Shown here piece after piece: positions 1 to 33,030 of a stretch of DNA of 33,030 nucleotides. Each line of letters opens with the position of its first letter. The stretch's first letter is position 1. The translations under genes were made by a program, and so were the position numbers. Where the stretch lies: IMG/VR virus record IMGVR_UViG_3300034198_001645, positions 1 to 33,030 of that record; one strand, 5' to 3'. A model generated the notes under the pieces. The model was not told the DNA's origin and made no database searches. It worked only from the letters and a program-made list of their open reading frames with translations. Source of the stretch: a virus.

Positions 1-109
1 AAAGCGAGTTGCCAGTGCCTAGCAAATGATAGCAAGCAGCGAACAGCACTGAACCATATACATAGTGCAGTGCTTTGTCGTAGGGCAGTTTGGCGAGGAA
101 GGAAAGCAT
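1..109 (-). CDS. small membrane protein, 5' part only (runs off the window)
   Basis: An open frame of 36 codons begins at the ATG at 109 and is still open at base 1. The protein starts MLSFLAKLPYDKALHYVYGS and continues into a hydrophobic stretch (about residues 17-31, VYGSVLFAACYHLL), so a membrane segment near the N-terminus is likely. Its ATG lies 2 nt after the stop of the tailspike gene, which suggests translational coupling; no strong Shine-Dalgarno is visible. I do not recognise a firm family. Its place after the tailspikes, where many podoviruses keep lysis genes, makes a holin- or spanin-related role possible, but this is inference. Its first 38 nt are duplicated at 1643-1680, which argues that this is a genuine gene start. 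Confidence 0.6.
   Translation of the reverse strand, partial: MLSFLAKLPYDKALHYVYGSVLFAACYHLLGTGNSL
72..109 (-). repeat. 38-bp direct repeat, copy next to the window edge
   Basis: This covers the first 38 nt of the membrane-protein gene. It matches 1643-1680 at 36 of 38 positions in the same orientation; the two differences are C/T changes at nt 6 and 10 from the ATG. Together the copies bracket the 502-residue tailspike gene with a repeat unit of 1571 bp. Confidence 0.92.
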
Positions 110-111
110 TA

Positions 112-1620
112 TTATAAATCTATTGAAGCAAAACCTAACGCCGCAAACCCTGTATAAGCGTTCCAAACAGCACCGGTTGGCTTCAGTATTACAAAACGCG
201 AGTTAATATTTTCTAGAACTACATTAAAAGAAGCATTACCAGCTACTGATGTTCCTGCGCTAGTTGTTACGCTGGCAACAATAGACCCTGTAGTCATTGC
301 TGTTGTTTCTGGAACCAGAACATCAAATGTTCCATATACTCCGGGACCAACACCGTTATTAAAATATGTGCCATTTATTTTTACTGATTTAACAACTGCT
401 CCAAAATCTATTACTACCTGCTGGGCCGCAGTAACAAATATGCCAATACGGGTAGGAAGTCTTGCAGGATAATACTCAATGGTCGCAGTAGACCGTGAAT
501 CTATCATGCTAATTATGGATGCTTTTAATTTATCTAATGTATAACCATAACTTGTATTTAAAAAGCAAAAATAATTTGCTCTAGTCGATCTATTGTAAGG
601 GATTGAAAATTGCATTACCGATTGAGCAGAACGTCTCAATTTTGCAGTATTCTGAATACCTAACATTGTAGGATTAGTTTTATTTGCAGAATACATGAAA
701 AATGCGCCATATCCTTGCATACGCTTTTTATACAGCAAAGTACGCAATTTATTTGGTTCTGAGATATCTGTTGCCGAAGAACTAGATAAATAAGTTTCAT
801 ACACAGGAATAATTCTATTTGCACCATATAACGGCGCAAAAGAACCTAATACCGCATAAGTATTCAAAGCATCTGTATCTGTCAAAACTGGATTATTGCT
901 GTTTTTAGTTTGATAATATAAATCTATAAAAACAAAATCATAATTTGGCGAAAGCGCAAAATTAGGGTAATAATCACCATTATCTGCACAAACGCACGGC
1001 AAATCTAATACGGCTTTTGAAGCTGTAATTGCTGCATTTTGATCTGCTAACGAAACACTATTAGCACTTGGTTCATCAAATACATACCAGCCAATAAGAT
1101 TTTCTACGTCAGTAAATTGATTTAATCTTGTAGTTCTAGTTGCGGTATTTGTTCCGTTATATACCCATAGCAATACACCAAGACCGTATGTAGCAAAGTT
1201 AACAAAATCTTTTTTTGCATTAGCTACACGAGTAGTATCGGTTGTTCCATTAAAATAATATATGACGTATGAAACACCGAGGCTTGCAATATCAGCTGCC
1301 GCGTTAACATCACCATCCAGTTCTTCGGTATAAACACCCCAACCGTTATTAAAATTTTTATTTACGCTTTTTCCAGCAGCTTTTAAATTTGCATAATAAA
1401 CGTCAGCACTTGGAAATGTAATATCATTATACGCAAAAAAAGTGCCGCTAACGGAAGTTGTAACTAAATAACTTCCATAAGGAATATAAACTGGTTGTCC
1501 TGTAGCCGCTGCATTAGTAAATGCAACAGTATCATCCGTCACGCCATCGCCAACAGCACCAAAGTCTTTAACGCTGACAAAGTCACTGGCGCGGTTGCTT
1601 AAATCTCTTGCTCTAGTCAT
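112..1620 (-). CDS. second tailspike: short adaptor plus probable TIM-barrel glycoside hydrolase
   Basis: The 502-residue protein opens with MTRARDLSNRA and a pectate-lyase-3-type start (VSVKDFGAVGDGVTDDT, about residues 16-32). This stretch is shared with the neighbouring tailspike and probably serves as a trimerisation or attachment piece. It does not continue as a beta helix. Residues about 90-330 read like an alpha/beta barrel, with hydrophobic strands such as VSYVIYYFNG, GVLLWVYNG, LIGWYVFDEP, YDFVFIDLYY, IIPVYETY and GAFFMYSA. Glu183 in the DEP motif and Glu275 in PVYETY are spaced as the acid/base and nucleophile of clan GH-A retaining glycosidases. The C-terminal ~150 residues look beta-rich. 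The likely role is cleavage of a host surface polysaccharide during adsorption; the substrate is unknown. The gene is AT-rich and the Shine-Dalgarno is weak, so coupling to the short frame at 1630-1680 is plausible. Confidence 0.72.
   Translation of the reverse strand: MTRARDLSNRASDFVSVKDFGAVGDGVTDDTVAFTNAAATGQPVYIPYGSYLVTTSVSGTFFAYNDITFPSADVYYANLKAAGKSVNKNFNNGWGVYTEELDGDVNAAADIASLGVSYVIYYFNGTTDTTRVANAKKDFVNFATYGLGVLLWVYNGTNTATRTTRLNQFTDVENLIGWYVFDEPSANSVSLADQNAAITASKAVLDLPCVCADNGDYYPNFALSPNYDFVFIDLYYQTKNSNNPVLTDTDALNTYAVLGSFAPLYGANRIIPVYETYLSSSSATDISEPNKLRTLLYKKRMQGYGAFFMYSANKTNPTMLGIQNTAKLRRSAQSVMQFSIPYNRSTRANYFCFLNTSYGYTLDKLKASIISMIDSRSTATIEYYPARLPTRIGIFVTAAQQVVIDFGAVVKSVKINGTYFNNGVGPGVYGTFDVLVPETTAMTTGSIVASVTTSAGTSVAGNASFNVVLENINSRFVILKPTGAVWNAYTGFAALGFASIDL
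1529..1578 (-). repeat. 50-bp repeat shared with the other tailspike (copy 1)
   Basis: This encodes the SVKDFGAVGDGVTDDT segment. It matches 3436-3485 at 47 of 50 nucleotides in the same orientation. The identity also covers silent positions, so it reflects recent common origin or gene conversion rather than only protein constraint. Confidence 0.9.
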
Positions 1621-1629
1621 GGTTTAATC

Positions 1630-1680
1630 TCAATAAAATTTGGCTTTGTCGTAGGGCAGTTTGGCGAGGAGGGAGAGCAT
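1630..1680 (-). pseudogene. 16-codon remnant of the membrane-protein gene
   Basis: The frame starts at the ATG at 1680, which overlaps the tailspike stop by one base (TAATG), and ends at TGA 1632-1630. The peptide is MLSLLAKLPYDKAKFY. Its first 13 residues match the start of the membrane protein at 109 except for L4/F4, after which the similarity stops. This looks like the broken 5' end left when the 502-residue gene was inserted. It may still be translated and hand ribosomes to the start at 1620, 9 nt after its stop. Confidence 0.65.
1643..1680 (-). repeat. 38-bp direct repeat, copy between the two tailspikes
   Basis: This is the partner of 72-109 (36 of 38 identical, same orientation). It occupies almost the whole gap between the two tailspike genes. 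Recombination between the copies would excise exactly the 502-residue gene and place the membrane gene directly behind the 962-residue tailspike with its TAATG junction. Confidence 0.92.
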
Positions 1681-4568
1681 TATACACCCGTGACTTTTAC
1701 CCATGCTGACCAAAGGCCGCTGGTGTCAGATTTGCGATAATAACTTTCCAATAATCCAGCAGAAGATGTATTTCTTGGAATAAATCTTTGCGTTATCCAC
1801 GCAGTATATCCACTTTGTTTTGTTCGTTTTTCGGTAGTTAATACACCTTGCGTAAATCCACCGGACGGTAGACCTGGTGTTGTGACGGCAGCGCTGGAAA
1901 CTGTTGTCGATGCTGTAGCAGCAAGTGTGATTGATGTAGTGCCACCGCCACTTAAAACAAAAGTTGAAAGCGCAGCGCCGCTTGCTCCAGCGCCTGCTAT
2001 AGTGATTTGATCACCATTTGCAATGTTTGCACCCGATGCAACAGCAAGTGATGATGTCCCTGAAGAGATATTGCCCGTAGTTGATGCACCCATCGAACCG
2101 TTCACAACGGTAATAGATGTTCCAATTTGAAAACTTGATTCTGGAGTGGCCGTTGTGAACAAATTCACAGCATTTCCACAGTCATCTGTTAGCCAAGCTT
2201 TGTTATTCACAGCTAAATTAGATGATATTGTATTGCCATAAAATTTATTGATTGAATTCGTTGTTGTGTGCGTTGGTTGTTGAACAATAGCACTGGCAAC
2301 TCTCGAATCAGTAGCGGTAAAAATATTATTTACTATGGTTACGTTTGAAGAAGTGGAGGTAGTTCCGAGCTGTACATATTCTCCACCACCAGTGCTTAAC
2401 CCAATATCAATAAATTGATTTCCACTAACAATAACATTGTTTGCATTTAATATATTTAAGGCAGAGCCATCGCCAGGGCCTGATGTTGTCGAAAATATAT
2501 TGTTAGATATTGTCACAGCATAAGCAGTTGTGTCAGATGTTAAATATCCAACCAAACCAGAATTCTTAAAATTTCTAAACGTGTTTGCGTTAACTGTCAC
2601 ATTAGATGCACCAAATATGCAAAATGGTCTTAAACAGTTTTTTACTGTATTGCCTGTTAATGTAGCCGCGCTATCTGTATATGTTGCTCCGCGCTGCAAA
2701 TTTATGTACAAACCCAAAGCCAACGGTGAATTTTCACAAGTATTATTAGACAATACAATATTATATGCTGGTGAAGTAACAGTTGATGGCGTATAAATTT
2801 GTATGCATGCAACATTGCCGCCGCAATTACGTATTACATTTCCAGTAACCACTAAGTTTCTAATAATATGAAAAGCGTTTCCATCTGGCTCGAAATCGAT
2901 CGCGCCAGGCATATCGTTTCTTGTTAAATTTACAAAAACATTATTGATGATGTTGATTCCGTCAACATCAATAACACTAATCCCATTTCTATTCTGCTGA
3001 TTGATTCCATCAAAAAAACAATTCCGAACAGTTACGTTTATGTTGTGTCTTTCCGCGCTTCCGCTTATACCAGACCCAATGTATAACCCATCTCCACGAA
3101 AGCCTATAAATTGAACATTTTCAATTAGTGCATTTTTTACGCCATTTAACGAAATAAGATGAGTATGTTCTTCAAATACAGGCGCGGTAATATTATTTGC
3201 TTCGACCCGTAAATCACGGATAACAATGTTATCTATGGTCGTAGTTGATGATCCACTTTCAGCATATAGTGACCCGCTGCTGCCGCCTACAACAGATGCC
3301 GACTGTTTTATAATACTTGCAACGCCATCTCCAAATAGAAAATTGTTTGCGTTTAGTGTTACAACGTTTATTAAATATGTGCCAGGAGGAAAATATATTT
3401 TCTTTGCCGCATTAACCGCCGCCTGAATCGCAGCCGTATCATCTGTCACGCCATTGCCCACAGCACCAAAGTCTTTAACGCTGACGGTCTCACGCAGTTT
3501 AGCTTGTACGGTGGTTGCTTGAGCCGATAGTCCTGCAGGAGTGTAAGTAACTTGAGCTGCACTCAGTGCTGTTGAATTAATAGGCTCAGCAGTAACAACT
3601 ACAACGACATCGCCAGGATACGCGCCTTTAACCAGCGTAATTACTGATGCTGAGGTTTCTAAGTAATCGGTGCCACCAATTAGCCTGGAACCGTTCACAT
3701 ATACGGAAACGCCATTGTTTCCCGGAATATATGATGACGTTAAAGTGAATACTGTTTGCTTGCCAGATACACCAACCGTGCCTGATGTAACGTTGAATAC
3801 TTGCTGCGAATAAGTGACATTGGTCTGCATGGTTGCTTGGCCATAGCGGACAAGAATAGATAATCCAAGTGCGGGGGCCGTAGTGAAACTAATGGTCGTT
3901 CCTGACAACGTATAGTCAGTGCCTGGCAATTGCGTAACACCAGAAACGGACACATCCATATTGGCAATGTTGCCTGGGTTTGCTTGCAGCGTGAAACTTG
4001 TCGTTGTGCCGTCACCCGTAAAAGTATCAAACTTCCAATCAGCATATAGCTGCTGAGAAACAATATCTTCAGGCGATAAATTGATCAATGACGTTCCGGT
4101 ATCATCCCAGCCTAAGACTGTGCCACCTTGTGGATATGGCAATGCAGTACTGGCAGTGGATGACAACGGGACAGTAACAGCTCGGCTTAGGTCTTCAGCC
4201 AGCTGTTGAATTTGAATCGTTGCTCGATCTAGCGCATCCTCAATGACATCAGGATAGAAGCCGCCCTGATTGGTTAAGTTAGTTGGCTGCAGGTTACCAA
4301 TGTCTGAAGTAATGGTCAGCTTGTAACCAAATGACAATGCCCCTGCAGTTAATACAACGGTGCCGCCAGGCAATGCATCCTGATTGGCATTTAAGGTAAC
4401 GGTGTAATCGGTTGTGAGCGTTAGTGTAGTTTCAAGATTGCTGGCTTCAGTAAGCAATACAACAAGCAGGTCTGATGCCTGAAATACTTTGAAGTAAAAC
4501 GGGAACGAACTGGCAGTACCATTGCCAGTAAAGGGGCCAGCTTTACGATTGGAGGAAGAAATGCTCAT
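1680..4568 (-). CDS. tailspike/tail fibre with pectate-lyase-type beta helix
   Basis: This 962-residue protein probably binds and degrades a host surface polysaccharide. Residues 1-150 form a virion-anchoring region that resembles the N-terminus of T7-type tail fibres (starts MSISSSNRKAGPFTGNGTAS). At least two more small beta domains follow with the same plan (GDGTTTSFTL...GTDYTL about 183-245; GKQTVFTL...GGTDYLET about 268-330). A pectate-lyase-3 start (VSVKDFGAVGNGVTDDT) lies at about 361, then a long right-handed beta helix with Asn-rich turns to about 800. The last ~70 residues (TQGVLTTEKRTKQSGY...SGLWSAWVKVTG) resemble the knob domain of pyocin and phage tail fibres. The start has AGGA 9 nt upstream. 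An AAGTAACCGTG element lies 50 nt before the ATG. Catalytic residues cannot be assigned by eye. Confidence 0.88.
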   Translation of the reverse strand: MSISSSNRKAGPFTGNGTASSFPFYFKVFQASDLLVVLLTEASNLETTLTLTTDYTVTLNANQDALPGGTVVLTAGALSFGYKLTITSDIGNLQPTNLTNQGGFYPDVIEDALDRATIQIQQLAEDLSRAVTVPLSSTASTALPYPQGGTVLGWDDTGTSLINLSPEDIVSQQLYADWKFDTFTGDGTTTSFTLQANPGNIANMDVSVSGVTQLPGTDYTLSGTTISFTTAPALGLSILVRYGQATMQTNVTYSQQVFNVTSGTVGVSGKQTVFTLTSSYIPGNNGVSVYVNGSRLIGGTDYLETSASVITLVKGAYPGDVVVVVTAEPINSTALSAAQVTYTPAGLSAQATTVQAKLRETVSVKDFGAVGNGVTDDTAAIQAAVNAAKKIYFPPGTYLINVVTLNANNFLFGDGVASIIKQSASVVGGSSGSLYAESGSSTTTIDNIVIRDLRVEANNITAPVFEEHTHLISLNGVKNALIENVQFIGFRGDGLYIGSGISGSAERHNINVTVRNCFFDGINQQNRNGISVIDVDGINIINNVFVNLTRNDMPGAIDFEPDGNAFHIIRNLVVTGNVIRNCGGNVACIQIYTPSTVTSPAYNIVLSNNTCENSPLALGLYINLQRGATYTDSAATLTGNTVKNCLRPFCIFGASNVTVNANTFRNFKNSGLVGYLTSDTTAYAVTISNNIFSTTSGPGDGSALNILNANNVIVSGNQFIDIGLSTGGGEYVQLGTTSTSSNVTIVNNIFTATDSRVASAIVQQPTHTTTNSINKFYGNTISSNLAVNNKAWLTDDCGNAVNLFTTATPESSFQIGTSITVVNGSMGASTTGNISSGTSSLAVASGANIANGDQITIAGAGASGAALSTFVLSGGGTTSITLAATASTTVSSAAVTTPGLPSGGFTQGVLTTEKRTKQSGYTAWITQRFIPRNTSSAGLLESYYRKSDTSGLWSAWVKVTGV
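3436..3485 (-). repeat. 50-bp repeat shared with the other tailspike (copy 2)
   Basis: This is the partner of 1529-1578 (47 of 50 identical) at the point where the beta helix begins (SVKDFGAVGNGVTDDT). It marks the likely module junction used to join the enzymatic part of the spike to the anchoring part. Confidence 0.9.
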
Positions 4569-4617
4569 GGGTATAGGTCCTGCAAGATTGTCATAAGATT
4601 AATGATTTGAGGAATAT

Positions 4618-4637
4618 CCACGGTTACTTTCCCGTGG
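4618..4637 (-). promoter_or_regulatory. AAGTAACCGTG element, copy 4, inside a small hairpin
   Basis: The element (CACGGTTACTT on the + strand, 4619-4629) overlaps the stop of the 3448-residue gene and lies 50 nt before the tailspike ATG. Here it also forms a perfect 6-bp inverted repeat, CCACGG/CCGTGG with an 8-nt loop. No T tract follows, so this is not an ordinary intrinsic terminator. Its function is unknown; see the matching elements at 17327, 23489 and 28383. Confidence 0.5.
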
Positions 4638-7600
4638 ACTCCTTGCTCGCAACGCCGGTCACCAAACCCCGGCCAAGATCATAGGTGCTTGTAGGTTGAA
4701 CAGCGCCTCGGTTCACATCTACGGCGTAACCTATTGGTCTGCCAAGTACTGTGAGAGGGATGCCGGTAACTAGGCTGATAAATGTCAAAGAATCTCTGAC
4801 GTTCTTGCCTGTCAATTGCTTGTCATCACTGGCAATGTTGATGCCGGTCTTGATGAATCCGCCTGCACTTTCCAATGCTGTGATCGATGGGCTGACGCTG
4901 ATCTTGTCATCGTACTGAGCAGTGGTTAAAGCGCCATATGTTGCTGTCGCTAACTGGCCAGCAAATGGCACCATGCCTGTGACCATCTTGCCCTGCGATC
5001 CAAAAAACCACGCCATGAATTCGTCAAGATAACCATCGTCATCGTCATCATCCCAGCCAGTTCCTAGGCTGCGCATAATTGCATCACCGATCATTGCAGG
5101 CAAAGCAATGCCCAGCAGGTAGGTATACAGCAGCTTGCCCTTGTTACCGCGCCAGCCAAGGTCACGCATAAGCTTGGTGAATGCAGACACATTCAGGTTG
5201 GCCATCATATTCATGTAGCCACCGAAATGAGTTAGGGTCTTGGTGAACGGTGTGCCAACTTCAAAGGCAGCCAAGTCTTCTGCGGACAGGCTAGACTGCG
5301 TCAAACGGACTGCAGCATCAGCTCGCTGCACTGCTTCCTTCCTGGCCTTCTCGTCACTTACATCAGCGCCCAGCTCTGCCAGTGTCTGATTGTATGTTGC
5401 CGTCCATGTCACCACGTCCACCTGATTCTGGAACGCAGTTTGCAGGAAGTACCCATGTTGCTGGGTCCACTTCTTCAGCTTATCGAACTTGCTCGGATTG
5501 AGCAGGATGTCATTCATGTTTTCTTGAATGTCGAATATCTGGTTTTGCAGTCTGTCCTGCATGAATGTAGATAGCTCAGCCACCTCATCCGTTACCGTTT
5601 GGGTGTTGGAGATATACGATGCCAAGGCACTCTTCAGGTAACGTGGCTGCACCTTCAGGGCTGATGGGAAATAACCAGTCAGCTGCTGCAATGCATTGCG
5701 CAGATTGCCAAACATGATGGCAATACCAGTCCGTTGTCTAATTCCACGCCACACTTCGTCCATAAACTTAGACTTGCCCACTTCAGACGTAATCTGCCGG
5801 GCCGCACGGTTTAGCCATGGGATCAGCATGTCTTCGATCGCGCTTGGGTCTACTCTGCTGAGGTTGTCAGCAAAGCCTCGGTTGCGCAGGATTTTTAGAG
5901 CATCCTTAATCGCTGGCTGAACAAGCGCAAACCGGATCACACTATCAATGTGATTGGTCATCTGGCGAACGTCTAGGCTTAGCGGTCTATTGTATTCAAC
6001 ACGGCCCTTGGTAAAGCCCAAGCCAGTAGATGGCATTGCATTACGGAAGTCTGACTCCAGCGCTTCCATCTTTGATTGACGCTGAGCATCGCGGACAATA
6101 AACGGATCGGTCTTAGCAGGAACGTATCCGCCACGGTAAGAGCCAAACTGATTAGAGAATGGCGTGTTAGGCACTTCCTTGAAATAATAGCCAAACATGT
6201 CGTGGTGGGCCTTTTGAGCCATAGGCTTGATCTCTTCGTTCAGGTCCCAAACCTGCTGCGCGAAATCAAAGTCTTCCTTGGTCAGGTATCCTTCCTTAAT
6301 CATTCGAGCTAGAAACATATCCCAGCGGCCAGTGTTTAAGCTGCCGTCTTCACGGATTACGCCCCAGCCTCGGCCTACTAGCAACTTCTTGTAATTGGAC
6401 TCGTTGCCAATGTGCAGGATGGCACCCAGCAGCTCAGCCTTGCCGATGCCGCCATTGCCATGGCCAAAGCTGTATCCCAGCTCAGGCGCTTCGATAATGC
6501 CTACAGGCAGGTCTAGCCCTTGGATCATCTCTGCATAGCGTCTAACGTAATCGTTGCGCGAAATACGGTAGGCGTTTAAAGCATCCTTGATTGGCCGCCA
6601 GATGTACTTAGTAAATGGCCCAGGACCTGCGACCCCGTCCACAGAATCGGCCCAATGCTCCACCCTGCGTAGGATGGCCTTGGTGTTATTGAACGCCCGG
6701 ACAATTCGATCTTTGGTGGTCGGTGCCTTTAGCTCGCCGGCTACCGTGGCAGGTATACCCACTTCAACCAGTCGGTTGTTCAGCTCGGTGATGACATTGG
6801 CCAGCTCAACCTTTTGGCCCTCAACCATGATCTGTTTGTCACGCTTGGCGTTAAACCACAAAGCGTCTACCGCATCCTTCATGGCACGGAACTCTTCCAT
6901 GGTCAGTTGCTTATAATCCGTGGCACCCGCAGCTGCCTTGAAGATCAATGGCTCAAGCTCGGCGTACAGGTCTGGATTATAGGCTCGTAGCTGCTCGACA
7001 AAATCCAATGGAGACTTGCCCTGCGGTCCAATGCCAAACGCGCTCAGAATCGCTCTGGCTGCGTTTACAAGGTCCATGTCACGGTTCTTGGCAATCTTCT
7101 GATCAGCCTTGAAGAATCGCTTGAAGCTGGTCAGCGCTGTGGCCACTTCGTTGCGGGCATCAACTGCCTCGGCAGCTAATTGACCTTGCAGCAACTGTCC
7201 TTGCTTTTCGCGGGCAGCATCTTTCGATTCGCCTTTCTTCATGTGGGCAAGTGCCTTCTTGGCGGCACGGGCTTCAGCCAGGGAATAATCCCGTGGCTTA
7301 ATGTCCTTGATCTTCTTGCCTGCAATAATCTGCTGCGCGGCCTGCTTAGCAGCCTGCAGCATTACGCGCACGGGTTGGGTAGCCTTGGCTAGGTATCGCA
7401 GCTCTGCAGCCACAAACCGCGCACGGGCCTCAGTGTGCAGCGCCTGCTCAATATTGCGGGCCTGTACTTCTGGGTCCATCAGCTCGGAATGCTCGTTCAG
7501 CATCCGCTCATCGGTGCGGTCATTGATCGCATCTTTGATTGGCTTAGCTTCAGCGATAGCACGGATCATGTCATCGCCGGAGGTAAAGCCAAATATCTCA

Positions 7601-10600
7601 GCGACCATGTCAGGCGGCAGGCCATCATCGGACAGCATGCCACGCAGCTTGGCCATGTCAGGTCCGGCCACTAACGCGCCTTCTGGATACAGCGCTTTGA
7701 CCATGCCCTTGTTTAGCTTATTGCCGGCCTGAACTTCGATCGGGTTACCGTTCTCGTCCTCAAGCTTGCCTGTACGCAGGAAGCGCATAGCACGGTAAAC
7801 AGGCCGGTCTTCTACTTCTTTGGTTGCTTCAGCCTGCACACCTTTGCGTATGTCCTTTACGGTGTCCTGCATCTTCTTGAGCAGTTTGCTTCGCGCATTT
7901 GACAGCCATTTCATTTGACGCAATGTGGACCTGCTCAGGTCACTGACTGCTTCATCGTGCGCAGTGGTCTGCAGTGATTGATACTCAGCCCATTGTTCGT
8001 CATTCATGCCTGACTCTTCTTGAGTCTGGAAGATAGCCTTCATGTTTCGCACATCTTCGGCCTGTGCAATCTGGTCATCGCTGGCCATCAGTCTGTCCAT
8101 CACTTGACGCACTTCGCCAGTAAGAACAGGCAGGTCTTCGCCATGCTCTTGTCGGTAGATTGCATTCAGATCAGTTACGATTGACTTGTATACCTGACGC
8201 AGCCAAGCGCTAAATTTGTCAAATATACTTTGCAATTTCAGGCTTGGTGCTTTGCCTTCGTACAAATAGATTTCATGGTTGTAGGCCCACATCTCATGGT
8301 ATTTACGCTGATCTTCTAGACTCATGGAGTTCCATGTTTCTAGATTAGTCACGCCGAACCAATCAAGTACGGTCTGTGCATCTTGCTTCATCTGCTCAGT
8401 AGCATTTGGCAATCCAGCCAGCTTGAACATTGCCTCAAGATAAAAGTGTCCTGTCTCATGCAGGAACGTAGACATGTCAGTCTTATCGGTGAGAATCGTA
8501 GTCAGAGTTGACGGATCGAATCCACCACGAACGCCTGCAGTTTGCTGGAACAGTGGCTGCGGTTTTTTCAGCTCTGTACGCATCTCAGGCGTGATATCAA
8601 CAACCATCTGCTGCTGATCTGCGCTTGGTTTTCTGTTATGCAATGGCAGGCCAATATCTGACAAATAAGGCTTCCCACCAAGCTTGCTAACAATTTTGCT
8701 AACCACTTGCGGCAGGATTCCATTGTAATAACCAATCATTCCTTCGCCACCAACTTCAAGTTGATCGCCTTCAAGCATATGAAGCCCGCCAAAAGTAGGC
8801 TCTGCCATTAATAGCTTCTTAGCGGTTTCGATTCCAACGATGCCCTCAAGATCACCCTCTGCGACATCTTTTTTATACAGCACTTCCATACGGGCAGAGT
8901 TCCAAGCGCGCAACAATTGACGTTTTGGGTCGTAAGATAGATATTCAATTTGCTGTCTAAGATTGAAACGTTCTGCAGCTTGCTTGCCATTAATAAACGT
9001 AACTTTCTTATAACCATGATCAGCCGCATAACGCATGATGCGTTTTACCGCTAATGATGACCACGCTTTGGTGTCGGTCACAAATGGAGCAGATGGCTTA
9101 ACTTCTCTATCTCGTAAAAGCCACTGTCTATCTAGCTCATTAATTTGCTGGTGTACGCTTTGCAGTTCATTGTGTATTTCAGTCAACAATGTGACATCAG
9201 CTACCAGCTCAGGATTTTGCACAGCTTCATCATACTTTTTAGTAAGCTCGCCTTTTTTTAACCTAAGCTTTGCATATTGAGGGGTAAGGTGTTTTTTTGG
9301 GCCAAACCCTGCTTTACGACCTTCTTGTCCCCAATCGCTTTGAATTTCCTCAACAAATAATGATCCATCTGGACCTGTGCCTAATCTGACATGGGCCAAC
9401 ACGTTCCGCTGATCCCAATGGCTGCTTTCAAAACTAAGTTGTGAATCGGTGCCATATGCTTTGTATTGCGGTGACATGCGAGCTGCAATTTGACTGTCAA
9501 ATACAACAGGCTCATCGCTAATTGGATCAAGTACTGGCGCACCATTTTCGTGTACCAATAAATATGTTCCTTTGCGATTAGGATTCTCTATTACTTCAGG
9601 CTTAATGATAGGTAAACGTAATAGTAATTCTTTGTAGTCTTTTAGACCAAAAGAATATTTATCATATTTACTTGCTTCAATATCTTCAAGGTCATGGCGA
9701 ATGTCTCGCGGTACGTCTAAATCTTCAAGCTCCACCAACTCGCCTTCGCGATCAGTAAATGTCCAGTCACCATATTTGTATTCAGCCTCATAGCCATAAG
9801 GCTCAAGGATGTCATTGGCTGCCTGCACGAAATCGCCGTATAACATGGTCTCTTCAATGCGAACGCCAGTGCTGTTAAGGTAATCGGCAATCTCTTGTTT
9901 GGAAACGCTTGCCCGATCTTCTAGGAATTCAGCTAAATCGGTAGCTTCAATTTCATCAGCTTTGGCTGATTTTCTAAGTATGTTTAGCCAATCGTTGCCT
10001 GGTGCTTTATCTACCTTGGCCGTTTGCACGGACTCAAGCAGCACGGATTTCCAAATAGGTGCAGTTTGGAATAACACGCCACCCTTACCTAGCTTGGCCA
10101 GAGCAGCGTTTTGGTACGCTAATGCATCGCCATAATTTTCTGCAACTGGACCATCGGTTTTTTCATATCCGCCGTAATATTTAGGATCGTAGACCATGAA
10201 CACAACATCCGGCTCACCGTTGTTGAATTTTGCGAATGCCTGCTTATCCCATCCTTGTGGCGCTTCTTTGTCATCCCATTTAAGACGGGATACAGCAACA
10301 AAACCATGGGCCGCATACATCTTTGGCAGGATAGTGTCAAAGGCATCTAACTTGGTGCCGCCTGCAGCGATAGCTATTTCAAGCATTGAACGGCCTGATC
10401 CATTGTTAGAGAACAATGAAACGATGTCACCGTCCTGCTTAACGGCAATACCAGATTTTCCGTCAGCGGAAACAAACAGGCGCATTTTTTGGTAGTCTTC
10501 TGCGGAATATACATATACCGCAGCGCCCATTTTTTTAGCGCTTTGTTTTGATTGGGTAATTAATTCTACAAATTTTTGAGCAGATTGCTCAGTAGGTTCT

Positions 10601-13600
10601 AATTCAAATACTTCAGGAACATTGATTCCATTCCTGCGTAATGCGTTTGCTAATTTATTTCCGGGCTTCCATTCCCGGATAATTGTTACACCAAGTGACT
10701 TTTTCTTTTTGGCTGTTAAAAGCCCGCTTGTTGCATCATTTCCATAATCTCTTCCTTGGTAAGACCAGGATAGTTTTTGAGCGCCCACTCGATTGGATCG
10801 AGAGCGCTGGGTTGCAACGGCTCCACGGAAGAGCTTCTTTTCTTGCTGAGTAAAACCTCGATCTTCTTCGTACTGTCTTTGGATTGCCTGATCGGCTTCC
10901 TCTGCTGCAGCTTCAAGTCCTGCATCTCTTGTGCGTCCACGATCTTTCTCCTGCTGTAAAGCATTATTAATAGCAGCGACACTAACCCGCTTTGAGCGAG
11001 CTACTGCAGCTGCGGCGTTTGCATAATCTGGTGCCTCTTCATCAGCATAACCTTCGGTTTCTGCCAATTCAGAGGGGTCTTCTTTGGCGGTTTCATACAG
11101 GCGTTTTTCTGCATACCACAAAACTGCTTGGAGGTCCGCCATCTGTAGATTGGCATAATCAGGCATTTGACGCAACTGATCCAGCATGCCGGTGAATATT
11201 TGTCGGATGTAATTACGTTCGCCAGGACCTGATGGCGCTTCTTTCTGGCCATCCAAATACTTGGCCAATGAATTGCCTGACTTGCGGAACTCCTCGCCAA
11301 TTTCAGTTGCATTCATTCTTTCGCGCAAAGCAGGGTCCATACTGGCTTTCTGAACAATCTCAGACAGAGCGTTCAGGTCCATGTCGGCGGTAATCGGTGT
11401 GCCTACGATCTCGCCAATTCTGGCAGCTTCTGTTTCGTCTGCGGCGATCTTTTCAACAACTGACTTAAGGCGCGCAGTAGCTGCTTCTGTCTGCTGAGGT
11501 TGCGTTTTGATCAGGGTGCCTGTCCATCGGCCCCAAGTACGGATCAACCAGCGATCCATCGTTAGTGCATCAAAATGTCCATACAGATTAGAAAAGAAAC
11601 CGTTACCGATCTTTGGGCCAAGGATTGCGGCACCACGGACATAAGTATCCGCATGCTCTCCGCCTGGAGTTAGATCAGAATTCAGCGCAGTGATTTCACC
11701 TACCGTGAAATTAGTCATCATAAACTTGCGCAGGTTATCCATTCCCCATGCAGCGCTTAAATCATTAAATAACTGCAGCCCTTCATTAATTGCTTTTTGA
11801 GCTTGGCCACCTTTGATATTGGTTGGCATCTTGCCTTTCTTTTTCCATTGGGCATAAGCCTTTTCTGCAAGCTCGAAATTCTTATCTACTTTCAATCCAT
11901 TGGATGTCACCGCCAATGCCCATGTAAACGCAAACCGAGCGGTTTCGTCTGTGGCAATCTCAGGATGCACCAATGCCATAATGGCAAGCGCTTGACGGGT
12001 TTTGAGGTCATACCAGCCAATTGCATTTGGGTTTTGCTGCAATGCCATCAAGGCATCTTTAACGCCTGTGCGTATTAAGTACTCAGTTGTCTGAGGCCCA
12101 GGAATGCTTACATCTACGCCGGCAGCATCAGCCGCCTGCTTTACAGAATTCTGCATGGCCATCTTCAAATCGCGGCCACGATTCCAAGTTGTAGATTTAG
12201 CAAGCTTTAATGTGCTATCTAAAACTGCAGCATCATCTACGCTTGTAGGTACAGCGGATTGATCAACAGGAGCAGCATCGTCTTCGCCCGGCGCTGTATC
12301 TGTCTGAGCTGAATCAATCTCGCCAATTGTTTCTTGTGCAGTCTGATATAAATAATTTGCCTTTTCCCCATACGTTACATTTTTTGCCAACACTAATGGC
12401 CCGATCTGGATAACCTCATCAGCGGCCACTACGGGCTGCATGGTTTCGCGGTCATAAAAATAAGCGTGACGCTCAGGGTCCATACCCACTTGCCGCCATG
12501 CTGGATCGCTCAATGCAGCATCCGCTTCTGCCTTTGCTTGTTCTGGTGTGACTTTGCGCCAGTTGCCCTTGATGACAGCAATGGTGCCTTTGCTTGTTTT
12601 GCCTGTAGCAATATTGAGCGCGCCTTTACCAGGCATGCCAAAGGTAGCATTGGTCACTGCAGCAACATTGTCATATCCGACAACGGTACCGGCTTGGAAA
12701 GATGATGGAGATGTGCCTGGTTTTTGTTCGTGTACGCTAACGATCCAAGTGTTATGTCTTAGATACGCAGGAATGTCTAAGCGCAAACCAACTGGCGCGC
12801 CTTCCTGTAATTCTCTAGGTGCAAATAGCTTGCTTTGCTGGTCTTCTTTTAGCGCAGTGCGCATTGCATCATCGGTTTCAGGCATAGGCACCGATTGATA
12901 AGGCAGCACGGGCTTGTACTTATTTACAATAGCCTCATGCTCTTCTCTGGTGATTTCGCCACGCTCTAACTGCTGAGTTGCCTCAGTGAGCTGCTGCACA
13001 CGCTCGCCAACATTCTTACGGATGTATTCTTCTTGGCTTAATGTTTGCGCCTGCTCGAACGAACCGGTCGTTACGTTGTAAGGTAGCAACTTGTACAAGT
13101 CCATTGGCTTCATGTTCAAAGCCTTGGCTTGCGTCACATAGAAAGCTTGCACAGACTTCGCGTATGCGCGTGAAGCTTCTGGCAGGTATTGGCCAGTGGC
13201 CTTAATCTGGTCGTGCAATGTCGTTTCAACTTCTGCAGCTGAATCGACAAACTCCTTTTCAGTCTGAGCATCTGCAAGAATCTGGGCAGACTCAGTGGAC
13301 ATCTGCCCTTGCTGTTTAATCATCTCTTGGCGCTTAGCCTCAACGTCACGGGCCTCGGCTGCACTAGGCAGCTCAGGATTGACGCGAGCATGCTCGACAA
13401 TAGGACGCATCGCCTCATCTGAAGCAACGGCCATAGCAAACTGTGATGCAGGCACAACGATATCGCCGCCAGTTTGCAACGCTGTCTGTAGGTCCTGATC
13501 AGACACTAAAGTCTGCAGCTGTGACTGATTTAGGAGTTGGCTGGCTACTGTGGCATCGATGTGAATGTCTCCAGCTCCAATGTCATCCATTAAGTCCTTT

Positions 13601-14970
13601 ACGTCTTCTGCATTGCGCTTATGAGATTTTGTTGCTTGAACAGCATCAATCACTTCATTCAAATTTTGCTCGCCATATACAGCGCGTTGATTTTCGTTCA
13701 TGCTGCGAACATGCTGATCATGCAATGTTTTCATTACTGAAGTCTGCATGACCGTTGCCAAGGTAGTTTGCACAAAAGTATCTAACGCTGCGCTTGGACG
13801 CTCAGACAAATAATCGCCAAATGTTTTGTCTTTGTTTTCAGGCAGCATGCCCCATGACAATAAATCTTGAGCATGAGTAGCCACTTGCTCACTTAGATTT
13901 TCGCTAACCAACTGATTGCGTAATATTTTCCATAACGGCGCATCCATTTTAACGTCTTTGACCAATAGGCCAAACGGCATCATTTCTGTAATGCCTTCTA
14001 TTACGCCTTGTCCGCCAGCATATCCAAGAGTAGCCCACGGCCCCATGCCCTGCTCATAAGCAGCAGATGCTTCTTGTCCGGCAACATTTAACGCCATTGG
14101 AGTAACGGCAAGAGCATTAGCTTTTGTAAAGTTTGCAGTCAACTTTCCAAGCATTGTTTCTGCAGCCGGAATAGATTCCGCAGCAACCGCCTTTTCAAAT
14201 GCAAATGGCAAACCAAGCGACAGAACTTGCGCAACGCTAGAGCCTGCACCAAATAGCATTTGCCTGCCGTAACTTGCGCCTTCACCCGCACCAGCAAATT
14301 CTTGCGCTCCAGTTGCAACTTGACCTGCGGTTTTCGCAAATCTCAATTGTTCTTCTGCAGTCCTAGAAAGAAAATTATTTTCTCCAAGGATCGGTGACAG
14401 CAATTCTGCTTGCGCACGATTCATCGCGCCTGACAACCCGGTATAGCCCTGCAAAACACTAGCGCCAGCATGACCAATAACGCCAAGCGCGCCTCTAAGA
14501 GTTCCTAATAAATCATATTGATAATTTGTTCCTGGTATAGGAATCTCTGCATGCATATTCTTTAATTTAGTTGTAGATGACTCTACGTTTCCTAAATGCG
14601 GAATATCATCAATTGTTCGTGCAGCAAAGTCTTTAGTTAAAAATCGATTTGCTAATGCTGGACTATTATCCAACACCGAAGTTGAATCTAATAAAGATAC
14701 ACGGCGCTTAGCATCTTGAGTATCCAGCGCATTAGGTGACCATTGCTCATTGGCCTTTGCATTTAATTGATCTGCCAAGCGTTTACGTTCAGCGGCATCA
14801 TCTGCATTGCCGAATGATGCGTTATATGCATTAGCTTGCGCTATAGAATTATCTTTTGGCTGACGAACTTGCTGCAATAATGATGAATACTCATCTGTCA
14901 CTACAGGTTGCTTAGGCGCAGGGGATTGGCCTGATCGAACTTGTGCAAGCAGATCATCAAATTCACTCAT
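4624..14970 (-). CDS. giant internal virion protein, polyvalent, with zincin motif
   Basis: At 3448 residues this is far longer than T7 gp16 (about 1,318), whose place in the gene order it takes. It probably rides inside the capsid and is ejected into the host. Visible parts: hydrophobic Gly/Ala-rich helices at about 150-340; a charged region about 450-600; a conserved block about 700-870 (IQIGPLVLAKN); a helical block about 950-1180; a possible acyltransferase-like block about 1535-1600 (LPKMYAAHGF); a polyvalent-protein block with EEIQSDW at 1874-1880; a metallopeptidase motif HETGH at 2171-2175, with Glu2233 (HEIYLYEGKAPS) as likely third zinc ligand; long coiled-coil-like helices to about 2900; and a membrane-like C-terminal region (about 3285-3320) ending near a PLTVLGRPIGY motif typical of PLxRFG-type phage proteins. 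AAGG lies 9 nt before the ATG, which overlaps the preceding stop (TAATG). Confidence 0.85.
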   Translation of the reverse strand: MSEFDDLLAQVRSGQSPAPKQPVVTDEYSSLLQQVRQPKDNSIAQANAYNASFGNADDAAERKRLADQLNAKANEQWSPNALDTQDAKRRVSLLDSTSVLDNSPALANRFLTKDFAARTIDDIPHLGNVESSTTKLKNMHAEIPIPGTNYQYDLLGTLRGALGVIGHAGASVLQGYTGLSGAMNRAQAELLSPILGENNFLSRTAEEQLRFAKTAGQVATGAQEFAGAGEGASYGRQMLFGAGSSVAQVLSLGLPFAFEKAVAAESIPAAETMLGKLTANFTKANALAVTPMALNVAGQEASAAYEQGMGPWATLGYAGGQGVIEGITEMMPFGLLVKDVKMDAPLWKILRNQLVSENLSEQVATHAQDLLSWGMLPENKDKTFGDYLSERPSAALDTFVQTTLATVMQTSVMKTLHDQHVRSMNENQRAVYGEQNLNEVIDAVQATKSHKRNAEDVKDLMDDIGAGDIHIDATVASQLLNQSQLQTLVSDQDLQTALQTGGDIVVPASQFAMAVASDEAMRPIVEHARVNPELPSAAEARDVEAKRQEMIKQQGQMSTESAQILADAQTEKEFVDSAAEVETTLHDQIKATGQYLPEASRAYAKSVQAFYVTQAKALNMKPMDLYKLLPYNVTTGSFEQAQTLSQEEYIRKNVGERVQQLTEATQQLERGEITREEHEAIVNKYKPVLPYQSVPMPETDDAMRTALKEDQQSKLFAPRELQEGAPVGLRLDIPAYLRHNTWIVSVHEQKPGTSPSSFQAGTVVGYDNVAAVTNATFGMPGKGALNIATGKTSKGTIAVIKGNWRKVTPEQAKAEADAALSDPAWRQVGMDPERHAYFYDRETMQPVVAADEVIQIGPLVLAKNVTYGEKANYLYQTAQETIGEIDSAQTDTAPGEDDAAPVDQSAVPTSVDDAAVLDSTLKLAKSTTWNRGRDLKMAMQNSVKQAADAAGVDVSIPGPQTTEYLIRTGVKDALMALQQNPNAIGWYDLKTRQALAIMALVHPEIATDETARFAFTWALAVTSNGLKVDKNFELAEKAYAQWKKKGKMPTNIKGGQAQKAINEGLQLFNDLSAAWGMDNLRKFMMTNFTVGEITALNSDLTPGGEHADTYVRGAAILGPKIGNGFFSNLYGHFDALTMDRWLIRTWGRWTGTLIKTQPQQTEAATARLKSVVEKIAADETEAARIGEIVGTPITADMDLNALSEIVQKASMDPALRERMNATEIGEEFRKSGNSLAKYLDGQKEAPSGPGERNYIRQIFTGMLDQLRQMPDYANLQMADLQAVLWYAEKRLYETAKEDPSELAETEGYADEEAPDYANAAAAVARSKRVSVAAINNALQQEKDRGRTRDAGLEAAAEEADQAIQRQYEEDRGFTQQEKKLFRGAVATQRSRSNRVGAQKLSWSYQGRDYGNDATSGLLTAKKKKSLGVTIIREWKPGNKLANALRRNGINVPEVFELEPTEQSAQKFVELITQSKQSAKKMGAAVYVYSAEDYQKMRLFVSADGKSGIAVKQDGDIVSLFSNNGSGRSMLEIAIAAGGTKLDAFDTILPKMYAAHGFVAVSRLKWDDKEAPQGWDKQAFAKFNNGEPDVVFMVYDPKYYGGYEKTDGPVAENYGDALAYQNAALAKLGKGGVLFQTAPIWKSVLLESVQTAKVDKAPGNDWLNILRKSAKADEIEATDLAEFLEDRASVSKQEIADYLNSTGVRIEETMLYGDFVQAANDILEPYGYEAEYKYGDWTFTDREGELVELEDLDVPRDIRHDLEDIEASKYDKYSFGLKDYKELLLRLPIIKPEVIENPNRKGTYLLVHENGAPVLDPISDEPVVFDSQIAARMSPQYKAYGTDSQLSFESSHWDQRNVLAHVRLGTGPDGSLFVEEIQSDWGQEGRKAGFGPKKHLTPQYAKLRLKKGELTKKYDEAVQNPELVADVTLLTEIHNELQSVHQQINELDRQWLLRDREVKPSAPFVTDTKAWSSLAVKRIMRYAADHGYKKVTFINGKQAAERFNLRQQIEYLSYDPKRQLLRAWNSARMEVLYKKDVAEGDLEGIVGIETAKKLLMAEPTFGGLHMLEGDQLEVGGEGMIGYYNGILPQVVSKIVSKLGGKPYLSDIGLPLHNRKPSADQQQMVVDITPEMRTELKKPQPLFQQTAGVRGGFDPSTLTTILTDKTDMSTFLHETGHFYLEAMFKLAGLPNATEQMKQDAQTVLDWFGVTNLETWNSMSLEDQRKYHEMWAYNHEIYLYEGKAPSLKLQSIFDKFSAWLRQVYKSIVTDLNAIYRQEHGEDLPVLTGEVRQVMDRLMASDDQIAQAEDVRNMKAIFQTQEESGMNDEQWAEYQSLQTTAHDEAVSDLSRSTLRQMKWLSNARSKLLKKMQDTVKDIRKGVQAEATKEVEDRPVYRAMRFLRTGKLEDENGNPIEVQAGNKLNKGMVKALYPEGALVAGPDMAKLRGMLSDDGLPPDMVAEIFGFTSGDDMIRAIAEAKPIKDAINDRTDERMLNEHSELMDPEVQARNIEQALHTEARARFVAAELRYLAKATQPVRVMLQAAKQAAQQIIAGKKIKDIKPRDYSLAEARAAKKALAHMKKGESKDAAREKQGQLLQGQLAAEAVDARNEVATALTSFKRFFKADQKIAKNRDMDLVNAARAILSAFGIGPQGKSPLDFVEQLRAYNPDLYAELEPLIFKAAAGATDYKQLTMEEFRAMKDAVDALWFNAKRDKQIMVEGQKVELANVITELNNRLVEVGIPATVAGELKAPTTKDRIVRAFNNTKAILRRVEHWADSVDGVAGPGPFTKYIWRPIKDALNAYRISRNDYVRRYAEMIQGLDLPVGIIEAPELGYSFGHGNGGIGKAELLGAILHIGNESNYKKLLVGRGWGVIREDGSLNTGRWDMFLARMIKEGYLTKEDFDFAQQVWDLNEEIKPMAQKAHHDMFGYYFKEVPNTPFSNQFGSYRGGYVPAKTDPFIVRDAQRQSKMEALESDFRNAMPSTGLGFTKGRVEYNRPLSLDVRQMTNHIDSVIRFALVQPAIKDALKILRNRGFADNLSRVDPSAIEDMLIPWLNRAARQITSEVGKSKFMDEVWRGIRQRTGIAIMFGNLRNALQQLTGYFPSALKVQPRYLKSALASYISNTQTVTDEVAELSTFMQDRLQNQIFDIQENMNDILLNPSKFDKLKKWTQQHGYFLQTAFQNQVDVVTWTATYNQTLAELGADVSDEKARKEAVQRADAAVRLTQSSLSAEDLAAFEVGTPFTKTLTHFGGYMNMMANLNVSAFTKLMRDLGWRGNKGKLLYTYLLGIALPAMIGDAIMRSLGTGWDDDDDDGYLDEFMAWFFGSQGKMVTGMVPFAGQLATATYGALTTAQYDDKISVSPSITALESAGGFIKTGINIASDDKQLTGKNVRDSLTFISLVTGIPLTVLGRPIGYAVDVNRGAVQPTSTYDLGRGLVTGVASKESTGK

Positions 14971-16610
14971 TACTTTTTACCTTGTTTAAGATTCCAAGCG
15001 GCCAATATTTCGTCATCTGTAGCGCCAGCAGATTTCATTCCATTATAGAAATTAGTTGGAACGGTGTTTGTTAGCGCTTTGCTTTTTACTGTATATCCAG
15101 GAATGTTTTGGCTATTCCATAATGTACCAATTTGCACCCATGAAGTATTTGCTTCTTGAGCTACACGCTTCTGATCTTCAACAGTTGGTAGTTTACCTGG
15201 ATTATTTTTTTTCCAATTAGCAATCGCTTCGGCTTGCAGTGCAACAAATGCGTCTTTTTGATCTTTATTTGCTGTCTTTAATAATGCAGCAGGAATGGCA
15301 TCTTGCAGAATCCTGCTATCAAATCCATTTGAATATGTCCCTTTGCCTTGTATCATCTGTGTTGCAATGTTTTGCATTTCTTTAATGCCAGCAACGCCAA
15401 TATCCATTTCACCAGTAAACCCTGTTTCATTAAATTTTTTAATGAATTCATCTGGGTCTTGAGATGCTAATTGTAACAGTTGCCCGCGAACAACCAATGC
15501 TTTTGTTTGTTCCGCAGGCTTTCCTTCACGTCCAGCCAATGCATCTAAACTGGCCAATCCGCCTTCAGATTTAGCTGCGTTATACAGAGCTGTTGGCATT
15601 TGTGAAATAGGCAGGCCAGGGTTTTTAAGAATCCAATCCTGAGCATTTCCAAGCACCGTCTTTTTATAATCTTGATCTGCAGCTTTACGCTGAGCAAAAC
15701 TATGTTCTACATATTGAACAGTAAAGTCACGCTCTTCTTGGCTTAGCTTGCCGTTCTTAAACATCTCGTTAATTTGGCTAACTTGAGATGACTCGCTGCC
15801 TTTTAGAGATAGTGACAATTTCAATGCAGTGTCTTTAGCTGAATCAGTGGACACCAGCTTTTCTAATGACGTGTGCATAAACTCAGACACACGGCCATCC
15901 TTTGTCGCAGATGCCAAATATTCTTTGGCTTGCGATGGTCTGCCAGCAGCCAGCATGTTATCGACAACGCCCTTAACGATCGCATCATGCGTATCAGAGA
16001 TAAGCGCTTTTCGCTGTTCGGAATCTGCAGCATAACCCTGCATATCAGCCAACTGATTGGCCTGTGCAATGGTGGCATCCAAGAATATTTGTTCTTTCGG
16101 CGTACCTTGCATTGCAATAGCAGCCTGAGCTTTGGTCTTCACCGCTGTCTTGGTTTCGCCAAGGTCATATTCATGCAGCTGCTGCAGCTGATGGTTATTC
16201 ATAGAGCTAAGTGCGGACCGCGCCATGGTCGAGCCGGATGTCATGAACATGCCGCGCTGTACTGGATTCTCTGCCTTATCTGCATATGATTTCAGTACAT
16301 CGTCCACTTTCTGCTGGTACACGGCATAAGTATCTACCGCATCCTTACCGGGCTTGGTCAGGTAATCATTGCGAACTTGATCGATATCAGACGCTGCCTG
16401 ATTGAACAGGTCCTTAGTCCGAGCATCATCATACTTGTTCTGGATTTCCGTGCCGATCTTAAATGCAGTCTGGCCAAGGGTACTGGCCGTTTGCCCGATC
16501 TGCTCGATCTGCTTGCCGGTGTAATTCTGGAACTCTGGTGCCTGAACAGGGGTCATGCTTCCAGCATTGATCTGCTGGGTCGGCATGTCATACATAGGTA
16601 CTGTAGGCAT
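14970..16610 (-). CDS. internal virion (ejection) protein, T7 gp15 position
   Basis: This 546-residue, mostly helical, Gln/Ala/Lys-rich protein has no membrane segment or catalytic motif I can name. It lies between the gp14-like core protein and the giant protein, the position of gp15 in T7-type phages. I infer a place in the internal core or trans-envelope ejection channel. Residues about 25-110 carry the pattern common in phage internal virion proteins (an Ile-Gly-Gln-rich helix, then DYLTKPGKDAVDTYAVYQQK). A GGGGAGG ribosome site precedes the ATG, which overlaps the previous stop by one base; its own stop overlaps the next ATG the same way. The C-terminal half is more AT-rich than the N-terminal third, so the gene may be mosaic. 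Confidence 0.7.
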   Translation of the reverse strand: MPTVPMYDMPTQQINAGSMTPVQAPEFQNYTGKQIEQIGQTASTLGQTAFKIGTEIQNKYDDARTKDLFNQAASDIDQVRNDYLTKPGKDAVDTYAVYQQKVDDVLKSYADKAENPVQRGMFMTSGSTMARSALSSMNNHQLQQLHEYDLGETKTAVKTKAQAAIAMQGTPKEQIFLDATIAQANQLADMQGYAADSEQRKALISDTHDAIVKGVVDNMLAAGRPSQAKEYLASATKDGRVSEFMHTSLEKLVSTDSAKDTALKLSLSLKGSESSQVSQINEMFKNGKLSQEERDFTVQYVEHSFAQRKAADQDYKKTVLGNAQDWILKNPGLPISQMPTALYNAAKSEGGLASLDALAGREGKPAEQTKALVVRGQLLQLASQDPDEFIKKFNETGFTGEMDIGVAGIKEMQNIATQMIQGKGTYSNGFDSRILQDAIPAALLKTANKDQKDAFVALQAEAIANWKKNNPGKLPTVEDQKRVAQEANTSWVQIGTLWNSQNIPGYTVKSKALTNTVPTNFYNGMKSAGATDDEILAAWNLKQGKK

Positions 16611-17278
16611 TATCGAGTTCCTCCCCGCGCCGCAAGATTATTCATCCATTTATTCTGGTAATACATCCCAGCGACTTGTCCTGCGCCAGTGAGCAGGCTG
16701 GAGGCACCCATACCGAATGGGCTAATCGTTGATGCTGATCCGCTGGCCATCGCTGCCTGTGCGGAGTAGTTTGCACCCTGCATTCTGGCTGCGCCTGCGG
16801 CTCGTACAGAGTTTGCATTGATCGTGAGGGAGTCTACCTCCTTCATGATATCAGTCGTGGCTACGACCTCCCTAGCGCTTCCTACGCCAAGCTGCACACC
16901 ACTGGCCGCCATCGTGGCCCGTTGGGCGCTTTTGATCTTGCCTGCCTTGTATCCTACCTGAGCAATTGCTGAGCGCGCTTCGTCCATAATGTGCTGGGCC
17001 TGAGTCTCTGCCATGCGGGCATTGATCTTGGCCATCTCAGCCTGGAACTTCAGGTTATCTTGTTGGCTCTTGGCGCTGTAATAGGTGCCAATGGCTTGGC
17101 TGGCTGCGCCAAAAATAGCTGATGCCATGCCCAATTGCTGCATGGAATTTAATCCAGGCGTTGGCGTTTTGAATGACGGTGTAAAGTTGAGATTTGGAGC
17201 CAGCGTGAAATTGGGGTCCGTCAACAAACTTGGATTTTGCTGGATGTTGGAAGTGAAATTAATGTTTGGGTTAAACAT
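16610..17278 (-). CDS. virion core protein, T7 gp14-like
   Basis: This 222-residue protein has a hydrophobic Ala/Gly segment (about 48-68, GMASAIFGAASQAIGTYYSA), a long helix with INARMAETQAQ, and a central pattern (YKAGKIKSAQRATMAASGVQLGVGSAREV) typical of the phage virion core protein family that includes T7 gp14 (196 residues). In T7 the family member leaves the capsid first and forms a pore in the outer membrane. A second Ala/Gly-rich hydrophobic region follows near residues 165-210. TTGGAG lies about 9 nt upstream of the ATG. An AAGTAACCGT element about 48 nt upstream makes this the first gene of the ejection-protein block. Confidence 0.85.
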   Translation of the reverse strand: MFNPNINFTSNIQQNPSLLTDPNFTLAPNLNFTPSFKTPTPGLNSMQQLGMASAIFGAASQAIGTYYSAKSQQDNLKFQAEMAKINARMAETQAQHIMDEARSAIAQVGYKAGKIKSAQRATMAASGVQLGVGSAREVVATTDIMKEVDSLTINANSVRAAGAARMQGANYSAQAAMASGSASTISPFGMGASSLLTGAGQVAGMYYQNKWMNNLAARGGTR

Positions 17279-17299
17279 GGATAATGCTCCAAATCATAA

Positions 17300-17323
17300 G
17301 CGCAGGATATTGCTGTGCTTTTT
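17300..17323 (+). terminator. possible intrinsic terminator facing against the genes
   Basis: On the + strand, GCGCAG and CTGTGC form a 6-bp stem (one G-U pair) with a 7-nt loop, followed by TTTTT. No + strand gene ends here, so if real it would stop antisense transcription. On the gene strand the same bases form a weaker leader hairpin. It could be chance. Confidence 0.25.
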
Positions 17324-17326
17324 ATC

Positions 17327-17337
17327 TACGGTTACTT
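17327..17337 (-). promoter_or_regulatory. AAGTAACCGT element, copy 3
   Basis: On the coding strand it reads AAGTAACCGTA, 10 of 11 bases as in the other copies. It directly follows the stop of the 893-residue nozzle gene (TAA then GTAACCGT) and lies about 48 nt before the ATG of the core protein, close to the 50-nt spacing at the tailspike gene. No clear sigma70 -35/-10 pair accompanies it. Confidence 0.5.
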
Positions 17338-20017
17338 ATGCGCCTAGCGCAACTTCCATCGTCATGTTCACGATAGTTAATGGCAGCGGGTCTTCCTGAC
17401 GCACAAACACGGCACCGCTGTCCGCCCAGGTAGGCGTAATGACCACCAGCACTTCTTCAGATTTCAGGGACGGAGGGCTGCCATAAGGCTCCGTGGTTCT
17501 TTGCTTAGCCTCGGTCAGGTTATCCTCATCAGGTCCAATGAAAATACCGGATGATCTATAGACACGCATCCAAACCTTGTTGACGTTCTTCATGCGGCCT
17601 TGCGCATAGCCTGCATCCACCTGCAGCGCCAACGGCAAGGTCTTAAGGTCTGACACATAGGGCAGGCCAACAATGATCTTGCTGTATGGTCGGGTCAATG
17701 TGATCTGCCCAGATGCAGGCACCACTTGCTGTGGCAATACCGCGCCATCAGCCAAAATGCTTACAGTCTTACCAATCAGCCAACTTAAATTAATTGTAGT
17801 GGTTGCAGGCGGAGTACCGGCATTTACGACTTTGACACCGCTGTCCACAAAGAATGCATCAGACTGAGTCTCAAATAATCTTGACTGCATGCGCTCTACA
17901 TATCGGACTACGCTACCACTTGGCAATGTGCGCTTGACAATAACATACAAAATATCATTGTCACCTTCAGGCACAACCGTGCATGTTTCAAACTGGCCAT
18001 CAGTATCGTGATGGTGCCATGCCCCTACGTTCTGCTCTGGGATATAAGTCAGACCAAGCAGATTGCCATTGGATGACACAAACCATAGCAATGGCTGTGG
18101 TGACTTCGAGTAGCACATGTCCATGATCTGCAGGTTATCAAACAAGTGAGTCGCTCTTAGCGATAGGTCACCAGTGATAAAGCCTTGAGCTTGCCAGTTA
18201 TATCCGCACTCGCGCACATGGCCGCCACGGGCTGCGCAATACACCAGCGTGTTGTTGATGATCGATGGCTGCACATTGCTGGCACCGATATAGGATTGAG
18301 GTCGCACACTGATCGTACTAGGCGTAAGCACGTCAGAGTTTGTTGAGCTGACGCGCCATTCAGCTGAACTGGTTAGCAATAACAACTGAGTCAGCGGGAC
18401 AATGTGGCGAATAGTATTGGCTTCGCGGGCTGCTACCTGAAAGCTAATTCTGTCATCATCTCTGACCGGCAGAGAATAAGACATGTTGTTTTCTGTGCCT
18501 GATTTGGTCATCCATATTTGCGCAGGATGATCCGTACTGCCGGCAAAACATTTACGTTGCTCGAAATAAGATACAGCGCCTGGATAGTCACCATTGGTTG
18601 GTGCGGATAGATTCAATGTAAATGTAGCGCCTGAACCGCCTAAAGCAGACTTGACTGATATTTGTGGACTAATATAGCCCGCACCACCATTAGTTACGGT
18701 AACGCTTGTAATTGAACCTGAAGTGCCACCACTCAATACTGGAGTTAATACAGCGCCAGTACCGGAGCCTGCTGTATCAATTACCTCAATTACAGGAATT
18801 AGCGGATTGACAGATAATCCAGGAATCGATATTGTTTCTGTGCTATACGGGCCATTGTAAGTTACCGATCTATGCACCATGCGAATATATGGGGTCGCGT
18901 AACTTAATCCGCCAGAAGAAAATGTCATTGTGCAAGTATAGGTCCGTTGTCCGAAGATGGATGAAGTTGCAATATCATAATGCACAGGTATTGTTGTAAT
19001 ATCGGCACCAGAACCTGACCCGGTGCCATCAATAATTGAAAATGTTGGGTTTGCTGCAGGACCAATCGATGACGCTTCTTTTACCGTTACCGTTACAACA
19101 GTATTGGTAATTACGCCGCGAGTAGTTCCATAATTTGAGCCGCCTGCAGTAACATTAACGCTTGCAATAGAAGATGCAAGATTAAACACATCATCGTATT
19201 GCGGCGGAGTAATGCTCATGTCTGGAGCAATGTTTTCATCCGTAATTGACAGTGTGCCGGCGCTTTGTGGAACTTCGCCAATGTATCCGTAAATGCCTGT
19301 TTGTAATTTGTAAACATAATAGCGAGATGCGCCAGATACTGCAGGCCATGTAATATTTACCGTTCTACCGGTTTCATTCAAGTTACTTGCTACTGATGCA
19401 ACCAACGATGGAGCAGACTCAGAAATGCCATCTTCAGCAATACTGGTTACTACATACGAATAAGTATATTTAGTCGGACCAGGATCATTGGCCGGAGGAT
19501 TATCAATTACCGCTACAGAACTAGGCGGAGCAATTGATGGGATGATCGAAATATCAGCAAGCACCCAAGTCAACGGGCTGGTAGATGTTCTGCTTAATGT
19601 TGCGGGTCTATGGTTAGGATGCACCAGTGTGATGACATCATTGGACTGCACATAGTGAATATCAAACAGCTCTGCAGCTGTATAGGTATTGGCAACTTCA
19701 TAAGGCGCAGTGCCTAAACTATTTAGGATTGGCGCACCATTGGTAAAGAAACGGAAGTAGCCGGCACCCAGCTCGATCACGCATGAGTCTGTTGTAGATT
19801 TGACAAATGGGATCAAACGAGTTTTGACTGCAGGTGTTTTGACTGACGCAACATAAGAAAAGCCCGGACGGTTTTCTGCAGGCCCTTGAGCCTTGGCAAT
19901 GAAGTTGCGCAGGATAGCCGCACCAGACTGATACTTTTCATCATCAATACGGCCATACATCTCAGGAGAGATTTCACCGCCGGCAAATGATCTGAGTAAC
20001 GTTCTTACGTTTGGCAT
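17336..20017 (-). CDS. tail tubular protein B / nozzle, T7 gp12-like
   Basis: This 893-residue protein opens with the family's characteristic start (SFAGGEISPEMYGRIDDEKY, then a FIAKAQGPAENRPGFSYVAS stretch), as in gp12-type nozzle proteins that form the distal short-tail tube. The C-terminal half keeps the family look (SSAEWRVSS, VRPQSYIGASNVQP, AARGGHVRECGY). It is about 100 residues longer than T7 gp12 (794). The extra length lies at about 165-470: a fibronectin-III-like segment (SYVVTSIAEDGISESAPS), then repeated Gly-rich beta units (IDGTGSGSGADI, IDTAGSGTGAVL, GGSGATFTL). Such inserts often decorate the outer tail surface and may contact the host. The ATG follows the upstream stop after one base (TAAGATG), so it is probably translationally coupled. 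Confidence 0.9.
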   Translation of the reverse strand: MPNVRTLLRSFAGGEISPEMYGRIDDEKYQSGAAILRNFIAKAQGPAENRPGFSYVASVKTPAVKTRLIPFVKSTTDSCVIELGAGYFRFFTNGAPILNSLGTAPYEVANTYTAAELFDIHYVQSNDVITLVHPNHRPATLSRTSTSPLTWVLADISIIPSIAPPSSVAVIDNPPANDPGPTKYTYSYVVTSIAEDGISESAPSLVASVASNLNETGRTVNITWPAVSGASRYYVYKLQTGIYGYIGEVPQSAGTLSITDENIAPDMSITPPQYDDVFNLASSIASVNVTAGGSNYGTTRGVITNTVVTVTVKEASSIGPAANPTFSIIDGTGSGSGADITTIPVHYDIATSSIFGQRTYTCTMTFSSGGLSYATPYIRMVHRSVTYNGPYSTETISIPGLSVNPLIPVIEVIDTAGSGTGAVLTPVLSGGTSGSITSVTVTNGGAGYISPQISVKSALGGSGATFTLNLSAPTNGDYPGAVSYFEQRKCFAGSTDHPAQIWMTKSGTENNMSYSLPVRDDDRISFQVAAREANTIRHIVPLTQLLLLTSSAEWRVSSTNSDVLTPSTISVRPQSYIGASNVQPSIINNTLVYCAARGGHVRECGYNWQAQGFITGDLSLRATHLFDNLQIMDMCYSKSPQPLLWFVSSNGNLLGLTYIPEQNVGAWHHHDTDGQFETCTVVPEGDNDILYVIVKRTLPSGSVVRYVERMQSRLFETQSDAFFVDSGVKVVNAGTPPATTTINLSWLIGKTVSILADGAVLPQQVVPASGQITLTRPYSKIIVGLPYVSDLKTLPLALQVDAGYAQGRMKNVNKVWMRVYRSSGIFIGPDEDNLTEAKQRTTEPYGSPPSLKSEEVLVVITPTWADSGAVFVRQEDPLPLTIVNMTMEVALGA

Positions 20018-20018
20018 C

Positions 20019-20699
20019 TTAGCGTCCGCTCATCCACTTAACGATGTGTTCTGGTTTGATCTGTCGCTGATTTGCATCAGACATCTTGGCCTGAGATAAA
20101 TACATGCTCATCATCTGCTGGCATCGTTTGGCTTCTGCGGCACCAGCATCACCTTTGATCACTGGACCTGCAAGCATGGATGCCAAATGCCAAGATAAGG
20201 TCATCACAAATAGCGGGCTATATTCTGCGGTGTTTGTGATTTGACCGGTGTAACGCAACACAGCCTGCTCTTGATCTGTCAGCAAAACATGCTGTCCAGA
20301 GCTATTCACTTCAAGCGTAAATGGTTGAGGCGTATATCTACCTGCAGCCATAATCGGCGCATTGTTGGCATAATATCCTGGCGTGTCTGTTGGACTGAAT
20401 CGAGTGCTGTAATCATCCTGAGCGTCAGGCGGCAATATAGCTAATATATTAAGAGCATCTGCTGGAATCGCATAAGCATAATCCCATTCAGGCCATTCAG
20501 CCGTGACTTGCGCTAATGAAACGCGCTTAGTGCTAAAACCCCATGAATTCATTTCCAATAATGAATCACGGGCCATTGGGTAAAACATTGCGCAATGTTG
20601 CGCTTGAGCCGAGCCTTCGGGCGGGCTGATGCTGGACACGGTGGCCACGTCACCAAGATGGGCCAAAGCTAGGTTACAAATATCGACTTCTGATGCCAT
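20019..20699 (-). CDS. tail tubular protein A / head-tail adaptor, T7 gp11-like
   Basis: This 226-residue protein has the N-terminal pattern of the family (EVDICNLALAHLGD) and the conserved ARDSLLEMNSWGFSTKR and YAYAIPADALNI segments. T7 gp11 (196 residues) forms the ring that joins portal and nozzle. It sits directly before the nozzle gene, the usual order. AGGAG stands 6 nt before the ATG, immediately after the T tract of the 20711-20747 terminator. Readthrough must therefore supply this gene, or there is a start site I cannot see. Confidence 0.88.
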   Translation of the reverse strand: MASEVDICNLALAHLGDVATVSSISPPEGSAQAQHCAMFYPMARDSLLEMNSWGFSTKRVSLAQVTAEWPEWDYAYAIPADALNILAILPPDAQDDYSTRFSPTDTPGYYANNAPIMAAGRYTPQPFTLEVNSSGQHVLLTDQEQAVLRYTGQITNTAEYSPLFVMTLSWHLASMLAGPVIKGDAGAAEAKRCQQMMSMYLSQAKMSDANQRQIKPEHIVKWMSGR

Positions 20700-20710
20700 G
20701 CCAGACTCCT

Positions 20711-20747
20711 AAAAAAAGAGGGGATAATGGTTGCCCAGAATCCCCTC
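20711..20747 (-). terminator. strong intrinsic terminator after the capsid genes
   Basis: On the gene strand an 8-bp perfect stem, GAGGGGAT/ATCCCCTC, with a 14-nt loop is followed directly by seven T. It lies between the 62-residue gene and the tail adaptor gene. Its position just after the capsid genes is the same as T-phi behind gene 10 of T7. It would give high capsid and cement expression with lower expression of tail genes downstream. Confidence 0.9.
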
Positions 20748-20775
20748 GTATCATCAACAGGGACTATGCTTTGCC

Positions 20776-20964
20776 TTAGTCCGCATCCGATGTCCGCTTG
20801 GCTTTAACTGATACCTTCTTAGGTGCAGCCTCAGCTTCGACATCTTCCTCAATCAATTCCAAGTTTGGACCAGGTACATAGCTGTCATCTAAAGTGATGA
20901 TGGCTTCTGCATCACGGTATCCGTTTTGGATGAATGAGTTTTCTAGAACACGATACTTAGGCAT
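20776..20964 (-). CDS. small capsid-module protein
   Basis: A 62-residue protein beginning MPKYRVLENSFIQNGYRDAE, with a GPNLELIEED segment and a basic tail (KKVSVKAKRTSDAD). Short proteins with this plan (YRV..NSFI ... PGPNLE) are common in tailed-phage head gene clusters, but I know of no assigned function. It has a good ribosome site (AGGAAAA about 8 nt upstream) and lies 12 nt after the cement gene, just before the terminator, so it should be expressed as strongly as the capsid. A role in capsid assembly or head-tail completion is inference from position. Confidence 0.75.
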   Translation of the reverse strand: MPKYRVLENSFIQNGYRDAEAIITLDDSYVPGPNLELIEEDVEAEAAPKKVSVKAKRTSDAD

Positions 20965-20976
20965 AACATTTTCCTA

Positions 20977-21411
20977 TTAGGTCACAGAGAAGCCAGAAGC
21001 GTAGAACTTCTTGCCGTCTTGGATATCAGTTACGATATCTGCAGTCACAGTACCAGCACTATAAGTACCGCTAACAGTGTAACGAACGCCAAGATATTGC
21101 GTACCTTTGCTGGCAATGACTGGGTTGATACGAACGGCAGTATTGTAACCAGCAACTAATGAAGCTGTCAGTACTGCATCCGAGCTACCCAGAACTACTA
21201 CACCAGAAGTCAGCGCAGCATTTGTTGCACCGATGACTTCAAACTTTACGCTCGTACCGCCAGTTAGAGCGGCAGTCACAGCAAAGTTTGCATATAGTGG
21301 ATGACCTTCACCCATATCGCGGGCAATGAGCAAATCAATTGAGTCAGTGGATACAGCAGTCGTAGTAACGGCTTGATCCGTAGAGACTCGTAGGAATTTA
21401 TCTGTAATCAT
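20977..21411 (-). CDS. capsid cement (decoration) protein, Bbp16-like
   Basis: This 144-residue all-beta protein matches the pattern of the Bbp16 cement family as I recall it: DKFLRVSTDQAVTTTAVSTD at the start, an R-D-x-G-E-G-x-PLY segment (about 31-39), and a C-terminal YLGVRYTVSGTYSAGTVTAD. In BPP-1 the cement protein has a jelly-roll fold and clasps neighbouring capsid subunits from outside. It follows the major capsid gene after 39 nt and has AAAGG about 10 nt before its ATG. Acidic and basic residues are few, as expected for a structural shell protein. Confidence 0.82.
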   Translation of the reverse strand: MITDKFLRVSTDQAVTTTAVSTDSIDLLIARDMGEGHPLYANFAVTAALTGGTSVKFEVIGATNAALTSGVVVLGSSDAVLTASLVAGYNTAVRINPVIASKGTQYLGVRYTVSGTYSAGTVTADIVTDIQDGKKFYASGFSVT

Positions 21412-21450
21412 GTTGGTTTACCTTTAAGTTAAAGTTGATAGATGAATTTA

Positions 21451-22482
21451 TTACTGAACAGCGTCTTCAGTATTCTTCAGCGCGTCAACACGGCGGCAAG
21501 GAATACCCAAGAATGACAACCAGCTTTGAGCAGTACCGAACTGGCTCAAGCCTTCGTTCACCTTCAACACGGCTTGGCTCTTGTCCAATGCGGCAACGGC
21601 CAGACCAGAATGCACAGTACGGTTCATGTAGAACGCAGCACGGCCCATAGCCATATTAGGAATACGGTATGTAGCGCGAGCCATCAACTTCATGAGCGTA
21701 GTAGATGCAGTAGACAATTGAGTACCGGACTGAGTTACCAAGTCGCTAACAATGATGTTAGGAATACGAACAACATAACGCCAGTCTTTTACAACCAGGC
21801 CATTCTTCCACTGATAGCGCGTTGCATAAGCTTGCAAACGGGTGCCGTCAGAGTTGTAAACAGTCTGTTCGCCAAGGTCTTCATGAATCAAACCGGCTTT
21901 GCTGCCCTTTGGGAATGGGCAATACACAGTTTGGTCACCCCAAACAACCAAGTACACAGAAGTGTTCACACCGTTCGTGCTGTAGCCAGAAGCAGCAGCA
22001 GACAGAATGTTTTGGCCGTTAGATGCAGACAGGCTGGAATAACGAGGAGCAAGACCTAAGTATTGCTTAGGATCAGTGCCAGGGTTGCCGTAGAACAGAG
22101 TCGTGGCTTGAGTCTGATTCATTGCTTCCAAGAAAGCAGTATCTTCAGACAGACGGAACTGGGCAGTGTTGCCGTTAAGCATTGCCAGGTCTTTATCAAC
22201 TTCTGAACGGGCTTCAAGGATACCGCAAGCTTCGTCAACCTGTGCAGTGGTTGATTTGCTGTTTGGAATACCTTGGTTAAGTGCGCGCCAGTAAACAGTT
22301 GGCAAACCAGTACGGATGACTACACGGTCACCAGTAGGCAGGTTGCCTTCACGGAATACTGCATCTTCGAGAACTTCGTTAGATTGAGACAGTAATTCAG
22401 CAACAATAGGAACTCGACCATCTGGGTCGACACGTTTTGCCCAATCGGCAAGCGTAAGAGATGTGCTAGTAAGAGCGGCCAT
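21451..22482 (-). CDS. major capsid protein, BPP-1 type
   Basis: A 343-residue shell protein. It follows the scaffold gene by 13 nt and precedes the cement gene, the standard order. Recognisable family segments are LTLADWAKRVDPDGRVP near the start, LPTGDRVVIRTGLPTVYWR (about 49-67), and EARSEVDKDLAMLNGN (about 90-105), the last strongly conserved in this family; later GLIHEDLGEQTVYNSDG and AFYMNRTV. BPP-1 capsid protein is known for an HK97-like fold with an altered chain topology, so this protein may share it; that is inference. TTGGAG about 8 nt before the ATG gives a strong start. Codon use looks more even than in the tailspikes. Confidence 0.85.
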   Translation of the reverse strand: MAALTSTSLTLADWAKRVDPDGRVPIVAELLSQSNEVLEDAVFREGNLPTGDRVVIRTGLPTVYWRALNQGIPNSKSTTAQVDEACGILEARSEVDKDLAMLNGNTAQFRLSEDTAFLEAMNQTQATTLFYGNPGTDPKQYLGLAPRYSSLSASNGQNILSAAASGYSTNGVNTSVYLVVWGDQTVYCPFPKGSKAGLIHEDLGEQTVYNSDGTRLQAYATRYQWKNGLVVKDWRYVVRIPNIIVSDLVTQSGTQLSTASTTLMKLMARATYRIPNMAMGRAAFYMNRTVHSGLAVAALDKSQAVLKVNEGLSQFGTAQSWLSFLGIPCRRVDALKNTEDAVQ

Positions 22483-22495
22483 GTTTTAACTCCAA

Positions 22496-23155
22496 TTAAG
22501 ATTGATTTGAATAAAGTGCGTTTGCTTGTTCATTGAAATTCTTTGGTGTGGACTTTGTGCCAGCGCCAGGCGAGCTACCAACGAACTTGTCTTCACTTAA
22601 AGATTTGCCGGCGTTGACCATAAACCGAATTACTTCGGGATGATTGCCAATGCCAGACTCGTTTAACAACGTGCGCAACGCAGGATTACCCCAGGTATCT
22701 AGTGCTTTCTTCGCAACGCCTAAATTCTGTGGCAACTGATCGCCACCAAATTCTTTGTCGCTTTTAGCCGACTCAATCCATTGTTCATGGACTGCTTGTA
22801 TCTGGGCTGCTTGTCTTTCGGCCAACTTAGGACCTACGACATCCAGCATCTTTTGCGCCTTCTCCTGACTCAGGTTGAATTCCTTAGCGATCTCAGAATA
22901 AGTTTCAATTATCTCTGAGTCATACGATTGACCCTCTGGAGCCTTAAACTCGTATTTTTCAGGCGCGCCTTCCGGTGCCTGTTCGCTCTCGGCATTCTCA
23001 GCGCCCTCGACCTTCTGATCGGTGGGCTGTTCCTGCTCGGCAATAGATTGTTGCTTGGTTTCGGCAGATTCACCGTAAAGTGCATTTGCCACATCGATTG
23101 ATTCAGGTGAGCCTTCAGGGGTCGTTGCGGCTTCCGTCATCGGGGACTCGGTCAT
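22496..23155 (-). CDS. capsid scaffolding protein
   Basis: This 219-residue, acidic, Glu/Gln-rich protein has a low-complexity first ~70 residues and a helical second half (EIAKEFNLSQEKAQKMLDVVGPKLAERQ) that ends with a short polar tail (TPKNFNEQANALYS). Composition, size and place directly before the major capsid gene fit a phage scaffold, which organises shell assembly and then leaves. There are two possible starts, Met1 and Met6. I prefer Met1 at 23155 because AAAGGA stands about 8 nt upstream, although this makes the gene overlap the previous one by 41 nt. No protease motif is visible. Confidence 0.82.
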   Translation of the reverse strand: MTESPMTEAATTPEGSPESIDVANALYGESAETKQQSIAEQEQPTDQKVEGAENAESEQAPEGAPEKYEFKAPEGQSYDSEIIETYSEIAKEFNLSQEKAQKMLDVVGPKLAERQAAQIQAVHEQWIESAKSDKEFGGDQLPQNLGVAKKALDTWGNPALRTLLNESGIGNHPEVIRFMVNAGKSLSEDKFVGSSPGAGTKSTPKNFNEQANALYSNQS

Positions 23156-23459
23156 TGTTTTGTTCCTTTACCATGGTTGGATAAAGCTCTGGACATAGCG
23201 TATGAATCATTGCGAGTATGCGATTCCCAAAGTTCCTGTTACCTTCTGCGAATGCCATCTGCATCGAGTTGGTGTTGAACGATAGGCGGAACACACCGCT
23301 CTGATCCAGTAACCGCCAGATCACCCGGCGGCCACGTTTACTGCCCATGAGCCACTTCAAATCAGCTTCTTCATTTTCCTTCGAGGTCTTTTCGCGTACA
23401 TCCTTTTCGGCCTGTATGCGTTCCTGACCCTTCAGGTCCAAAGGATCGTAATTGCTCAT
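23115..23459 (-). CDS. Bbp19-like head-module protein
   Basis: The 114-residue protein has a charged helical start (residues 1-33) and a conserved core, DLKWLMGSKRGRRVIWRLLD, then QSGVFRLSFNTNSMQMAFAEG and LCPELYPTMVKE. This matches the small domain I know from Bordetella phage Bbp19 and relatives, always near scaffold and capsid genes. The function is not established. The last 41 nt overlap the scaffold start. No good Shine-Dalgarno is visible before the ATG at 23459. Instead the leader (AAGTAACCGTG, 29 nt, ATG) closely resembles that of the acetyltransferase gene at 28353. Confidence 0.78.
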   Translation of the reverse strand: MSNYDPLDLKGQERIQAEKDVREKTSKENEEADLKWLMGSKRGRRVIWRLLDQSGVFRLSFNTNSMQMAFAEGNRNFGNRILAMIHTLCPELYPTMVKEQNNDRVPDDGSRNDP

Positions 23460-23488
23460 GCTGCGAATCTATCTGTAGGTTTGGCTGG

Positions 23489-23499
23489 CACGGTTACTT
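23489..23499 (-). promoter_or_regulatory. AAGTAACCGTG element, copy 2
   Basis: The exact 11-mer lies in the gap between the 242-residue gene and the capsid module, 29 nt before the ATG at 23459. The spacing is identical to copy 1 at 28383, and the last part of the leader (AG-TAGATTC-CA-C before ATG) is also shared. Unlike the other three copies it does not touch an upstream stop codon, so the motif is not explained by protein C-terminal conservation. Confidence 0.55.
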
Positions 23500-23546
23500 T
23501 ATTCAGGGTAGCCAACTTCATTTACTGTCAAATACTAACATCGTAT

Positions 23547-23567
23547 AAAAATGGAAACCCTTGTTTC
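23547..23567 (-). terminator. weak intrinsic-terminator-like hairpin
   Basis: On the gene strand GAAAC-AAGG-GTTTC forms a 5-bp stem followed by CA and five T, 15 nt after the stop of the 242-residue gene. The stem is short and AT-rich. Its place between two blocks supports partial termination; the structure alone would not. Confidence 0.3.
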
Positions 23568-23582
23568 ATTCTTGTTGCCATG

Positions 23583-24311
23583 TTAAATACTCATTGAAGA
23601 AGAAAGGGAAATGCCCACTAATGAATTAGACAAATCTGTTGATGGTGGCGTTACGCCTGGAGGAGAAAAAGCCCACGCAGCAACATTGAGTGCTGCGCCG
23701 CCATCTACGGCAAAGAATCCTGTCGCTGTATCCGCTGTTGTGGGTGATGATCCATTAAGATAATTTCCAAGTATGTTTAAATAAAAAAAATTTATGCCTG
23801 TTCCATTCATCCCAGTCGGCTGGGAGCCATAGCCACCAGTTGGGTCCATGTAAGCAAATCCAGCTACTACATCATTGGTAGTAGATGCTACATTCACTGT
23901 GTAAGTGTGCGATGCATCATCGTTATAATTTATAGATGTGCCAACACTGTAATTTAGCGTTCCAGAAGTTCTTACTCCAGAAAACGACATTACTGCAGAA
24001 GCCAAGTTATCGCTAGGTATAGGGCATGTGAATGTTAATGTATTAAGCCCCGTTGGTGCGTTGAGCAAATACCCACCAATAAATGCTCCCGAATAATATC
24101 CATTAGAACTACGATTAAAGCTGATCGTTAATGGCTGACCGCCATAAGTTGCTGTCGCGGTAGGAGTACCGCCATACTCCAAATTAATTGTTGCCAATAT
24201 AGCGCATAAAGCATTTCCACCAAAATTGTTAAAGCCATAAGAAAGAACATATATATCTGGCGCGCCTACATCTGTGTAGCCCGTTGCGCTGCTATTAAAC
24301 GCTACAGCCAT
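23583..24311 (-). CDS. beta-sandwich structural protein of unknown function
   Basis: This 242-residue protein has alternating hydrophobic strands, many Gly/Ser/Thr/Asn and no catalytic motif. The segments ATATYGGQPLTISF, GGYLLNAPTGLNTLTFTCP and SAVMSFSGVRTSGTL follow a pattern seen in phage and bacterial surface beta-sandwich domains. A virion decoration or carbohydrate-binding role is plausible but inferred. It is the last of four accessory genes between portal and capsid module, overlaps the preceding gene by 10 nt, and has GGAG about 8 nt before its ATG. It is somewhat AT-rich, as are the tailspikes. Confidence 0.7.
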   Translation of the reverse strand: MAVAFNSSATGYTDVGAPDIYVLSYGFNNFGGNALCAILATINLEYGGTPTATATYGGQPLTISFNRSSNGYYSGAFIGGYLLNAPTGLNTLTFTCPIPSDNLASAVMSFSGVRTSGTLNYSVGTSINYNDDASHTYTVNVASTTNDVVAGFAYMDPTGGYGSQPTGMNGTGINFFYLNILGNYLNGSSPTTADTATGFFAVDGGAALNVAAWAFSPPGVTPPSTDLSNSLVGISLSSSMSI

Positions 24312-24700
24312 AATGTCATCTCCCCATCAACAATAGATTGAACGTGGGGTTGATTTGGCTTATATGTAATTGAGTCTAATACTGTTTGATCTACAGTAAT
24401 TGCAGGTAAAGAACCTGTATATTCGCCATTTTCAAATACAACCTTAGAGCCTATAGAATCAGTAGCAACTGCAATTTTGCCATTCTCTAACTCTATAATA
24501 TCTCCAGCTTGAAATTCCCTGCATCCAATGCCTATGGCCTTCCCCAAAGCCCAATCGTTACCAGCAACAGTTGCCGCATCTTCTATAGTAGAAAGAATTA
24601 CGGTTTCAACAATCTGCCGAGTTGCAGGATCAGCAGAATCAAACCGAATCATCTTGTAGACGAATGGTCTGTTCTGCAAAGTAGCGAGTACAAGTTGCAT
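24302..24700 (-). CDS. unrecognised accessory protein
   Basis: This 132-residue protein is not recognised. It begins MQLVLATLQNRPFVYKMIRF; the first half looks helical (QIVETVILSTIEDAATVAGN), the second beta-rich (FQAGDIIELENGKIAVATDS). Its ATG follows the stop of the 82-residue gene after one base (TAATATG), and its end overlaps the beta-sandwich gene, so it belongs to a tightly coupled group. With its neighbours it probably contributes to a minor virion structure. No membrane segment or metal motif is seen. Confidence 0.65.
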   Translation of the reverse strand: MQLVLATLQNRPFVYKMIRFDSADPATRQIVETVILSTIEDAATVAGNDWALGKAIGIGCREFQAGDIIELENGKIAVATDSIGSKVVFENGEYTGSLPAITVDQTVLDSITYKPNQPHVQSIVDGEMTLWL

Positions 24701-24701
24701 A

Positions 24702-24950
24702 TTAAAATAACGCTACAAGGTTAGAAGCGGTTGCGGCAGACACGCCAATACCACGCACTGGAATCACACTACCAGTTAATGCACCAACAAATTGCACGGC
24801 CGTTCCATCAATAAGCTTAACTGTTACGTTACCAGTAGCGCCAACATAAACGCCGCGAAATGCATTACTGAAGTCTGTGCCGACAGTAATAGCAGCAGCA
24901 TATTCAGCAGGATTAGGATTATTTTGATTTGAAAAACCAGGAGCGGCCAT
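24702..24950 (-). CDS. small spike-base-like beta protein
   Basis: This 82-residue protein carries the pattern ITVGTDFSNAFRGVYVGATG, then NVTVKLIDGTAVQFVGALTG, SVIPVRGIGVSAATASNLVAL. The plan 'R-x-x-YVG-x-x-G-x-V-x-V-x-x-x-DG-x-x-V-x-F ... G-x-x-x-PVR ... A-(S/T)-x-L-VAL' matches a small phage protein family that I recall annotated as spike base protein (Rhodobacter gene-transfer-agent type). It has AGGTGA about 5 nt before the ATG, and the upstream stop is 7 nt away. It may form a trimeric or hexameric base that anchors the neighbouring accessory proteins to the virion; that is inference. Confidence 0.65.
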   Translation of the reverse strand: MAAPGFSNQNNPNPAEYAAAITVGTDFSNAFRGVYVGATGNVTVKLIDGTAVQFVGALTGSVIPVRGIGVSAATASNLVALF

Positions 24951-24957
24951 AGATCAC

Positions 24958-25362
24958 CTATTGAAAATTATTAAGTTTGAAAAGAGCTTGTGAAAGCAAA
25001 GTACAGATGCCATCAACTTCATTTTGAATGTGCGACTCGCTGCCCATTGCTTGGCGGTTTTTTTCCACATACTCATAAATATTTTGCACTTCTGCGGAAA
25101 ACACTGAAACATCAACTGGGAAATTAAACTTACCCTTGGTGCATCCCATCCATGCTTCAGCCAACCCATCAGTTGCGTCATCTAAATCGCTGTATACGCC
25201 CAATGCTTTATGAGCGCCATATGCTCCTGGGCCAGTTACAATCAAGTGAGCCATATGAATTAATTTAACTGCTTCAAGCAATCTAGAAATAAATTCTGTT
25301 GCTGCGCCTGAATCTGCTGTGTCGTTTTCTCCGTAGAGAAGACTGCTTGGTTTCATTGCCAT
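24958..25362 (-). CDS. Dps/ferritin-like helical phage protein
   Basis: This 134-residue, all-helical protein contains AHLIVTGPGAYGAHKALGVY followed by a D-x-x-D-x-L-A-E-A-W helix. This matches the H...SYAxHxALGxFYD...D-x-x-x-E-x-xxG layout of small ferritin-like phage proteins (DUF5856 type as I recall). His39, His51, Asp65 and Glu69 are candidate metal or core residues, but a complete di-iron set is not evident. The role in phages is unknown; its place right behind the portal gene suggests it is made late. AAGGTAA lies about 6 nt before the ATG. It could instead be a pure structural helical bundle. Confidence 0.6.
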   Translation of the reverse strand: MAMKPSSLLYGENDTADSGAATEFISRLLEAVKLIHMAHLIVTGPGAYGAHKALGVYSDLDDATDGLAEAWMGCTKGKFNFPVDVSVFSAEVQNIYEYVEKNRQAMGSESHIQNEVDGICTLLSQALFKLNNFQ

Positions 25363-25371
25363 GGAATTACC

Positions 25372-27081
25372 TTATGGAAGTTGCTGTGGAGTGTTATAGC
25401 CACTGAACATGTCCATGACATTGGTCAATGCGCTGGGGTCGTTGGTCTTAGCGGAAGCCAAGTTATTTACGGTCTGAGATGCTTGATTAAGCTCGGCCAT
25501 CTGAGCCTGCTTAGCCTGCGCTTGGTTGCGAGCATCACGGATGATGGCCACTTGGTCATTGCCAACGATAAGCTTCGGATCAACGCCCAGCATGTCGCTA
25601 TACGCATCGGCCCATTCATCGGCATTAAACTTATCCAGCACTTCAGGCTTGAACGTTGCGACTTGGCCAAGGTTGCCAACGAATCGATCAAGGCCATTGG
25701 TGCCGATAGCGCGTTGAGCTTGGGCCAGCATCGAAATGAATTCGACATTGAGGTCCATGCCCTGCAGTTCAGGCGGTGCTGGTGGCAGCAAGCCAGCCTC
25801 TACCATGTAAGTGAACGTGCGATCGATCAGCGGGGACAATAGTTCGTTATGCAGGCGTTCAAGCACTGGACCTAGCATCAGCAGCTTTTCTTCGTGACGC
25901 TCGGCCACTTCGGTTGCTGTCATGCGTGTGTCTGTTGCATTGGCCAGCATCATGAACAGGTCGGCATAGAACGATCCACGGATGCGTTCACGCACGTCTT
26001 GGATATCTGCCAACAAGTGGTTAAGGTCTAGGTTGACCTCGAATGCTGTTTTGATTCCCTGCGTCTGACCATCCACGAACGTGATGCCGCCGGGCAGTGT
26101 TTCCACATCGCGGTTCTTCATGTTTATCGGCACTTGTAGCGGTGGCTTGGTCATGTAGTCGATGCCTTGGCCTTTGCGCAGCTGTTCATGTTGTAGCTGT
26201 TTGATATCGCCAAGAGCTTCCATACCGGGAGAGTTCCCGTAGATGTCACCACCCGCTAAAGCCCAACGTGGGACCAGGGCAGGGAAATCTTTATAGCCTG
26301 ACTCTCGTAGATACTTATCTGGGTTGCCACCCACTTCAAAGTAATACGAACCCCAAGCCATATTCTTGTTGTCCTTCTTACGGATATCGCGATCAGCTCG
26401 TGGCTCGATAGCTTGGATCAAGCGAATCCACTGATCTAAGCTGCCACGGTCATACATATTCTGGACTACTGTCGAGCAATTCTCGTAGCCAAATTCCTTG
26501 ACGATGTCACCTACCGGCTTTTCAAATTCACGGTAGATAGTGCATACCTTGCCCTGGTAATCCTGTGCAATACAGAATTCGCCGGTTGTAACTGGGTAAT
26601 GATGGATCACGCTGTTGAAGTCAGGGAGCATGATCGATGCTGCAGTGCCGAATGCACCCAGCTCTTCGTACATTTGATGTAGTGTGCGATAGGTATTGGA
26701 TCGTTGGAATATCAGCTGCATACGCTGAGTCACGTCAGCAAGCCAGAGTTTTACTGGCTGAAACTGCATTAAGTCTGGATCACTGACACCTAGTCGAAAC
26801 CATGGCCTAGCTGGCGATGTTGCACCTGCCATCATTCCGGCACCCAATACGCGCAAGGCTCTGGTGCCTGTGTTGTCGTAGATGTTATTGTGCCTACGCC
26901 AGCCCTTGTCGCGATCCTGCACAAAGTAGCGGCCATTACGGGGAAGCAGGAACGTGGTTATTTCCTGATAGTGCGCCCACCAAGATGCGCGCTCTGCCTT
27001 GAGAATACCCCAGCGTGTAAACAGCTTATCGCGTTTAGGTGCCTTGGGGTGCGACTGTGCATCGCTGGTAAACTGGCTCAT
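25372..27081 (-). CDS. portal (head-tail connector) protein, T7 gp8-like
   Basis: This 569-residue protein matches the podovirus head-tail connector family (T7 gp8 is 536). Family segments: RWGILKAERASWWAHYQEIT and FLLPRNGRYF near the start; LRVLGAGMMAGATSPARPWF (about 75-94); FGTAASIMLPDF; a central LVPRWALAGGDIYGNSPGMEA; and TATEVAERHEEKLLMLGPVLERL (broken here as TATEVAERHE + EKLLMLGPV), the long helix of the stem. A dodecamer at one capsid vertex is the DNA entry gate, the terminase docking site and the tail attachment point. The C-terminus is Gln/Ala-rich and probably forms the internal barrel. The ribosome site is weak (GGCGG), 3 nt after the previous stop. Confidence 0.92.
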   Translation of the reverse strand: MSQFTSDAQSHPKAPKRDKLFTRWGILKAERASWWAHYQEITTFLLPRNGRYFVQDRDKGWRRHNNIYDNTGTRALRVLGAGMMAGATSPARPWFRLGVSDPDLMQFQPVKLWLADVTQRMQLIFQRSNTYRTLHQMYEELGAFGTAASIMLPDFNSVIHHYPVTTGEFCIAQDYQGKVCTIYREFEKPVGDIVKEFGYENCSTVVQNMYDRGSLDQWIRLIQAIEPRADRDIRKKDNKNMAWGSYYFEVGGNPDKYLRESGYKDFPALVPRWALAGGDIYGNSPGMEALGDIKQLQHEQLRKGQGIDYMTKPPLQVPINMKNRDVETLPGGITFVDGQTQGIKTAFEVNLDLNHLLADIQDVRERIRGSFYADLFMMLANATDTRMTATEVAERHEEKLLMLGPVLERLHNELLSPLIDRTFTYMVEAGLLPPAPPELQGMDLNVEFISMLAQAQRAIGTNGLDRFVGNLGQVATFKPEVLDKFNADEWADAYSDMLGVDPKLIVGNDQVAIIRDARNQAQAKQAQMAELNQASQTVNNLASAKTNDPSALTNVMDMFSGYNTPQQLP

Positions 27082-27084
27082 GAA

Positions 27085-27441
27085 TTAACCGCCGAGCAGT
27101 GAGTTCTTCTTCATGCTTAAGTTGCCTGGGACTTCTCCGCCGCCAAGCATTGATCCGCCACCGGCACCAGGCATTTGACCACCAGCGCCTGTCAGCATTG
27201 TGCTGCCTGCACCTTGGTTGGCCATTGATGATGCACCGGCCATTGCACCAGGAATATTGGCTTCTTTCTTGTGAGCTGCGTTGTACGCTTCTTCGCTGGC
27301 CTTCTCTTGCTTCTTAGCTTGAACCCTAGCTTCTTCTTGCGCTTTATGTTGAGCAGATCGCCCTTGTTCACCTGCGTAAATTGCGTAACCAGTTCCAACT
27401 GCTGCTGCCGTTGCCAATACTGCCATTGATGCGCCAGTCAT
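27085..27441 (-). CDS. small Gly/Ala-rich protein with N-terminal membrane segment
   Basis: I place the start at the ATG at 27441, not the in-frame ATG at 27477. AGGTGA lies about 6 nt upstream, and the preceding stop ends one base before it, whereas the longer form would overlap the previous gene by 35 nt. The 118-residue product begins MTGASMAVLATAAAVGTGYA (one membrane segment), then a charged helix (AQHKAQEEARVQAKKQEKAS) and a Gly/Met/Ala-rich tail. Such proteins occur beside the portal gene in T7-like phages and may be minor virion or ejection proteins. I cannot name a family. Confidence 0.7.
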   Translation of the reverse strand: MTGASMAVLATAAAVGTGYAIYAGEQGRSAQHKAQEEARVQAKKQEKASEEAYNAAHKKEANIPGAMAGASSMANQGAGSTMLTGAGGQMPGAGGGSMLGGGEVPGNLSMKKNSLLGG

Positions 27442-27442
27442 A

Positions 27443-27904
27443 TCACTCACCTGTAATGTTGATGTTATTGATCGCATTACCTTGTCTAGATAACAATCGA
27501 TCAGCTTCGTCTGTAAACTCTTCTTCTGCTTCAGCCACCGTTGTGCAGTTGCTAGAAAACAGCATTGTCATGTTGGTATCACCATGAAAGGCAAACGCTT
27601 GCTTTCTTTTTGCGGAGCAAGCAAATACTTGGTACCCAGCAATCTCTGTCCTTTCGTTGTCAAGCCAAATAGTTACATGCCCACTGATAATTAAGATCGT
27701 AGGAACTTTAATCAGCACACCTGTGATAACAGTACCCATTGGCATAAACAACGATCTTGCATACATTCCACCATGTATCACATGATCTGTGGTCAAAGTT
27801 AATTGGCGCATATCTTTTAGATGCTGCTCCAATTGTTTAACTTTGTTTATCGCGTCATCGCTCATTGCGGTAATGCGATTTGTTGATACAACCAAGTCGG
27901 TCAT
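27443..27904 (-). CDS. cupin-like phage protein
   Basis: This 153-residue protein has a helical first ~35 residues (INKVKQLEQHLKDMR), then a beta-rich domain (HGGMYARSLFMPMGTVITGV, IISGHVTIWLDNERTEIAG, KQAFAFHGDTNMTMLF). The barrel-like strand order with His at the two ends resembles a cupin, but the usual metal motif (HxH...E...H) is incomplete. It follows the acetyltransferase gene with an ATGA overlap, an association I recall from other podoviruses, and AGGAAG is placed correctly before the start. A sensory or modifying role is possible; function unknown. Confidence 0.65.
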   Translation of the reverse strand: MTDLVVSTNRITAMSDDAINKVKQLEQHLKDMRQLTLTTDHVIHGGMYARSLFMPMGTVITGVLIKVPTILIISGHVTIWLDNERTEIAGYQVFACSAKRKQAFAFHGDTNMTMLFSSNCTTVAEAEEEFTDEADRLLSRQGNAINNINITGE

Positions 27905-28353
27905 GCCAACTTCCTGAAGAACACTGTGTTTGTGTGTCTGTAATCAAATCGAGAAAGCATTTTTTCCAATCGACTATCCGCAGGAGCTGTGATCAACAAA
28001 CCAACCGCACCTTGCTCAGCAGAGAAAACCTCAACATGTTTAATCAGCTTTAACCCAGTACCGCCTTTGCGATGATTGGGTGATACAAAAAATGATTCCA
28101 TCGTTGCTGTTCTAACGCTGTAGTGCGGCAGTATCGGCATCACTACAGACATGAAACCAATTAGCTTGCCATCAATGTACGCGCCAAAAATAAAAAACGC
28201 CCCAGTCGATTCCAGCGCATGGTATGAACCTGCATGAGGTATCGGCCTAGGCATTCCAGCAATTGAGCATTCATTAGCATAGTCGCTCAACAATCTGTCA
28301 GTTTCAGGATCATCGAAAAAGTCATCAACTGATACCTGACGGATGTCTAGCAT
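27901..28353 (-). CDS. GNAT-family N-acetyltransferase
   Basis: This 150-residue protein shows the GNAT acetyl-CoA site, FFVSPNHRKGGTGLKLIKHV (about 88-107), where R95-K-G-G-T-G100 is the pyrophosphate-binding loop. It is preceded by strand IDGKLIGFMSVVMPI and followed by a final FDYRHTNTVFFRKL strand as in the fold. Length is normal for the family. The acceptor is unknown; phage GNATs in this position may modify a virion or host protein. It is the first gene after the terminase. Its leader carries an AAGTAACCGTG element 29 nt before the ATG, with TAGGTAG as probable ribosome site. Confidence 0.85.
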   Translation of the reverse strand: MLDIRQVSVDDFFDDPETDRLLSDYANECSIAGMPRPIPHAGSYHALESTGAFFIFGAYIDGKLIGFMSVVMPILPHYSVRTATMESFFVSPNHRKGGTGLKLIKHVEVFSAEQGAVGLLITAPADSRLEKMLSRFDYRHTNTVFFRKLA

Positions 28354-28382
28354 GATGTGAATCTACCTATGGCTGTTGTCAA

Positions 28383-28393
28383 CACGGTTACTT
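28383..28393 (-). promoter_or_regulatory. AAGTAACCGTG element, copy 1
   Basis: The exact 11-mer overlaps the terminase stop codon (AAG TAA CCGTG) and lies 29 nt before the acetyltransferase ATG. TTGACA follows the element directly, but no -10 box stands at 16-18 nt from it. The leader shares 17 of its 29 positions with the leader at 23460-23488, most of them adjacent to the ATG. Confidence 0.55.
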
Positions 28394-29710
28394 TTCCATT
28401 CGATCGTAAGGATTGTAGTCGTGATTCTTCTTACGCACCGGCAAACCAAGCTGCTCATAGATTGGCTTCTTGCCCACCGGATGAGCAAACGTCAGTGCCA
28501 ATGCATCAGCGATGTCAGGCGATGCTCCGCCCTGCAAGCGCTTCTTGATCTCGGCCTTTGACTCAAGCACCTTACGGCCCGCACCGTCATACCAAAAAAT
28601 CGGTGTGGCCAGCTCTTGCTTCAAGCTAATGTCATCGGGTATCGCGCCACCGGAATGAATCCACTCACGCATGCCAAACCACATCTCGCATCTGCGGTTG
28701 ATGTACTTGTCAGCATGAATCGCTTTGCCACCGAACGGCACTTCAATCACATCGTGGCCTAGCTGTCGTAATCGATCGATGACACCGGCACCAGCGCCAG
28801 CATCCACGAACACTGCGTCAGGCTGCCAATCATCTATGACATCCACCACTCGTGCGGCCAGCTCCATGTTATCGATGCCGCGATAGCTGATTGGCTTGTA
28901 AGCCTGCAGGCCCGTGCGTTTCATGATCACGCTGCGGTCATCACCGAATCGCGCAGGGTCAACACCTAGAATCTTTGGCGCATCTTCTACGTCCTTTTCC
29001 GTATATAAACGCTTAGCGGCAAGGTCCACATCGGCTAGACTGATCAACTGGTCATCACCTGCAGCACTGAAGTCACACAGGAATTCGCGAGCGAATGATG
29101 AGTCAGACATGTCACGCTTGAGGCGTTCGACTTCTTCCATGTCAAGGCTGCCAGTGTCGTACACCGTGTATTTGGCCGCATGCCAGTCAGGCAGATCAGC
29201 TGCACGGTAGAATAACTCACTGAACAGATTGATACCGTCAGGCGTACCGATAAACATGGCCCAGCCTTTGCGATCCGATAGTGCAGGCTGCAGCACGTCA
29301 TTCCACATTTCAGGCTTCACCTGCGCCACTTCATCGATGACAGCGCCATCAGCACGGATACCACGCAATGCATCCGGTGAATCAGCGCCGTATATCTTGA
29401 TCTGCGCGCCATTGTGCTTGAACGTTACAGAGGATTCGGTCTCGTTCACATCAATGATGCCATTGGTCCTGAGCGGCTCCAAGCGCTGCTTGAGTCGGTG
29501 CCAAGCAATGGCTTTGGATTGTTTGAGGAATGGGCTGATGTACACAAACAGGCCCAGCTCCTTGGTAAATCGCATAGCCTTATCGACCAGCTCCATGATG
29601 GCCAGCTCTGTCTTGCCGGCTCGGCGATGCAGGGCCAGCACAGTGAAGCGCTTCCGCTTGAGGTGGCATTCTTTCTGCCAATCTCTTGGACGGTAGTCCA
29701 GGCTAATCAC
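28388..29710 (-). CDS. terminase large subunit
   Basis: The 440-residue packaging motor shows an ATPase with Walker A HRRAGKT (28-34), Walker B VIDE (124-127) and coupling motif GTPDG (155-159). An RNase H-like nuclease follows with Asp251 (GVDPA), Asp303 (FVDAGAG) and Asp399 (SPDIADALALTFA) as the metal-binding acids. It translocates DNA through the portal and cuts concatemers. The start is GTG at 29710, inside the stop of the small subunit (GTGA overlap), so translation is probably coupled. Length is typical. Headful versus cohesive-end cutting cannot be told from sequence alone. Confidence 0.95.
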   Translation of the reverse strand: MISLDYRPRDWQKECHLKRKRFTVLALHRRAGKTELAIMELVDKAMRFTKELGLFVYISPFLKQSKAIAWHRLKQRLEPLRTNGIIDVNETESSVTFKHNGAQIKIYGADSPDALRGIRADGAVIDEVAQVKPEMWNDVLQPALSDRKGWAMFIGTPDGINLFSELFYRAADLPDWHAAKYTVYDTGSLDMEEVERLKRDMSDSSFAREFLCDFSAAGDDQLISLADVDLAAKRLYTEKDVEDAPKILGVDPARFGDDRSVIMKRTGLQAYKPISYRGIDNMELAARVVDVIDDWQPDAVFVDAGAGAGVIDRLRQLGHDVIEVPFGGKAIHADKYINRRCEMWFGMREWIHSGGAIPDDISLKQELATPIFWYDGAGRKVLESKAEIKKRLQGGASPDIADALALTFAHPVGKKPIYEQLGLPVRKKNHDYNPYDRMEK

Positions 29711-30135
29711 TCAGTAGGCACTCCGGTCAGGACCTGCAGTGTCACGCCGCCCTCGTGCTGGTTCGTAACCTTATCACCATACTTTTTGGCCTTCAGCTTC
29801 GATGCGATCCACTTGCGAGCATCCACACGATTACGCTGCCAAGTCACCCAGCCATTGTCCACTCTCGGTGCCTTGCCATCTTCGGCCACCATCACCGGCA
29901 TCTCGTCCGCAATGTCCTGAATTTGATCAGCTAATGTCTCGGCCTGATCTTCCCGCGCGCATGTGTAAAGCTGCTGAAATTCTGGAATAGTTGCAATCCA
30001 TCGGTAAACCGTAGTCTGCACTGGCATCAGTGGATCACGGCAAATAGCCGCCAAGCTCTCACCTGCGGCAATGCGGCCACATATCTCAGCTGCCATGTTT
30101 GCATCGTATCTTGATGGTCTGCCAACTTTACTCAT
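29707..30135 (-). CDS. terminase small subunit (Sf6-type)
   Basis: This 142-residue protein begins GRPSRYDANMAAEICGRIAA with a helix-turn-helix (about 11-48, ESLAAICRDPLMPVQTTVYRW), then FQQLYTCAREDQAETLADQI and a C-terminal RVDARKWIASKLKAKKYGDK. This is the classical Sf6-type small terminase layout, which recognises the packaging site and stimulates the large subunit. The ATG overlaps the previous gene by 8 nt, with GAAGGTAA about 8 nt upstream. Packaging sites often lie in or near this gene; I see no convincing repeat to name one. Confidence 0.92.
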   Translation of the reverse strand: MSKVGRPSRYDANMAAEICGRIAAGESLAAICRDPLMPVQTTVYRWIATIPEFQQLYTCAREDQAETLADQIQDIADEMPVMVAEDGKAPRVDNGWVTWQRNRVDARKWIASKLKAKKYGDKVTNQHEGGVTLQVLTGVPTE

Positions 30136-30379
30136 GGATAATTACCTTCTTCCAACGGTCTGGTGTCTGCGCTCTGCGTTCGTATCTGCATATCTTGGCC
30201 ACTAGCTCTTTGCATAGATTTAACTGCTTGGCTATGGCATCGTAGGTGAGTTTGTCTTCTTCACGCAAATCCCTAATCAAATCCACGGTAGCATCAGAGA
30301 CAGTTGAGTTGGGGTGACCTTCGCCAATGCGTTGGCCCCGATCATTAACAGCGACATAGCGAACCGTGGTCTTGCTCAT
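30128..30379 (-). CDS. small helix-turn-helix DNA-binding protein
   Basis: This 83-residue, basic protein has a helix-turn-helix at about 45-65 (TYDAIAKQLNLCKELVAKIC) preceded by VSDATVDLIRDLREE, a pattern common in small phage proteins near terminases that resemble the DNA-binding part of homing or resolvase-type proteins. Function unknown; a transcription or packaging accessory role fits the place. AAAGGTAA stands right before the ATG, and both ends overlap neighbours (ATGA upstream, 8 nt downstream). Confidence 0.75.
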   Translation of the reverse strand: MSKTTVRYVAVNDRGQRIGEGHPNSTVSDATVDLIRDLREEDKLTYDAIAKQLNLCKELVAKICRYERRAQTPDRWKKVIIHE

Positions 30380-30534
30380 TTACCTTTGAGCATCCGATGG
30401 TATGGGATTTTCTTCTTGACCCCTTCAGAGGCCATCTTCTTTGCTGTAGACTGTGGGATACCGACACGCTTAGCCACAGACTTACTGTGAGCAGCGGCTT
30501 CGAATAGCCTATGTTGTTTCTCTGTGTAGGGCAT
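30376..30534 (-). CDS. short basic protein, 52 residues
   Basis: Frame from ATG 30534 to TGA 30376, overlapping the next ATG as ATGA. The product begins MPYTEKQHRLFEAAAHSKSV, continues AKRVGIPQSTAKKMASEGVK and ends with a basic tail. MP(Y/F)xEKQxRLFxAAA is a start I recognise from small phage proteins near terminases; function unknown, perhaps nucleic-acid binding given a possible helix-turn-helix at about 20-38 (VAKRVGIPQSTAKKMA). The frame is preferred over the overlapping 64-residue one (30345-30539) because it shows family-like sequence and a coupled stop. TAGG about 10 nt upstream is the probable ribosome site, in a hairpin loop. Confidence 0.72.
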   Translation of the reverse strand: MPYTEKQHRLFEAAAHSKSVAKRVGIPQSTAKKMASEGVKKKIPYHRMLKGK

Positions 30535-30535
30535 G

Positions 30536-30551
30536 ACACAACCTATTGTGT
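30536..30551 (-). promoter_or_regulatory. inverted repeat over the ribosome site
   Basis: ACACAA-TAGG-TTGTGT on the gene strand is a perfect 6-bp stem with the TAGG ribosome-site core as its 4-nt loop, one base before the ATG at 30534. It could act as a DNA operator just downstream of the candidate promoter, or as an mRNA hairpin that controls translation. Confidence 0.4.
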
Positions 30552-30562
30552 TTAAGGCCCTG

Positions 30563-30591
30563 CGTATACACCCGCTTAATTGTTATGTAAA
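30563..30591 (-). promoter_or_regulatory. candidate sigma70 promoter for the packaging block
   Basis: TTTACA (30591-30586), a 17-bp spacer and TATACG (30568-30563) on the gene strand. The -35 fits 5 of 6; the -10 fits only 4 of 6 and lacks the final T. It lies in the 80-nt gap between early and packaging genes, the largest gap in this part, which is the main support. Confidence 0.35.
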
Positions 30592-30614
30592 TACCTGGAG
30601 TTTACGCGATGTTG

Positions 30615-30884
30615 CTAATTGTTGTTGTCTGTTGCCTTTTGCTTATCACTTCTACGTTTCATCCATAACGCGATTAGACGCTCTTTAAGCCGACTTGTTG
30701 CGACCCGCCCCCTGACATCGTCCAGACTGGAAAGTGCGATCTGGCGCTTTTGTAGGCTCATTGAGAGCAGGTATGAGCATTCACACTCGATCAACCAGTC
30801 TCTGCAGTCTTTGCACACCATTTTGCCATCTGCCAGTTCCCGATCCTTGGGTAGCTGGCAGGCTTTGTTGAATTTGCAGGTCAA
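30615..30884 (-). CDS. small cysteine-rich protein
   Basis: This 89-residue protein has Cys3, Cys9, Cys24, Cys27, Cys34 and Cys36. The spacing C-x5-C ... C-x2-C ... C-x-C suggests a zinc-binding knuckle (KMVCKDCRDWLIECEC), followed by a basic helix (SRLKERLIALWMKRRSDKQK). The start is a TTG at 30884 that overlaps the previous stop as TTGA, giving a coupled start; the first internal ATG is at codon 22 and would lose two cysteines. Similar short Cys proteins are common among phage early genes without known function. Confidence 0.65.
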   Translation of the reverse strand: MTCKFNKACQLPKDRELADGKMVCKDCRDWLIECECSYLLSMSLQKRQIALSSLDDVRGRVATSRLKERLIALWMKRRSDKQKATDNNN

Positions 30885-31384
30885 GCGTGACCCACTTTGG
30901 CCATCAGTGCGTTGATTGATTTGATCAGGCTGTCGTTAGACTTTTGCAGCTTAACCACTTTGTCGTGATACTTCTCAGCTTGCTCGAACCAATACATTTC
31001 CTCGCTTTCGCTGGAATATTTGTTTTCCAATCCGCAGTCCAGTTCATCAAACACACAAGCCAGCCAATCTTCGTCTGACTTCCAATCCACGTCCTTCCAG
31101 TCATCCGTATCAATCAGCTCATCGTAAGTAGCTCCGCCGTATTCATGCTCGTGCGTTTCAACAACGTCCCCATCATCCGTTGGTATGCGTTCGGCAAAGA
31201 AACAAAAACTGAATGCGCCAATGTGCTTAACCTGTGCCGCATATGGATTGCCATATTCGTCTATCGCGTTGAATAACTCCTGCTTGGTTTCTGCGGACGC
31301 TATTCCGTAGTACATGGATTCGTTGATTGGTTTGCCATTTGGCTTGCCATGCGCATCGATAAATCTAAATCCAAAAACGTACAT
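30881..31384 (-). CDS. acidic early protein of unknown function
   Basis: This 167-residue protein is unrecognised. The start (MYVFGFRFIDAHGKPNGKPI) is beta-like, the middle very acidic (EHEYGGATYDELIDTDDWKD), and the last ~40 residues form a coiled-coil-like helix (KYHDKVVKLQKSNDSLIKSI). Acidic early phage proteins sometimes act as DNA mimics or host inhibitors, but nothing here shows that. It follows the helicase-loader-like gene after 15 nt and overlaps the next gene by 4 nt. Confidence 0.65.
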   Translation of the reverse strand: MYVFGFRFIDAHGKPNGKPINESMYYGIASAETKQELFNAIDEYGNPYAAQVKHIGAFSFCFFAERIPTDDGDVVETHEHEYGGATYDELIDTDDWKDVDWKSDEDWLACVFDELDCGLENKYSSESEEMYWFEQAEKYHDKVVKLQKSNDSLIKSINALMAKVGHA

Positions 31385-31399
31385 GATTTCACTCTCACA

Positions 31400-31909
31400 C
31401 TAATTTTCTTGAATGATGTCTTGGATGTTAAACCGGTACTCAGGCTGATCACCATCTGCTGGTATGACCATGGTCCTGTAAACTGGCTCCCACTCTCGGT
31501 ACGCTACGCCTTGCTTGTCGTTGCCCGGATTCCATCGCACTTCCCATTTCCAAGGGCCTTTCATTTGCAGCGGGGTAAGCTGCAGCAAGCCCAGTGTGTG
31601 CTGTCGCAGGATGTATTCGGTCATTCGGGCAATCACCGATAGCCGCTCGATACCGTCTGCAGGCTTGGCCTTCTTGAGCAGGGCCTCAAACTCTGGGAAT
31701 GTTGGCGCGTACTTTGGATGATGGACCTTAACGGCATCAAGTGCGTTCTTGATCTGCTCATCCGTTGCCGTGTTGACAGCCCAGTCCCATGCTTGGCTTG
31801 GCATCGCCCCGTGACTCTCGATGACCCGTGTGCCGTACCATTGGATAAACCGTTCCCATACGCGCTTGCTTCTGCGTGATGGTTCATAAGTTGCCTGAAT
31901 ATCGCTCAT
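31400..31909 (-). CDS. helicase-loader-like replication protein (lambda P position)
   Basis: The 169-residue protein has a segment WDWAVNTATDEQIKNALDAV followed by PTFPEFEALLKKA (about 41-81). It fits the W-x-x-x-L-x-x-(L)-x-x-E-Q-I-x-x-G/A-L ... FPP-x-x-x-E-F pattern of phage replication protein P and related loaders, which bring host DnaB to the origin. No Walker motif is present, as in lambda P. It directly follows the initiator-like gene with an ATGA overlap (GGAGG about 10 nt upstream), the O-P order. The C-terminal half (WKWEVRWNPG, REWEPVYRTMVI) is not recognised. Assignment is tentative. Confidence 0.5.
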   Translation of the reverse strand: MSDIQATYEPSRRSKRVWERFIQWYGTRVIESHGAMPSQAWDWAVNTATDEQIKNALDAVKVHHPKYAPTFPEFEALLKKAKPADGIERLSVIARMTEYILRQHTLGLLQLTPLQMKGPWKWEVRWNPGNDKQGVAYREWEPVYRTMVIPADGDQPEYRFNIQDIIQEN

Positions 31910-32625
31910 GATCGTAATGCCTCCAGTGTAGATTCAAGTTTAGATTTATTCGCTTTCGCCTGCGGTGTTCTCAGGACCTTGTCGAGGTAAGCCGCCGGTA
32001 TCGGTTCCGGGTAGGGCTTACGCATCCTGGTCAGGGCCACTGCATCTTCCGCCTGCTGGATCGTTATACCATCGGTCAGCCACTGCAGCAATAGCGGATG
32101 CTGGCTTGTAACCACGACTCCCAAATCCCTTAACTTAATCGCCATCGCGCCTTCCTTGGTTGGCTCTTGATGATTGATATTGGTATTGGTATTGGTATTG
32201 GTTAATGGTATTGGTAGCTCAACGTTCGCTGAGCGTTCGTTAAGCGTTCGTTCAACGTTCGCTGAGCGTTCGTTCAACGTTCGTTGAGCGTTCGTTGAGC
32301 GTTCGCTCGATCTGACACGCACTGAAGCCGCTGCAGATGCCTTCGCCTTGGCCTGCTTTTCTGCCATCTTGGCCAGCTCTTCATCGCATCGTTTGTGGTG
32401 CCATTGGCCATCCTGCAATGTAAAGAACTCCTGTAATACTGATTCGATCTGCGCCGATCTGTCACGCATCCTGATCGATCTTGCCAATGCAGCAATGTCA
32501 CCTTCCAATGGCTTTTCCTGCATGTAATACAGGTCAATCAGCCGGCGGTAAGCAAGGTCTTCGATCTCATCGAGGTGGTGAGTGGCCGAGTAAAAGTCAC
32601 CGATGTGGAATTGGTAAAATTTCAT
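31906..32625 (-). CDS. DUF1376-type replication initiator-like protein
   Basis: The 239-residue protein opens MKFYQFHIGDFYSATHHLDE and DLAYRRLIDLYYMQEKPL, the signature of DUF1376 (YdaU-type), a winged-helix-like domain at about 1-85 found in phage replication regions. A charged linker follows, then a repetitive stretch (107-136: RTLNERSANVE units) and a (TN)n segment (142-151), both produced by DNA repeats. The C-terminal part (about 160-225) ends PEPIPAAYLDKVLR, a pattern common to phage replication-initiator C-termini. I infer a lambda O-like role: bind the repeats inside its own gene and recruit the loader encoded next. GGGG lies about 8 nt before the ATG, which overlaps the upstream stop. 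Confidence 0.8.
   Translation of the reverse strand: MKFYQFHIGDFYSATHHLDEIEDLAYRRLIDLYYMQEKPLEGDIAALARSIRMRDRSAQIESVLQEFFTLQDGQWHHKRCDEELAKMAEKQAKAKASAAASVRVRSSERSTNAQRTLNERSANVERTLNERSANVELPIPLTNTNTNTNINHQEPTKEGAMAIKLRDLGVVVTSQHPLLLQWLTDGITIQQAEDAVALTRMRKPYPEPIPAAYLDKVLRTPQAKANKSKLESTLEALRS
32179..32215 (-). repeat. ACCAAT hexamer array beside the 11-mers
   Basis: Four exact tandem ACCAAT units (gene strand; 32179-32202) and a further unit at 32210-32215, two-thirds A+T, encode Thr-Asn repeats. Lying 5 nt beyond the 11-bp array, they are a candidate unwinding region, as the AT-rich segment beside the lambda iterons. Slippage could also explain them. Confidence 0.85.
32220..32307 (-). repeat. 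eight tandem 11-bp iterons, candidate replication origin
   Basis: On the gene strand the units follow A(A/G)CGAACG(C/T)T(C/G/T), consensus AACGAACGCTC, from 32307 down to 32220 without a gap. Every unit keeps the core CGAACG. The 11-bp period is not a multiple of three, so the encoded peptide repeats only every 33 nt; the conservation is therefore best explained at DNA level. About one helical turn per unit puts all sites on one face. Confidence 0.9.
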
Positions 32626-32846
32626 TTGTCATCCCCCACCACAATGACCTCCAGCTTGTTCATGGCCTTTGCAGCCTTGAGCAACTCCTGAATTTTGCGT
32701 TGGTAAAACGCATTATGTTCAAACTGACAGGTGGAGCAATTACCGTTGGCGGTGAACCTTTCGGTGTTTTTGCAAGTCTTGCATGGCCCACCTTGATAGC
32801 GTGTTTGGCCAGCCTGAGCGGCTCTTTTTCTAGCGTGATTCATCAT
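32622..32846 (-). CDS. small zinc-ribbon protein, first gene of the early operon
   Basis: This 74-residue protein has two CxxC pairs, Cys22/Cys25 and Cys37/Cys40 (CKTC ... CSTC, 11 residues between), set between a basic N-terminus (MMNHARKRAAQAGQTRY) and a helix (QRKIQELLKAAKAMNKLEVI). This is a compact zinc ribbon, likely nucleic-acid or protein binding; no specific family is recognised. The first two codons are both ATG, and the ribosome site is poor (GAGA), so the exact start is uncertain by one codon. Its stop overlaps the initiator start (ATGA). Confidence 0.75.
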   Translation of the reverse strand: MMNHARKRAAQAGQTRYQGGPCKTCKNTERFTANGNCSTCQFEHNAFYQRKIQELLKAAKAMNKLEVIVVGDDK

Positions 32847-32860
32847 ATGTGTAGTCTCGT

Positions 32861-32875
32861 AGTGTTGAAAACACT
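32861..32875. promoter_or_regulatory. 15-bp palindrome at the predicted transcription start
   Basis: AGTGTT-GAA-AACACT is a perfect 6-bp inverted repeat with a 3-nt centre. It begins 3 nt downstream of the -10 box and covers the expected +1. Such a position fits a repressor operator that blocks the early promoter. The protein that would bind is not in the window. Confidence 0.6.
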
Positions 32876-32878
32876 TTC

Positions 32879-32907
32879 ACTATACACACTAGATAATGTG
32901 ATGGCAA
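32879..32907 (-). promoter_or_regulatory. sigma70-type early promoter
   Basis: TTGCCA (32907-32902), 17-bp spacer, TATAGT (32884-32879) on the gene strand, giving 4 of 6 and 5 of 6 matches to consensus at the ideal spacing. It lies 32 nt before the first ATG of the gene array and would drive the zinc-ribbon, initiator and loader genes. Confidence 0.75.
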
Positions 32908-32931
32908 TCGTTTGCGCTTTGCTCGGTCGTT

Positions 32932-32967
32932 GAATAGATTGGCGAATAGATTGGCGAATAGATTCGC
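32932..32967. repeat. three tandem 12-bp operator-like repeats
   Basis: GAATAGATTGGC twice, then GAATAGATTCGC, in tandem upstream of the early promoter. The last unit with its preceding two bases makes a perfect palindrome, GCGAAT-AG-ATTCGC (32954-32967); the first two are the same site with one half changed. This pattern fits an activator or repressor with graded sites. Confidence 0.8.
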
Positions 32968-33015
32968 TATGTTGTGGAGCGCAAAAGCCAATCCATTATC
33001 TGCAAGCTATGTTGT
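32966..33015. repeat. 10-bp direct repeat pair
   Basis: GCTATGTTGT occurs at 32966-32975 and 33006-33015, exactly 40 bp apart (about four helical turns), beside the tandem 12-mers. It may be another protein-binding pair of the control region. The end of an upstream gene may also lie here, so coding origin of one copy is possible. Confidence 0.55.
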
Positions 33016-33030
33016 CACTCGCAGGCGCTC

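Follow-up and report, generated by a model that had tools for sequence, protein, structure and literature searches.

A short DNA tag repeated behind the tailspike genes of a phage suggests how viruses may trade host-recognition genes

The DNA analyzed here is the virus record IMGVR_UViG_3300034198_001645, a stretch of 33,030 nt that we refer to as the window. On its minus strand lie, in this order, the gene of a 962-residue spike (4568-1680), a short sequence that we call the tag, the gene of a 502-residue spike (1620-112) and the start of a small membrane-type gene, which runs from position 109 into the end of the contig. The features are listed below.

1-109, minus strand: 5' part (36 codons) of the small membrane-type gene, with the remainder on contig 3300034198_007197
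1-87, no strand: exact 87-nt overlap with contig IMGVR_UViG_3300034198_007197 (its 8556-8642)
72-109, minus strand: tag copy B, the 5' end of the complete membrane gene (sequence match)
112-1620, minus strand: 502-residue spike, a PGA motif followed by a predicted TIM-barrel glycosidase body (profiles, predicted structure)
1523-1578, minus strand: PGA-motif DNA, the proposed 5' handle, holding the 14-nt tract to which a putative crossover maps
1630-1680, minus strand: 16-codon stub ORF starting in tag A (MLSLLAKLPYDKAKFY), its end 9 nt ahead of the 502-residue start
1643-1680, minus strand: tag copy A (short), 38 nt that resemble the membrane-gene start and follow the 962-residue spike without a gap (TAATG)
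1680-4568, minus strand: 962-residue anchored tailspike, with the DNA of its PGA motif (VKDFGAVGNG) at 3430-3485
32944-33030, no strand: exact 87-nt overlap with contig IMGVR_UViG_3300034198_007197 (its 1-87)

The 502-residue gene takes up most of the 1,571-nt unit between the tags, and its body is AT-rich (GC of 0.32 to 0.35 at 501-1500 versus 0.49 to 0.56 at 5001-8000); low GC is also found within the 962-residue gene (0.36 to 0.41 at 2001-3500). Ahead of the spikes, a single ORF of 3,448 residues occupies positions 4624-14970; it had no Pfam match at E 0.001, and its C-terminal part is kept in podophage relatives.

The contig IMGVR_UViG_3300034198_007197 (8,642 nt) shares 87 identical nucleotides with each end of the window, so that the two records together form a 41,498-nt circle and probably represent one complete phage genome stored in two linear pieces. 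The membrane gene behind the 502-residue spike is complete, as had been claimed, but beyond the 36 codons in the window its sequence lies on this second contig, followed by a 671-residue spike, a 74-residue gene and an M15 endolysin, with genes for Sak (6.7e-32), YqaJ (4.2e-17) and SSB farther along. In all, the circle, which belongs to a podophage, encodes three spikes with the PGA motif, of 962, 502 and 671 residues. The portal of the window is 76 to 80% identical to those of Limnohabitans phage DC33, phage zth2-2 and the Manatee Spring record MW202640, 73% identical to that of MW202722 and 65% (over 96%) to that of Bordetella phage BPP-1. The DC33 record (L123, PQ492659.1) is labeled Inoviridae, and its 39-kb genome has a podovirus-type portal 76% identical to that of the window. 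In the backbone relatives, as compared by eye, the spikes are likewise followed by an endolysin and a small gene whose start is similar, a likeness that supports joining the window to the second contig.

The contig ends inside the tag and membrane gene, which hints at a branch in the assembly at this point; the 502-residue and membrane genes of another phage could then have been joined artificially to this backbone via the 38-nt repeat. We consider this highly improbable, since the 87-nt overlaps point to assembly with words much longer than 38 nt, the two ends of the window join up with the second contig in a single circle, and the small gene and M15 endolysin behind the spikes resemble those of the backbone relatives. 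The other contig junction, at window positions 32929-32965, begins within a tandem 12-nt repeat (GAATAGATTGGC), the copy number of which may differ across the population.

The original prediction called the 502-residue protein a spike. Pectate-lyase-type spike profiles do match it, but only over the first ca. 55 to 90 residues, and the rest is a predicted TIM barrel. This remainder has 10 matches in phage records, at 22 to 31% identity, among them the tailspikes of Acinetobacter phages Bestia and APK26 and a "lyase" of Escherichia phage PE3-1, and a DEP motif is invariant across the eight sequences (two of them near-identical) of its alignment. The predicted structure is of modest confidence (mean pLDDT of 54.8, >70 over much of residues 40 to 165) and has an alternating beta/alpha fold. 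By VIA, it aligns with glycosidases such as GH5, GH35 and GH164 over 234 to 260 residues, with Z values of 15.7 to 18.3 and rmsd of 3.1 to 4.4 in the 50 matches listed; the Foldseek list also includes unrelated TIM barrels, and the best viral matches carry the annotations depolymerase and lyase. The barrel matched no Pfam family, and a profile of its alignment gave nothing significant against solved structures. The best reading of this predicted body is a TIM-barrel enzyme with a presumed glycan-degrading activity. Neither a tag nor a membrane gene stands in the stretch compared behind seven other TIM-barrel spikes (L152-L158), so the tag does not go with the TIM body.

The body of this spike and the membrane gene recur together as a 1.7-kb unit in the viral contig IMGVR 3300046804_001050, where they are 92% identical over an alignment of 1,702 columns that begins in the PGA motif and stops close to the 3' end of the membrane gene. 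The counterpart there has 560 residues and carries a different N terminus. When window positions 4600-33030 were compared with this second phage (G002), there were no DNA matches in a search that does recover the spike unit; the terminases are only 29% identical, and five other backbone proteins had no significant match in the second-phage parts L003 and L066. By these comparisons the second phage has a different backbone, although a lysis stretch common to both (71%) indicates that the spike locus has not been the sole contact between them. Among the backbone relatives checked (DC33, MW202640, zth2-2, MW202722, and IMG/VR loci L048 and L053-L058, a comparison covering 18 kb of DC33, 14 kb of MW202640 and parts of the IMG/VR loci), the conserved start of the 962-residue spike was present in all and the 502-residue and membrane genes in none. 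The spike locus is thus variable within the backbone lineage. The presence of the unit at 92% identity in a different backbone, together with its absence from the backbone relatives checked, supports the proposal that the 502-residue gene behaves as a mobile receptor-binding cassette. The boundaries are other than first drawn, as the unit common to both phages starts in the PGA motif and takes in the whole membrane gene, rather than spanning the distance from one repeat to the other (1571 bp).

We compared the PGA DNA of the 502-residue gene with that of the 962-residue gene and of the 560-residue gene in the second phage at diagnostic sites. The first five sites were all 962-like and the next four all 560-like, with 14 identical nucleotides between them, while the last two variable sites of the stretch were private and 962-like. 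We read this pattern as the apparent trace of a crossover within the 14-nt tract. The PGA DNA itself is conserved (identity of 0.87 to 0.96 over 50 nt versus 0.23 to 0.54 in the flanks, for five spikes and 9 of the 10 pairs), and codons for the same amino acid were identical in 105 of 137 comparisons versus 52 expected from codon usage, although the pairs are not independent. Phages of Vibrio, Salmonella and Pseudomonas match this DNA at 82 to 87%, so its conservation may have other causes.

At the 3' side, window positions 72-109 and 1643-1680 are identical at 36 of 38 nt, and a repeat search extended the pair to 41 nt at 95%. A 26-mer common to both occurs twice in the window, versus a mean of 0.00 in 100 dinucleotide shuffles, and the 38-nt direct repeat around the 502-residue gene, as originally described, is real and far from chance. 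The tag corresponds to the first 21 to 38 nt of the small membrane-protein gene, which in this phage is complete only behind the 502-residue spike. Two copies do flank this spike as predicted, but they are not the only ones, a third tag standing behind the third spike on the second contig. Scanning with the first 21 nt and up to four mismatches located five sites and none elsewhere in the window, the second contig (L067) or the second-phage parts L003 and L066 (contig 3300046804_001050). All five PGA spikes, three in this circle and two in the second phage (IMGVR 3300046804_001050), have a tag behind them, which begins at the spike stop codon or at most 2 nt from it. Two of these tags open a full gene, behind the 502-residue spike here and behind its 560-residue counterpart. 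The other three are short, the one in the window having 38 nt and those that follow the 671-residue and 638-residue spikes 35 nt each.

Conservation is highest at the beginning of the tag. Over 10-nt bins (five tags, ungapped, 9 of the 10 pairs, the homologous 502/560 pair being excluded), mean identity was 0.84 and 1.00, then 0.46 to 0.48 in the next two bins, with flanks at 0.23 to 0.40. Perfect runs among the ten pairs measured 28 and 29 nt (two pairs), 23 nt (one pair) and 11 to 15 nt (seven pairs). Past nucleotide 21, the short tags have a weak likeness to the membrane gene, and 62 of 5,000 shuffles scored as high. Position 10 of the tag is C in each of the three short copies and T in the two full-gene copies, so that a simple duplication of the downstream copy does not account for the upstream one in the window.

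These data bear on the proposal that insertion of the 502-residue gene duplicated the target and that the gene can be lost again between the repeats, as a host-range switch. Two direct copies do flank the gene and share a perfect run of 28 nt, and loss between them would leave the 962-residue gene, TAATG and the membrane gene, restoring the junction, as can be read from the sequence. Excision through the repeats would thus be possible, but we found no empty-site contig in a search that omits records very near the window, nor was an integrase or resolvase found. Moreover, three further copies stand behind other spikes, one in this circle and two in the second phage, so that the repeat is not confined to the ends of an insert; the upstream copy, by its base at position 10, belongs with the remaining short tags; and the shared unit takes in the membrane gene and has its start in the PGA motif. 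On these grounds we rejected target-site duplication, and we regard the whole insertion-and-excision scheme as improbable. Taken overall, the original prediction is partly supported.

A second possibility is that the tags are passive relics, each spike having brought its own membrane gene and deletions having left the starts behind the 962- and 671-residue spikes, with no role in exchange. A real gene does begin with the tag, and this gene is complete after the 502- and 560-residue spikes. Moreover, in one distant phage (L016), two complete copies of a membrane gene (954-1238 and 5732-6016, alike at 239 of 285 nt), with four ORFs of 473, 190, 703 and 70 residues between them, show that two such copies can share one spike-side region. 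However, the 671-residue spike here and the 638-residue spike of the second phage, which are unrelated, end in 35-nt tags that match at 34 of 35 nt, while the sequences to either side are dissimilar; independent decay would give stubs differing in length and sequence. We therefore hold this explanation to be unlikely, if still worth serious consideration.

L016 is one of 36 loci (L006-L041) in other phages with distant relatives of the membrane gene, many of them adjoining ORFs of varying length, and it was the only one of the 36 with direct repeats at the start of this gene. The membrane protein of the second phage had no matches in phage records, PHROGs, Pfam or NCBIfam; the distant relative L007 had a weak VanZ match below the cutoff and matched one PHROG of unknown function.

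Each of the three short tags gives rise to a tiny ORF with TAT TGA at its end (MLSLLAKLPYDKAKFY at window positions 1630-1680; L005 2243-2272 and L003 12405-12434, with MLSLLAKTY). This could point to a translation element, in which ribosomes would re-initiate at the tag ATG near the spike stop, read the tiny ORF and pass to the next gene. In all five tags the distance of the ATG from the spike stop is between -1 and +2 nt, and the stub behind the 962-residue spike stops 9 nt before the 502-residue start, but the next long ORF begins 18 nt past the stub behind the 671-residue spike and ca. 69 nt past the one behind the 638-residue spike. RNA structure, a terminator and an Rfam family were all looked for and not found. 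We give little credence to this explanation.

The folds of four tag regions were no better than those of shuffles (z of 0.14 to 1.98), there was no terminator-like site at the L005 tag, and terminator, promoter and Rfam readings of the tag were rejected, as nothing was found (the promoter and terminator scan covered L005 1-3000). In IMG/VR, the tag pattern was present on three viral contigs, those of the two phages and L068, the last without a spike ahead of the match. A looser pattern gave 19 stretches on viral contigs, in which three matches, on the two known contigs, were behind spikes and the other 17 stretches were not. Because records very near the window are omitted from these searches, some close relatives may have escaped them. 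Among genome contigs, none of the 54 matches to the tag pattern was behind a PGA spike, by a PGA pattern slightly strict in that it misses the variant of the 962-residue spike. Lastly, blastn of the tag against 50,697 phage records gave only partial matches of 17 to 22 nt at E 6.

We consider it probable, on balance, that the short 3' tags and the ca. 50 nt of PGA DNA act as homology handles for exchanging and stacking spike cassettes. In this model, short-homology annealing between phages, or between tandem spikes, would occur at the PGA motif on one side and at the tag or membrane gene on the other, and would replace, add or remove one spike body while leaving the anchor and the remaining genome untouched. 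The 502-residue TIM-barrel spike would have come by such an exchange together with its complete membrane gene, and the 38-nt copy ahead of it would be the tag already standing behind the 962-residue spike. Exchange by two handles would explain the tag behind every PGA spike, the conservation of the PGA DNA beyond codon usage and the crossover within one handle. The model is also favored by the near-identical 35-nt tags of two unrelated spikes and by the paired membrane-gene copies of L016. The Sak annealing protein and YqaJ exonuclease of the phage could plausibly carry it out; there was no Sak match in the second phage. Deletion of the 502-residue unit by the same route is plausible as well. 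We infer the repeated use of the handles, the part of Sak and YqaJ and a change in host range from these patterns, in the only two phages known with tagged spikes. The data suggest that such tags help viruses to trade host-recognition genes. A predicted TIM-barrel body behind an N-terminal motif usual for beta-helix spikes would, moreover, represent exchange across folds at one DNA handle.

A bolder version, to which we assign a low probability, is that the tag is a dedicated, selected module boundary and the locus an integron-like but integrase-free spike array run by phage single-strand annealing, in which identical PGA DNA would open, and an identical 3' tag close, each spike. If this were true, any two tagged phages in one cell could trade, stack or drop spikes. 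A site-specific cassette array found no support, PF00589 and PF00239 each being found in 0 of 3 records (controls positive in 14 of 14 and 10 of 14, respectively), although a host enzyme might serve instead. While changes of phage host are usually inferred from finished mosaics, here the proposed handles are repeated behind each spike in one genome, and together with a crossover pinned to 14 nt this makes gain, loss and exchange of spikes measurable by simple amplicons or long reads.

Several known systems can be set beside this locus. BPP-1 (AY029185) has the receptor-type genes bbp9 and mtd adjoining a large ORF, bbp10, and varies Mtd via a reverse transcriptase and TR/VR repeats. Here no reverse transcriptase was found, and a diversity-generating retroelement was rejected (PF00078 in 0 of 3 records; control positive in 3 of 14 genomes). 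In the Ackermannviridae, according to the accessible part of PMC11414711, an added tsp gene recombined with tsp4, or tsp3 was lost and tsp4 truncated. These loci also hold several tailspikes, but the homology described in that part is in the N-terminal domains, with no mention of a 3' tag such as the one found here. Rad52-like phage recombinases are described in the available sections of PMC3945230 as capable of relaxed recombination, with DNA of the tail fiber region exchanged over short or diverged homology, and the minimal pairing segments quoted are 23 to 27 bp for Red-beta and 31 to 34 for RecA. At 28 nt, the longest perfect match between tags of the present genome is above the former and below the latter; the recombinases tested in those sections were Red-beta and a RecT, whereas Sak is known here from annotation alone.

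The closest likeness is to lytic coliphages, in which short stretches of DNA ahead of the receptor domain (44/95 nt) and just past the gene (20 nt) are conserved across genera, and these motifs have been proposed as recombination hotspots (PMC10408124, in the portion accessible). Both cases have conserved DNA before the receptor domain and directly behind the gene, across backbones (here, n = 2 phages). The coliphage 3' motif is described in that portion as noncoding and a predicted terminator, whereas the tag is a gene start without a terminator fold and, unlike the motifs reported there, is repeated behind three tandem spikes of one genome. We found no earlier description of tags repeated in this way, in literature that covers few subscription papers. 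With two phages, the present evidence does not amount to a new kind of system: handles flanking receptor domains had already been proposed, and what is new is that the tags are repeated within one genome and derive from the start of the neighboring gene.

Follow-up and report, generated by a model that had tools for sequence, protein, structure and literature searches.

A probable replication origin within a DUF1376 initiator-like gene of a phage, and the pairing of its iterons with an adjacent encoded helix

The DUF1376 gene and its two repeat arrays

The window analysed here, a linear virus record, is 33,030 bases long. Its long recognisable genes lie on the minus strand, and Pfam and PHROG identify among its genes a phage terminase, a head-tail connector and others. 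A single ORF of 3448 codons (4624-14970) takes up about one third of the contig. Near the right end lies an initiator-like gene whose product scores 92.6 bits against PF07120 (curated cut-off 30.1) and thus belongs to the DUF1376 family. PF07120 is its sole Pfam match, and its PHROG matches include 'primosomal protein' families. The features of the locus are:

31906..32625, minus strand: initiator-like gene, 239 aa, DUF1376 (PF07120; ORF and Pfam, E 2e-26)
32371..32619, minus strand: DUF1376 domain (PF07120 positions 2-86), predicted by AF2 to be winged-helix-like, with four helices and a beta hairpin at aa 69-76
32308..32373, minus strand: putative recognition tail, aa 85-106 (AKMAEKQAKAKASAAASVRVRS), a helix right after the domain (covariation with iteron type, AF2)
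32220..32307, minus strand: module 1, eight 11-bp iterons with an ARCGAACGYT core on the coding strand (TRF, lag identity, synonymous-codon test)
about 32173..32217, minus strand: module 2, a 6-bp array that reads (ACCAAT)n on the coding strand and is translated as TNTNTNTN, a putative unwinding element (TRF, 32173-32216)

The initial annotation had described eight gap-free 11-bp units at exactly 32220-32307 with an invariant CGAACG core, a description that direct reading bears out, and had correctly placed them within codons 107-136 of the 239-aa DUF1376 protein. On the plus strand the units run in the order CAACGTTCGCT GAGCGTTCGTT AAGCGTTCGTT CAACGTTCGCT GAGCGTTCGTT CAACGTTCGTT GAGCGTTCGTT GAGCGTTCGCT. 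The array is far above chance: TRF scores it at 117 (period 11) and 139 (period 33), and over 77 bp its lag-11 identity reaches 0.82. In 100 dinucleotide shuffles of the whole window this identity never exceeds 0.52, and outside the array no lag from 5 to 40 gives more than 0.53. All eight exact ARCGAACGYT matches in the window fall inside the array, and the three matches with one mismatch outside it are at chance level. Among the matches listed, viral contigs also contain many CGAACG arrays whose units are spaced 10 or 12 bp apart, and because these spacing controls are plentiful too the abundance of the motif was dropped as evidence. Matches with 12-bp spacing often resemble ordinary in-frame coding repeats and those with 10-bp spacing often lie within other initiator-like genes, again among the matches listed. 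At five further loci (L097, L122, L021, L036 and L059) CGAACG arrays occur in short ORFs or in none; these may be free-standing intergenic origins of the kind proposed here.

Immediately downstream of the iterons in the direction of the gene lies module 2 (ATTGGT/ACCAAT), which was absent from the initial annotation. Its A+T content is 68% in the window and averages 63% in 59 relatives, in which A is frequent and T scarce on its coding strand (AT skew 0.73 versus 0.00 in the domain). Periodicity of 6-7 bp rises above threshold in 59 of 85 linkers, in 0 of 86 domains and in 2 of 72 C-terminal regions, and the 6-7-bp module begins downstream of the iterons in all 17 genes in which both are clear. 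Judged from the sequence, the 11-bp array is one half of a two-module element of which the 6-7-bp A-rich array is the other half. Mid-gene CGAACG arrays with a 10- or 11-bp period were also seen in L142, L125 and L147 (DUF6291 or DUF6291-like) and in L034 (PF09681), followed there by 6-bp dipeptide-coding repeats, e.g. DNDNDN or EIEIEK. The plan of two modules may extend beyond DUF1376.

In annotated relatives, CII or Cro/CI-type regulators commonly stand ahead of the DUF1376 gene, and DnaC, DnaB, IstB-like or primase-helicase genes come after it. A helicase or loader neighbour is annotated in six fetched phage and plasmid relatives, the neighbour in Rac is an ATP-binding protein, and none is recognisable in the window. 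Searches with the product of the gene that follows (31400-31909) found no recognisable relatives and recognised neither a helicase nor a loader; a homologue of lambda P was considered for this product, and the searches gave it no support. Only about 0.4 kb of the contig lies upstream of the start of the DUF1376 gene, so the regulator side falls outside it, and, since this 33-kb linear fragment stops about 0.7 kb from the 11-bp array, cumulative GC skew is uninformative for an origin. Near the same contig end, at 32932-32964, a 12-bp unit (GAATAGATTGGC) is repeated perfectly in tandem for 2.8 copies upstream of a promoter-like site on the minus strand (32907-32879); this repeat may be an operator of the early operon.

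Selection on the DNA of the linker

That the repeat period is out of frame with the codons had been taken in the initial annotation as a sign of selection on the DNA. The period alone is insufficient for this argument: three units make 33 bp, or 11 codons, and an 11-residue peptide repeat (TLNERSANVER) is present, so peptide selection cannot be excluded on that ground. Selection on the DNA is backed instead by a synonymous-codon test, in which synonymous codons are permuted inside the gene while the protein is kept constant. The lag-11 score of the window (0.82) exceeds that of its synonymous shuffles (mean 0.53, maximum 0.75, p = 0.003), and all 14 strong arrays (score 0.70 or higher), namely the window and 13 others, beat their shuffles, the 13 with p 0.003-0.007.

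For comparison we assembled a non-redundant set of 86 DUF1376 genes, drawn from phages, a plasmid, viral contigs and GTDB genomes and gathered by protein similarity, independently of DNA repeats. A search pattern from a four-sequence domain alignment served to find relatives; a single-protein search of IMG/VR with the window protein found no relatives. Over the 86 genes, mean lag autocorrelation in the linker peaks at 11, 22 and 33 bp (0.350, 0.337 and 0.329) but not outside it (0.27-0.29 in the domain, 0.27-0.28 in the C-terminal region), and further peaks confined to the linker stand at 6, 7, 12, 14 and 21 bp. Codon choice in the linker is strongly skewed relative to codon usage elsewhere in the genes: RST is written as CGTTCAACG in 16 of 26 cases (0.7% expected), RT as CGAACG in 12 of 30 (2.8% expected), NQEP as AACCAAGAACCA in 29 of 29 (3.8% expected) and TNNQ as ACCAATAACCAA in 18 of 24 (4.4% expected). 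The cores GTTCAAC and GCGAACGC are found in all three reading frames. Since both linker periodicities survive the synonymous-codon controls, selection acts on DNA, and we show that the iterons and the second module are conserved as DNA.

Iteron type and the adjacent helix

The DUF1376 domain had been proposed as the reader of the iterons. This was not borne out, as the iteron sequence tracks the helix C-terminal to the domain. In the AF2 model, pLDDT is 96-98 over aa 11-110, a single long helix spans aa 78-130, and pLDDT drops to 45-59 over aa 121-170. A PDB fold search with the model returned weak matches, several of them winged-helix proteins and none significant, and a PDB sequence search returned no significant match. 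In the protein alignment, the basic segment of about 19 residues that follows the domain (about aa 86-104 in the window protein) sorts into types. The similarity of iteron DNA correlates with that of the 19-aa tail at r 0.63 and with that of the domain at 0.33; the partial correlations are 0.57 for the tail given the domain (p 0.001) and 0.12 for the domain given the tail. Pairs with 60-90% identical domains but tails less than 30% identical have iteron similarity at background (0.167). Along the protein, the correlation is 0.05-0.15 at aa 61-84 and climbs to 0.54 at aa 91-102.

A table of tail type by iteron type, built from loci fetched by iteron pattern with patterns and motifs picked after viewing the data, gives a similar picture among the matches listed. 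GKxSAxxR tails occur in 65 of 68 DUF1376 genes with GTTCAACGNNCGTTCAAC (GTTCAAC) iterons and in 0 of 38 with GCGAACGCA iterons, whereas tails ending in RW occur in 32 of these 38 and in 0 of the 68; there are no cross-overs (Fisher p 1e-25 and 2e-21). The SxxxSVxxR tail, which is the window type, accompanies GAACGCTCAAC units in 5 of 5 cases listed. Outside profile-detected DUF1376 the same pairing is found among the matches listed (18/29 vs 0/15 and 10/15 vs 0/29). Of the profile-negative loci checked by Pfam, L524, L593, L016 and L080 are PF14297 (Lin1244_N) and L079 is DUF1376. PF14297 proteins also surface in the fold search with the window model, so the DUF1376 and PF14297 scaffolds are probably distant relatives rather than unrelated.

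The iteron type is matched to the neighbouring helix, as this covariation shows, and, because it follows the adjacent helix in two protein families, it points to self-recognition of the iterons by the tail helix. We grade self-recognition as likely and no higher, because the motifs were chosen post hoc and the helix is close to the iterons; with tail and iterons encoded within about 100 bp, linkage or joint recombination may account for part of the covariation. The apparent helix-iteron code looks new, and a search of the open-access literature found no paper describing it. The iterons of the window had first been thought an isolated new type and prove to be one of several types in a widespread family. 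A separate family, 'PNDPKWRTIARVSKQ' (L126, L127, L129, L135, L136 and others), has CGAACG units 10 bp apart inside the DNA of the N-terminal domain (peptide SNATERGRTQ), and in several of its loci the pattern matches again some 200-230 bp further downstream.

A lambda-like layout and its alternatives

We consider it very probable, from the arrangement and conservation of the sequence, that the array is a phage replication origin inside its own initiator gene, with a layout like that of lambda ori. As in lambda-type in-gene origins, tandem repeats resembling initiator sites lie inside the initiator gene and are conserved at the DNA level, and an A/T-rich region with a putative unwinding role adjoins them. 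The initial suggestion of an O-like initiator with an in-gene origin thus stands as regards DNA-level selection, the initiator-like gene and the layout; it falls as regards the domain as reader and the isolated new type. Lambda O with ori-lambda and the O genes of Stx phages likewise have their iterons midway along the initiator gene. In lambda an A-rich tract (ACACAAAAGACACTATTACAAAAGAAAAAAGAAAAG) comes right after the iterons on the coding strand of O, and the initiator sits beside cII-type and helicase-loader genes, neither of which was recognised in the window itself. The lambda origin lies inside the initiator gene and unwinding occurs in the A-rich tract (PMC7466680). Unlike the four separated 18-bp iterons of lambda, those of the window are eight contiguous 11-bp units, the downstream tract of DUF1376 genes is a regular 6-7-bp array, and the window protein matches PF07120 only, which places it outside the O family. 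Given the different iteron architecture and the lack of Pfam kinship, the element would work like lambda ori without O-family membership.

The array could instead be an operator through which the protein regulates its own gene or the operon that follows, the origin lying elsewhere, a reading that we find improbable. Two close relatives of the window type carry the same 11-bp units once more, in an array immediately before the initiator start codon (L411:1950-1985 and L419:963-1000), as autoregulation predicts, and autoregulation is possible in these two; we also count these copies in favour of the origin reading. Such upstream copies are not general, however: 22 of 86 genes share at least two 8-mers with their upstream DNA, a number that re-paired controls also reach (maximum 22), and in the window a search with ARCGAACGYT and 8-mers found no iteron copies upstream of the DUF1376 gene. 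The conserved position of the array in mid-gene also counts against an operator, although origin and operator roles often coexist in iteron replicons, and the periodic 6-7-bp A-rich module behind the iterons would be superfluous for one. It is very unlikely that the sites are bound by some other phage or host protein (a partition protein, an architectural protein, a repressor) and not by the initiator; phased 11-bp sites would suit many DNA-binding proteins, but the iteron type follows the adjacent encoded helix in two protein families. Least credible is a disordered low-complexity linker whose DNA repeats are functionless products of a peptide repeat or neutral slippage, for although the peptide repeats every 11 residues, AF2 confidence is low over aa 121-170 and the unit number differs among relatives, this is contradicted by the synonymous-codon tests and opposed by peaks at 7, 11, 14 and 22 bp (no multiples of 3), by repeat cores shared by all three frames, by units outside the gene in L411 and L419 and by the tail-iteron pairing.

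If the array is an origin, the DUF1376 protein would assemble on the eight 11-bp iterons, which would face one side of the DNA because they repeat about once per helical turn. Base recognition would fall mainly to the basic helix right after the domain, and the assembled complex would strain and open the adjoining A-rich 6-bp array and help to load the replicative helicase there. We infer iteron binding via the helix, opening of the array and helicase loading from the parallel with lambda O and from the order of the genes; the structure of lambda O bound to its iterons is itself still unsolved (PMC10797057).

The E. coli Rac gene ydaU resembles the window gene in its DUF1376 domain and similar tail (SAAGKASVQARR), in its 11-bp GTTCAA-type units followed by a GATAAA/GATACA array, and in having the ATP-binding ydaV next in order, and differs in that its iterons are of another type and its units fewer and more degenerate. 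An active origin, oriJ, is reported for the Rac prophage as a whole (PMC3945230), and we count this, with the repeats of ydaU, in favour of the origin reading. Genes of Lin1244_N (PF14297), Phage_rep_org_N (PF09681) and DUF6291 (PF19808) likewise have mid-gene CGAACG or GTTCAAC arrays followed by 6-bp dipeptide-coding repeats, with other N-terminal domains; PF14297 members combine tails and iterons in the pairings seen in DUF1376 genes, whereas the PF09681 and DUF6291 examples have other tails and the DUF6291 example a period of 10 bp. In iteron plasmids the iterons lie, as a rule, outside the initiator coding region. Those plasmids (RK2, F) and DnaA-trio origins share with the window double-stranded initiator sites adjoining a repeat-containing unwinding element (PMC10797057), and differ in that their initiators are Rep or DnaA.

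The literature searched, outside which most subscription journals fall, yielded no paper placing an origin in a DUF1376 gene and no report of binding, unwinding or replication for any DUF1376 protein. Lactococcal and staphylococcal phage origins are the subject of published work. The principle of an in-gene origin is already known from lambda; here it is met in initiator families for which none was found described. More broadly, we hold as evenly balanced the proposal that a portable origin cassette, some 200 bp long, is present in many phage initiators, with a helix-iteron code shared by the PF07120 and PF14297 scaffolds, so that both the origin and its specificity would be predictable from sequence. 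The parts of the proposed cassette would be a short recognition helix, the iterons read by this helix and an A-rich 6-7-bp array putatively opened by the complex; because helix and iterons are encoded side by side, changes in the two would have to evolve together. The 6-7-bp module is a candidate for a general phage unwinding element. Hundreds of copies of DUF1376, a domain of unknown function, occur in phages (at least 595 confirmed stretches). If the proposal is true, initiator specificity would be testable by the exchange of about 20 residues together with the matching repeats, and if the origin reading is right, sequence alone could point to the origins in many uncharacterised phages and prophages.
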